From Flavobacteriales bacterium (GTDB taxonomy: Bacteria > Bacteroidota > Bacteroidia > Flavobacteriales_D > Parvicellaceae): 48,109 nucleotides of DNA. Below, one piece after another: positions 1 to 48,109 of the stretch. The stretch's first letter is position 1, and the number at the start of each line of letters is the position of its first letter. Both the position numbers and the translations under genes were made by a program. Under the pieces are notes generated by a model. That model ran no database searches, was not told where the DNA came from, and was given only the letters and a program-made list of their open reading frames with translations. The stretch covers positions 1 to 48,109 of the forward strand of contig JAQXDK010000028.1 in assembly GCA_029251405.1 (NCBI GenBank), written 5' to 3'.

Positions 1-32
1 TATATAGTTTCCAAGTATGATTAATTTAATAG
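1..32 (+). repeat. Left arm of 32-bp perfect inverted repeat
   Basis: Bases 1-32 are the exact reverse complement of 292-323. The arm reaches the window edge, so it may be longer outside. The match stops at 33 versus 291. This arm contains the stop codon (26-28, read on the minus strand) of the small permease fragment between the arms. It could be one arm of an invertible DNA segment, or a fold-back artefact at a contig end. Confidence 0.9.
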
Positions 33-307
33 TAATAAAGACCAAAAAAACTAAAAAAACATAGCAACACGGTAAAAAGCCAATCTAAAATAGTTCCATT
101 TTTAAAATCTTGGAGAGAATAGTCTGTTATATCCATTTTGCTAAAAACTAATATTGCTAATAGAGTAGAGGCTATACTGAAAATAGAACGGTAAAAAATT
201 ACACGATAATTGATGTTTCTTCTAATTACCTTTTTCCAAATAATTCCAGAAAACAAATAAAAAGTTGAAGAAATAATTTTTAAAATAATTCCTATTAAAT
301 TAATCAT
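26..307 (-). pseudogene. Truncated EamA/DMT-type permease fragment
   Basis: This 93-codon frame encodes three hydrophobic segments (about residues 2-22, 36-55 and 73-92) with a short basic loop (KKVIRR) between the first two. That layout, and an ending that resembles the fourth-helix start of drug/metabolite transporters (GLYYY), suggest the N-terminal third of an EamA-family exporter, which normally has about 290 residues and ten helices. The start ATG lies inside the right arm of a perfect inverted repeat. The stop codon lies two codons into the left arm, so the frame appears cut off by the repeat rather than ending naturally. It could be a real gene interrupted by a rearrangement, one state of an invertible segment, or an intact gene broken by an assembly fold-back. 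Family assignment rests on hydrophobicity pattern only. Confidence 0.4.
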
Positions 308-323
308 ACTTGGAAACTATATA
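292..323 (-). repeat. Right arm of 32-bp perfect inverted repeat
   Basis: Reverse complement of bases 1-32, with 259 bp between the arms. The start codon of the permease fragment (305-307 on the minus strand) lies in this arm, so both arms carry the same ATG and first codons facing outward from each other's complement. The 115 bp to the right of the arm, up to the phosphatase gene, contain no other feature I could recognise. Confidence 0.9.
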
Positions 324-438
324 AGAATACCGTGGTGTCCAAATTTAAAAATTCGAAAAAAGGACTTAATAATCAATTTAACTATAGATTATTAACTTAA
401 TATTTAAGTGTTAAGTTGCTTGAAAAGTAAGTTAGATT

Positions 439-2013
439 TTAAACCCTAATACCCATTACACAAATGTCATCTACTTGTTCGTGATTGGTCTTCCAGTCAT
501 GAAATTCTTCTTGTATCTTAACTCTTTGTTCTTCAATTGGAAGATTACTGATTTCAGTTAAAAATGTTTTAAACTTCTTGACCATATATTTTTTCCCTTT
601 CGGACCTCCAAATTGATCTTGATAACCATCAGAATACACGTAAATCATATCACCTTTTTTTAATTTTATTTTATGATTGGTAAAAGGTTTATTGTCTATC
701 ACTGATAAACCAACTGGTTGGCTGTTTCCTTTTATATAACTCAATTTACCTTCAGAAATATGAACCAAAGGGTTGTTTGCTCCAGCATATTCTAAAGTCC
801 TTGTTTTCAAATTCAGTTTACAAAGCGCCATATCCATTCCGTCTTTATTATTGGTTTTTGAAGCGTGATCGTTCAAAGACTCAATAATTTTATTTCTCAT
901 ATTGCCAAGAACCTTTGCGGGATCGTCAATTTTATAATCCACGATATTTTCATTTAAAAGGGAGGTGCCTATCATACTCATAAATGCTCCAGGTACCCCA
1001 TGTCCTGTGCAATCTGCTACTGTAAAAAACACTTCATCTTTTGAAAATTTATAGACCCAATAATAATCTCCAGAAACCACATCTTTAGGAAGGAAAAAAA
1101 CAAAACTTCCCGGAAGAGCAGTTTCAATATATTCTGAAGAAGTCATCAATGCGTCTTGTATATTTTTTGCATAATTAATACTGTCTGTAATTTCTTTATG
1201 AGATTCTTCTAACTTTGATTTTTGATTTTCAATATCAGATTTTTGATTTTCAATTATTTTATTTTGTGATTTGGTTTTTCTCCAAGATCTTAGAACTAAA
1301 ATAAACAGACCTAAAAAAACAAAAAGACTACAGGTTATATAGAATAAGTTTCGCTCTTTTTTCTTAGTAATTTCTTTTTGATAACTGATCTCTTTTTCAT
1401 GCATAATATCACTACTCACCAGTAGAATACTGTCTTTAACGTGTTGTAGTGTTTGCTCTTTATTTCTCTCAGCTTGTACTTCTCCCTCCAACCTCATGGA
1501 TTTCTGATAGTAGTTTAATGCATTTTTGAAATTTCCTTCTCCCTCGTACATTCTTGCTATTTTGTTGCAAGTATTGGAAAGTAAATAAGTATTATCGGTT
1601 GACAATAAATGATCGTTAGATAAATCTTCTAATATTTTACTACTGGCTGTATAAAATTTCAAGGCTTTTTTATCATCTCCTTCATAATAATAAGAAGTTG
1701 CAGTTTTGTCAAAAGCCATAGATTCTTGTTCAGAAAACCATTTTTTTAGATAAGGAATCTTTTCATTTTTCAAATGTTCCTCACAAATATCAATAACCTG
1801 TTGCTGTAGCTCTAAATCTTTTTCGGGATCTGAAATAAATACAAGATCGCTCCACTGTTGTAGTAGTTTTATTTTAGTTGTATCGGTTTTAGCTGCTTTT
1901 ATGCGCCTTTTAATAATTTCTATTTTCGTTGAACTTCTTGTTATTTCCTGACTATTTGACAGCAGAAATAACGGTAAAAAAAGAAAAAGAAAAATAGTTT
2001 TTAATAAGTTCAT
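439..2013 (-). CDS. Membrane-anchored SpoIIE/PP2C-type serine/threonine phosphatase
   Basis: Predicted to dephosphorylate serine or threonine on a protein partner, typically a STAS-domain antagonist or another signalling protein, in response to a periplasmic cue. A signal-like hydrophobic start (residues 4-19) is followed by a helical TPR-like region (about 30-185), one membrane helix (222-241), a coiled coil with the repeated unit IENQKSD (about 245-285), and a cytoplasmic SpoIIE domain (about 305-524). Phosphatase motifs are visible: SGDYYW at 314-319, ADCTGHGVPGAF at 333-344, SDGYQDQ at 461-467 and VDDIC at 514-518, which carry the metal-binding aspartates. The ATG directly follows the stop of paaZ with no gap, so the two are probably cotranscribed. 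No kinase or sigma gene is adjacent, so the target is unknown. A lone STAS protein lies at 40166-40510. Confidence 0.88.
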   Translation of the reverse strand: MNLLKTIFLFLFLPLFLLSNSQEITRSSTKIEIIKRRIKAAKTDTTKIKLLQQWSDLVFISDPEKDLELQQQVIDICEEHLKNEKIPYLKKWFSEQESMAFDKTATSYYYEGDDKKALKFYTASSKILEDLSNDHLLSTDNTYLLSNTCNKIARMYEGEGNFKNALNYYQKSMRLEGEVQAERNKEQTLQHVKDSILLVSSDIMHEKEISYQKEITKKKERNLFYITCSLFVFLGLFILVLRSWRKTKSQNKIIENQKSDIENQKSKLEESHKEITDSINYAKNIQDALMTSSEYIETALPGSFVFFLPKDVVSGDYYWVYKFSKDEVFFTVADCTGHGVPGAFMSMIGTSLLNENIVDYKIDDPAKVLGNMRNKIIESLNDHASKTNNKDGMDMALCKLNLKTRTLEYAGANNPLVHISEGKLSYIKGNSQPVGLSVIDNKPFTNHKIKLKKGDMIYVYSDGYQDQFGGPKGKKYMVKKFKTFLTEISNLPIEEQRVKIQEEFHDWKTNHEQVDDICVMGIRV

Positions 2014-4062
2014 TTATTTAGTTTGATCAAGTTTCCTTACCATTGTTAAAATGGTCGCTATTCCAACAGTTTCATCTGTTTCATCATAAATATCCACCAA
2101 AAATTTCACGATTCCTTTAGCTATATCTTCTTCATCTTTCTTTTTTTGATCGATTTTTTCTTTAACTGTAAATCTTACACCAATTGTTGCTCCCGCATAA
2201 ACAGGCTTTGTAAACCTACATTCATCAATCCCGTAATTTAATAGTACAGGTCCTTTTGCAGGATCTACAAAAAGACCAGCTGCTTTTGAAAGCAAAAAAT
2301 AGCCGTGCGCAACTCTTTCCTCAAATATGGTACCTTCCAAAGAAGTTTCGTCCATATGTGCATAAAAATTATCGCCGCTCACATTGGCAAAATTAACGAT
2401 ATCTGCAGTTGTAACCGTGTGTTTATGGGTAAATACAGTATCTCCAATTTCTAATTCTTCAAAGTGCTTCCTAAAAACATGAGGGCTAGACTCTGGTTGA
2501 TTTCCACCTACTTGAAATTGTTCTGTAATCTTGGTAATTGTTTCAGGATGTCCCTGAATTGCAGTTCGTTGTAAATAATGTTTAATTCCTCTAACACCAC
2601 CCATTTCCTCTCCTCCTCCAGCTCTTCCAGGACCTCCATGTGTTAACAGTGGTAGTGGTGATCCATGTCCAGTACTTTCTTTACTGCATCTTGAGTTTAG
2701 AATTAATATTCTACCATTCATATGTGCTGTCTCTACGACAAACTCTTTCGCTAATTGATCGTTATTGGAAACATATGATGTCACCAGAGAACCTTTTCCT
2801 AAGGCAACTAGCTCAGCTGCTTCTTCTGTATTCTTATAAGGAATTAAAGTTGAAACGGGTCCAAATGCTTCTATGTTGTGGACTTGATCTTTTTCGAAAG
2901 GATGATTATTTCTAAATAATATTGGTGCAAAAAATGCCCCTTTTTCTTTGTCAGCATCAACGACATTAAAATCGTCTAGATTTCCAAAAACCTTATCTTG
3001 TGATTGCATTAAAATGTCAACGTTTTCTCGGACTCTTTCCACTTGAATCTTGGATGCTAAGGCACCCATTCTAACCTCTTTGTTTTCTGGATTGCCGATT
3101 ACAGTTTTTTCAAGCTTTTCAATTAATTTTTGTTGAACCCCATCAATTTTATTTTCAGGCACTAAAATTCTTCTTACTGCTGTACATTTTTGACCAGTTT
3201 TTCCAGTCATTTCTCTATATACTTCTTTTATAAAAAGATGGTATTCTTCAGAATCTTCAGAAACATCCTCCCCTAAAACACAGGCGTTTAGGGAATCAGC
3301 TTCCATATTAAAAGGAACGGAATGCTCTAAAATATTTGGATGCGATTTTAATAATTTACCAGTTTTAGCAGATCCAGTAAAGGTAACAACGTCTCTGTGG
3401 TCTACAAAGTCTAACAATCCTCTACCCAATCCTGGAATTAGTTGTAAACTTCCTTCAGGTAAAATTTTAGAATTGATGATTTCTTTTACCATACTTTCAG
3501 TTAAGTATGAAGTATATTCAGATGGTTTTACAACTGCAGCGACACCAGCCATCAAATTGACAGCAATTTTCTCTAACATTCCCCAAATAGGAAAATTAAA
3601 AGCATTGATGTGTACAGCAACTCCTCTTTTTGGAACCATAATATGGTGGCCAATAAAAGAACCACTTTTAGAAAGATTGGCCATTTGTCCATCTACATAA
3701 TAGGGTAAATCAGGAAACTGTCTTCTTAATGAGGCGTTGGCAAATAAATTACCTATTCCCCCCTCTATATCTACCCAAGAATCTATTTTAGTAGCTCCGG
3801 TTGCCTTGCTTAATTCGTAAAAAATATCTTTACGTTTGTGTAAGTAAAGTGCTAAAGATTTCAGCATTTCTCCTCTTTGTTGAAAAGTCATTTTCCTCAA
3901 AGCAACACTTCCATTCTTTCTGCCATAGTCCAAAACAGCACTGAAATCTATCCCTTTACTGGATGTCGAACTTACTTGCTCTCCAGTAATAGAATGATAA
4001 TGGTAAATTTCATTTCCTTCACCTGCTATCCAGTCACCTAAAACGTAATTTTTTATTTCCAT
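2014..4062 (-). CDS. paaZ: PaaZ: oxepin-CoA hydrolase / aldehyde dehydrogenase
   Basis: Bifunctional enzyme of aerobic phenylacetate breakdown. The C-terminal domain opens the oxepin-CoA ring and the N-terminal NADP-dependent dehydrogenase oxidises the resulting semialdehyde to 3-oxo-5,6-dehydrosuberyl-CoA. At 682 residues it has the usual length of the family. The aldehyde dehydrogenase part (about 1-515) carries Glu254 and the nucleophile Cys293 in the motif GQKCTA, within two positions of the E. coli residues. The MaoC-like hydratase domain (about 530-680) has the SGDNFYAH motif with Asp564 and His569. No other paa gene (paaABCDE, paaG, paaK) is in this window, so its metabolic partners must be elsewhere. 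An alternative is a detoxifying role on ring-opened CoA thioesters without the full pathway. It is followed without spacing by the SpoIIE-type phosphatase. Confidence 0.93.
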   Translation of the reverse strand: MEIKNYVLGDWIAGEGNEIYHYHSITGEQVSSTSSKGIDFSAVLDYGRKNGSVALRKMTFQQRGEMLKSLALYLHKRKDIFYELSKATGATKIDSWVDIEGGIGNLFANASLRRQFPDLPYYVDGQMANLSKSGSFIGHHIMVPKRGVAVHINAFNFPIWGMLEKIAVNLMAGVAAVVKPSEYTSYLTESMVKEIINSKILPEGSLQLIPGLGRGLLDFVDHRDVVTFTGSAKTGKLLKSHPNILEHSVPFNMEADSLNACVLGEDVSEDSEEYHLFIKEVYREMTGKTGQKCTAVRRILVPENKIDGVQQKLIEKLEKTVIGNPENKEVRMGALASKIQVERVRENVDILMQSQDKVFGNLDDFNVVDADKEKGAFFAPILFRNNHPFEKDQVHNIEAFGPVSTLIPYKNTEEAAELVALGKGSLVTSYVSNNDQLAKEFVVETAHMNGRILILNSRCSKESTGHGSPLPLLTHGGPGRAGGGEEMGGVRGIKHYLQRTAIQGHPETITKITEQFQVGGNQPESSPHVFRKHFEELEIGDTVFTHKHTVTTADIVNFANVSGDNFYAHMDETSLEGTIFEERVAHGYFLLSKAAGLFVDPAKGPVLLNYGIDECRFTKPVYAGATIGVRFTVKEKIDQKKKDEEDIAKGIVKFLVDIYDETDETVGIATILTMVRKLDQTK

Positions 4063-4134
4063 AATTCGTCAGTAGTCCTAAATATAAATAATTCGGTAGA
4101 CAATTAAGCTATCAATTTTTAGATATGTATTAAA

Positions 4135-4467
4135 TTAAAATACTGCCCAATATTTGGTTGTATCTATTTCATATAGCTCTTGGTCTTCTTTCCATTTTAA
4201 AAAGCTTTCTTTGATTAAGGTTTTAACTTCTTCTTTATTTAAAAATTGACTTTTTGGAATTTCTTTATTAATTAAAATAGATTTGATATTTTCTTTTAAA
4301 TAATTCATCCAATATTTTTCTACATTTTCACTTAAATCCTCTATTTTTTTTTCTTCTAGGATTTGTATTGCAATTTTTTTTGCCTCTATAGTGTAGTCGC
4401 TGTGGAGTTCAGCAATCTCTACTAATTCGTCAGTTTTATAAGTCGAAAATTTATTTTTTAGATTCAT
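4135..4467 (-). CDS. Small conserved-type hypothetical protein
   Basis: A 110-residue, highly charged, predicted all-helical soluble protein without signal peptide or membrane segment. I do not recognise a named family. The N-terminal part (KYTxELxEIAE-type, residues 9-45) resembles the short Tyr/Glu-rich helical repeats found in many small Bacteroidota proteins, but this is only a resemblance. The start ATG overlaps the 3' end of meaB by 17 bp, so it is probably translated from the same mRNA. Seventy-two bases separate it from paaZ downstream. No function can be assigned from sequence or neighbours. Confidence 0.6.
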   Translation of the reverse strand: MNLKNKFSTYKTDELVEIAELHSDYTIEAKKIAIQILEEKKIEDLSENVEKYWMNYLKENIKSILINKEIPKSQFLNKEEVKTLIKESFLKWKEDQELYEIDTTKYWAVF

Positions 4468-5473
4468 TATTAAATAATTGTTTAGCCGCTTTAAAAGGGT
4501 CTATTTGTTTATTTTTTACTTTTTCTTCTAATTCTTGGAGTTCTTCTAAAATACCAATTCTTGAGTAAAAATCGTTTTGAATAAATTGGTTAAGTTTTTC
4601 ATGAAACCAAAAAACGTCCTGATTCACTCTGTTTTTTTCTATCCAACCATTAATAGTATTGTGCTTTTGAAATTTTTTCAAAATATCCCATATGCTTTCA
4701 ATACCTTTATTTTCTATACTAGAACAAGTGGCTACTTTTGTAATCCAACTATTCTCTTTATTCGGGAATAAATGTGTAGCATTTTCATAATTATTTTTTG
4801 AAACTTTAGCTTTTTCCAAATTCTCACCATCTGCCTTAGTTACTAAAATAGCATCGGCTAATTCCATTATCCCTCTTTTTATTCCCTGTAATTCGTCTCC
4901 TGCACCAGCTAGCACTAGGAGTAAAAAAAAATCTACCAGATGTTTAACATGGGTTTCTGACTGTCCTACACCAACAGTCTCAAAAAGAATTACATCAAAA
5001 CCTGCTTTTTCACATAGTAAAATTGAATCATAGGACTGTTCGCCTGCACCACCTAGATGTCCTTTTGAGGGACTTGGTCTTATAAAAATATTTGGCATAG
5101 AGCTTAAATCCTCCATTCGAGTTTTGTCTCCAAGAATACTCCCTCCATTTAATTTTGAACTTGGGTCTACCGCTAATACTGCAAGACTAATATCGTGTTG
5201 AGACAAATACTTACCAAAAGATTCAATAAATGTACTTTTTCCAACTCCAGGACTACCCGTAATTCCAATTCGAAAAGAACGGTTTTTTGATTTTGGAATT
5301 TCAGCCATCGCATCATATATCAATAATCTATCCGTTGTTTTTTTACTTTCTAACATCGTAATTGCCTTTGAAAGTATCTGGGGATCGGCTTTTGAAATTC
5401 CATCAACAACCTCTCGTACAGATAGGTTTTTTTTTGGTTTGTATTGATAGTTTTGATTAAAACTTTGACTCAT
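4451..5473 (-). CDS. meaB: MeaB/ArgK-type GTPase, methylmalonyl-CoA mutase chaperone
   Basis: G3E-family P-loop GTPase that gates cobalamin delivery to methylmalonyl-CoA mutase and protects that enzyme from inactivation. The Walker A motif GSPGVGKS is at residues 73-80, the switch region with VDPSS and GDKTRM at 102-120, the ETVGVGQSE motif at 165-173 and the base-specificity motif TKAD at 212-215. The length, 340 residues, is normal. The mutase subunits are not in this window. The gene is transcribed away from the acetyltransferase gene across a 38-bp divergent gap and overlaps the small gene downstream. The long tail after about residue 260 is typical of the dimerisation arm of MeaB. Confidence 0.93.
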   Translation of the reverse strand: MSQSFNQNYQYKPKKNLSVREVVDGISKADPQILSKAITMLESKKTTDRLLIYDAMAEIPKSKNRSFRIGITGSPGVGKSTFIESFGKYLSQHDISLAVLAVDPSSKLNGGSILGDKTRMEDLSSMPNIFIRPSPSKGHLGGAGEQSYDSILLCEKAGFDVILFETVGVGQSETHVKHLVDFFLLLVLAGAGDELQGIKRGIMELADAILVTKADGENLEKAKVSKNNYENATHLFPNKENSWITKVATCSSIENKGIESIWDILKKFQKHNTINGWIEKNRVNQDVFWFHEKLNQFIQNDFYSRIGILEELQELEEKVKNKQIDPFKAAKQLFNNESKK

Positions 5474-5511
5474 TATTGTAAAGTTATTAATTCTTAGATT
5501 ATATTCATATC

Positions 5512-5946
5512 TTGAAAGTAGAGTACGTCAATTATTCAGATTTAACCAAAAATCAATTTTTTGAAATCTTAAATTTAAGAATAAGAATTTTTGTTGTAGA
5601 ACAACAATGCCCTTACCAAGAACTAGATGAAATAGATTTAATTTCTGATCATGTTTTTGGATCAGTCAGTAATAAGATTATTTCGGTTGGTAGAGTCTAT
5701 AAAAAAGAAGATACCGTATTTATAGGGCGTATTGCTGTTGATGCAGCATTCAGAAAGAAAGGGTACGCTAAAGATTTAATGCATTTTATTATCGGAGCTG
5801 TAAAAAACAAATATTCAGAAGACAAAATGGAACTTTCTGCTCAGAAATACCTTTTAGGTTTTTATAAATCTTTGGGTTTTAAAGCGGTTGGTAACACCTA
5901 CTTAGAAGATGGAATTCCTCACATAAGAATGATATATTTTAATTAA
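5512..5946 (+). CDS. GNAT-family N-acetyltransferase, ElaA-like
   Basis: Predicted acetyl-CoA dependent N-acetyltransferase with an unknown small-molecule or peptide substrate. The 144-residue length and the N-terminal pattern RIFVVEQQCPYQELDEID (residues 24-41) match the ElaA group. The acetyl-CoA pyrophosphate loop is seen as RKKGYAKDLM near residues 84-93, and the C-terminal LGFYKSLGFKAVG is the usual GNAT motif B. The start is TTG at 5512; no ATG gives a complete fold. It is divergent from meaB and nine bases upstream of the YwqK-like gene. Confidence 0.85.
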   Translation: MKVEYVNYSDLTKNQFFEILNLRIRIFVVEQQCPYQELDEIDLISDHVFGSVSNKIISVGRVYKKEDTVFIGRIAVDAAFRKKGYAKDLMHFIIGAVKNKYSEDKMELSAQKYLLGFYKSLGFKAVGNTYLEDGIPHIRMIYFN

Positions 5947-5955
5947 CTTAGGTTC

Positions 5956-6672
5956 GTGAGATTTTTATTAAATATTATTTTAATTTTTTTTACTTTATCG
6001 GTGTCTTATTCACAAGAAGTTAATCTAAACAAATACGATAAAAAAAATAAAAAAACAGGTAGTTGGATAGGGTACCACGACCATTCAAATACCAAGAGAT
6101 ATACGGGCCAATTTTTAGCTGGCATTCCAAAAGGTGTTTTCCATTACTACGCTATTGAAGGTCACCTTTCTGCGATAGTAAATTTCATAAATGATTCTAT
6201 TTCTTCCTCTGAAATGTATTTTGACAATGGAAATATAATGGCTAAAGGAAAGTTTATTAATAAAATGAAACAAGGAAAATGGTATACCTACTCAAGATAC
6301 GGCGATTTATTAAATGTTTTTAATTTTAATGCTGGAGCCTTGCAAGGGAAACAATATTTGTATTATCCTGCTAATACAGAAACCAATCAAGTAAAATTAA
6401 TGGAAGAATATAATTGTGAAAAAGGTTTGAAAAATGGAAAATGGAAACAATACTTTAAGTTAGGAACTGTTAAATCTGAAGGCTTTTATGAAATGGGAAG
6501 AAAGGAAGGTGTTTTTACATACTATTTTTTAAATGGTTCTGTAGATACTAAAGGTCTTTACAGAAATAATAAAAAACACGGACCCTGGTTATATTATGAC
6601 GGGGAAAATAAGAATATGAAAAAGATCAGTTATAATAATGGAAAAGTTATTGAGAATAAAAATAAAGATTAA
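5956..6672 (+). CDS. Exported YwqK/MORN-like repeat protein
   Basis: A 238-residue protein with a signal peptide (about residues 1-19, ending in a SYSQ-type cleavage site) and at least six imperfect repeats of about 22-25 residues of the type G-x-W-x-Y-(Y/x)-x-x-G. Examples are GSWIGYHD, GVFHYYAIEG, GKWYTYSRYG, GKWKQYFKLG, GVFTYYFLNG and GPWLYYDG. Such repeats define the MORN-like / YwqK antitoxin-related family, common in many copies in Bacteroidota, where the function is unknown; the antitoxin label is inherited and has no support here because there is no toxin gene next to it. The GTG start at 5956 gives the signal peptide. The 3' end overlaps the lipoprotein gene by 35 bp, suggesting cotranslation. 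Confidence 0.75.
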   Translation: MRFLLNIILIFFTLSVSYSQEVNLNKYDKKNKKTGSWIGYHDHSNTKRYTGQFLAGIPKGVFHYYAIEGHLSAIVNFINDSISSSEMYFDNGNIMAKGKFINKMKQGKWYTYSRYGDLLNVFNFNAGALQGKQYLYYPANTETNQVKLMEEYNCEKGLKNGKWKQYFKLGTVKSEGFYEMGRKEGVFTYYFLNGSVDTKGLYRNNKKHGPWLYYDGENKNMKKISYNNGKVIENKNKD

Positions 6673-7318
6673 AATTTATTTTTTCCTAGGAATATTAATT
6701 AGCTCTTGTCAACCCATAGAATATGAGGAGACACCTCATTTTCATAACTATTATCCTTTACAAATAAGTAGTGAAAAAGAGTTTTTGGTAACCGATATCA
6801 TTCATAACTCTTTTGGTAAAGACACCAATACCTATTTTTTAAAAGAAGTAGTAGCTGAGCAGTTTTTGGATTTAGAAGGAGATACCGTTTACAGAATTGA
6901 AAGATTTTCTAAAGATGATTCTAATGCTAACTATACCATAAAAGACGTTTGGACTGCAAAAAAAAATCACAATAGAGCTTTACTTACTGAAGAAAATGAA
7001 ATTTTTACGAAACTAATATTCCCATTAAATATTAATGTAGTCTGGAATGGTAATGCCTTTAATGGTCAAGAATACCAAGAATATGTTTTAGAGAGTTTAA
7101 ACATACCCTACGAGCAAAACAGTCTGGCTTTCGATAGCTCGCTAACAGTGATTCAAAATTACAAATTAAATTTATTACAATATGAATCTGCTAAAGAAGT
7201 ATATGTAACTGATATTGGTTTGGTGTATAAAGAAAATATTCAAGTAGAATTTGAATCAGGAAACACCAATAATATATCTCAAGGTTTTGAATTTTACCAG
7301 GAGTTAATCAGTTATTAA
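6638..7318 (+). CDS. Putative lipoprotein of unknown function
   Basis: The protein starts with a basic stretch and a short hydrophobic segment ending in a lipobox (LISSC, Cys at residue 24 when counted from the ATG), so it should be lipid-anchored. The rest is about 200 residues of polar, beta-rich sequence without a motif I recognise. The ATG at 6638 lies inside the preceding gene; a TTG at 6650 would give a more standard signal peptide and a shorter overlap (23 bp). The gene ends one base before the convergent FAH-family gene. Pairing with the YwqK-like secreted protein suggests a common envelope role, but this is inference. Confidence 0.72.
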   Translation: MEKLLRIKIKIKIYFFLGILISSCQPIEYEETPHFHNYYPLQISSEKEFLVTDIIHNSFGKDTNTYFLKEVVAEQFLDLEGDTVYRIERFSKDDSNANYTIKDVWTAKKNHNRALLTEENEIFTKLIFPLNINVVWNGNAFNGQEYQEYVLESLNIPYEQNSLAFDSSLTVIQNYKLNLLQYESAKEVYVTDIGLVYKENIQVEFESGNTNNISQGFEFYQELISY

Positions 7319-7319
7319 A

Positions 7320-7925
7320 TTATTTAATTTTGATATTGAACATCTTTTGATCTTCAATAAATCCAGTCAACTCATCTCCAATGTTTACAGCTCCAACACC
7401 AGCTGGAGTCCCAGTAAATATTAGATCTCCAATCTTTAAAGTCATAAATTTTGAAACGTAACTTATGATTTCATCGATATTAAAAAGCATGTTTTTTGAA
7501 TTACTTTTTTGAACCATTTCACCATTTTTTTGAAGAGAGAAATTAATGTTTTGTATGTTTTCAACATTTAGAAACTTCTCACCAACAACAGCTGACTGAT
7601 CAAACGCTTTAGCAATTTCCCAAGGGTGACCTTTTTCTTTGCATTTTTTTTGAAGATCGCGAGCAGTAAAATCAATTCCTAATCCCACTTGTTTGTAGTA
7701 CTTATTAGCATATTGAGATTCGATAGCCTTGCCAACTTTAATTATTTTAAAAACCAATTCAACTTCATAGTGAATTTCTTCGCTGAAGTTGGGTAAAAAG
7801 AAGGGGTTTCTTTTAGGTAAAAGTGCAGAATCGGGTTTTAAAAAGAATATTGGATGTTTTGGGGTAACATTTCCCATTTCTTTGGCATGGTCTTCGTAAT
7901 TTCTGCCAATACAAATTATTTTCAT
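7320..7925 (-). CDS. FAH-family hydrolase (acylpyruvase-like)
   Basis: Small single-domain member of the fumarylacetoacetate hydrolase superfamily, likely a metal-dependent acylpyruvate hydrolase or oxaloacetate decarboxylase/tautomerase of the YcgM/FAHD1 type. Visible hallmarks are the N-terminal KIICIGRNYxxHAKEM, the IFFLKPDSAL segment, the metal ligands in HYEVELVF (Glu-x-Glu type) and the C-terminal DLIFTGTPAGVG. I chose ATG at 7925 because the conserved family start is MKIICIGRNY and its ATG overlaps the TGA of the upstream exonuclease gene (ATGA). An upstream ATG at 8003 adds 26 residues that do not look like this family. The protein is then 201 residues, normal for the group. The window contains a second, full-length FAH-type gene at 43191-44474. 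Confidence 0.88.
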   Translation of the reverse strand: MKIICIGRNYEDHAKEMGNVTPKHPIFFLKPDSALLPKRNPFFLPNFSEEIHYEVELVFKIIKVGKAIESQYANKYYKQVGLGIDFTARDLQKKCKEKGHPWEIAKAFDQSAVVGEKFLNVENIQNINFSLQKNGEMVQKSNSKNMLFNIDEIISYVSKFMTLKIGDLIFTGTPAGVGAVNIGDELTGFIEDQKMFNIKIK

Positions 7926-8695
7926 TTTTCTTTTTTTATTTCCTTCCAGATTTTTGTAAAGCACATTTTGGTATTTTGGGAAAAATCTCCTCTTAGTATC
8001 CATGAATAGTAGCCAGGTTCTTTTTCAAAAACAGTAGTTACTAATTTTCCTTTATGTTTCCCGAAGTTAATTAATGCTTCATTTTCTTTATTTAATATAA
8101 TCCTTCCAGCATAGTCTACCGAAGCTTTATTAGCTTTTGAAAAATCACTCAAGAAGGGTACATTACTTTCAAGCTCGTTATACTTTTTAGTTTGTGCTTT
8201 TAAAACCTCAAGGGTAGCTCTTGCATCATCAATTGCAGAGTGGGCATTTTCAATTTCTTTTCCGCAGTAAAACTTATATGCTGCTCCCAAAGTTCTCTTT
8301 TCCATTTTATGAAATATATTTTGAACATCCACTAGTTTTTTATTTTCAAAACCACTTTCTAATCCGGCTCTGAGAAATTCTTCTTCTAACATCGGTATAT
8401 CGAATTTGTTGGAATTAAAACCACATAAATTAGAGTCACCAATAAAACTTTTTATTTCAGCAGATACATCCTTAAATGTGGGGCAGTCTTTAATGTCAAG
8501 GTCGTAAATGCCATGAATTTCAGAAATATTTAAGGGGATTGGTATTTCAGGATTTATTCTTCGATCATATACCTCCTCTTTTCCATCTGGAAAAGTTTTA
8601 ATCATTGCAATTTCTACGATTCTGTCCTTATTTATTTGATCTCCTGTGGCTTCTATGTCCAATACAAGAAACGGTTGGTCTAGTTTAATATTCAT
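7922..8695 (-). CDS. DEDDh 3'-5' exonuclease (DnaQ/ExoX-like)
   Basis: Probable 3'-5' exonuclease acting on DNA or RNA ends. Exo I motif DIEATG gives Asp13 and Glu15, Exo II gives Asp99 in NKFDIPML, and Exo III gives His152 and Asp157 in AHSAIDDA, a complete DEDDh set. A C-terminal module (about 200-250, with INFGKHKGK and PGYYSWILRGDF) resembles the tail of the exodeoxyribonuclease X family, often fused to DnaQ-like domains in Bacteroidota. At 257 residues it is too short to be a PolC subunit and has no polymerase-binding clamp motif I can see, so repair or nucleic acid turnover is more likely than replication proofreading. Its stop overlaps the start of the FAH-family gene. Confidence 0.9.
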   Translation of the reverse strand: MNIKLDQPFLVLDIEATGDQINKDRIVEIAMIKTFPDGKEEVYDRRINPEIPIPLNISEIHGIYDLDIKDCPTFKDVSAEIKSFIGDSNLCGFNSNKFDIPMLEEEFLRAGLESGFENKKLVDVQNIFHKMEKRTLGAAYKFYCGKEIENAHSAIDDARATLEVLKAQTKKYNELESNVPFLSDFSKANKASVDYAGRIILNKENEALINFGKHKGKLVTTVFEKEPGYYSWILRGDFSQNTKMCFTKIWKEIKKEK

Positions 8696-8731
8696 TATTA
8701 TTTAATCTTTTGTAGAATCAATTAAGAAATA

Positions 8732-11380
8732 TTATTCGGCCCAAATACTAAAATATTGGAATTCATAATACTTATTTTTATTGTTGTCGTTAGGATCGAA
8801 TTCTGGTCCTGAAACAATTGCTTTTTCTTTAACAATTATAATTTTGTCTGTAGGAATATTTTCATTTTTTAAGTAATCATAAATATATTTTTTCCCCTTC
8901 TCAACTCTGATTTTGGCCAGTTCCGTATTACTACTGTATTTTTTTGATGGGATTTTTGACGCAGATCCAACAATATCAAATTTTACACGACTACCAGCCT
9001 GTATCCTCTTTACAGTCTCTTCCATAAAAGATATAAATCTTTCATCATTTTCTATTGAATATTGTCCAAGTTGGAATGACTTTTTGAAATGAATTTTTGG
9101 AAGCACATATTTATTTCCTTTTGAAAAATCACCAAGAACTAACAAACTTTCATTATGATTTATGATTTCAATTGGTATTTCAGATAAGTCTAGACCGTCT
9201 GGAAAGTTTTCTAATCTAAAACTGTATTCTTGTTGGGCTGATATTAATTTGAATTTAAATCCATTGTTTGTTAAAATTCCTTTTTCAATAACATTTCCAT
9301 CTTTATCTACTAAAAACAGTTTCATGTTTTTACCATATGTAGACATGATTTCTTTGAACTTAAAGCTGCTAAAATTATTAAGATATGTAAACGTATTACT
9401 TTTCTCAAAATCACCATGAATTAAAGTCTCTTCATTGTCTTGAAGAAGAAAAATAGGAATATCACTAAGGTCTAAGCTATCTGGAAAATTCTCTATCTTA
9501 AAATTATAGTTGGAATTATAATTTAAAATTTTAAATTTAAATCCCTCGGGAGTAAGAATAGCCTTATCTACAATATTTCCATTTTCGTCTATTAATAGAA
9601 GAGCAATTAACTTGTTTTCTTTCCCAATTATCTCTTTAAAATCATATTTTTTATTTCTTTCTTTAAACTCAGTTATTAATTTCTTTTTTGAATTGTTTTC
9701 TTCTACTACATCCACGATATTGCCATTGTAGTCAATAGTTGGTAATAAAACTGGGCTCATTATTTTTTCAAAACTTTCACACTTTGTTTTAATTGTTTGT
9801 TCATGAATTAGACTCTCTTTTTCTGTACCACTACTTAGAGTAACAAGTCTGTAGTACTTAACATCGTAGAGATGACATTCTTCAACTTTAAAAATATAGC
9901 TACCATTAAAATTATTTGGTTTGTAAACTTTTATTTCTTCATTGGAATTGGAATTAGTCAATTTTACCAAATAATTATTCTCTAGACTTTCTAGATTTTT
10001 TTTATCAATGTACCCAGACAAAAACATTGTTGGTCTTGAATATGGTATAGTTATTTCTACTATTTTAAGATCGTAATTTTCTTTATCATTCATGCTGGAA
10101 TAATAACCTTGGGTTCCATCGGTAGAGGTTGAAAAATATTTTTCATCGTTAACAGTATTAATAGGTATTCCTAAATTCTTTGCTTCCTGCCAATTTCCTT
10201 GGGAATCTTTGGTAGAGAATAAAACATCGTGTCCCCCAATACTTTTATCACTATTAGAACTGAAAAAAAGAGTGACTTGGTCTGGATGTATAAATGGTGA
10301 AATTTCATCGTAGGAGGAATTTATATTCGGCCCCATATTTACTGGTTTAGACCAAGATCCGTCATCTTTTTTTGTTGAAAACCATAGATCCTCTCCTCCA
10401 TAACCACCAGATTTATTACTTGAAAAAATAACAGACATTTCATCTTCTGTAACTGCTATACTGGACATGTTGTAATCTGCAAAAGAGTTAAATTGTTTTG
10501 CAGTGTAGAAATTTTGTATTTTTCTACTAAATCTAATAGCATTACCTTTTTTAGAAGTTTTTACTACGTTAGATAGAAAAATTTTTTCGTTGTCGTAGGA
10601 AGCACCAATTCCAATTTCATTAGTCCTTAATTTAGAGATGTTCAACAATTTAGGAGTGTCCCAAGTATTACTTAAACTATTTTTTTGAGCGAGATAGATA
10701 TCATAAAAATGATTTCCAGTTGCTACATCAAATATTTTTTCGTTCGAAGTTTCTTCTGAGTTTCTTTGTCTATCAGAAGTGAACAAAATGGAACTACCGT
10801 TAAGTGATACAAGGGGATTGAACTCATTGTAATTGGTATTCAGTGAAATAAAGCTATTTATGATTTTATGATTTTTTGAATTATCTGTAACTAGTTTAAA
10901 ATTCTCACATTGTTTGATTAGTTTTTCTGCATCGCCTTTCAAGTAATGTTTCTTGGAAACTACGTTAATAAACTGTTTTAAGTACTTAATGGAAGAATCT
11001 TGTGAATTATTAAGATGATAAGATTTTCCTAAGTAATAAAAAACTTCTAAAGGAGCAGTATTAATTGTATTGTCAAATGGAGAGTATACTTTATTTACTT
11101 TTTGAGCTGCTACTTTCAAGTATTTTAAAGAATTAATTCTACCGCTTTTAGACTCTAAAAAAGAAACACCTGTTTTGTAATTAATGTTCGAATTTTCAGG
11201 ATTGTCAATAACAATTTCTGACCATAAACTTTTAGCTATGTCGTATTTTTTTTCTAAAAAAAGTTGGTTAGCTCCTTCAATCTTTAATTTAGAATCCTTA
11301 GAGTTTTGACAGAAATTTTTTTGACCAAAAACTATTATTATTATTAAAATAAAATAATGTTTCGTCAAATTTAATGTCAT
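8732..11380 (-). CDS. TPR/PD40 beta-propeller envelope protein with degenerate OmpA-like end
   Basis: A large (882 residues) exported protein related to the PorE-type TPR-PD40-OmpA proteins of Bacteroidota. It has a signal peptide (about 1-24), helical TPR-like repeats (about 30-165), and a PD40 beta-propeller with blades visible as SSILFTSDR (196-204), VIFSSNKSGGYGGEDLW (317-333) and LFFSSNSDKSIGGHDV (371-386). A beta-sandwich-like region follows (about 452-515), then two near-copy repeats (588-661 and 683-756) and an OmpA-like C-terminus (about 765-882). The peptidoglycan-binding signature is degenerate: the N-x2-L-x3-R part is present (Asn818 to Arg825) but the usual aspartate is missing. 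It starts one base after the E2 gene stops. It may be a type IX secretion accessory or a cell-wall tether; that role is inferred. Confidence 0.82.
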   Translation of the reverse strand: MTLNLTKHYFILIIIIVFGQKNFCQNSKDSKLKIEGANQLFLEKKYDIAKSLWSEIVIDNPENSNINYKTGVSFLESKSGRINSLKYLKVAAQKVNKVYSPFDNTINTAPLEVFYYLGKSYHLNNSQDSSIKYLKQFINVVSKKHYLKGDAEKLIKQCENFKLVTDNSKNHKIINSFISLNTNYNEFNPLVSLNGSSILFTSDRQRNSEETSNEKIFDVATGNHFYDIYLAQKNSLSNTWDTPKLLNISKLRTNEIGIGASYDNEKIFLSNVVKTSKKGNAIRFSRKIQNFYTAKQFNSFADYNMSSIAVTEDEMSVIFSSNKSGGYGGEDLWFSTKKDDGSWSKPVNMGPNINSSYDEISPFIHPDQVTLFFSSNSDKSIGGHDVLFSTKDSQGNWQEAKNLGIPINTVNDEKYFSTSTDGTQGYYSSMNDKENYDLKIVEITIPYSRPTMFLSGYIDKKNLESLENNYLVKLTNSNSNEEIKVYKPNNFNGSYIFKVEECHLYDVKYYRLVTLSSGTEKESLIHEQTIKTKCESFEKIMSPVLLPTIDYNGNIVDVVEENNSKKKLITEFKERNKKYDFKEIIGKENKLIALLLIDENGNIVDKAILTPEGFKFKILNYNSNYNFKIENFPDSLDLSDIPIFLLQDNEETLIHGDFEKSNTFTYLNNFSSFKFKEIMSTYGKNMKLFLVDKDGNVIEKGILTNNGFKFKLISAQQEYSFRLENFPDGLDLSEIPIEIINHNESLLVLGDFSKGNKYVLPKIHFKKSFQLGQYSIENDERFISFMEETVKRIQAGSRVKFDIVGSASKIPSKKYSSNTELAKIRVEKGKKYIYDYLKNENIPTDKIIIVKEKAIVSGPEFDPNDNNKNKYYEFQYFSIWAE

Positions 11381-11381
11381 T

Positions 11382-12692
11382 TTATATAGTTCTATTTATA
11401 TCAAAATTCTCTAAGTAATCTGCAACTTTTCTTACAAACCTGCCTCCAAGTGCACCATCAATATTCCTGTGATCGTAAGAGTGTGATAAAAACATTAAAT
11501 GTCTAATCCCTATCAAATCACCAGATTCAGTTTCAATAACTGCAGGTTTTTTCTTAATAGCTCCCAATGCTAAAATAGCACTTTGTGGCTGATTGATTAT
11601 TGGGGTTCCCATTACATTACCAAAGGTCCCTACATTTGAGACCGTGTAAGTTCCACCAGATATTTCATCAGGTTTTAATTGACTATTTTTAGCTCTATTT
11701 GCTAAGTCATTTACATTTTTAGCAAGACCTACAAGATTAAGTTGATCTGCATTTTTTATAACCGGTACAATTAAGTTTCCAGAGGGAAGCGCTGTAGCCA
11801 TTCCAATATTAATATTACTTTTTATAATAATGCTGTCACCGTCAATAGACGAATTTACTTCTGGAAAGTCTCTTAATGCTTTTGCAATTGCCTCAATAAA
11901 AATTGGAGTAAAGGTGAGTTTCTGGCCTTCTTTTTCTTCAAATGATTTTTTAACTTTATTTCTCCACTTCACTAAATTAGTTACGTCAGCTTCCACAAAA
12001 GAAGTAACATGTGGGGCTGTGTGAACAGAATTGACCATATGATCTGCTATCATTTTTCTCATCCTGTCCATTTCAACAATTTCATCATTTCCACTAACAC
12101 TTGTCGTGGGTTTAGAATTGATTATTGGTTGCTTTATGGACTTATTAGCAGTATTTGTAGGTGTATTTTTTCGATTTTCTAAAAAGCTTAACATATCACT
12201 TTTTGTAACTCTTTCATTGGCTCCTGTGCCAGATATGTTTTCCAATTCATCTATGGAAATACTTTCCTTTTTGGCAATACTTTTTACTAAAGGAGAGTAA
12301 AATTTTGTAGAATTTTTAAATACTATTTCATCAGATTTAATAGTATTTTCTTCAATTGGTTTTAATATCTCTTTTTCAACCGATTTGCTGTTATTTTCTA
12401 AATTTTCTGTAACATTTATTACTTCTTCAACTGGGTTTGCTTCTTCACTTACTTCGTTGCTAATAACTGCAAAAACTGACCCTACAGGAACAACGTCTCC
12501 TTCTTGAAACAAAATTTCTTTTAGAATGCCAGAGCATGGTGCTGGAACTTCTGAGTCAACTTTGTCTGTAGCGATTTCTACAATGGGTTCATCTTCTTCA
12601 ATAGTATCACCAACTGCTTTTAACCAAGTAGTAATCGTAGCTTCTGCTACACTTTCGCCCATTTTAGGAAGTTCAACTTTAAATTCTGCCAT
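11382..12692 (-). CDS. 2-oxo acid dehydrogenase E2 (dihydrolipoamide acyltransferase)
   Basis: Core acyltransferase of a 2-oxo acid dehydrogenase complex, transferring the acyl group from lipoamide to CoA. A single lipoyl domain (1-75) carries the lipoylated Lys44 in ATDKVDSEVPAP. A Glu/Thr/Lys-rich linker is followed by the E3-binding domain (about 130-170, SPLVKSIAKKESISIDEL) and the catalytic domain (about 205-436), with the active site His408 and Asp412 in SHSYDHRNIDG. One lipoyl domain and this length (436) fit branched-chain or 2-oxoglutarate type E2; the substrate cannot be told from sequence here. E1 and E3 are not in the window. It sits between the glycosyltransferase fusion and the OmpA-like gene, an unrelated context that suggests simple cotranscription. 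Confidence 0.92.
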   Translation of the reverse strand: MAEFKVELPKMGESVAEATITTWLKAVGDTIEEDEPIVEIATDKVDSEVPAPCSGILKEILFQEGDVVPVGSVFAVISNEVSEEANPVEEVINVTENLENNSKSVEKEILKPIEENTIKSDEIVFKNSTKFYSPLVKSIAKKESISIDELENISGTGANERVTKSDMLSFLENRKNTPTNTANKSIKQPIINSKPTTSVSGNDEIVEMDRMRKMIADHMVNSVHTAPHVTSFVEADVTNLVKWRNKVKKSFEEKEGQKLTFTPIFIEAIAKALRDFPEVNSSIDGDSIIIKSNINIGMATALPSGNLIVPVIKNADQLNLVGLAKNVNDLANRAKNSQLKPDEISGGTYTVSNVGTFGNVMGTPIINQPQSAILALGAIKKKPAVIETESGDLIGIRHLMFLSHSYDHRNIDGALGGRFVRKVADYLENFDINRTI

Positions 12693-12776
12693 TTGATATT
12701 TATCTTTTTAGATATAAAATGTAAAAATAACTTTATTTAGCATATTTCAGTCAATCTATGTAGTTCTTCACATAAA

Positions 12777-14720
12777 TTAATTAGAATGTATCTCAAATAA
12801 TTTCTTTAAAAATATTTGCGTTTCAAGAAGCAAATTATAGTCTTTTGCGTAAATAATATTAATTTTTTGAATGGTATCTTCTTCAATTATTTTTTTGGAA
12901 TCTAAGATGGAGAATACACCTGGTTTTATTTTAGGAAGTTTTAAATTTTCTTTTGACTTCCCGTATCCTATCCAAGTTTTTTCGCCTAAGATTACATTTT
13001 TTATGTTTTTCAAAGCCCTTATATAGTTTTTGAAAAGTAATACGAATATTGGACTCAAAAGAATTAATATCAATGAAATGTAAACATCAAAATTTCTTTT
13101 CTTTCTTACATTTTCTTGACTGTTAATATGGTTTAACTCGGTTGTGAAATAATTTTCATTGGTATAAATAGACTGGCTACCTATTATAAATTGAGATTTT
13201 TCAGGAATTATTTTAAACTCAATATTATTTTTTGAATTCACCTCTGCCATTGAATATATTATGTCTTGTGCAGTGACATCTTTGGCACAGAAAATCACTT
13301 CACTTATTTTATTAATATTAATAAATTCATGAAGTTGTTTAATGTTGCCGTGGTATCTGTTTTTTTCAGTATTTTCATTTGGACTAATTTTGAAAATATT
13401 TTTAATTTTTCTCTCTCCAGTTAAGATAAGCTTCTCTGTTCTTGAAATTTCATCTTGCAACCCCACCAAGGCAATATTCTTATTTTCATCAATAAAGTTG
13501 GCGAACAATCCCACATTTAAAAACTTAAATGTTGCTCGTGTAAATAAACTGGTTATTAAACATATAAAACTTGCTCCTATTATAATGGCTCTTGAAAATT
13601 GTATGGACTTAGGTAGTAGCGCATACAAAGAAAGTATTAGAATTAACCCTGCAATATTTCCCTTTAATAAATTAAGATATCTGATGGGAGGATTTTGATT
13701 ACCAAATATGCTATTACAAATGGCCCATATTAAGGCATAAAAAGGGATTAAATATTTGATTGTATTTTCTGGAAAAGCTATTTCCGTTATGTTTTGATAT
13801 AATAATGAAAGTGCAAAAATAAATCCGCTAAAAAAAATAAAATCAACTAACGGTAAAATCCATCTTTTAAAAATTCTTTGTATAACAGCCACGCTAGCCC
13901 TTAAATAAATAGCAATATTTATAAGTTTAGAAAACGTCTTTACATTTTGTTTTGAAAAATGTTTTTCAGCAAAAATGATCATGGCTCTATAAAAAACAAA
14001 AACATAATTTATGGAACTTTTTTTGGTGCTTTCACCCTTGTAATGGATGATTTTTGTTTTAGAAAAATAATAATTTTCGTATCCAGATTTTTTAATCCTG
14101 TAGGATAAATCAATATCTTCTCCATACATAAAGAAAGTTTCATCTAACAACCCTACTTGATCAATTACTTTTTTTCTAATCAACATGAAAGCACCTGAAA
14201 GCACATCAACTTTATGGTTTTCGTTCATTGATAAATATCCTAGATGATATTTTCCAAAAATTCTGGAATTTGGAAATATTGCAGCAAGTCCAAAAATTTT
14301 ATAAAAAGCAACACTTGGAGTAGGTAATCCTCTTTTGGACTCTGGAAGAAACCGTCCATTCCCGTCGTACATCTTAACGCCAAGAGCCCCAGCGTCTGGT
14401 TGGTTATCCAAAAATTCTAGACATTTAATGAATGTATCTTCTTGTACAACAGTGTCTGGGTTAAGTAATAAAATATTTTCACCCTTAGCAATTTTTATTC
14501 CTTGATTGTTAGCAACAGAAAAACCAGTGTTTTCTTTATTAGCTATTACAACAAGATCTTTAAATTTATGAGTTAATAAGTCAAGAGATCCATCAACAGA
14601 ATTATTGTCAATAACAATTATTTCTCCCTCAATTCCATTCAATGCTTTTTTAACAGAAATTAAGCACTGTTCTAGAAAATGTTTAACGTTATAATTTACT
14701 ATGATAACTGATAATTCCAA
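12777..14720 (-). CDS. GT2 glycosyltransferase fused to a degenerate sugar-phosphotransferase-like membrane part
   Basis: Residues 1-235 form a GT-A family 2 glycosyltransferase of the rhamnosyltransferase-like type, with VIDNNS around Asp38, the NPD motif at 87-89 (metal and nucleotide-sugar binding) and GED at 200-202. Residues about 285-400 contain four membrane helices. About 412-525 looks like the Rossmann-type domain of WbaP/WcaJ-type initiating transferases. Residues 540-605 resemble the membrane anchor (KKRNFDVYISLIL) and the end (ILGEKTWIGYG, LPKIKPGVF) of the polyprenyl-phosphate sugar transferase catalytic domain, but the Asp-Glu catalytic segment between them is missing. The whole is 647 residues in one uninterrupted frame. 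It probably adds a sugar to a lipid-linked or envelope glycan, with the C-terminal half as anchor or regulator. It lies 7 bases after recR. Confidence 0.8.
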   Translation of the reverse strand: MELSVIIVNYNVKHFLEQCLISVKKALNGIEGEIIVIDNNSVDGSLDLLTHKFKDLVVIANKENTGFSVANNQGIKIAKGENILLLNPDTVVQEDTFIKCLEFLDNQPDAGALGVKMYDGNGRFLPESKRGLPTPSVAFYKIFGLAAIFPNSRIFGKYHLGYLSMNENHKVDVLSGAFMLIRKKVIDQVGLLDETFFMYGEDIDLSYRIKKSGYENYYFSKTKIIHYKGESTKKSSINYVFVFYRAMIIFAEKHFSKQNVKTFSKLINIAIYLRASVAVIQRIFKRWILPLVDFIFFSGFIFALSLLYQNITEIAFPENTIKYLIPFYALIWAICNSIFGNQNPPIRYLNLLKGNIAGLILILSLYALLPKSIQFSRAIIIGASFICLITSLFTRATFKFLNVGLFANFIDENKNIALVGLQDEISRTEKLILTGERKIKNIFKISPNENTEKNRYHGNIKQLHEFININKISEVIFCAKDVTAQDIIYSMAEVNSKNNIEFKIIPEKSQFIIGSQSIYTNENYFTTELNHINSQENVRKKRNFDVYISLILILLSPIFVLLFKNYIRALKNIKNVILGEKTWIGYGKSKENLKLPKIKPGVFSILDSKKIIEEDTIQKINIIYAKDYNLLLETQIFLKKLFEIHSN

Positions 14721-14727
14721 TTCTAAT

Positions 14728-15339
14728 TTAGATTTTGTTTTTGTAAACAGATCTGTCTAATAACGATTTTCCAAGTGTAAGTTCATCAATATACTCTAAT
14801 TGATTACCAACTCCAATTCCTCTAGAAATTAAAGTAATATTAAGTTGAATATCTTGAAGTTTTCGATATATATAAAAATTAGTAGTATCGCCTTCCATAG
14901 TAGCAGGAAGTGCCAAAATTATTTCATTTGTACTTTCTTTAATTATTCGCTCCTTAAGTTCGTTGACCTTTAAGTCGCTTGGTCCTATGCCTTCCATGGG
15001 AGAAATGACTCCACCTAAAACATGGTATTTTCCATAAAATTGTTGGGTGCTTTCTATGGCCAAAAGATCTCTTACATCTTGAACTACACAAATAGTTTCT
15101 TCAGACCTTGATGGGTTGCTGCAAATTTCACAAAGTTTTTTTTCGGTAATATGGAAACACTTTTCACAAAAATTAAGATGTTCTTTTAAGTTTTCAAATG
15201 CTTTGGTAAAATCTTTTACTTCTTTTTCAGATTGATCCAATAAATGAAGTACCAATCTCAAAGCAGACCTTTTACCAATGCCTGGAAGGCTTGACATTTG
15301 TTCAACAGCGTCATTTAATAATTTAGATTTAAAGTCCAT
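14728..15339 (-). CDS. recR: Recombination protein RecR
   Basis: DNA clamp-like recombination mediator that acts with RecO to load RecA at gaps. The helix-hairpin-helix is at LPGIGKRSA (18-26), the four-cysteine zinc finger is Cys58, Cys61, Cys70 and Cys73, and the Toprim domain begins at TICVVQDVRDLL (about 82-93). The length, 203 residues, is standard. The gene heads a minus-strand series and is divergent from the sodium symporter across 123 bp. Confidence 0.96.
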   Translation of the reverse strand: MDFKSKLLNDAVEQMSSLPGIGKRSALRLVLHLLDQSEKEVKDFTKAFENLKEHLNFCEKCFHITEKKLCEICSNPSRSEETICVVQDVRDLLAIESTQQFYGKYHVLGGVISPMEGIGPSDLKVNELKERIIKESTNEIILALPATMEGDTTNFYIYRKLQDIQLNITLISRGIGVGNQLEYIDELTLGKSLLDRSVYKNKI

Positions 15340-15462
15340 TTGGCTAAATTATAAATGCTGATTCAAATACCAATTTTATTAACGATAATGATTGTATACT
15401 TTAATGATTTTTTCATCTTTTGACTTGTTGTAATTCCTATTTTCACATAATTAAATTTAATA

Positions 15463-16974
15463 ATGACAGTATTTTTAGTATCTACTATTTTAGTTATCTA
15501 TTTTTTAGTTCTTTTAACTATATCTTATTTCACTTCTAAAGCTGATTCTAATGATGCTTTCTTTGTTGGCGACAGAAAGTCTCCTTGGTATGTGGTTGCT
15601 TTTGGTATGATAGGAGCCTCATTATCTGGTATTACTTTTATTTCAATTCCTGGTTCAGTTGCTAAATACTCTAAAGAATTTGGTTTATCTCCAGCCGACC
15701 AGTTTGGATATATGCAAATGGTATTAGGTTATTTTTTCGGCTATTTAATAGTTGCTTTTGTACTTCTACCAATTTACTATAGAATGAATTTAACTTCTAT
15801 TTACACCTATTTAAAAACAAGATTTGGATATTGGAGCTATAAAACCGGATCGGCTTTCTTTTTATTGTCAAGACTCACAGGTGCGTCCATTCGTTTATTA
15901 TTAGTTTCAAGTGTTTTACAACTTATTCTATTTGACGAAATTGGAATTCCATTTGAACTTACCGTTACAGGTTCTGTTTTACTAATATGGGTCTATACTA
16001 ACCGTGGAGGTATAAAAACTATTATTTGGACGGATACCTTACAAACATTTTTTATGTTAGCCGCAGTTGTTTGTACTGTTTGTTTAATTGGAAATGATCT
16101 TGATTTAATAGAAAAGGGTGGGTTCGTAAAAGCAGTAAATCAAAGTGGTTTTTCTCAAGTTTTCTTTTTTGATCAATGGAATAATGCCAATTATTTTTGG
16201 AAACATTTTTTAGGTGGAATCTTCATAACTATTGGAATGACTGGATTGGACCAGGATATGATGCAAAAGAATTTAAGTTGTAAAAATTTAAAATCAGCAC
16301 AACTAAATATGGTCAGTTTCGCATCAATTTTGATTTTTGTGAATCTTATTTTTTTAGTTTTAGGAGCCCTATTGTTTATGTATTTCGATCAAACAGGTGT
16401 TGGGAAAAATGTATTAGATATATCAAATCCAAGAACTGATTTATTATTTGCAGAAATTGCAAAAAACGGTTCTTTAGGAATTGGTGTTGGTATTTTATTT
16501 TTATTGGGACTGATTGCTGCAGCTTACAGCAGTGCTGACTCTGCCTTAACATCATTAACTACTTCTTTTTCAATTGATTTTTTAGATATAGAAAGTAAGT
16601 CAATTTCAAGTCAAAAAAAAATCAGAAAAAATTCACATCTTCTGATGTCTTTTATTTTAATATTAATAATTATAATTTTAAGAAGATTTTCGAATGATTC
16701 TGCTATTTGGATGCTTATCAAATTAGCAGGCTTTACCTACGGACCACTTATTGGATTGTTCTTTTTTGGAATATTAACTAAAAGACATCTTATAGATAAG
16801 TTAGTACCTTTAATTTCTATTATCGTACCAATTATTATTGGGTTCATATGGTATTTCCACGGTCAAGGAGAGATAGAGTGGTTGGGATCCTATAAGTTTG
16901 GCGCAGAACTTATAATTTATAATTCCATGCTTTCTTTTGGATCACTTTTTTTAATAAGTAAGTCTAAAAGCTGA
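15463..16974 (+). CDS. Sodium:solute symporter (SSS family)
   Basis: Inner-membrane Na+-coupled uptake carrier of 503 residues with about 13 predicted helices. Family signs are GASLSGITFISIPG at residues 51-64 (first discontinuous helix, substrate/ion site), the GLDQDMMQK motif near 261-269, and SSADSALTS at 356-364, which supplies the serines of the second sodium site. The substrate is unknown; relatives carry sugars, sialic acid, proline or iodide. It is followed by a convergent gene whose 3' end overlaps by 11 bp. The 123-bp gap upstream has no clear TAnnTTTG box on this strand. Confidence 0.92.
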   Translation: MTVFLVSTILVIYFLVLLTISYFTSKADSNDAFFVGDRKSPWYVVAFGMIGASLSGITFISIPGSVAKYSKEFGLSPADQFGYMQMVLGYFFGYLIVAFVLLPIYYRMNLTSIYTYLKTRFGYWSYKTGSAFFLLSRLTGASIRLLLVSSVLQLILFDEIGIPFELTVTGSVLLIWVYTNRGGIKTIIWTDTLQTFFMLAAVVCTVCLIGNDLDLIEKGGFVKAVNQSGFSQVFFFDQWNNANYFWKHFLGGIFITIGMTGLDQDMMQKNLSCKNLKSAQLNMVSFASILIFVNLIFLVLGALLFMYFDQTGVGKNVLDISNPRTDLLFAEIAKNGSLGIGVGILFLLGLIAAAYSSADSALTSLTTSFSIDFLDIESKSISSQKKIRKNSHLLMSFILILIIIILRRFSNDSAIWMLIKLAGFTYGPLIGLFFFGILTKRHLIDKLVPLISIIVPIIIGFIWYFHGQGEIEWLGSYKFGAELIIYNSMLSFGSLFLISKSKS

Positions 16975-17284
16975 TTATTTTATCTGATTCAGATATAATG
17001 TCATAAAGGTCGGACATAGAAGACATGGGGCAAAGTTCAGTAGCATTTTTATTTCTAACCTTAATACAAGTTCCGCAGGCATAAATTTGGCCCTTTAGGC
17101 TGATAAATTTTTCTAGCAAGTTTGTTATGTCATATTTTTCATTACTTAACAATTCAGCTTCCACTCCTTTAGCCATTAGAAAAACGCTTACTTGATCACC
17201 TTTATTTAAAGAAAAATTTGCTAATCTACATGCGTTCCAGACTGTTTCTGCATCGTCAGAATATATAACTATACCTAGTTTCAT
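16964..17284 (-). CDS. DsrE-family sulfur-relay-like protein
   Basis: A 106-residue single-domain protein of the DsrE/DsrF/YchN fold, some members of which carry persulfide sulfur on a cysteine. The GTCIKVR segment with Cys70 and Cys73, and a further Cys85, are candidates for the sulfur-carrying residues. The start IVIYSDDAETVWNACRLA is typical for the fold. It is the last gene of a pyrD-DUF3050-dsrE series, 12 bp after DUF3050. The exact sulfur acceptor, or whether it has one, is unknown. Confidence 0.8.
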   Translation of the reverse strand: MKLGIVIYSDDAETVWNACRLANFSLNKGDQVSVFLMAKGVEAELLSNEKYDITNLLEKFISLKGQIYACGTCIKVRNKNATELCPMSSMSDLYDIISESDKIISF

Positions 17285-17296
17285 ATATTATAATAA

Positions 17297-18115
17297 TTAA
17301 GCATTAGCGAATTTGGGATTTTCAATTTTATTTAGGGAATCGTTTTTATCTTTGATGCAAAGATTAATAAAATCCCAAAGTTGTATCCGCTCTTTTAAAG
17401 CATCTTTACTAACTTTTATTACTTCCTCCCATTTTCTTGGATCATTTTTACATAACCCAATGATCATTTCGTGGGCTAAGGGCCCGTGTTCATCGCCATC
17501 TAAATCAATATGTCTTTGTAAATAATAATTGATTTTATTTAACGATACTTTATTTGATTTTTCTGTTTGTTCAATAATCTCTAAAAACATATCCGGAATA
17601 ATTTCCTCTCTTCCAAAAGTAAAGGCTGCAGCGATTTCATGAGATTTCCAACCTTCGATGGTTTGAAAAGAAAAGTTTAGAAAAGATTTAATGGAAGGGT
17701 CAATGTTGTAGTTTTTTATATGTTTTTTGATGTCCTCTAATTTAATTTCGTCATTTAAAAATTTTTTAATTGGTTCTGTATTTGCTTGGATTTCCTCCAT
17801 AGCCTCTAAGTACATTTCAAAATGACTTTTTGGTGATCCGTTGTAATTTAAATCAGACTCTTCATCTACAATAATTTGGTTGATAAGCCTTGCAGATGCT
17901 GAATCTTCGTTTGGAGTCCATGGAATTTTGGTGGTGGTTAAAAGATTTTGTAAGGCTTTTAATAAAGACATAAAATCCCAAACTGCATATACATGATATT
18001 CCATAAATGTTTGTATATCTTCAATAGAATTTAGCGATTTATACAATTCGTGGTTTTTCAACTGGTCTCTTAACGGTTGAATTTCATCAATTACATTTTT
18101 AATGTTATGATTCAT
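17297..18115 (-). CDS. DUF3050 protein, haem-oxygenase-like fold
   Basis: A 272-residue helical protein that I recognise as the DUF3050 family by its start (IQPLRDQLxNHxLY) and the segment FMEYHVYAVWDFMSLLKALQ (residues 37-56). Histidine and glutamate ligands compatible with a di-iron haem-oxygenase-like fold are present: His41, the DEE motif near 93-95, the HEIAAAFTFGRE segment near 159-170, and HIDLDGDEHGPLAHEM near 207-222. No activity is established for the family to my knowledge. The start overlaps the end of pyrD by 11 bp, indicating cotranscription. Confidence 0.82.
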   Translation of the reverse strand: MNHNIKNVIDEIQPLRDQLKNHELYKSLNSIEDIQTFMEYHVYAVWDFMSLLKALQNLLTTTKIPWTPNEDSASARLINQIIVDEESDLNYNGSPKSHFEMYLEAMEEIQANTEPIKKFLNDEIKLEDIKKHIKNYNIDPSIKSFLNFSFQTIEGWKSHEIAAAFTFGREEIIPDMFLEIIEQTEKSNKVSLNKINYYLQRHIDLDGDEHGPLAHEMIIGLCKNDPRKWEEVIKVSKDALKERIQLWDFINLCIKDKNDSLNKIENPKFANA

Positions 18116-19145
18116 TGTTTTTTATTAAATATTTATTTATTTCTTTAACAATATTGGGTCCTGAGTAAATAAAGCCAGTGTAAAGTTGAATTAAATCTGC
18201 ACCCGCTTTTATTTTGTCTAACGCATCTTTAGGACTCATTATTCCTCCAACACCTATGATGGGTATGGTCTTATTAGTTTTTTTAGAAATGTAACGGATA
18301 ACATCTGTAGAATTTCTGTTTAGAGGACGTCCACTAAGCCCTCCGTTTCCAATTTTTTCTAATTCTTTTTCGTTAGTATTGAGTCCAACTCTTTTAGTTG
18401 TAGTGTTAGTTGCGATAATACCGTCTAATTCTTCTTTTTTTATTAAATCTATAGTTTGGTCAAGTTGCTTGTGATTTAAATCAGGAGATATTTTAATAAG
18501 TATTGGTTTGATTTTTTCTTGGTGGGAGTTGATTTTTTTTAATTGTGGAATTAGTTTTTTTAGAAATTCAACGTCTTGTAGCTTAGTAAAGTTGTTGACA
18601 TTAGGACAGCTTACATTAAGTGCGAAATAGTCAACATGCGGATGTAGTGTTTTAAAATTCTCTAAATAATCATCAGCTGCCGAATCATTTGATGTAGCAG
18701 TGTTTTTTCCAATATTTCCTCCAATAATAACATTGGTATTAGTTTTTTTAATTCTTTCTGCGATGACTTTTACACCATCATTATTTATTCCGAGTCTGTT
18801 TATGATTGCATTATCCTTAACTAACCTAAATAGTCTTTTTTTAGGATTTCCATCTTGAGGTTTTGGAGTTACTGTCCCAATTTCTATAAAACTAAATCCA
18901 AAATCAGCTAATTCATTTATGTATTTACCATTTTTATCAAATCCAGCAGCTAACCCTACGGGGTTTTTAAATTTCAAACCAAATACCTCCTTTTCTAAGC
19001 TTGGAAGATTTTTACAATAAATAGATTTGACTAATGTGCTTCCAAAAGGAATTTTACCAATTAGTTTAAGAGTGTTAAGGGTGAAATAGTGCACCCATTC
19101 AGCGTTAAATAAAAAAAATAAAGGTCTTACTATAAGTTTATACAC
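18105..19145 (-). CDS. pyrD: Dihydroorotate dehydrogenase (quinone), class 2
   Basis: Oxidises dihydroorotate to orotate in pyrimidine synthesis and passes electrons to membrane quinone. The N-terminal amphipathic segment (about 1-40) is the membrane-associating quinone tunnel of class 2 enzymes. FMN-binding glycines are in NPVGLAAGFDKNG (61-73) and the catalytic serine is Ser179 in NVSCPN (177-182). Length 346 is standard. It lies 51 bp after sulP on the same strand and overlaps DUF3050. Confidence 0.96.
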   Translation of the reverse strand: MYKLIVRPLFFLFNAEWVHYFTLNTLKLIGKIPFGSTLVKSIYCKNLPSLEKEVFGLKFKNPVGLAAGFDKNGKYINELADFGFSFIEIGTVTPKPQDGNPKKRLFRLVKDNAIINRLGINNDGVKVIAERIKKTNTNVIIGGNIGKNTATSNDSAADDYLENFKTLHPHVDYFALNVSCPNVNNFTKLQDVEFLKKLIPQLKKINSHQEKIKPILIKISPDLNHKQLDQTIDLIKKEELDGIIATNTTTKRVGLNTNEKELEKIGNGGLSGRPLNRNSTDVIRYISKKTNKTIPIIGVGGIMSPKDALDKIKAGADLIQLYTGFIYSGPNIVKEINKYLIKNNES

Positions 19146-19196
19146 AAATCAAAATTAATCAATCCTAAGAGGTTTTAAATATTTTGTTTTATTTAT

Positions 19197-20900
19197 TTAA
19201 GACTTTTCTTCCAATTGAAATTTAAGATATTTAAGACCAGCTCTGACAGAATTGTAAGCTTTTTCTTCTGCTATTGTATTAGGAATAACTTTTAATTCTT
19301 CAAATTGTTGGAAAATATGTTCTTTCACTCCCACGAGTATAACTTCTATATTTTTTTCTTGGAAATTTTTAATCACTTCTTCCAAAACATAAGTTCCAGA
19401 TGCATCTATGTAGGGTACTTGAGACATATTGATAATCACTGCATCTTTACCCATTATAGCTTCTGCTTGTTCTTTAAATTGGTCTGAAAATCCATAAAAT
19501 AATGGTCCGTCTAACTCATAAACCATAATTTTATTTTTTATCTTTTCTGGAATTTTAAGTTTCTTCTCTATGTCTTTAATATCTCCAGATTTACTTTGTT
19601 GATCTACTAATTCTCCCATTTTTTGCATAAAGAAAAAGGATGAAAGTACCATTCCTATTCCTACAGCAACCAGTAAGTCAACAAATACTGTTAAAACAAT
19701 AACTAAGAAGAGTACTAAAGAGTCGCTATTTTTTAAACTAAATAACTTTTTCATTCCCTTGAAATCAATAATTCCAATTCCAACAGAAATTAATAATGCA
19801 GACAAAACAGGTTTGGGAACATCTTTAAGATAAGGGCCCAGTCCCAATAAAACGATTAAAAGAAAGATGGCTTTAAATATCCCACTTAAATTTGTTTTAC
19901 CGTTAGAATTTATATTTGCTACAGTTCCAGTGGTAGAACCAGCCCCAGGTAATCCACCAAATAAAGCAGCTACAAAGTTTCCAATTCCTTGGCCTATTAA
20001 TTCTCTATTTCCATTGTGTTTGGTTTTAGTTAAATTATCTGCTACTACAGAAGTAAGTAGGGTGTCAATTGTACCAAGACCAGCAAGGGTTAACCCACTC
20101 ACAACTGCGACACTAAAATCTGCAAAAGAGATGTTTAAAAAATCGCTAAAAGGAAGTATTATTTTCGGGAGATCATTTGGTATTTCTCCAATTGTTGAAA
20201 AATCCCAATGCCAACCCCATTCTTTTTTGAAACTGAATGAGATAAGAGTTCCAATAATTAAGGAAAGTAATCCTGCAGGAATTTTTTTAGAAACTTTTGG
20301 AATAAAATAAATAAAAACTAATGTTAAACCTCCAAGAATAATAGAACTCCAATGGTACTCAATTATTGGAGTATGTAGATCCATTATAATATCTAATATT
20401 CCACCTGGTCGTTCCCCACCTAAAAATGTATGCCATTGAGTAAGAATGATAATTACTCCAATTCCTCCCATAAATCCAGAAAGAACAGGATAAGAAATAT
20501 ATTTTACGTATTGAGCAACTCGAATAAGTCCAAATAATATTTGAAAAACTCCTCCTAAAGCAAATGATAATATAATTAATGGAAGTGCATTTGTAGGGTC
20601 TTCACTAAATCCTGCAGTTGCTATGATAGTTGCAGCAACAATTGTCATGGGTCCAGTAGGATCACTAATTAAAGTTTTGGTTCCTGCGACAATTGAAGCG
20701 ACAAGAGCCAACAAAATTGCAGTATACAAACCGGCTTGCGGACCTAATCCACTTTGAAGTCCAAAAGCTAAACCCATTGGTAAGGCTATAATAGCTGCAG
20801 TCAATCCGCCAGTAAAATCTCCTTTCAAAGATTTAGAAGAAAAGCTTCCTGTTATATTTACAATATTTTTAAAATCCATATATAAATGCTTGAAATGCAA
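19197..20900 (-). CDS. SulP-family anion transporter with STAS domain
   Basis: Inner-membrane anion carrier (sulfate, bicarbonate or similar). The 567-residue protein has the conserved DFTGGLTAAIIALP start of the transport domain (about residues 28-41), about 11-14 membrane segments to about residue 425, and a cytoplasmic C-terminal STAS domain (about 440-560) with the motif YIDASGTYVLEE. The track of hydrophobic segments and GLGPQAGLYTAI are typical. An alternative ATG at 20879 (first residues MDFKNI) would remove seven residues and may be the real start. The anion cannot be told from sequence; the bicarbonate (BicA-like) and sulfate branches look alike. Confidence 0.9.
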   Translation of the reverse strand: MHFKHLYMDFKNIVNITGSFSSKSLKGDFTGGLTAAIIALPMGLAFGLQSGLGPQAGLYTAILLALVASIVAGTKTLISDPTGPMTIVAATIIATAGFSEDPTNALPLIILSFALGGVFQILFGLIRVAQYVKYISYPVLSGFMGGIGVIIILTQWHTFLGGERPGGILDIIMDLHTPIIEYHWSSIILGGLTLVFIYFIPKVSKKIPAGLLSLIIGTLISFSFKKEWGWHWDFSTIGEIPNDLPKIILPFSDFLNISFADFSVAVVSGLTLAGLGTIDTLLTSVVADNLTKTKHNGNRELIGQGIGNFVAALFGGLPGAGSTTGTVANINSNGKTNLSGIFKAIFLLIVLLGLGPYLKDVPKPVLSALLISVGIGIIDFKGMKKLFSLKNSDSLVLFLVIVLTVFVDLLVAVGIGMVLSSFFFMQKMGELVDQQSKSGDIKDIEKKLKIPEKIKNKIMVYELDGPLFYGFSDQFKEQAEAIMGKDAVIINMSQVPYIDASGTYVLEEVIKNFQEKNIEVILVGVKEHIFQQFEELKVIPNTIAEEKAYNSVRAGLKYLKFQLEEKS

Positions 20901-20946
20901 ATTAGTGAAAATTATACAGGATTTTACCTATTCATATATTAATGTG

Positions 20947-20954
20947 TAATTTTG
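20947..20954 (+). promoter_or_regulatory. Candidate -7 box (TAnnTTTG) for the glycan operon
   Basis: TAATTTTG matches the Bacteroidota -7 consensus TAnnTTTG exactly. It lies 16 bases before the ATG at 20971, leaving a short leader of about 10 nt. I found no convincing TTG -33 element at the usual spacing, so this is a candidate only. Confidence 0.4.
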
Positions 20955-20970
20955 GCGTAATTAATTGGAG

Positions 20971-21711
20971 ATGATAAATAAGAAAAAAGTAGTAGTTGTA
21001 ATGCCTGCATATAATGCATCAGAGACTCTCGAAAAGACATACAACGAAATTCCTTTTCAACTAGTAGACGACGTAATTTTAGTAGATGACCATGGATCTG
21101 ATAACACCTATGATTTAGCAAAGAAGTTGGGGATTAATCATGTAATAAGACACGAATTCAACAAGGGCTATGGAGGCAACCAAAAGACTTGCTACAATAA
21201 AGCGCTTGAGTTAGGAGCTGATATTGTTGTAATGCTTCATCCGGATTATCAATACACCCCAAAGTTGATTGAAAGTATGTGTTATTTGATAGCCAACGGT
21301 TTATATCCAGTAGTTTTAGGATCTAGAATTCTCGGGAAAGGCGCCTTGAAAGGAGGTATGCCCATTTACAAATACATTGCCAATAGATGTCTGACTTTAT
21401 TTCAAAATATTTTAATGAATCAAAAACTATCTGAATACCATACGGGATACAGAGCATTCTCTGCTGAGGTTTTAAAAAGTATCAACTTCAATTCTAATTC
21501 TGATGATTTTATTTTTGATAATCAAATGTTGGCTCAGATCATGTTCAAGGGTAATGAGATAGGTGAAATAACTTGTCCAACAAAATATTTTGAAGAAGCG
21601 TCATCAATTAACTTTCAAAGAAGCTCAGTTTATGGGTTAGGTGTAATTTATACTTCAATAAGATATTTTTTAACGAAAATTGGACTTATAAATTGGAAGA
21701 TTTTAAAATGA
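20971..21711 (+). CDS. GT2 polyprenyl-phosphate glycosyltransferase (Dpm1-like)
   Basis: GT-A glycosyltransferase that probably transfers a sugar from a nucleotide donor to polyprenyl phosphate, making the donor for a periplasmic GT. Motifs: VVVMPAYNASETL at the start, the DDHGSDNT segment (aspartate near residue 36-38), HPDYQY (metal-binding Asp), and GYRAF near residue 165. It lacks the C-terminal membrane helices of GtrB-type enzymes. I took ATG 20971 rather than TTG 20965, because the ATG fits the -7 box and adds no residues needed for the fold. The stop TGA overlaps the next ATG (ATGA). Confidence 0.88.
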   Translation: MINKKKVVVVMPAYNASETLEKTYNEIPFQLVDDVILVDDHGSDNTYDLAKKLGINHVIRHEFNKGYGGNQKTCYNKALELGADIVVMLHPDYQYTPKLIESMCYLIANGLYPVVLGSRILGKGALKGGMPIYKYIANRCLTLFQNILMNQKLSEYHTGYRAFSAEVLKSINFNSNSDDFIFDNQMLAQIMFKGNEIGEITCPTKYFEEASSINFQRSSVYGLGVIYTSIRYFLTKIGLINWKILK

Positions 21712-22367
21712 AAAAAATAAATCTTATTTCATTAATAAAACAACACCATCTTTTATGGTTTATTTGGTCTGTTTTTATGTTTATCGGTCTGTTTTGCTTG
21801 ATTTTTATTGGTAATCATGAATTCTCAAAAGAAGTTAATCTACTTCATACAAATACTTTGGATGTGTTTTTTAAATACGTCACTTATCTTGGAGACGGGG
21901 TTTTACTTTATTTGTTAGGAATTATATTTATTTTCATTAATCGTCGAATGGGTATTCTAACAATTTTTTCTTTGGTCTTTACTACCATTGTTATACAGTT
22001 CCTTAAGCGAATTGTGTTTGAAGATTTTTTTAGACCTAGTAAATTTTTCAAAGAATTAATAAATGAGGGCACTTGGCATATTGTAGATGGAGTAAAATTG
22101 TATGACAGCTTTTCATTTCCAAGTGGACATACTGCACTAGCTTTTTGTTTCTTTATAGCAATATGTCATTTTTTAAAATCAAATTTTTGGTCCGTCTTTT
22201 TTATAATAATTTCTTTTTTAATTGGCTATTCAAGAATATACCTTTCACAACATTTTTTAGTTGATGTTTGGTTTGGATCTTTAATAGGTTCTGTAATTTC
22301 TTTACTTACCATTAAGTATTCCAATAACTTAATCTCAATTTCCCCTTTTTTTGGTAAAAGTATATGA
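21708..22367 (+). CDS. PAP2-family membrane phosphatase
   Basis: Integral membrane lipid phosphatase of the PAP2/undecaprenyl-diphosphatase type, 219 residues. The three signature motifs are complete: Lys100 with Arg109-Pro110 (motif 1), PSGH at 138-141 (motif 2) and Ser175-Arg176 with His182 and Asp186 (motif 3). About six membrane helices are visible. The ATG at 21708 overlaps the TGA of the upstream glycosyltransferase and its own TGA overlaps the next ATG. A likely job is recycling polyprenyl diphosphate or processing lipid A-type phosphates to support the two flanking transferases; that pairing is inferred. Confidence 0.9.
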   Translation: MKKINLISLIKQHHLLWFIWSVFMFIGLFCLIFIGNHEFSKEVNLLHTNTLDVFFKYVTYLGDGVLLYLLGIIFIFINRRMGILTIFSLVFTTIVIQFLKRIVFEDFFRPSKFFKELINEGTWHIVDGVKLYDSFSFPSGHTALAFCFFIAICHFLKSNFWSVFFIIISFLIGYSRIYLSQHFLVDVWFGSLIGSVISLLTIKYSNNLISISPFFGKSI

Positions 22368-24067
22368 AGTTAAATGATTTCAAACCGTTTTTATTTTTCT
22401 GTTTTTACGCAGTCCTACTAATAATACCATTTATTGGATTATTTAATTTATTTGATTGGGACGAAATTAATTTTGCTGAGTCATCAAGAGAGATGATTTT
22501 GTCTGACAACTTTTTTCAGGTGATGATAAATTTTGAACCATTTCATGAAAAGCCCCCGTTATATTTTTGGTTACAAGTACTTTCAATGAAAATATTTGGT
22601 GTTAGCAGTTTTGCAGCAAGATTTCCTAATGCTTTACTTTCAGTTTTTGTTCCTTTAATTATTTTCAATATTGGTACTAAACTTAAAAATAGAAATTTTG
22701 GCTGGGTATGGTCCATTATTTTCTTGAGTGGGTTTCTACCAAACCTCTATTTTAGATCTGGAATTATTGATCCTTATTTCAATTTGTTCATTTTCCTATC
22801 TATTTATTTTTTTCATTTATATACGCTATCAAATCCTTCAAAAAATATAATTATTTCTGGCTTGTTTTCGGGATTGGCAATATTAACTAAAGGTCCTGTC
22901 GGATTGCTAATTGTAATTATATCTTCTGTGTTTTATTTGATAAGTATTCGAAAACCACCTTTAATTAGGCACCTTGTATTGTTTATTATTCCAGCAGTAA
23001 TTATTTCTTCCCCATGGTATGTCTTCGAATTAGTTCATAAAGGGCCCTGGTTTATCATCGAATTTATTCAATATCAAATAGAGCTCTTTTCTGTTCCAGT
23101 TGCAGGACATAAACAACCTCTCTATTATCATTTTGTTGTTCTTTTAATAGGGTGTATGCCGTTTTCATTATTTGCTCTTTCAAATACTTATAAAAAATCA
23201 GGTTCAGAAATATCTTTTGAAAGAATTATGCGCATTGTTTTATGGACTGTTTTAATTCTATTTACAGTTGTTACTACAAAAATCATACATTATTCCTCCA
23301 TGGCTTACGTACCATTATCTTTCTTAGCTGCTATTGAAATCTATAAAATTATGAACGGTAAAGATTTTAATAAACTCTTAAAATTCTTTTTATTATTTTT
23401 TGGAATTACTATTGGTCTTTTACTAGCTATTTTATTGTACTTATTGATTTTTAAAAAGTCAATATTAATTAATTACATTCCAGATCCAAATATTCAGGTT
23501 CTTTTAGCTTTAAATTTGAATTGGAGGGGTTGGGAATGGTTAATCCCTTTAATTTTAGTTTTTGCAAATTTTATTTGGTTGAGGAAACCAACAAAAAACT
23601 ATATTAAAAGTTTAGCTATTTACAGTGTTTTAATTGGATTTACATTTTCACTAATTAGTTGTTTTATAATACCTAAAGTTGATTCAGCAATTCAAGGCTC
23701 AGTTATTTCTTTTTACAAGGACATTTCGAAAGAAAAAAAGTATGTAACAACTGTAGGTTTTAAAAGCTATGCTCATTATTTTTACGCTGAAATAGATAAA
23801 TTATCAAAAGAAGATCAATTGTTTCTTAAAAAGGATGAAATTTTAGAACATATTTTTTCAGTTAACTCATTAAATGATTTGAATAGACAAGAAAAATATA
23901 AATTTAATAACCAAGTTTTAGATTGGTTAATCAATGGAAATGTTGATAGGCCAGTCTATTTCGTAGCAAGAAAACGAAAACCTATTTTTAAATTAAATGA
24001 ATCCAAAAACTTAAAATTGATTAAAGATTTTGGAGGGTACCAATTTTATAAAAGAGAATTAAAATGA
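22364..24067 (+). CDS. GT39-family (ArnT-like) membrane glycosyltransferase
   Basis: A 567-residue GT-C enzyme expected to move a sugar from polyprenyl phosphate to an acceptor on the periplasmic face. The first periplasmic loop has the acidic pair in FDWDEINFAESSREM (Asp33-Glu34) and FEPFHEKPPLYFW (about 57-69), the ArnT/PMT signature. About 11 membrane helices follow, and the C-terminal soluble part (about 440-567) is a typical ArnT-like domain. Acceptor and sugar are unknown; lipid A modification and glycoprotein assembly are both possible. The start ATG overlaps the PAP2 stop. Confidence 0.87.
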   Translation: MKLNDFKPFLFFCFYAVLLIIPFIGLFNLFDWDEINFAESSREMILSDNFFQVMINFEPFHEKPPLYFWLQVLSMKIFGVSSFAARFPNALLSVFVPLIIFNIGTKLKNRNFGWVWSIIFLSGFLPNLYFRSGIIDPYFNLFIFLSIYFFHLYTLSNPSKNIIISGLFSGLAILTKGPVGLLIVIISSVFYLISIRKPPLIRHLVLFIIPAVIISSPWYVFELVHKGPWFIIEFIQYQIELFSVPVAGHKQPLYYHFVVLLIGCMPFSLFALSNTYKKSGSEISFERIMRIVLWTVLILFTVVTTKIIHYSSMAYVPLSFLAAIEIYKIMNGKDFNKLLKFFLLFFGITIGLLLAILLYLLIFKKSILINYIPDPNIQVLLALNLNWRGWEWLIPLILVFANFIWLRKPTKNYIKSLAIYSVLIGFTFSLISCFIIPKVDSAIQGSVISFYKDISKEKKYVTTVGFKSYAHYFYAEIDKLSKEDQLFLKKDEILEHIFSVNSLNDLNRQEKYKFNNQVLDWLINGNVDRPVYFVARKRKPIFKLNESKNLKLIKDFGGYQFYKRELK

Positions 24068-25506
24068 AAGTAAGAGATTTAGCCCCTAGAGCAGTATGGA
24101 ATAATTTTGAAGATTTAAATGCTATCCCAAGACCTTCAAAAAAAGAGGAGAAAATAATAGCTTTCATGAAAGCTTTTGGAAAGAAATTAGATTTGACAAC
24201 CTATGTCGATTTAAGTGGAAATGTAATAATAAAGAAGCCAGCAACCATTGGAATGGAAAATAGAAAAACTGTAATTTTACAAAGTCATTTAGACATGGTT
24301 CATCAGAAAAATGCAGCAACTGATTTTAATTTTGACACTCAAGGAATACAAAGTTATATAGATGGTGACTGGGTAACAGCTAAAGGAACTACTCTTGGAG
24401 CAGATAACGGTATGGGTGTTGCTAGTATTATGACTCTTCTTGCTAGTGAAAATATTGAGCACCCCACATTGGAAGCATTATTTACCATTGATGAAGAAAC
24501 TGGAATGACTGGCGCATTTGAGCTGGAACGAGGTATTTTAGATGGTGAAATCTTATTAAATCTAGACACTGAAGACGATGATGAATTTAGTATTGGTTGT
24601 GCCGGAGGAATAGACACTAATACTTCTAAATCTTATCAATTAGTAAAAATAGCTAGTGGATTGGCTTTTGAAATTATTGTTAAAGGATTGAAAGGTGGCC
24701 ACTCGGGAATGGACATCCATCTAGAAAGAGGCAATGCCAATAAGATCATGAATAGATTGCTGGATCCAGCAAGAGAGTTTGGTTTAATTATTTCAGAAAT
24801 AAATGGAGGAAGTTTAAGAAATGCTATACCCAGAGAGTCTATTTCTAAAATTGTTGTCAACAGCGAAGAATATCTTCAAAAATTAGACGGAATTGTAGCT
24901 GCTATCAAAAATGAATTTATTGTTAGTGAGCCCAATTTAAACATAGAAGTTAATAAAATTGAGAGTCCTAAGGAAGGTGTTTCTGCCAAAGATTCTTCAG
25001 AGATCATAAATGCTATTTATGCTACTTTTAATGGGGTTTTCAAGATGAGTCAGACCATTTCTGGTCTAGTTGAAACTTCTTCTTCTTTAGCAAGAGTTAT
25101 ATTAAAAGATGGAAACTTTATAACCCAGAGTCTTCAAAGAAGTTCTCTAGAAAGTTCAAAAATAGATATCGCAAAAACCGTTGGTTCTTCTTTTTTAAAT
25201 ATAGATGCAAATGTAGAACATACAGGTTCTTATCCTGGTTGGGAACCTAATACAAACTCACCAATTTTGGATATAATGACTTCCACCTATAAATCCATGT
25301 TTCATGAAGATCCAAAAGTTCAAGCATGTCATGCAGGGTTAGAATGTGGAATTTTAAATGAACGTTATCCAGGGTTAGACATGATTTCTTTTGGTCCTAC
25401 CATTAAAAACCCACATTCGCCAGATGAAAAAGTTCACATAAAATCTGTCGAAAAATTCTGGAGCTTACTCATTGAAGTTCTCAGAAATATTCCTTTAAGG
25501 AGTTAA
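24064..25506 (+). CDS. pepD: Aminoacyl-histidine dipeptidase (PepD)
   Basis: Cytoplasmic zinc dipeptidase of family M20 with broad dipeptide specificity. Metal and catalytic residues: His75 and Asp77 in SHLDMVH, Asp114 in LGADNGMGVA, Glu144-Glu145 in DEETGMTGA, Asp168 and the late His in NPHSPDEK. The lid domain carries GGHSGMDIH. Length 480 is standard. Translationally coupled to the GT39 gene by an ATGA overlap, although the function is unrelated. The gene ends in a 4-bp convergent overlap with the DUF5686 gene. Confidence 0.94.
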   Translation: MKVRDLAPRAVWNNFEDLNAIPRPSKKEEKIIAFMKAFGKKLDLTTYVDLSGNVIIKKPATIGMENRKTVILQSHLDMVHQKNAATDFNFDTQGIQSYIDGDWVTAKGTTLGADNGMGVASIMTLLASENIEHPTLEALFTIDEETGMTGAFELERGILDGEILLNLDTEDDDEFSIGCAGGIDTNTSKSYQLVKIASGLAFEIIVKGLKGGHSGMDIHLERGNANKIMNRLLDPAREFGLIISEINGGSLRNAIPRESISKIVVNSEEYLQKLDGIVAAIKNEFIVSEPNLNIEVNKIESPKEGVSAKDSSEIINAIYATFNGVFKMSQTISGLVETSSSLARVILKDGNFITQSLQRSSLESSKIDIAKTVGSSFLNIDANVEHTGSYPGWEPNTNSPILDIMTSTYKSMFHEDPKVQACHAGLECGILNERYPGLDMISFGPTIKNPHSPDEKVHIKSVEKFWSLLIEVLRNIPLRS

Positions 25507-28058
25507 TAGTCCCACTGGTCTCTCATGGAATTATAACCATTGGCACCAAGCTTAAATTCAGATTCTAAACCATTTTCTGAATTAATTGAACTGGCAATAA
25601 AAACTCCAAATTTAACCAGTCCACCAAAGATTTTAAACGGTCTTGAAATTCCTAAAAATACTTCTAGGTGCTGATAATCAACATCTGGAATTATTAAGCT
25701 AGCTGCACCACCGGAGAGTTGTAATCCTAGTCTATTAATTATTGGAATTTTATTAAGAATATTTCCATCAAAACTATGGACATAATTAGCCCTAAAGAAA
25801 GAATTTTGAGTCAGTAAAGTAGGTCCTAAAAGTTGCAGTGATGTTAATGGATTGCTAAAAAAACCACGGTCAGATCCTCTAAAATATTTCCATTCAATTA
25901 CTCTAAGGTTTTCTTTGTTTAAAAAAGATCCAAGCTGCATATTCCATTTCGATTTGCCTAAATGAGGTACAGAGAACTCATCATTTACACCCACTTCTAA
26001 GTAATCAAAATTCACTTCACTTTGGAACAGTTTTGGAACGCCTTTTCGGTAAATTATATTTACTGTTGGAAATTTAGTTCCTAAAACAATTTTTTTATTT
26101 TTTTTGTAGTAATATTTTTGAAAAGGTAGCCAAGTAATTTGAATTCTACTCTCTAATTTAGTGTAGGGATTAAAACGAACTGGTGCCAAGCTTGCTGCAG
26201 AATCGAGAGGTGAGAACCAATCTGTAGAAAGATCTAAATTATCAATAGGAGTTTGAAAACAATAGGAGATTTTCCACTCGCTGTAAAGACCATTTAAAAT
26301 TTCAGTTCTGTAAGCAGATTCTAATTGTTGAGATCTTACATAATTACTTCGTGAAAATGCGGTTATTATAGAAGGAAATCTGTTTATTACCTTGTATTCG
26401 TCTCCAATTGCTAAAGTTAGTTGCTTGTATTTTTTCTTATTGGAAATAATTGAAATATTTGTAGATCCTTTAAAGTCCTTATTTGCAACACCATAATCAA
26501 TTCTATTTTGGGTACTAATTTTATATTGGTCACTTATGTTTTGGTTATAATTAAATCCTAAATTATGTCTGTACCCACCAACTCCTAAAATATTAAATTG
26601 CGAAATCACCGGCCATATGTAAAATGAATAGCCTTTATATCTATTTTTTCGCCCTATTCCTTCCCATAACACTTTAGCCCAGGTAATCTCATTGTAACCA
26701 CTGTCTTGCTTTAAAGCATACTCTTCACTTTGATAATATTGACGAAGACTGTCGGTGTATCTGACATATTCTATTTCATTTTCTTTTAAATCCAAAGGCC
26801 GAAACTCAGTCCATTGCTTATTATTTTTTGAAAATGAGGAGTCTGCAAAATATTTGATTTGATTCTTTTTAAAATATTCAGGTACTTTTTCTTTAAATTT
26901 AAAATCATCATAAATAGCTACGGTATTACCAAGAATTTTATGAATATCTTCTTTTATGCTATAATCGATAATTTTTCTTTTCAATAAATTTTGATTTCCT
27001 AATTGTTGGTAATTTTGAATAACATGAAAGTTTTCAATTTTAAACTCTGATTGAATAGGTCCGCTGAGTTTTAGTTCGAAAGATTCAATATTAAAACTGC
27101 TGTCTTTTACAAATAAAATGCCTTTTAAAAGAGGCTCGTTATTAAACCTCGGAGTTATCTTTATTTTAAAAATTTTGTTGGAATCTTCAGTAGGTATAAA
27201 CCCTAAATAATCGTATTTGTAATAAGTTCTGGATCCTGGTGCAAGTGGGGAGATAATGGGTTTGTTAGAAATAGAAACATTGATGTTGTTTAAAAATAAA
27301 TTGAATTCAATTTCTGATAAATTATTTAAAATTTCATAATCATCATTTACTTCATATTTAGGAGTTATATTATATTCTCCAAAATCTTCAAACGATTGAA
27401 TCAATATAAAATCTTGTTCTTCTTTAGTGTCTGCAAAATCGTGGTAAGCCTTGTAATCCCGAAAATTATTATTTTGGTTAATTCTGTATAATCTTCCGTA
27501 CGACTCAATGAATTTTAATACATCATTTTTAAAATTAATTTGTTCTGAAGTATCTAATTGCCAAATCTCTATGGTATCTTTTCTTTTTAACTTATACTGT
27601 CTTTTTTCAATCGTATTTTTCAAATATTCAATGGATGAATTACTCCTATGGATAAATTTCTTCTTATTTTTTTTTACTTCATTGATTATTTCTAAAGCTT
27701 TATTTCTAGTATTAGAAACGACTTCATATTCAATTAGATTTTGATCCTTTGCCAACAGTTGAATGTCTATTTTTTGAGAATGGTCTTTGAGTTTTATGGT
27801 TTTTTCAAAATTTTGAAAACCTATGTAACTGTATACGATGGTGTATTGCCCGTCCTCTAATTCTATGAAATATTCTCCAAAGGCATTAGAGCTTACTCCA
27901 TAAGTAGAGTTTTTTATATAAATGGAGGCAAATGGTAAAGGTTCTCCATTACTATCGGAAATTACTCCGCTAATATGATTGCAAAAATTGGTTAGTGGAA
28001 ATAATATGCATATGGTAAGAAAATAGAAAGTAGTATAAAATGTAGAAATAACCTTCAT
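25503..28058 (-). CDS. DUF5686 outer-membrane protein with carboxypeptidase-regulatory domain
   Basis: An 851-residue envelope protein. After a signal peptide (about 1-27) comes a carboxypeptidase-D regulatory-like beta domain (about 28-115, ISGVISDSNGEPLPFASIYI and the FGEYFIEL strand). A long DUF5686 region follows, whose alternating beta strands and short turns from about residue 480 to the end fit an outer-membrane barrel. Many Bacteroidota carry several copies; the function is unknown, although TonB-like transport or surface assembly has been suggested for similar architectures. No TonB plug or SusD partner is next to it. The gene is divergent from panB across 67 bp. Confidence 0.85.
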   Translation of the reverse strand: MKVISTFYTTFYFLTICILFPLTNFCNHISGVISDSNGEPLPFASIYIKNSTYGVSSNAFGEYFIELEDGQYTIVYSYIGFQNFEKTIKLKDHSQKIDIQLLAKDQNLIEYEVVSNTRNKALEIINEVKKNKKKFIHRSNSSIEYLKNTIEKRQYKLKRKDTIEIWQLDTSEQINFKNDVLKFIESYGRLYRINQNNNFRDYKAYHDFADTKEEQDFILIQSFEDFGEYNITPKYEVNDDYEILNNLSEIEFNLFLNNINVSISNKPIISPLAPGSRTYYKYDYLGFIPTEDSNKIFKIKITPRFNNEPLLKGILFVKDSSFNIESFELKLSGPIQSEFKIENFHVIQNYQQLGNQNLLKRKIIDYSIKEDIHKILGNTVAIYDDFKFKEKVPEYFKKNQIKYFADSSFSKNNKQWTEFRPLDLKENEIEYVRYTDSLRQYYQSEEYALKQDSGYNEITWAKVLWEGIGRKNRYKGYSFYIWPVISQFNILGVGGYRHNLGFNYNQNISDQYKISTQNRIDYGVANKDFKGSTNISIISNKKKYKQLTLAIGDEYKVINRFPSIITAFSRSNYVRSQQLESAYRTEILNGLYSEWKISYCFQTPIDNLDLSTDWFSPLDSAASLAPVRFNPYTKLESRIQITWLPFQKYYYKKNKKIVLGTKFPTVNIIYRKGVPKLFQSEVNFDYLEVGVNDEFSVPHLGKSKWNMQLGSFLNKENLRVIEWKYFRGSDRGFFSNPLTSLQLLGPTLLTQNSFFRANYVHSFDGNILNKIPIINRLGLQLSGGAASLIIPDVDYQHLEVFLGISRPFKIFGGLVKFGVFIASSINSENGLESEFKLGANGYNSMRDQWDY

Positions 28059-28125
28059 CCTTCAAAAAAAAGAAATAATACAGTTATTTATCGAATAAAA
28101 CATCAAATTTGTAAAAAATTAACAA

Positions 28126-28941
28126 ATGTCTGTACATAAAGATATAAAACGAGTGACTACTCATGTTCTTCAAGAAATGAAAAGTCAAAATGAAAAAATA
28201 TCGATGTTGACTGCTTATGATTTTTCGATAGCAAAAATTGTAGATCAAGCAGGTATTGATGTTATTTTGGTGGGTGATTCAGCTTCAAATGTCATGGCTG
28301 GTCATGAAACAACTCTACCCATTACCCTTGATCAAATGATCTATCACGCTTCTTCTGTAATTAGGGCTATTAGTAGAGCATTAGTTGTCGTAGACCTTCC
28401 CTTTGGTAATTATCAAGGAGATTCTTTAGAGGCTTTAAGATCAGCTGTTAGAATAATGAAAGAGGCAGAGGCTCATGCGGTAAAGCTGGAAGGTGGGAAA
28501 CAAGTGATAGAGTCAGTAGAAAGAATACTTTCAGCTGGTATTCCAGTTATGGGTCATCTAGGGTTAACACCTCAATCAATTTATAAGTTTGGAACTTACA
28601 CAGTAAGAGCTAGAGAAGAAGAGGAAGCAAAACTATTAATAGAAGATGCGTTACTTTTGCAAAAAGCAGGTTGTTTTGCTCTTATATTAGAAAAAGTTCC
28701 AGCCAAATTAGCAACTGTTGTAGCTGAAAAATTAGATATTCCAGTTATTGGAATTGGTGCTGGTGGTGGTGTAGACGGCCAAGTTTTGGTGTTGCACGAT
28801 ATGTTGGGTATTACCCAGGAGTTCTCTCCAAGATTTTTAAGAAGATACCACAATCTACATTTAGAAATTTTAAAAGCCTGTAGTAATTTTAAAAAAGATG
28901 TGAAATCCCAAGATTTCCCAAATTCTAAAGAACAATATTAA
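28126..28941 (+). CDS. panB: 3-methyl-2-oxobutanoate hydroxymethyltransferase
   Basis: First step of pantothenate synthesis: transfers a hydroxymethyl group from methylenetetrahydrofolate to 3-methyl-2-oxobutanoate. Magnesium ligands Asp51 and Asp90, the KLEGG motif (Lys120, Glu122) and the catalytic Glu189 in ILEKVP are all present. The length, 271 residues, is standard. It is transcribed with the pseudouridine synthase one base later. Its 67-bp divergent upstream gap has a CAAATTTG stretch that differs from the -7 consensus at one position. Confidence 0.96.
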
Positions 28942-28942
28942 T

Positions 28943-29623
28943 TTGAGTTTTACAGTATTATACGAAGACAATCACCTCATAGCTGTGAAAAAGTTAGCTG
29001 GTGAAATAGTTCAGTCTGACAAGACTGGGGATGAAACACTTGCAGAAAAAGTAAAAGCCTATATAAAGAGAAAATATAAAAAGCCAGGTGATGTTTTTTT
29101 AGGAATAATTCACCGTTTAGATAGACCAGTTGGAGGAGTTATCATATTTGCCAGAACCTCTAAGTCTTTATCGAGAATGAATGCTCTTTTTAGGGAGAAA
29201 GAAGTTAGTAAAGAATATTGGGCAATTGTTGAAGAGAAACCCCCTCTGGAAGAAGGAGAGTTAATTAATTGGTTAAAAAAGAATCAGGAAAAAAACAGGT
29301 CAAGAGCTTATGAAATTGAAGTTAAAGAAAGTAAAAAAGCAATTTTAAACTATCAACTTGTAGGCAGAAGTAAAAACTATTTTTACTTAAAAATAAATCC
29401 TTTAACCGGAAGACATCATCAAATTAGAGTACAACTATCTTTTATGGGTTGTAGTATTAAAGGAGATGTTAAATACGGTGCTAAAAGAACTAATAAAGAT
29501 GGTGGAATTCACTTGTTTGCCAAAAGCATTTCATTTATTCACCCTGTAAAAAAAGAATTACTTACCATTTCAGCCAATCCTCCAATAGATCCACTTTGGA
29601 ATGAATTCTTAAATTTAAGTTAG
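28943..29623 (+). CDS. RluA-family pseudouridine synthase without S4 domain
   Basis: Converts uridine to pseudouridine in rRNA or tRNA. The catalytic aspartate is Asp60 in HRLDRPVGG (57-65), and the RHHQIRVQL motif near residues 158-166 completes the RluA signature. At 226 residues it has only the catalytic core and no N-terminal S4 RNA-binding domain, like RluA or TruC rather than RluD. The start is TTG at 28943, one base after panB stops. The RNA target cannot be told. Confidence 0.9.
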   Translation: MSFTVLYEDNHLIAVKKLAGEIVQSDKTGDETLAEKVKAYIKRKYKKPGDVFLGIIHRLDRPVGGVIIFARTSKSLSRMNALFREKEVSKEYWAIVEEKPPLEEGELINWLKKNQEKNRSRAYEIEVKESKKAILNYQLVGRSKNYFYLKINPLTGRHHQIRVQLSFMGCSIKGDVKYGAKRTNKDGGIHLFAKSISFIHPVKKELLTISANPPIDPLWNEFLNLS

Positions 29624-29627
29624 CTCC

Positions 29628-30005
29628 TTATTTTCCAGCAATAAAACTGATTTCTATATTGGCATCTTTAGGTAATCTTGATACTTGTACAGTCTCTCTT
29701 GCAGGATAAGGTTCGTTAAAAAAATTGGAATAAATTTTATTTACAACTTCGAAATCATCCATGTTTTTTAGGAAAATACTACATTTTAAAATATTTTCTC
29801 TTTCAAGTTTAGAGGCAGCTAATAACGCATCAATATTTTTAAAAATTTGAGTCAATTCTTCTGAAATAGACGCTGTGTTCAAAATTCCATCAATAGGATT
29901 AATTGCTATTTGACCACTTGCGATTAATAATCCATTGTATTCAACAGCCTGACTGTAAGGACCAACCGGAACAGGTGCGTTAGGGATGTTTATAGTTTTC
30001 TTCAT
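29628..30005 (-). CDS. ridA: RidA-family enamine/imine deaminase
   Basis: Hydrolyses reactive 2-aminoacrylate and related enamines. The 125-residue protein has the PVGPYSQAV start, the GQIAINP segment, and the substrate-binding Arg103 and Glu118 in the PARETVQVSRLPKDANIEI region; these line up with E. coli RidA residues 105 and 120. The start shares a base with the stop of lptD (TAATG), which implies translation by reinitiation from the lptD mRNA. Confidence 0.93.
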   Translation of the reverse strand: MKKTINIPNAPVPVGPYSQAVEYNGLLIASGQIAINPIDGILNTASISEELTQIFKNIDALLAASKLERENILKCSIFLKNMDDFEVVNKIYSNFFNEPYPARETVQVSRLPKDANIEISFIAGK

Positions 30006-32584
30006 TAGGGTATATTATTGTCGTACCATGTTTTTCTTCGTTGTAATTTGAGATCTTGAAGAATGGATGATTTAACACTTATATTTAAATTATAACTTCT
30101 CATAAAACCAATTGGTATCCAATTGAAACTCATCTGCCAACAATGTAAATCTCTTGCAATATTAATCGAGGTAAAACTAAATTCTTTATTTACGAAATCG
30201 TAATTTGTCATATAAGAAATTTTCCAATTTTTGGTGATGCTAAAATCTCCTCTCAATCCTACACTCTGTGTAATGTATGATGTGTCGGTGTTGGTATTGA
30301 TAGTTCTTCTGTAATCAATTTTATAATCTATACCAATTGTCCATGGGATATTGAAATCAAGATACATATCAGTATTAGAATTTATCATATCTAACTCTTC
30401 TTTCGGCCCTTTATCACTTTCATATTCTTCTTTATTATTTTTAGGAGATTTTAAGCTGGTGCCTATGGCCAAATTTGCTGATTTGATGGTTCCTAATTTT
30501 CTGTTTTCTAAAAACTGATAATTATCTACTCTTTTACCGTTTAAATACTGATAGGGGTCAAGTCTTCCACCAAATCTAAAATTTACTTTTTTCCATAAAG
30601 TGGTTCGGCCAATTAGTTGGATATTATCTAATTGAAAAGAATCTTTAATAAGGTCGTACCCAGAAGATATACTTAAGTTGTCTAAAATTTTAGTTTTTAT
30701 AAAGGGTTCTTTATCTGTTGTGTCATTTAAATTTCTTTTTTTAAGTTCCAATGAATTTATTAAACTAAAACCCAATCTCCCAGATTCAAAAGAGTTTATC
30801 GTCCCATAAATATTATTTGAAAAAGGGGAGTAGGTTCGTGTATTTTCTAAAGAGTCTGATTGGTAGGTAGATAAAGGGTGATTATTTGGTCGATAGGTGA
30901 AGTTTATATTAGGGGTTAAAGTATGTCTAATTTTTGAATCGTTTTTTCCTCTTAAGAATTTGGCGAATTTATAAAAACCGTAAATTTTAGTGGTTGCAGA
31001 AGCACTGAAACTTTGAGAGAATAGTTGCGAAAAGCCTTTGACAGTATCGTTTATCACCAGATTTTCAACGTCATCCCAAGATTTAGATAATTGATCTAAA
31101 TACCATAAAGAAGATAATTTATAAGAAGGGTTTATGGTTACATTTTTACCAAATAGTTTTATGGAACTTGATGCGTTAATGTTATGTCTCATACCACTTT
31201 TCCCATTAGAAAATAAGTCTGTTGGGTTACTACTGAAAAGATCTGATGAATTCACACTTATTTGATTCTTTGTGTTCATTTGATAATTAATATTGGTTTG
31301 GTCAATAATATCATGAATAAAGTTCTTGTTAATACTGTTTTTCCTTAACATTTTGAACGGATAAAATCTATTTACATTATATGCTATTTCTGGTAAAGTA
31401 AAAATCATTTGCCCTGTATTTCCGTTTTGAGTATGTCTTAAATTAGTATTCAAATTGGAGCTAATTTCACCCTTGAATCTTTTACTCCACGCTATATTAG
31501 AATTAAATGTATTGGTCAAGTAATTTTGTGCAGATATGTTGTTGTAATCGTTTCTAAAATTAGTAGTTGTTCCAGCATTAATAAGGGCTTTAAAAGTGCT
31601 TCCAGGATTTAGTTTGGCGTCGTTTTGATGATTCCATCTTACAAAAAACTCTCTAGATTTACTGAAGTCTGGAAAATCTTTTTCTCCACTCACAACATTT
31701 CTATAGGAAAATTGAAATTGACCGTTGTACTTATATCTTACTTTATATTTTGTGGTGTTAGCCAATCCCCAAGAACCTTTGCTGTAAATATCTCCAGTTA
31801 ATGAAGTACTTAGTCTACCATTTTTGAACTGATGATAATAGCCACCTCCAAGTAAATAGAAACCTAACCCTTGAGATTCACCGTAAGTAGGTATGAGAAT
31901 CCCGTTAGAACTTTTATTTTTCTTGTTTGGAAGAAAAGCAAAAGGCAAACCAAGTGGAGTGGGTATTTCAGCTATATATAAATTAACAGGACCTGAAACA
32001 ATTTTATCGTCAGGTTTAATAACCGCTTTTCTCAATTTAAAGTAAAAGTGAGGATGGTCTAAATCACAAGTTGTGTAAAGTGCATTTTTAATATGAATAT
32101 CTCCATTATTTTGTCTTTTTACTTTTTGACCATGTATAAAGCTTTCCCCTTCTTGAAGTTTTACTTCGTAAGTAATTCCTTTTTTGGTTTTAAAATTGAA
32201 TTTTAGGGAATCGGAGGTAGTAGAGGTAGATCCGTCAGATAAAATAGGTTTACCAATTTTTTGATTATTTGAATCTAGACAATACCTAGCAAATACAGTT
32301 TTAGTTTCAAAGTTAAATTTAATAAAACAAGCATCTAAAACAATTTCACCATAATCAATATGTCCATCATTGTATAAAAATGTTTCCTTGTTATTCATGT
32401 CTAATATGATGGAGTCTTTAGCATTCCAGTTTAAGGTGGCTTCTAATTGGCTGGATTTTTGTAGAGTATCTTCTTGTGAGAAAATACTACTAGTGTTTAT
32501 TAACACTAAAAAGAGTATAAATAGAGCAAAGTATTCTTTTAATAACCCGTTAAGGAACTTAAATTTGAGAAAAAGTTCGTTCAT
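30005..32584 (-). CDS. LptD-like LPS assembly barrel protein
   Basis: Putative outer-membrane translocon that inserts lipopolysaccharide. The signal-like start (to about residue 36, ending IFSQ) is followed by an OstA/LptA-like jellyroll (about 45-180, KDSIILDMNNKETFLYNDG) with the conserved IPTPLGLPFAFLPNK turn at about 208-222. The remainder to 859 consists of alternating beta strands of the barrel. Cysteines are few and the disulfide pattern of proteobacterial LptD is not evident, as is usual for Bacteroidota forms. The gene is divergent from the amidase across 72 bp and is followed by ridA. The OstA-like partner is at 37346-38863. Confidence 0.86.
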   Translation of the reverse strand: MNELFLKFKFLNGLLKEYFALFILFLVLINTSSIFSQEDTLQKSSQLEATLNWNAKDSIILDMNNKETFLYNDGHIDYGEIVLDACFIKFNFETKTVFARYCLDSNNQKIGKPILSDGSTSTTSDSLKFNFKTKKGITYEVKLQEGESFIHGQKVKRQNNGDIHIKNALYTTCDLDHPHFYFKLRKAVIKPDDKIVSGPVNLYIAEIPTPLGLPFAFLPNKKNKSSNGILIPTYGESQGLGFYLLGGGYYHQFKNGRLSTSLTGDIYSKGSWGLANTTKYKVRYKYNGQFQFSYRNVVSGEKDFPDFSKSREFFVRWNHQNDAKLNPGSTFKALINAGTTTNFRNDYNNISAQNYLTNTFNSNIAWSKRFKGEISSNLNTNLRHTQNGNTGQMIFTLPEIAYNVNRFYPFKMLRKNSINKNFIHDIIDQTNINYQMNTKNQISVNSSDLFSSNPTDLFSNGKSGMRHNINASSSIKLFGKNVTINPSYKLSSLWYLDQLSKSWDDVENLVINDTVKGFSQLFSQSFSASATTKIYGFYKFAKFLRGKNDSKIRHTLTPNINFTYRPNNHPLSTYQSDSLENTRTYSPFSNNIYGTINSFESGRLGFSLINSLELKKRNLNDTTDKEPFIKTKILDNLSISSGYDLIKDSFQLDNIQLIGRTTLWKKVNFRFGGRLDPYQYLNGKRVDNYQFLENRKLGTIKSANLAIGTSLKSPKNNKEEYESDKGPKEELDMINSNTDMYLDFNIPWTIGIDYKIDYRRTINTNTDTSYITQSVGLRGDFSITKNWKISYMTNYDFVNKEFSFTSINIARDLHCWQMSFNWIPIGFMRSYNLNISVKSSILQDLKLQRRKTWYDNNIP

Positions 32585-32656
32585 AGTTTATTTGATCAAC
32601 TCTAAAGAAAATTTATTTTTCAAACGAAAAAACTGAAATTAAATTATACAAATATA

Positions 32657-33748
32657 ATGGTACTTATATTAAGAGGGTATTTCTTATTGTTTCTTTTGAC
32701 ATTTTGTTTGCAAATTTCTTATTCTCAAACAGGATTAGGAATTAATACTGTAGTTATAGATCCTGGACACGGAGGAAAAGATCCAGGAGCAATAAGTCCT
32801 AATAATAACTATGAAAAAACAGTGGTACTCAAAGTAAGTTTGTTACTAGGTGATTTAATTAAAAAGAACTTTCCAGATGTTAAAGTAATTTACACTAGAG
32901 ACACTGATAGATTTATTGGATTGGCAAAAAGAGCTAAGATTGCCAATGAAATTGGTGCAGATTTATTTATTTCAATTCACGCTAACGCGATTGAGGCTCC
33001 ATCTGCAAATGGTTTTGAAACTTGGGTGCTAGGATTACACAAGTCACAGGCTGCTCTAGAAGTTGCTAAATTCGAAAATTCAGCTATTTTAATGGAGGAA
33101 AACAATAAGCAAACTTATTCAGAATTTAATCCTAACGACCCCGACGCTTATATAGCATTGTCTATGCGTCAAAATGCTTTTTTAGACCAAAGTTTAATTC
33201 TTGCAAATTCCATTCAAAAAGACTCTAAATTAAAACTTGGTTTAAGAAATAGAGGGGTGAAGCAAGCGGGATTTATGGTATTGTACAGAGCAACCATGCC
33301 TGCTGTTTTGGTAGAACTAGGTTTCTTATCAAATCCAAAAGACGAAAAGCTTTTAATTTCAAAATCTGGACAGCTAAAATTAGCAAATCATCTCTTTGAA
33401 GGTTTTAAAAATTATAAGAATAAATACGATAATGTAGATGAGTCTCTTTCAGAGTTTAACGATCAAAAAAAGGTAATTAAGAAAGTTAATTATTTAGATA
33501 CCGGCAAGGTTTATAAAGTCCAATTGGCTACTTCAAGCGTAAAAATACCTACACTTCCAGAAAACTTTAATGGATTAAAAGGCGTAGAAGTGTATATTAG
33601 TGGAAAATTTTATAAATATACCTTTGGAATAAGCTCAGATTTGAAAGTAATTAATGCAGAATTGAATCAGGTAAGAAACTCAGGTTATGAATCAGCTTTT
33701 GTAATCTCTTTTCAAGATGGTAAAAGATTAAACTGGGTAAAGCAGTAA
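32657..33748 (+). CDS. N-acetylmuramoyl-L-alanine amidase (AmiC-like) with SPOR-like end
   Basis: Exported zinc amidase that cleaves peptide side chains from peptidoglycan. A signal peptide covers about 1-24. The amidase_3 domain (about 30-245) shows the zinc ligands His38 (DPGHGGKDPGA), Glu53 and His108 (SIHANA) and the catalytic Glu220 (LVELGFLSN). From about residue 280 a beta/alpha region (VYKVQLATSSVK and FYKYTFGI) resembles a SPOR peptidoglycan-binding domain, which would target it to division sites. It is followed 9 bp later by mlaD. Confidence 0.93.
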   Translation: MVLILRGYFLLFLLTFCLQISYSQTGLGINTVVIDPGHGGKDPGAISPNNNYEKTVVLKVSLLLGDLIKKNFPDVKVIYTRDTDRFIGLAKRAKIANEIGADLFISIHANAIEAPSANGFETWVLGLHKSQAALEVAKFENSAILMEENNKQTYSEFNPNDPDAYIALSMRQNAFLDQSLILANSIQKDSKLKLGLRNRGVKQAGFMVLYRATMPAVLVELGFLSNPKDEKLLISKSGQLKLANHLFEGFKNYKNKYDNVDESLSEFNDQKKVIKKVNYLDTGKVYKVQLATSSVKIPTLPENFNGLKGVEVYISGKFYKYTFGISSDLKVINAELNQVRNSGYESAFVISFQDGKRLNWVKQ

Positions 33749-33757
33749 AAAAATTAA

Positions 33758-34780
33758 ATGAAGTTTAAAAAACAATTTTTAATTGGAATCATATCTATTG
33801 TAGGACTATTTATCATTGTCGTAGGTTCTTATTTTCTAAAAGGCCAAGAGCTTTGGAAGTCAAGGTATGTTTACTACAGTAAGTTTACAAATACTGAAGG
33901 ACTTACCACTGGAAGACCCGTCAATTTAAATGGTCTTAAGGTGGGAATTATAACTAACGTTAAATTTGATCCACAAAACTTTAATTCCATTTTAGTAGAA
34001 TTTGAACTTACGAATCCAAATGTTCAAAAACTTCAAAAAGGTTCTACGATTTTACTGAACTCTGATTTACTTTCTGGTGCGTATTTAGATATTGCCTGGG
34101 GAGACTCATCTACTTTTCATCAAGCCAAGGATACTATTCCATCATCAGTTTCATTAGCGTTAGAAGATCAAATTAACGAAAGACTTATTCCTTTAGAGAA
34201 AAAAACTAACGAATTAATAAGTACGGCAGATTCTGCAATTAAAACGATAGAAGCCATTTTTAGTAGAAATACTGATAATTTAGATGCATCATTCGATGGT
34301 ATAAAAAACTCAATAAGAAATTTGGAAAAAGTTTCTTTAGAAATCAGTAGTTTGGTGAAATCCGAGAGAAGTAACATTAGCGATATTGTATTAAATGTTA
34401 AAACAATTACAACTAACTTAAAAGAAAGCAATGAGGTAATTAATAAAATATTGCAGAACGCCTCCGACTTATCAGATACCCTTATAGCATCAGACATTAG
34501 CGCTACCATTGAGAATGCTAAAGAATCTTTGAAAGAAGTTAATTTAATATTGTACGACATTCAACACGGAGATGGAACACTCACTCATTTAATTAAGGAT
34601 TCTACCATGTATTATTCAGTAAACATAATGCTTGAAGAGGCAACTAGACTTTTAGAAAATATTAAAACAGAACCTAAACGTTATGTTCAATTTAGTATTT
34701 TTGGAGGTAAGGATAAAAGTATTTTAGATTCAAGAGATGAAAAGCTTTTAAAGAAATTTGCTGGGGATTCTCTTAATTAA
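33758..34780 (+). CDS. MlaD/MCE-domain lipid transport protein
   Basis: Inner-membrane-anchored MCE protein thought to shuttle phospholipids between membranes as the substrate-binding part of an Mla ABC complex. A membrane helix (about 9-28) is followed by one MCE domain (about 37-118, TEGLTTGRPVNLNGLKVGII) and a long helical tail (about 125-310). Length is 340 residues. The ATPase and permease (MlaF, MlaE) are not in this window, which is common in Bacteroidota. It is the second gene of the amidase group. Confidence 0.9.
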   Translation: MKFKKQFLIGIISIVGLFIIVVGSYFLKGQELWKSRYVYYSKFTNTEGLTTGRPVNLNGLKVGIITNVKFDPQNFNSILVEFELTNPNVQKLQKGSTILLNSDLLSGAYLDIAWGDSSTFHQAKDTIPSSVSLALEDQINERLIPLEKKTNELISTADSAIKTIEAIFSRNTDNLDASFDGIKNSIRNLEKVSLEISSLVKSERSNISDIVLNVKTITTNLKESNEVINKILQNASDLSDTLIASDISATIENAKESLKEVNLILYDIQHGDGTLTHLIKDSTMYYSVNIMLEEATRLLENIKTEPKRYVQFSIFGGKDKSILDSRDEKLLKKFAGDSLN

Positions 34781-34799
34781 CAGTTGTTAATTTTTTTTC

Positions 34800-36125
34800 A
34801 TGTTAGGTCAGTTAATATTTGCTATTTTATTATTGCTAGGTTTTGGATTTTTTGGTTACAATATTTCAAAAATTAGAAAAAACATATTATTAGGAAAACC
34901 TCTTAACAGATCCGATCAAAAACTTAAAAGAATAAAGACAACATTACTCATTGCTTTGGGACAAAAAAAAATGTTTCAACGCTTTTTGCCTGCTCTTTTT
35001 CACCTTTTCATTTATGTTGCATTTCTTTTTACATCTACCGAATTAATCGAAATAATTATTGATGGATTAACAGGTAGTCATCGATTTTTTTGGAATAAAT
35101 TAGGAGGGGTTTATATTCTTTTAATCAATACCATAGAAATATTATCTGTCTTGGCCTTCATAGCAACATTGGTCTTTCTTACCAGAAGAAACCTTCTGAC
35201 AATTCCTCGCTTTCAAATGTCAGAAATGAATGGTTGGCCTAAACTTGATGGCAATATTATTTTATACCTTGAAATTTTACTTTTGATATGTGTTTTCACA
35301 ATGAATGGAGCTGATGAATCTCTTTACCTGAAAGGTCAATCTCATGTTGATGGATCCGGATCTTTTGGATTTGTTATTTCATCGTTAACAGCACCTTATT
35401 TTTTCAATCAGTTTAATATTGATACATTAATTTTACTTGAAAGAATTGGCTGGTGGGGTCATATTTTAGTTGTTTTTGCTTTTTTAAATTATTTACCTTT
35501 TTCTAAGCATTTTCATATTTTAATGGCATTTCCAAATACCTATTATAGTAACTTAAATAAGAATGGTGCTTTTAATAATTTATCCTCTGTAAAGGAAGAA
35601 GTTTATAAAATGTTAGATCCTAATTTTGATCCTTACGCAACGCCTGTTGAAGGGGACGCAGTACCTGATCGATTTGGAGCAAAAGATGTTGAAGATTTAT
35701 CATGGAAAAATCTTATGGATGCATACACGTGCACGGAATGCGGTAGGTGTACCTCTGCTTGTCCAGCAAATTTAACTGGCAAAAAGTTAAGTCCAAGAAA
35801 AATAATTATGGATACTAGAGACAGATTAGAGGAAGTAGGTAAAAATAAGAGAGTATATGGACAAGATTTTAAGGACGATAAATCCTTATTGGGAGATTAT
35901 ATTACCGAGGAAGAAATTTGGGCATGTACTTCTTGCAATGCTTGTGTTCAAGAGTGTCCAGTTAATATCGATCCACTTTCAGTTATAATTGATTTAAGAA
36001 GATATTTGGTAATGGAAGAGTCCAAAGTACCATCGGATTTAACAGGCATGTTAACCAATATCGAAAATAATGGTGCTCCATGGCAGTTTTCACAAGCTGA
36101 TAGAATTAAATGGGCAGAAGAATAA
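34800..36125 (+). CDS. Membrane-bound 2[4Fe-4S] electron transfer subunit (HdrD/DsrK-like)
   Basis: A 441-residue protein with about five or six membrane helices (to about residue 235) and a cytoplasmic ferredoxin domain carrying two complete clusters: Cys311, Cys314, Cys317, Cys321 (CTECGRCTSACP) and Cys376, Cys379, Cys382, Cys386 (CTSCNACVQECP). Histidines inside the helices, such as His68 and His221, could bind haem b, but this is not certain. With the CCG-domain subunit downstream (7 bp) it would form a quinone-linked oxidoreductase of the heterodisulfide-reductase-like type. The electron donor and acceptor are unknown; lactate, glycolate and thiol redox are candidates from the wider family. 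Confidence 0.85.
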   Translation: MLGQLIFAILLLLGFGFFGYNISKIRKNILLGKPLNRSDQKLKRIKTTLLIALGQKKMFQRFLPALFHLFIYVAFLFTSTELIEIIIDGLTGSHRFFWNKLGGVYILLINTIEILSVLAFIATLVFLTRRNLLTIPRFQMSEMNGWPKLDGNIILYLEILLLICVFTMNGADESLYLKGQSHVDGSGSFGFVISSLTAPYFFNQFNIDTLILLERIGWWGHILVVFAFLNYLPFSKHFHILMAFPNTYYSNLNKNGAFNNLSSVKEEVYKMLDPNFDPYATPVEGDAVPDRFGAKDVEDLSWKNLMDAYTCTECGRCTSACPANLTGKKLSPRKIIMDTRDRLEEVGKNKRVYGQDFKDDKSLLGDYITEEEIWACTSCNACVQECPVNIDPLSVIIDLRRYLVMEESKVPSDLTGMLTNIENNGAPWQFSQADRIKWAEE

Positions 36126-36132
36126 TTAGTAT

Positions 36133-36924
36133 ATGGATAAATTAAAAGTTCCTACAGTAGCTGAAATGTTAGCTAATAACGAGCGACCAGATATTTTATT
36201 CTGGGTTGGATGTTCTGGTAGTTTCGACGATAGAGCGAAGAAGATAACAAAAGCAATTGTTAAAATATTGAATTATTGCAATATCAAATTTGCAGTTCTA
36301 GGAGCTGAGGAATCTTGTACTGGAGATCCTGCAAAAAGAGCAGGAAATGAGTTTGCATTTATGATGCAAGCGATTCAAAATATAGAATTGCTGAAAGGTT
36401 ATGAAATTCAAAAAATTGTTACTGGATGCCCTCATTGTTTTAACACATTAAAAAATGAGTACCCTGAATTAGGTGCAGATTTTGAAGTAGTCCATCACAC
36501 TCAATTAATAAATCAATTAATTAGAGAAGGCAGATTACTTTTAAAAGGAGGGGGGAATTTTAATGGTAAGAAGATCACTTTTCATGATCCGTGTTATCTT
36601 GGAAGAGCTAATGACGTTTATGAGGCTCCTCGAGAGGTGCTCCAAAAATTAGATGCAGAATTAGCTGAAATGAAAAGATCAAAAGCTAATGGTCTATGTT
36701 GTGGAGCTGGTGGTGCACAAATGTTTAAAGAAGCAGAAAAAGGTAACAAAGAAATAAATATTGAAAGAACGGAAGATGCTTTGGAAGTTAGTCCAGACTA
36801 CATTGCAACTGGCTGTCCTTTTTGTAATACCATGATGACTGATGGTGTGAAACATTTTGAAAAAGAAGAGAAAATTAAAGTATTGGATATTGCAGAGCTC
36901 ATTGTAAATGCCGCCGAGTTATGA
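36133..36924 (+). CDS. CCG-domain Fe-S subunit (HdrB-like)
   Basis: Soluble partner of the preceding membrane subunit. The protein (263 residues) carries two CCG-type cysteine sets: Cys27, Cys62, Cys99 and Cys102 (TGCPHC), then Cys154 (DPCYLGR), Cys189-Cys190 (LCCGAGG), Cys228 and Cys231 (TGCPFC). These bind an unusual 4Fe-4S site in heterodisulfide reductases and LutA/GlcF proteins. The stop TGA overlaps the next ATG. It contains a run of six G at 36550-36555 within the GGG triplet of residues 139-141. Confidence 0.9.
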   Translation: MDKLKVPTVAEMLANNERPDILFWVGCSGSFDDRAKKITKAIVKILNYCNIKFAVLGAEESCTGDPAKRAGNEFAFMMQAIQNIELLKGYEIQKIVTGCPHCFNTLKNEYPELGADFEVVHHTQLINQLIREGRLLLKGGGNFNGKKITFHDPCYLGRANDVYEAPREVLQKLDAELAEMKRSKANGLCCGAGGAQMFKEAEKGNKEINIERTEDALEVSPDYIATGCPFCNTMMTDGVKHFEKEEKIKVLDIAELIVNAAEL

Positions 36925-37394
36925 TCTTTTCCACTCTGTCACCAACTTCTAAAGTTTGGGTTTATATTTCTTTTAACTCATTAGATTCTAATTTAAAAGA
37001 AAAAATAAAATTGTCTTTTAATACTTTTAAAAGTAGTTGGAAATCTCACGGAAATCAAGTTAAAGCCCAAATGAAATTTATTAAAAGTAACGTTCTTGTG
37101 GTTGGTGCTCAGCACAAAGGGGCAGATATTTGTGGTAGAGCTGTTGATGAACAAGTGAGATGGGTCGACGGAATTAGTAAAGATTGTAATGTAGATCTTT
37201 TGAATAGAAATAATGTTGCTTTTTTATTTTCTGACTCTCTTCAGATATATAATTTTAAAAATATAGAAGAGTTGGTCAAGGATGGAACAATATCAAACTC
37301 TACTTTACATATTAATTCTTTTTGCACTCGCAATTCAGATAAAATTCAATTGCCTTTTAGTGAATCTACTTTAGGTTCTAAGTATTTTTCTTGA
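36921..37394 (+). CDS. Conserved small protein misnamed ABC transporter ATPase
   Basis: A 157-residue soluble protein recognised as a Bacteroidota-specific family that databases often label ABC transporter ATPase. It has no Walker A, Walker B or ABC signature, so the label is unsupported. Recognisable segments are SKVWVYISFNSL (about 10-21), WKSHGNQVKAQMKFI and the DICGRAVDEQVRWVDGI stretch (about 70-86), followed by DVDLLNR-type residues. The ATG overlaps the stop of the Fe-S subunit (ATGA), so it likely works with the redox pair or simply shares its mRNA. The 3' end overlaps the convergent ostA by 49 bp. Confidence 0.75.
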   Translation: MIFSTLSPTSKVWVYISFNSLDSNLKEKIKLSFNTFKSSWKSHGNQVKAQMKFIKSNVLVVGAQHKGADICGRAVDEQVRWVDGISKDCNVDLLNRNNVAFLFSDSLQIYNFKNIEELVKDGTISNSTLHINSFCTRNSDKIQLPFSESTLGSKYFS

Positions 37395-38863
37395 TACGTC
37401 CTCTTTTTGAATACCTTAAATTCATCTAAATAGATGTTCTCAGCACCTTCTTCAAAAGGCTCAGTTTTACCTTTGGGCATTTTATGAAATTTAATACTGG
37501 AAATATTATTTTTTTCAATATTAATTTTCATGGACTCGCTAGAAATAAAATTAATTTCATTCAATGAGGAATCTTTTTCATCTACGGAGTAATATATGGC
37601 TTTACCAGCCATGTCTACGTCCAAAGATTTCAATTCGTTGTTTGTAAAGAACCCTTTGATTTGGTCTCCTTTGATTTGATCATAATGAATGCTGTCTTTT
37701 TTAGTTATTATTAAAGCATCATTAATGACATCCATGTTGTAAATTTGACCATTGAATGCTTTAAACTCAACAACATCCCCTTTTATCTGATTGTTGTCCA
37801 TCCAAATTACAGGTTGGTTGATACATTTTAGCAATGAATCACTTTTATTGTAATAAATAGAGTCACAGTCCCCCTGAATGAAGTTGCCATCAATTACAGC
37901 ATTATTATAACAAATAAATATTGTTTCGTTAGAATCTAGAAAATTTAAAAATCTATCTGCGTAAATGTGTATGGTATCGTCTTTACTAAATTGAGAAAAT
38001 TCGGCATATCCCCAAACATTTATAGAGTCGTTTTTACGGTCATAAATTCCATACATTCCTTTAATAACAATCTTATTGGAGTCATCTATTATTTCTACAT
38101 TTCCTTCTGCATAGGATGTTTCTTTTATTTCATTATAGAATACTGAGTCAGCTTGAAGAACTTGGTCTTCATCTCTAATAATTACATTTTCTTTAAAAGA
38201 TGCATTTTTATTGGTGTTATCAAACCAAGCTTTTTCGCAATTTATGTGGCTATTTTCGGTTGTTATTTCCGCATTACCTATAATATCAGATGTTTTTTTT
38301 TCAGTGTAATATAATAAAGTATCACTTTTAATAGAATAGTCCTCATGGATTAGTTCCACATTTTCTTTAAAAAATATATTCTTTTTAGATACTTGGTAAA
38401 TTCCTTCTTGACTTTCTATAGTATAGCCTTTTTCAATATCTATTACTCTTGCACCATCCATATATAATATTTGATTTAATTTTTGATTATACGTAAGTTG
38501 GTTGGTTTGGAGATTTATTTTATTAGATTTTACAATTACGTTTCCATATATAAATGCTAATTCTTCATTTCCAAAATAATGAGCACTGTCTCCATAGATA
38601 TTCAAGGAGTCGTTTTCGTTTATTTCAACATTATTATAGGCTATAAAGGAGTTATTAACTCTTTCATATATTGCACTGTCGCAATGAAGCTTGGTTGTTT
38701 TATGTAGGAATTTTACATCTTGCCAAAGAATAAGTAATTTTTTACCATTAATAACTAACCCTTTGCTTTCCTTAGAAGTGAAATTTATTTTTTTGACTTG
38801 GCTGGTGACATTAAAATAAAAGACACTTAAAAAAAGATGTATTACTAAAAGAAAACTTTTCAT
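37346..38863 (-). CDS. OstA/LptA-like periplasmic LPS transport protein
   Basis: Predicted periplasmic beta-jellyroll protein that carries LPS toward LptD. After a signal peptide (about 1-21) the sequence is a long series of OstA/LptA-type strands of the form (S/A)x(T)LxYxxxxxxxxGNVxI, seen for example as ADSVFYNEIKETSYAEGNVEI. At 505 residues it is about three times longer than E. coli LptA, as usual for the OstA-like group of Bacteroidota. The stop lies inside the convergent gene and the two overlap by 49 bp, an unusually long convergent overlap for this window. It is the last gene after purA, 38 bp downstream. Confidence 0.85.
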   Translation of the reverse strand: MKSFLLVIHLFLSVFYFNVTSQVKKINFTSKESKGLVINGKKLLILWQDVKFLHKTTKLHCDSAIYERVNNSFIAYNNVEINENDSLNIYGDSAHYFGNEELAFIYGNVIVKSNKINLQTNQLTYNQKLNQILYMDGARVIDIEKGYTIESQEGIYQVSKKNIFFKENVELIHEDYSIKSDTLLYYTEKKTSDIIGNAEITTENSHINCEKAWFDNTNKNASFKENVIIRDEDQVLQADSVFYNEIKETSYAEGNVEIIDDSNKIVIKGMYGIYDRKNDSINVWGYAEFSQFSKDDTIHIYADRFLNFLDSNETIFICYNNAVIDGNFIQGDCDSIYYNKSDSLLKCINQPVIWMDNNQIKGDVVEFKAFNGQIYNMDVINDALIITKKDSIHYDQIKGDQIKGFFTNNELKSLDVDMAGKAIYYSVDEKDSSLNEINFISSESMKINIEKNNISSIKFHKMPKGKTEPFEEGAENIYLDEFKVFKKRTYQEKYLEPKVDSLKGN

Positions 38864-38901
38864 TAAATTTTAAACGATAATTATTACAACAAAGTACGTA
38901 A

Positions 38902-40164
38902 TTATCTTACAATAGTTTCTGATCTATTAGGACCAACTGAAACGATACTTATTGGAGTATTAAGTTCTTTTTCAAGAAAACTAATATAATCTGAAAGTTC
39001 CTTAGGGAAGCTTTCTTCATTACTAGTTTTGGTAATGTCAGTATTCCAACCTTTTATTTTCTTTAATACTGGTTGTGTTTTGTCTGATAATTCAAAAGGG
39101 AAATAATCTATTTTATCTCCGTTTTGTATGTAATGTGTACAAACAAATATGTCTTCAAAAGAATCAAGTACATCTGCTTTCATCATTGAGAGTTCAGTAA
39201 CACCGTTAATCATAATGGCGTATTTTAAAGCTGGTAAATCAATCCAACCACACCTTCTTTCTCTACCTGTTGTAGCTCCAAACTCATTTCCTATTTTTCT
39301 CATTTGCTCTCCCACTGTGTTGTCAAGTTCTGATGGAAATGGTCCGCTTCCAACTCTAGTGCAATAGGCTTTAAAGATACCTACTATTTTATCAATTTTA
39401 TTTGGGGCAATTCCTAACCCAGTACAAGTACCTGCTGTAATGGTATTGCTTGAAGTTACGAATGGATAGGTTCCAAAATCAATATCTAGTAATGTGCCTT
39501 GTGCTCCTTCAGCAAGAATTTTTTTACCTTCTTTAGCAGCATTATTTAAATAATGTTCACTATCAATATGATCGAATTCTTTAAGGTAATTAATGCTTTT
39601 TAAAAAATCAGTTTCCAAGGATGTTATGTCTTCAATAAGACTGGAATCTTTAAGCAGAGCAAAATGTTTTTCTTTAAGTTGATTGTATTTCTCTTTAAAT
39701 TCTTTACTGTTAATATCACCAACTCGAAGTCCATTTCTTCCAGTTTTGTCCATATATGTTGGCCCAATACCTTTAAGTGTAGATCCGATTTTATGTTTGC
39801 CTTTAGCGATTTCTGATGCTTTATCAAGCAATTTATGAGTAGGTAATATTAAATGAGCTTTTTTGGAAATTAATAGTTTTTTTCTAACGTTTACATTTAA
39901 ATTTTCTAACTGATCAATTTCTTTTTTTAAAATTACAGGATCTATTACTACGCCATTGCCAATTACATTTACAACATTATCTCTAAAAATTCCTGACGGA
40001 ATCGTATGCAAAACATGTTTAATTCCTTCAAATTCTAATGTATGACCAGCGTTTGGTCCACCTTGAAATCTTGCTATAATATCATATTGAGGTGTCAATA
40101 CATCTACAATTTTTCCTTTTCCTTCATCTCCCCATTGGAGACCTAAAAGTACATCAACTCCCAT
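38902..40164 (-). CDS. purA: Adenylosuccinate synthase
   Basis: Catalyses GTP-dependent formation of adenylosuccinate from IMP and aspartate, the committed step to AMP. The P-loop-like GDEGKGK near residues 12-18 and the catalytic aspartate at 13 are present, with the NAGHT motif (38-42), the IGPTYMDKTGRNGLR loop, and the TTGRERRCGW segment near the end. The length, 420 residues, is standard. It follows the STAS gene by one base and precedes ostA. Confidence 0.97.
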   Translation of the reverse strand: MGVDVLLGLQWGDEGKGKIVDVLTPQYDIIARFQGGPNAGHTLEFEGIKHVLHTIPSGIFRDNVVNVIGNGVVIDPVILKKEIDQLENLNVNVRKKLLISKKAHLILPTHKLLDKASEIAKGKHKIGSTLKGIGPTYMDKTGRNGLRVGDINSKEFKEKYNQLKEKHFALLKDSSLIEDITSLETDFLKSINYLKEFDHIDSEHYLNNAAKEGKKILAEGAQGTLLDIDFGTYPFVTSSNTITAGTCTGLGIAPNKIDKIVGIFKAYCTRVGSGPFPSELDNTVGEQMRKIGNEFGATTGRERRCGWIDLPALKYAIMINGVTELSMMKADVLDSFEDIFVCTHYIQNGDKIDYFPFELSDKTQPVLKKIKGWNTDITKTSNEESFPKELSDYISFLEKELNTPISIVSVGPNRSETIVR

Positions 40165-40165
40165 A

Positions 40166-40510
40166 TTAGTTTTTATTTAAAAAATCATTTAGATTTTTTA
40201 TTTCATTTTGAACGTTAAAAATAGTATTTAATTTGGTAGTAATTAATAGTTTATTAATTAATGAGTTGGCATTGCAAAGAAAAGTATCACCACCAATATT
40301 TCTTGAATATGTTAATATTTTTAAAAAATTATTGAACCCTGAACTATTTATGTAATTCAATGATGATAAATCAATTACAACGTTTGGAAAACTAGAATTT
40401 AATTCTGAGACAATACGATTGCTAATTTCCAGACCATCTTCTTCACTTATTAATTTACCTTCAATTTCCACCCAAATGTGGCTTGACTTTTTTTCGATAG
40501 CTGTGATCAT
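40166..40510 (-). CDS. Stand-alone STAS domain protein (anti-sigma-factor-antagonist-like)
   Basis: A 114-residue single STAS domain. The DLSSLNYINSSGFNNFL segment (47-63) matches the phosphorylatable site of SpoIIAA-type antagonists, with Ser56 and Ser57 before Gly58. Such proteins switch partners with a serine kinase/anti-sigma factor and are reset by a SpoIIE-type phosphatase. No kinase or sigma gene is adjacent; it is embedded between fur and purA. A SpoIIE-type phosphatase is at 439-2013, far away, so any link is speculative. It starts 3 bp after fur stops. Confidence 0.8.
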   Translation of the reverse strand: MITAIEKKSSHIWVEIEGKLISEEDGLEISNRIVSELNSSFPNVVIDLSSLNYINSSGFNNFLKILTYSRNIGGDTFLCNANSLINKLLITTKLNTIFNVQNEIKNLNDFLNKN

Positions 40511-40513
40511 TAG

Positions 40514-40960
40514 TTAGGAATTCTTTTTTCCGTAAAAATATAATTTATGATCACTGATGCTCACGTCATATATTTCTTCGATAGTTTTTCTAATATTTTG
40601 AATTCTAGGATCACAAAACTCAATCACTTCTCCATTATTTAAAATAAGGTGATCGTGTTGTTTGAATTCAAAAGATTTTTCAAAATGAGAACTGTTTTGG
40701 CCAAATTGATGTTTTTTAATCAAATCACAATCCATAAGTAATTCTATAGTATTATATAAAGTAGCCCTACTAACACGATAATTTTTATTTTTCATGTTTT
40801 TATAGAGCTCTTCGATATCAAAGTGTCCATCGATACCATATATTTCTGCTAAAATGGCAAATCTTTCAGGAGTTTTTCTATGGCCTTTTTCGCTTAAGTA
40901 GTCTGAAAATACCAACCTGACTCTTTCTTGTATATTAGATATATGTTCCAATATTATCAA
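40514..40960 (-). CDS. Fur-family metal-responsive regulator
   Basis: A 148-residue DNA-binding repressor of the Fur/PerR/Zur family. The winged helix is at about 10-85 ([25 protein letters not shown]) and the dimer/metal domain follows. Metal ligands His92, His102 and His104 (HDH), Cys116 and His138 are present. The CxxC pairs of the structural zinc site of E. coli Fur are not seen, so this is a structural-zinc-free form, as in many Bacteroidota. The metal it senses is unknown. It lies 36 bp after the relA/spoT gene. Confidence 0.92.
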
Positions 40961-40996
40961 TTTTAATCATTGTAAAAATAGTACATTACTTGAATA

Positions 40997-43228
40997 TTAT
41001 TCTATTCTAACTACTTTTTCAATTCCATTAATATTCTTTAGCTTATTTATTAATTTTTCTAAATGACTTTTATCAAATACGTACAGCATAATTTGCCCCT
41101 CAAAAACACCATCATTAGTGTCAAAATTTAGAGATTTCATGTTTATTTCTTCCTCCTCTGAAATAATTTTAGTAAGCTCTTTTACTACACCAACTATATC
41201 AATTCCTGTAAATTCGAGTCCCGTTATAAAAGCATTTACTTTTTTACTTTTCCATTTTGCTGAAAGTATTCTATATGCATAATTGGCTCTTAACTGTTTT
41301 GCATTTGGACAATTATTTCTATGAATTTTTATCCCATCATTTATGGTGATAAAGCCAAAAACTGCATCGCCTGGCAATGGATTGCAACAAGGAGCTAATT
41401 GATAGTCTAAATTAGGATCGGCACCGTCTCCTATATAAATACTATCGTCATCTTTTTTAACTTTTTTAACTAGATTTTCAAAAGTGCTTTTAATACTTTT
41501 GGTTAAGGATTTACTTAGTATAAGTTCCTTCCCTTTAAGTTCAATTTCTTTTATTCTACCAAGATTAATATTTCCATTGGCAATTTGATAATAGAATTCT
41601 AAGTGTTCATCGAAATTAAAATGCTTTAACAGTGTTTTAATATTAGTTTCTGAGAAATCTATTTTTAAATTCCTTAATTTTCTTTCTAATATTTCTTTGC
41701 CACTAGCAGATATTTCCTTGTGCTCTTCTTTTATACTTTGCTTAATTTTATACTTTGCTTTCGACGTTATTACGAACTCTAACCAAGCCTCTTTGGGGAC
41801 TTGTTTGTCTGATGTAAGAATTTCAATTTGGTCTCCACTTCGAAGAGTTTTGCTTAAAGGAACTAGCTTACTATTTACTTTTGCCCCAATACATTTTGCT
41901 CCTACATCAGAGTGAATTGAAAATGCAAAGTCTAGTGCAGTTGCTTTCATAGGTAAGTTAAATAGATCTCCTTTTGGAGTGAATACGTAGATGTCGTCAC
42001 TGTAAAGATTGTTTTTGAAATCATCTAGAAATTCTGTTGTATTCTTACTTTTATTTTCCATGATTTCTCTAACGTCTGAAATCCATTTATCTAGTCGAGT
42101 ATCATTTTGAAATTTTTCTTTATATTTCCAATGTGCAGCAAGTCCTTTTTCAGCAATATGGTCCATTCTTTTACTTCTGATTTGAACTTCTACCCATTTT
42201 CCAGTTGGACTCATCACCGTAGTGTGTAACGACTCATAGCCATTTTGTTTTGGATATGAAATCCAATCTCTCAATCTTTTAGGGTTAGGAATATAGAAAT
42301 CTGTGACGATACTGTACACTTTCCAGCAATCTGCTTTTTCATCTTTAGAATCCAAGATAATCCTTAAAGCAAATACATCAAATATTTCCTCGAAATCAAC
42401 GCCTTTTTCTTGAGTTTTTCTATAGATGGATGGTATACCCTTAGTCCGTGCTTTGAGTTGGTATTTAAAACCTTGTGCTTCTAATTCTTTTTTAATGGGG
42501 AAGGAAAATTTTTGAATAAATCGCTCTCTTACAGCTTTAGTTTTTTCGAGTTTACTAGTAATTGAGTTGTACTCACTGGAATTTGTAAATTTAAATGCCA
42601 GATCCTCTAACTCTGTTTTTATAGAAAAAAAACCTAGTCTGTGAGCAAGAGGAGCATATAAATAAGAAGTTTCTGAAGCAATTTTGAGCTTCTTTGTCTC
42701 TTTCATAGAGTCCAAAGTTCGCATGTTATGAAGCCTATCAGCAAGCTTTATAAGGATAACTCGTACGTCATCCGGTATGGTAAGAAACATTTTTTTAAAA
42801 TTCTCTGCTTGTGAGGAGCTTGTGAAATCAAACTCTCCTGATATTTTAGTTAAGCCGTCAATGATGGATTTTATTTTACCACCAAACATTTTTTCAATAT
42901 CGTCAAGAGTAATGGAGGTGTCTTCAACAGTGTCGTGGAGTAAAGCACAAACAATAGAAGTAGTTCCCAGTCCAATTTCATCCCCACAAATTCTAGCAAC
43001 TGCTAACGGATGAAATATATAAGGTTCACCAGATTTTCTTCTTACATCTCTATGGGCGTTTACTGCTAGGTTGAAGGCTTTTCTAATTATTTTGGTTTCC
43101 TCTTTAGATCTTCTGGATTTTATGGATCGAAGTACACCTCTGTAGGCATTCAAAATCATTTTATTTTCTAAAACCTCATCCACTTGAATTTTATTTTGCT
43201 GGTAGAACTTTCGAAACAAGCTCACCAA
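40997..43228 (-). CDS. RelA/SpoT bifunctional (p)ppGpp synthetase/hydrolase
   Basis: Long alarmone enzyme that makes and degrades (p)ppGpp. The HD hydrolase domain (about 50-190) is intact with His73, His98-Asp99 and Glu102-Asp103. The synthetase domain (about 240-360) has KGIPSIYRK, RIILDSK, the GYESLH motif and EVQIRS. A TGS domain (about 410-470, DDIYVFTPKGDLFNLP), a zinc-type CCNPLPGD segment and a C-terminal ACT domain complete the protein (743 residues). The ATG at 43228 overlaps fahA by 38 bp; the conserved part only begins around residue 24, and GTG at 43183 is an attractive alternative start (VDEVLENK). The fur gene follows. Confidence 0.95.
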   Translation of the reverse strand: MVSLFRKFYQQNKIQVDEVLENKMILNAYRGVLRSIKSRRSKEETKIIRKAFNLAVNAHRDVRRKSGEPYIFHPLAVARICGDEIGLGTTSIVCALLHDTVEDTSITLDDIEKMFGGKIKSIIDGLTKISGEFDFTSSSQAENFKKMFLTIPDDVRVILIKLADRLHNMRTLDSMKETKKLKIASETSYLYAPLAHRLGFFSIKTELEDLAFKFTNSSEYNSITSKLEKTKAVRERFIQKFSFPIKKELEAQGFKYQLKARTKGIPSIYRKTQEKGVDFEEIFDVFALRIILDSKDEKADCWKVYSIVTDFYIPNPKRLRDWISYPKQNGYESLHTTVMSPTGKWVEVQIRSKRMDHIAEKGLAAHWKYKEKFQNDTRLDKWISDVREIMENKSKNTTEFLDDFKNNLYSDDIYVFTPKGDLFNLPMKATALDFAFSIHSDVGAKCIGAKVNSKLVPLSKTLRSGDQIEILTSDKQVPKEAWLEFVITSKAKYKIKQSIKEEHKEISASGKEILERKLRNLKIDFSETNIKTLLKHFNFDEHLEFYYQIANGNINLGRIKEIELKGKELILSKSLTKSIKSTFENLVKKVKKDDDSIYIGDGADPNLDYQLAPCCNPLPGDAVFGFITINDGIKIHRNNCPNAKQLRANYAYRILSAKWKSKKVNAFITGLEFTGIDIVGVVKELTKIISEEEEINMKSLNFDTNDGVFEGQIMLYVFDKSHLEKLINKLKNINGIEKVVRIE

Positions 43229-44474
43229 AACCTACTTTGTAACTACCATTTGTTGCAGCTCCTCTAAATATAACGGTATCACCGTCATTGATAAATTTTC
43301 TTTCACTACCGTCAGGCATTGAGACTGGTTGTGTTCCTCTCCAACTAATTTCTAACATGGATCCAAAAGAACCTTTTTGAGGACCTGAAATTGTTCCAGA
43401 GGCCAATAAATCTCCACAATTAATATTACATCCATTTACTGAGTGATGAGCCAATTGTTGATTCATGTTCCAATACATGTGCTTGTAGTTACTTTCAGTC
43501 ACTACTTTTTCTTCTCCATTAGGTATTTTTATAGAAACACTGAGGTCTATATTTAAATGCTTGTCATTTTTATATTCTAAGTAGGGAAGTACTTTAGGAT
43601 TTTGAACAGGACCTGAAGTTCTAAAAGGTTCCAAAGCGTCTAGAGTTACAATCCAGCAGGACATTGAACTTGCAAAATTTTTAGCAAGAAACGGTCCTAA
43701 AGGGACATATTCCCATTTTTGAATGTCTCTTGCTGACCAATCGTTAAAAAGACACATTCCAAATATAAAATCATCGGCTTCTTCTGTAAATATTTGTTCT
43801 CCTAATGGCTTGCCTTCAAAGGTGATAAACCCCATTTCCAGTTCGAAATCTAATAATTTAGAAGCTCCAAATATTGGGTTCTCTGATTCATCTTGTTTTT
43901 GTTGTCCTTTGGGTCTAATAACATCTTCTCCAGATGGGATTATGGATGAGGAACGGCCGTGATATGCAACTGGAATATGCTTCCAGTTAGGTAGCAAGGC
44001 ATTATTAGGATCTCTGAACATACTACCTACATTAAATGCATGTTGTTCACTGGAATAAAAGTCGGTATAGTCACCAATTTTGATTGGTAAATGCATTGTT
44101 GCGCTCGATTGAAGGTCAAGTACTAATTTTAGGTGCTTTTTATCTTTATATAGCTCATCATTACTGATGTTTAAAAGTTCCGATATTCTGTTTCTTAATT
44201 CTCTAATTTCGATTTTCCCATGACCCATCATTCTATTTAGAAATTCGTTGTTAAAACAATGTTCACAAAAGCTTAAAGAACTCAAATATCCAAGTTCGTA
44301 AAGATTTGCCAAATCAAGAATCTGATTTCCAATAGCAACACCCACTCGTTTAGATTTTGTTTTGGTAGAAAAAACTCCAAATGGTAGATTTTGAATAGGG
44401 AAATCACTGTTTTCGGAGACTTCTACCCAAGATTTTAAGCTGGGGATATTTGCTGATAATTTTTCTTTTACCAT
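43191..44474 (-). CDS. fahA: Fumarylacetoacetase
   Basis: Last enzyme of tyrosine/homogentisate degradation, cleaving fumarylacetoacetate to fumarate and acetoacetate. Metal and catalytic residues fit the mammalian enzyme with a constant +12 offset: Asp138, His145, Glu211, Glu213, Asp245 and Lys265. At 427 residues it is full length with the N-terminal SH3-like domain. The rest of the tyrosine pathway (hmgA, hpd) is not in the window. It overlaps glyA by 7 bp and relA/spoT by 38 bp. Confidence 0.96.
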
Positions 44475-45742
44475 TTAAAAAGTGGTTTAGATGACATTAA
44501 TTCGTTTACTTGATTCTTGATTGCTAATAACTGGGTTTCATTTTGATGGTTTTTAATACTTGAATCAATTAAGTTAGCAATAATTTTAATTTCTTCTTTT
44601 GCGACTCCTCTAGTAGTAATAGCAGCTGTCCCAATTCTTATACCACTGGTGATAAATGGAGATTGCGTATCAAAAGGAACCATATTTTTGTTTACGGTGA
44701 TGTCGGCCAGCCCTAAAGAATTTTCAGCATCTTTTCCATTTACATCTTTATTTCTCAAGTCAATTAAAAGACAGTGATTGTCAGTGCCGTTAGAAATTAT
44801 TTTATATCCTAAATTCATCAATTCTTCAGACATAACTTGAGCATTTTCAACAACCTTTTTAATATAACTTCCGTATTCATTTTGTTGAGCTTCTCTAAAA
44901 GCAACAGCTTTAGCAGCTATAATATGTTCTAATGGCCCACCTTGAGTACCTGGAAATACAGCAGAGTCTATTAAAGTAGATAATTTTTTAAGTTTTCCAG
45001 ATTTAAATTTGAATCCCCAAGGATTTTCAATGTCGTTACCAATCATTATTACTCCTCCTCTAGGCCCTCTTAATGTTTTATGGGTAGTAGTTGTTACTAC
45101 ATGACAATACGGAAGAGGATCATTTAATATTTTGCCAGCTATTAATCCTGATGGATGAGATATATCTGCTAAAAGTAGTGCTCCAATTTCATCTGCTATT
45201 GAACGTAATGTTTTGTAATCCCAATCTCTTGAATAGGCAGATGCACCACAAATGATCATTTTTGGTTTTATCTTTTTTGCCTTATCTCTTACTTTGTTGT
45301 AATCAATGGTTCCAGTTGCTTCTTCAACACCATAGAAATGTGCATTATACAATTTACCTGAAAAATTTACTGGAGATCCGTGAGTTAAATGTCCACCGTG
45401 AGACAAATCAAAACCAAGTATATCATCTCCTGGATTTAAGCAGGCTAAAAATACTGCTGCGTTAGCTTGTGAACCAGAGTGAGGCTGAACGTTTGCCCAA
45501 GAGGCGCCGAATAAACTTTTCAAACGGTCAATAGCAATTTGTTCTATTTGGTCAACAACCTGACAACCACCATAATATCTTTTATTTGGTAGTCCCTCCG
45601 CATACTTATTGGTTAAAATAGAGCCACTCGCGCTCATGACCGATTCACTGGCATAGTTTTCGGAAGCAATTAATTCAATTCCTTCGGTTTGTCTTGTTAA
45701 CTCTTCTTTAATTAGAGATTCAATTTGGGGGTCTTTTAACAT
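44468..45742 (-). CDS. glyA: Serine hydroxymethyltransferase
   Basis: PLP enzyme interconverting serine and glycine with tetrahydrofolate, the main source of one-carbon units. The PLP lysine is Lys222 in [14 protein letters not shown], with HPSG near residues 196-199 and the HGSPVNFSG loop near 121-129. The length, 424 residues, is standard. It heads the minus-strand run glyA-fahA-relA/spoT-fur-STAS-purA. A TAACTTTG -7 box lies 16 bp upstream of the ATG. Confidence 0.97.
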
Positions 45743-45758
45743 CTAGAAAATTTTAGGG

Positions 45759-45766
45759 CAAAGTTA
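45759..45766 (-). promoter_or_regulatory. Candidate -7 box for glyA
   Basis: Read on the minus strand, TAACTTTG matches TAnnTTTG exactly and sits 16 bases before the glyA ATG at 45742. No TTG -33 element at the usual spacing was seen. It also lies before the end of the exosortase-associated gene, so it would separate that locus from glyA. Confidence 0.45.
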
Positions 45767-45769
45767 GAA

Positions 45770-46270
45770 TTATAGTGAAATTTTTGTTCTATTGTAAGCG
45801 AAAAATACTAACAAAAATGACATTGGATATAATGAAGATTGAACAAAATGGCTTAACTCTAAAGAAATAAAATAAAAATTCATTTGGTTCTCTAAGTTCA
45901 ATAATTTTCCTGCAATAAAAATTAAAAAAGAAATCAATAAAATTGAAAAACCACCAATTGAAAATAATTTTATAAAAACATCATGATTTTTCTTTTTAAA
46001 TGTCCACGTAGACAAAATATATCCAATCACAAAGTATAATAAGGCAAAAGAAATTGATAAAATCCATTTGCAAACTTTTAGATTCTGAACACTCATGTTT
46101 TTTATAATCATATAAATGCTCGAATCTGTATAGTTAAATGGAACCAGATGGTCAATTTTGCTTAAAAGAAAATCAATTTGAAGATTGATGTTTATGAAAA
46201 TATAATCTCTTAAAAATTCTAAGTATAAGGTAAAAAAAATTAGGACTAGATATTTAATTTTTTGCTTCAT
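45770..46270 (-). CDS. Exosortase F system-associated membrane protein
   Basis: A 166-residue protein with about four membrane helices (about 7-18, 69-89, 101-121, 136-158). It resembles the small protein that accompanies exosortase XrtF in Flavobacteriia, seen in its LEFLRDYIF-type start and size. I base this mainly on the position and topology. Its function is unknown; it may help the sorting enzyme or handle the cleaved tail. The start overlaps the XrtF 3' end by 17 bp, indicating translational coupling. Confidence 0.75.
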   Translation of the reverse strand: MKQKIKYLVLIFFTLYLEFLRDYIFININLQIDFLLSKIDHLVPFNYTDSSIYMIIKNMSVQNLKVCKWILSISFALLYFVIGYILSTWTFKKKNHDVFIKLFSIGGFSILLISFLIFIAGKLLNLENQMNFYFISLELSHFVQSSLYPMSFLLVFFAYNRTKISL

Positions 46271-46814
46271 TTATATTAGAAAATTTCTTAATCCACCAAA
46301 ACCACAAACCAAGCATAGAGAAATACACAACAATTTGAAATGTAATATTATGATTAAACTCTAAAATGAAAGGATTAACTGCAGAAATATATGTAAGTAA
46401 AGCTACTCTTATTACATTTATTATATGTAAAAAAAATATACCGGTTGGAATAAACCACATCTTATTTATAATTCTTCCTTTAAACGCAATTATAAAAATG
46501 CTAAACAACCCAAAAACCTTAATTCCATTGCAGGGCTCACCAATCCAAACTCCATGATTGTAAGGGTAGTCTAATATTTTTGTTATAATCATATCTCCTT
46601 GAATTTCTGTAGATGTTTCAAAATTAAATAAAGAGAGTAGAAAGTTTGACTGATGACTTAACAATTCTGAAAAGGTTGTTAACATGTCAATTTTAAAATT
46701 TAAAAAGTCATCAAGTTTATATAGATAGTGGTAGAAAAAAAACCAAAATGTTATGAGCGGAATAAAAGTGATTAAGAATTTAAATTCAGGTTTTTTTAAA
46801 TCTAAGAAAAACAA
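46254..46814 (-). CDS. xrtF: Exosortase XrtF
   Basis: Integral membrane transpeptidase-like protein (186 residues) expected to cleave a C-terminal sorting signal of exported proteins and attach them to an unknown envelope acceptor. The exosortase catalytic triad is visible: Cys95 in IGEPCNGIKV, Arg136 in INVIRVALL and His155 in EFNHNITF. Five or so membrane helices surround these. The start is TTG at 46814, directly after the stop codon of the upstream PID-CTERM-like gene and in the same reading frame; no ATG or GTG before residue 43 would keep the first helix. A single stop codon therefore separates the candidate substrate from its enzyme. Confidence 0.86.
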   Translation of the reverse strand: MFFLDLKKPEFKFLITFIPLITFWFFFYHYLYKLDDFLNFKIDMLTTFSELLSHQSNFLLSLFNFETSTEIQGDMIITKILDYPYNHGVWIGEPCNGIKVFGLFSIFIIAFKGRIINKMWFIPTGIFFLHIINVIRVALLTYISAVNPFILEFNHNITFQIVVYFSMLGLWFWWIKKFSNINEAKN

Positions 46815-46997
46815 TTATTTGTTTTTTGAAAGAAATTTATAACCAAAAAGAATACTAATAAATGTGAAAATACTAATACCTCCGTCAATTGGAACACAAG
46901 GGGGGGGCCAACAAGGTGTTCCGCCAGGACTTCCTGGCTGAGAAAAGTATTGTTGAGTTATTAAAATTATTATGATTATTAAAAACTTTTTTTTCAT
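46815..46997 (-). CDS. Miniature PID-CTERM-like sorting-signal protein
   Basis: A 60-residue protein with a signal peptide (about 1-19), a short linker rich in Gly, Pro and Cys (residues 20-40, with CWPPPC) and a C-terminal PIDGG motif (about 37-41). A hydrophobic helix (about 42-54) and a basic tail (KFLSKNK) follow. This is the layout of PEP-CTERM-like sorting signals in Bacteroidota (PID-CTERM). The mature peptide before the motif is only about 17 residues, so the protein has almost no cargo domain. It sits immediately before xrtF and is the likely substrate or a processing reporter. Its linker is encoded across a run of eight C. Confidence 0.75.
   Translation of the reverse strand: MKKKFLIIIIILITQQYFSQPGSPGGTPCWPPPCVPIDGGISIFTFISILFGYKFLSKNK
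46900..46907 (-). repeat. C8 homopolymer tract inside the PID-CTERM-like gene
   Basis: Eight consecutive G on the plus strand (C on the coding strand) encode the three prolines of CWPPPC. It is the longest G/C run I saw in the window. Seven C would put the rest in another frame that ends inside xrtF; nine C leads to an early TGA. Either change removes the PIDGG motif and membrane anchor. Confidence 0.85.
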
Positions 46998-47004
46998 TAC
47001 ACTA

Positions 47005-47012
47005 CAAAAGTA
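47005..47012 (-). promoter_or_regulatory. Candidate -7 box for the exosortase locus
   Basis: On the minus strand TACTTTTG matches TAnnTTTG. It lies 7 bases before the ATG at 46997, so the transcript would be nearly leaderless. A -33 TTG is not seen at the usual distance. The 76-bp gap also contains a weaker GATATTTG facing the polysaccharide gene. Confidence 0.35.
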
Positions 47013-47073
47013 TTGATTTATTTAATTTTATACTACTTCTTAGTGTTAAAATACGATATTTGTATATTAATAA

Positions 47074-48109
47074 TTGTCAAAATTGGAAAACAAAAAAACA
47101 TCAAACATATTAAGTCAAAATGATTTCATATGGCTTTTAAATGCTGTTCTTAAGAATTGGTATTTATTTGTTTTAATTATTCCATTAGCTGCTCTTTTAG
47201 GTTATATATATAATCATAAGCAAAAAGAATATCATAATACAAAAATTGAAATTCTACTAAAAACAAATGATGTTTATGACTACCAAGAAAATCTGCAAAG
47301 TAGTTTGGGTTTTTATAATTATTATGGAGACATTTCCAATCAAAAAAGAATCATTGGGTCCTATGACATGATGCAAAATGTTCTAAAAAAATTAGACTTA
47401 TCGTGTTCTTATTTTATAGTTGGAAGATTAAATACCAAAGAGTTTTTTAACGAGTTGCCTTTCAAGGTAGACGTAAATGTTTTAAATCAAAATCTTTTTG
47501 AAATCCCAATAGCTTTCAAAATTTTAAATAAAAACCAATATGAATTGAGTTATGTTTTAAATGAGAACATATATATCGAAATGCATTATTTTGATTCACT
47601 TCAAACTACCAATCATTACTCAATCAATACTCAATTAAATACATTTTTGGATTCTAAAAGAGCAGAAAATTTCTCTGAAATAAATTATCAAATTATTTTT
47701 CATAACGATAGTTACTGGGTTAATAATATCATTTCTAATTTATCTATTGAGAATATTGAATACACTTCTCTTTTGGTTGTTAATTTATTGGATGAAGTAC
47801 CTGAGAGGTCTAGAATGATATTGGACACCTTAGCATATGAGTATATTGGATATACATTAGAAAATCAATTTAGAATTAATGAGAATACAGCAAATTATAT
47901 AAATATTCAATTAGAAAACGTTGTAAATGTTATTGATTCTATTCAATATGAATTACAAAACTTCCGAGATAAAAAGGGAATTTTGAATGTAGATAAGGAA
48001 TCTGACAAGTATTTTCAGACACTAATGTTACATAAATCGGCTAAAAGAAAATTAGGGTTAAAAGTTAAATCTTTAGAAAATTTGATTACATATCTAACAA
48101 AATTAAAAG
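47074..48109 (+). CDS. Wzz/GumC-like polysaccharide co-polymerase (3' end outside)
   Basis: An open frame from TTG at 47074 (TAA immediately upstream) to the window edge, at least 345 codons. It begins with a cytoplasmic tail and a membrane helix (about 30-46, YLFVLIIPLAALLGYIY). A long periplasmic region follows and enters a helical coiled-coil-like stretch (about 275-345). This is the topology of polysaccharide chain-length regulators; a second helix and perhaps a tyrosine-kinase domain would lie beyond the edge. A TTG at 47083 is another possible start. It is divergent from the exosortase genes, as exosortase loci commonly neighbour exopolysaccharide genes. Confidence 0.78.
   Translation, partial: MSKLENKKTSNILSQNDFIWLLNAVLKNWYLFVLIIPLAALLGYIYNHKQKEYHNTKIEILLKTNDVYDYQENLQSSLGFYNYYGDISNQKRIIGSYDMMQNVLKKLDLSCSYFIVGRLNTKEFFNELPFKVDVNVLNQNLFEIPIAFKILNKNQYELSYVLNENIYIEMHYFDSLQTTNHYSINTQLNTFLDSKRAENFSEINYQIIFHNDSYWVNNIISNLSIENIEYTSLLVVNLLDEVPERSRMILDTLAYEYIGYTLENQFRINENTANYINIQLENVVNVIDSIQYELQNFRDKKGILNVDKESDKYFQTLMLHKSAKRKLGLKVKSLENLITYLTKLK

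Follow-up and report, generated by a model that had tools for sequence, protein, structure and literature searches.

A PID-CTERM-type microprotein beside an XrtX-type exosortase in a Parvicellaceae genome: a probable exosortase client retained across Bacteroidota

Gene organisation of the locus

The window, i.e., the whole stretch of DNA analysed in the present study (48,109 nucleotides), is an entire contig (JAQXDK010000028.1) of the genome of a Flavobacteriales bacterium assigned to the GTDB family Parvicellaceae (GCA_029251405.1). Near its end, the minus strand encodes a protein of 60 residues, called here the microprotein (MKKKFLIIIIILITQQYFSQPGSPGGTPCWPPPCVPIDGGISIFTFISILFGYKFLSKNK, the translation of the frame 46997-46815), followed by genes for an exosortase and for a membrane protein associated with it (Table 1). 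The TAA stop codon of the microprotein gene occupies positions 46815-46817, and the TTG start of the exosortase gene comes directly after it, at 46814. On the other side, a divergent plus-strand gene starts about 80 bases from the microprotein gene. The serine hydroxymethyltransferase gene found downstream is often present in the same place in related loci, with no apparent functional link.

Table 1. Features of the locus, with positions in the window
Feature	Position	Strand	Evidence
Serine hydroxymethyltransferase	44468-45742		Downstream of the XrtX genes in the window
XrtX-associated membrane protein (166 aa); its gene overlaps the end of xrtX	45770..46270	(-)	NF046082 E 5.7e-5 (below cut-off); family-excluded profile E 6e-17
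XrtX-type exosortase, 186 aa, TTG start, triad C95, R136, H155	46254..46814	(-)	NF046081 E 1.8e-37; tree; triad invariance
Microprotein gene, 60 aa, putative exosortase substrate of PID-CTERM type	46815..46997	(-)	Translation, profile match, conservation, dN/dS
Hydrophobic helix (41-53) and basic tail (54-60, KFLSKNK)	46818..46877	(-)	All three C-terminal parts retained in relatives
PIDGG motif (36-40), presumed site of recognition by the exosortase	46878..46892	(-)	Invariant columns; NF046080 positions 1-9
Two-cysteine loop C29-W-P-P-P-C34	46896..46913	(-)	Cysteines paired or absent in 74 proteins from loci not motif-chosen
Gly/Pro-rich linker QPGSPGGTP, residues 20-28	46914..46940	(-)	114 relatives retain the Gly/Pro composition
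Predicted signal peptide, residues 1-19 (MKKKFLIIIIILITQQYFS), cut likely before Q20	46941..46997	(-)	Read from sequence
Bacteroidota-type -7 promoter element TACTTTTG, 7 nt before the microprotein ATG	47005..47012	(-)	TAnnTTTG enrichment
Divergent gene of the Wzc type (polysaccharide chain length/kinase), truncated at the contig end	47074..48109	(+)	Wzz domain PF02706 and TIGR03007, weak matches

A preliminary description of this DNA had recognised in the small protein a signal peptide joined to a PID-CTERM-like anchor. The comparisons made here agree with this, since the C-terminus combines the PIDGG motif, the helix and the basic tail in the PID-CTERM (NF046080) layout, and this tripartite tail is conserved in relatives. 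The columns P36, D38 and G40 show no variation among 84 aligned relatives, and NF046080 is matched by 80 of 84 relatives at an E-value of 0.01. The window's microprotein itself is aligned only with positions 1-9 of the model and obtains 13.3 bits, below the curated cut-off of 26. The Pfam search yielded no family for the microprotein, and a sequence comparison with solved structures found none resembling the microprotein or XrtX.

Conservation of the small gene

Several comparisons indicate that the 60-residue frame is a genuine gene. As was found by a profile with the window's family excluded, this frame was the only match among the 788 frames of the window (E 3e-19, the next best E being 1), and the signal partly consists of the CWxPxC motif by which the training sequences were chosen. 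Comparison with the nearest same-genus relative gave a dN of 0.10 and a dS of 0.97, or a dN/dS of about 0.1, which rests on the clearest same-genus pair, dS being saturated in other pairs; such a ratio points to purifying selection. The sequence TAnnTTTG, a promoter element of Bacteroidota, is located upstream of the microprotein gene in 68 of 110 related loci, where 14 were expected (maximum 22); its distance from the start is mostly 20-50 nt.

In the window's family, all the intact XrtX loci that were read contain a small frame of the same kind immediately upstream, 60-97 residues long; the small frame of locus L014 reaches 131 residues if the furthest start is used. Within the family and the order taken together, the gene was found in 55 of 57 XrtX loci, a count that relates to loci found by the enzyme and not by the cysteine motif, includes the window's locus and excludes L021, truncated where its contig ends. 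L033 and L043 are the only two of these loci without the gene. The preliminary description had stated that a frame not conserved in relatives would be a chance one; this explanation can appeal to the shortness of the product and to the 13.3 of 26 bits given by the NCBIfam model, but its probability seems negligible and it was rejected on the strength of the dN/dS and the family-excluded profile match, the frame, its position and its motif all being retained across Bacteroidota.

Assignment of the exosortase

The adjacent enzyme, which had been taken for XrtF, is a multi-pass membrane protein carrying the TIGR04178 exosortase signature (43 bits at a cut-off of 23). The active site of exosortases is expected to consist of Cys, Arg and His, and the 186-residue enzyme possesses this triad of the superfamily; the three residues are invariant in all 96 aligned enzymes, including that of the window. 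Its score is 128.8 bits with the exosortase X model (NF046081), under the curated cut-off of 170, and 77 bits (76.4 in the genome search) with the XrtF model (TIGR04128), under the curated cut-off of 90. The phylogenetic tree constructed with FastTree placed the enzyme inside a clade of 58 XrtX/microprotein members (support 0.92), outside of which the strong XrtF proteins were located.

A motif scan of the examined stretches of seven strong XrtF loci and 11 weaker XrtF-like loci revealed no PID motif of the microprotein kind. The XrtF identity was therefore abandoned, and by score and tree the exosortase of the window is assigned to the XrtX type. The suggestion that short genes of this kind should be sought directly upstream of xrtF thus failed for XrtF itself, in these 18 loci, and held strongly for XrtX. 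A 59-residue cysteine-free relative of the microprotein was observed at the XrtF-like locus L218.

The 166-residue protein obtained 22.9 bits with NF046082, under the curated cut-off of 75, but a profile constructed with members of other families reveals clear homology to the XrtX-associated membrane protein (E 6e-17). The XrtX cut-off is passed by 72 genomes of the order, none of which belongs to the window's GTDB family. As the proteins of the window are below the curated cut-offs, their membership in the XrtX system is deduced from the position in the tree, from the motif and from the order of the genes.

Neighbouring genes: Wzc and type IX proteins

The divergent gene of the window is representative of many loci. 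Among the 62 upstream genes scanned, 44 matched the Wzc tyrosine kinase, and these genes are mostly divergent and encode about 790 residues. In a locus from the same genus (L247), a complete Wzc gene is followed by genes that, read by eye, resemble those of sugar-nucleotide synthesis or glycosyl transfer. A polysaccharide export family is encoded elsewhere in the window's genome.

In other lineages a type IX protein replaces Wzc upstream, so the link with polysaccharide is not universal. It is conceivable that the product serves the type IX side, anchoring or maturing the large surface protein encoded upstream, and that the adjacency of Wzc is a coincidence. A type IX sorting domain terminates 26 of the 29 same-strand upstream neighbours scanned, which mostly lie a few tens of bases from the microprotein gene. 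Nevertheless, no type IX protein adjoins the gene in the window, and the window's family has the divergent Wzc gene as neighbour, as do most of the remaining loci and L247, which makes this explanation an unlikely one. A role together with exopolysaccharide is preferred for the window.

Large same-strand type IX proteins, often of about 1030 residues, were observed just upstream of the microprotein in L131, a locus of the culturable Crocinitomix catalasitica ATCC 23190, and in L061, L070, L072, L078 and other loci. Many of these large neighbours align with one another. It is suggested by the sequences that the large type IX upstream proteins may form a specific partner family.

The paired cysteines

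For 74 distinct proteins, all from loci selected without the cysteine motif, the 16 residues preceding PID were compared. Two cysteines are present in 69 of them and none in five; a single cysteine does not occur. The spacing is four in 54 of the 69 proteins; for the others it is mostly seven or eight. The second cysteine is separated from PID by one residue or none in nearly all relatives. The earlier idea that the two cysteines could be cross-linked gains from this pairing: it is the pattern that a disulfide loop would give, and it is also compatible with metal binding or lipidation. A disulfide between C29 and C34 is probably formed in the mature peptide. The five proteins that keep PIDGG without cysteines indicate that the motif does not need the loop. 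Cysteine-free microproteins with PIDGG or PLDGG were noted in L218, where the gene is next to the XrtF-like enzyme, and in L225, L231, L238 and L240.

The cysteines might instead be lipidation sites, as proposed for MYXO-CTERM, with XrtX cutting only after lipidation and the product remaining as a membrane-held lipopeptide. The nearly constant position of the second cysteine just before PID would suit such a mechanism, and in Myxococcus the MYXO-CTERM cysteines are required for cleavage by myxosortase, lipidation being proposed there (PMC11980579). However, myxosortase is an unrelated glutamate protease, five of the 74 relatives lack cysteines altogether and yet possess PIDGG and the helix, and the strict pairs with their predominant spacing of four suit a disulfide loop better. 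Lipidation is considered improbable, and the disulfide-closed form is retained as the preferred one.

Association with XrtX, size and copy number

A search of the GTDB genome collection with the pattern CWxPxC[IV]P[IV]DxG, conducted without regard to exosortases, found at least 117 loci. Among the 117 listed, XrtX is directly downstream in 105, three end too soon and nine contain no exosortase. The microproteins of the listed loci measure 60-86 residues, with the exception of one 115-residue frame that starts at the locus end. The start of the downstream exosortase gene overlaps the microprotein stop in many related loci, by one base (TAATG type) in about 13 and as ATGA in six. The claims that the microprotein adjoins its enzyme as a candidate exosortase substrate and that the two genes are coupled are borne out by the first of these results and made plausible by the second. 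It seems that the microprotein belongs to a widespread Bacteroidota family of secreted peptides of about 60-90 residues, the main client of exosortase X.

Some loci depart from this arrangement. Microprotein genes with no adjacent exosortase in the examined stretch were recorded in L089, L105, L111, L117, L127, L130 and L164; those of L105, L127 and L164 are beside serine hydroxymethyltransferase, and in several of the exosortase-less loci the microprotein gene is closely preceded by a large gene on the same strand. In L225 the cysteine-free microprotein is encoded downstream, not upstream, of its exosortase genes. L057 and L060 contain a 114-residue variant adjoining XrtX, with extra cysteines and IPIEDG instead of PIDGG. 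The same-genus locus L128 (G017 contig 78) corresponds to the deposit Crocinitomicaceae bacterium MED621. Within the window's genus, XrtX is absent from seven of 11 genomes (G021 is listed among them), one of which is 96% complete in six contigs. This indicates that the system is dispensable, and it seems to have been lost in some species of the genus.

The preliminary description had regarded a nearly cargo-free form as unusual, a view that is not supported for this family. The survey of the class (247 genomes) found 143 PID-CTERM matches over the cut-off, with a median frame of 82 residues; 140 of them are in frames shorter than 150 residues and just three in longer ones, so the near absence of cargo is the rule in the PID-CTERM family. 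The one clear PID-type tail of a large protein in the survey terminates a 995-residue frame (L245, G582 contig 1), which ends with VPIDGEVWVLLAGGLALAVGQLRRTWQVG (VPIDGEVWVLLAGG...RRTWQVG). Matches are present in 88 genomes of the order, of which 82 contain exactly one, and the window's genome has one copy only, even when searched with the whole-family profile. In other families of the class, some genomes contain two to five copies, many away from the enzyme and some on other contigs.

With little or no cargo and a gene that usually adjoins that of the enzyme, often with an overlap, the microprotein could also be imagined as an adaptor or other small protein acting alongside XrtX (or Wzc), remaining uncut in the membrane and positioning or regulating the enzyme. 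This is rather improbable in view of the tail, which is organised like a standard sorting signal and recurs in kind on the 995-residue frame. Copies that are multiple or unlinked to the enzyme also fit clients better than a subunit. The microprotein is thus very probably an XrtX client.

Proposed maturation of the microprotein

The microprotein gene is real and conserved, occurs once in the genome assembly, and is linked to XrtX and Wzc. For its product, we infer export, cleavage, transfer to an acceptor, disulfide closure and a role with exopolysaccharide. The 60-residue precursor would be exported by Sec, and signal peptidase would remove approximately the first 19 residues. The remainder would stay anchored in the inner membrane by the C-terminal helix, its CWPPPC-VPIDGG segment being exposed at the outer face. 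XrtX, by means of its Cys-Arg-His site, would cleave at or near PIDGG, the helix being discarded, and would transfer the remaining peptide of about 16-21 residues, comprising the linker and the two-cysteine loop, to a lipid or a glycan. The resulting short peptide would be located at the surface, would probably be closed by the C29-C34 disulfide and would act with the exopolysaccharide of the adjacent Wzc system.

That the microprotein is a dedicated XrtX client matured to a short peptide that functions at the surface together with exopolysaccharide appears reasonably likely on the evidence of gene order and conservation. A more specific version can be put forward only tentatively and is rather doubtful: XrtX may be a one-client peptide-maturation enzyme, whose disulfide-closed, Gly/Pro-rich peptide of about 20 residues would be covalently joined to exopolysaccharide or a lipid carrier, as a cap or anchor of the polymer rather than for the display of a protein domain.

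To our knowledge, the acceptor that receives exosortase clients in bacteria is not known. The client considered here is little more than a sorting signal, is single in the genome and is encoded beside its enzyme, and its mature product should therefore be small enough to be read whole by mass spectrometry. The microprotein and XrtX may thus serve as a minimal system in which to identify the acceptor of exosortase clients. The cargo-free rule in the XrtX branch also shifts the question from the displayed protein to the role that a 20-residue peptide would have for polysaccharide or type IX surface proteins.

Comparison with known systems

All three parts of the system have already been named by NCBIfam as PID-CTERM (NF046080), exosortase X (NF046081) and the XrtX-associated membrane protein (NF046082), with the same motif and the same three genes. 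Many relatives of the window's enzyme pass the XrtX cut-off, whereas the window's own three proteins are divergent and below all three cut-offs; the locus is a divergent member of a named system. The NF046080 model covers the tail only; neither the loop with two cysteines nor the very small size of the protein is included in it, nor are the neighbouring Wzc or type IX genes. Among the papers covered by the literature search, none treats PID-CTERM together with exosortase. Nor was any description encountered in them of the loop with paired cysteines, of the nearly universal small size, of the single copy or of the Wzc and type IX neighbours.

The XrtF system (TIGR04128; Fjoh_1448/1449 of Flavobacterium johnsoniae) likewise comprises a Bacteroidota exosortase of similar size and an adjacent membrane partner. 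In F. johnsoniae it is needed for biofilm formation and surface colonization (PMC10936215), and the targets of XrtF are reported as not yet known (PMC12188702). It differs from the present system in that seven loci well over the cut-off and 11 weaker ones have no PID microprotein nearby, and the window's enzyme groups with XrtX.

MYXO-CTERM and myxosortase provide a likeness in the conserved cysteine near the sorting helix (PMC11980579). The clients of this system number dozens per genome, and myxosortase is an unrelated protease (PMC11980579). The cysteines of the microprotein, in contrast, are paired and sometimes absent.

The PEP-CTERM/EpsH (XrtA) system shares with the microprotein the signal peptide and the succession of motif, helix and basic tail. 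PEP-CTERM has been linked to exopolysaccharide genes, including a chain-length determinant, and the genomes possessing it have a median of eight clients with diverse sequences (PMC1569441). Unlike these, XrtX typically has one client, shorter than 90 residues and belonging to one family.
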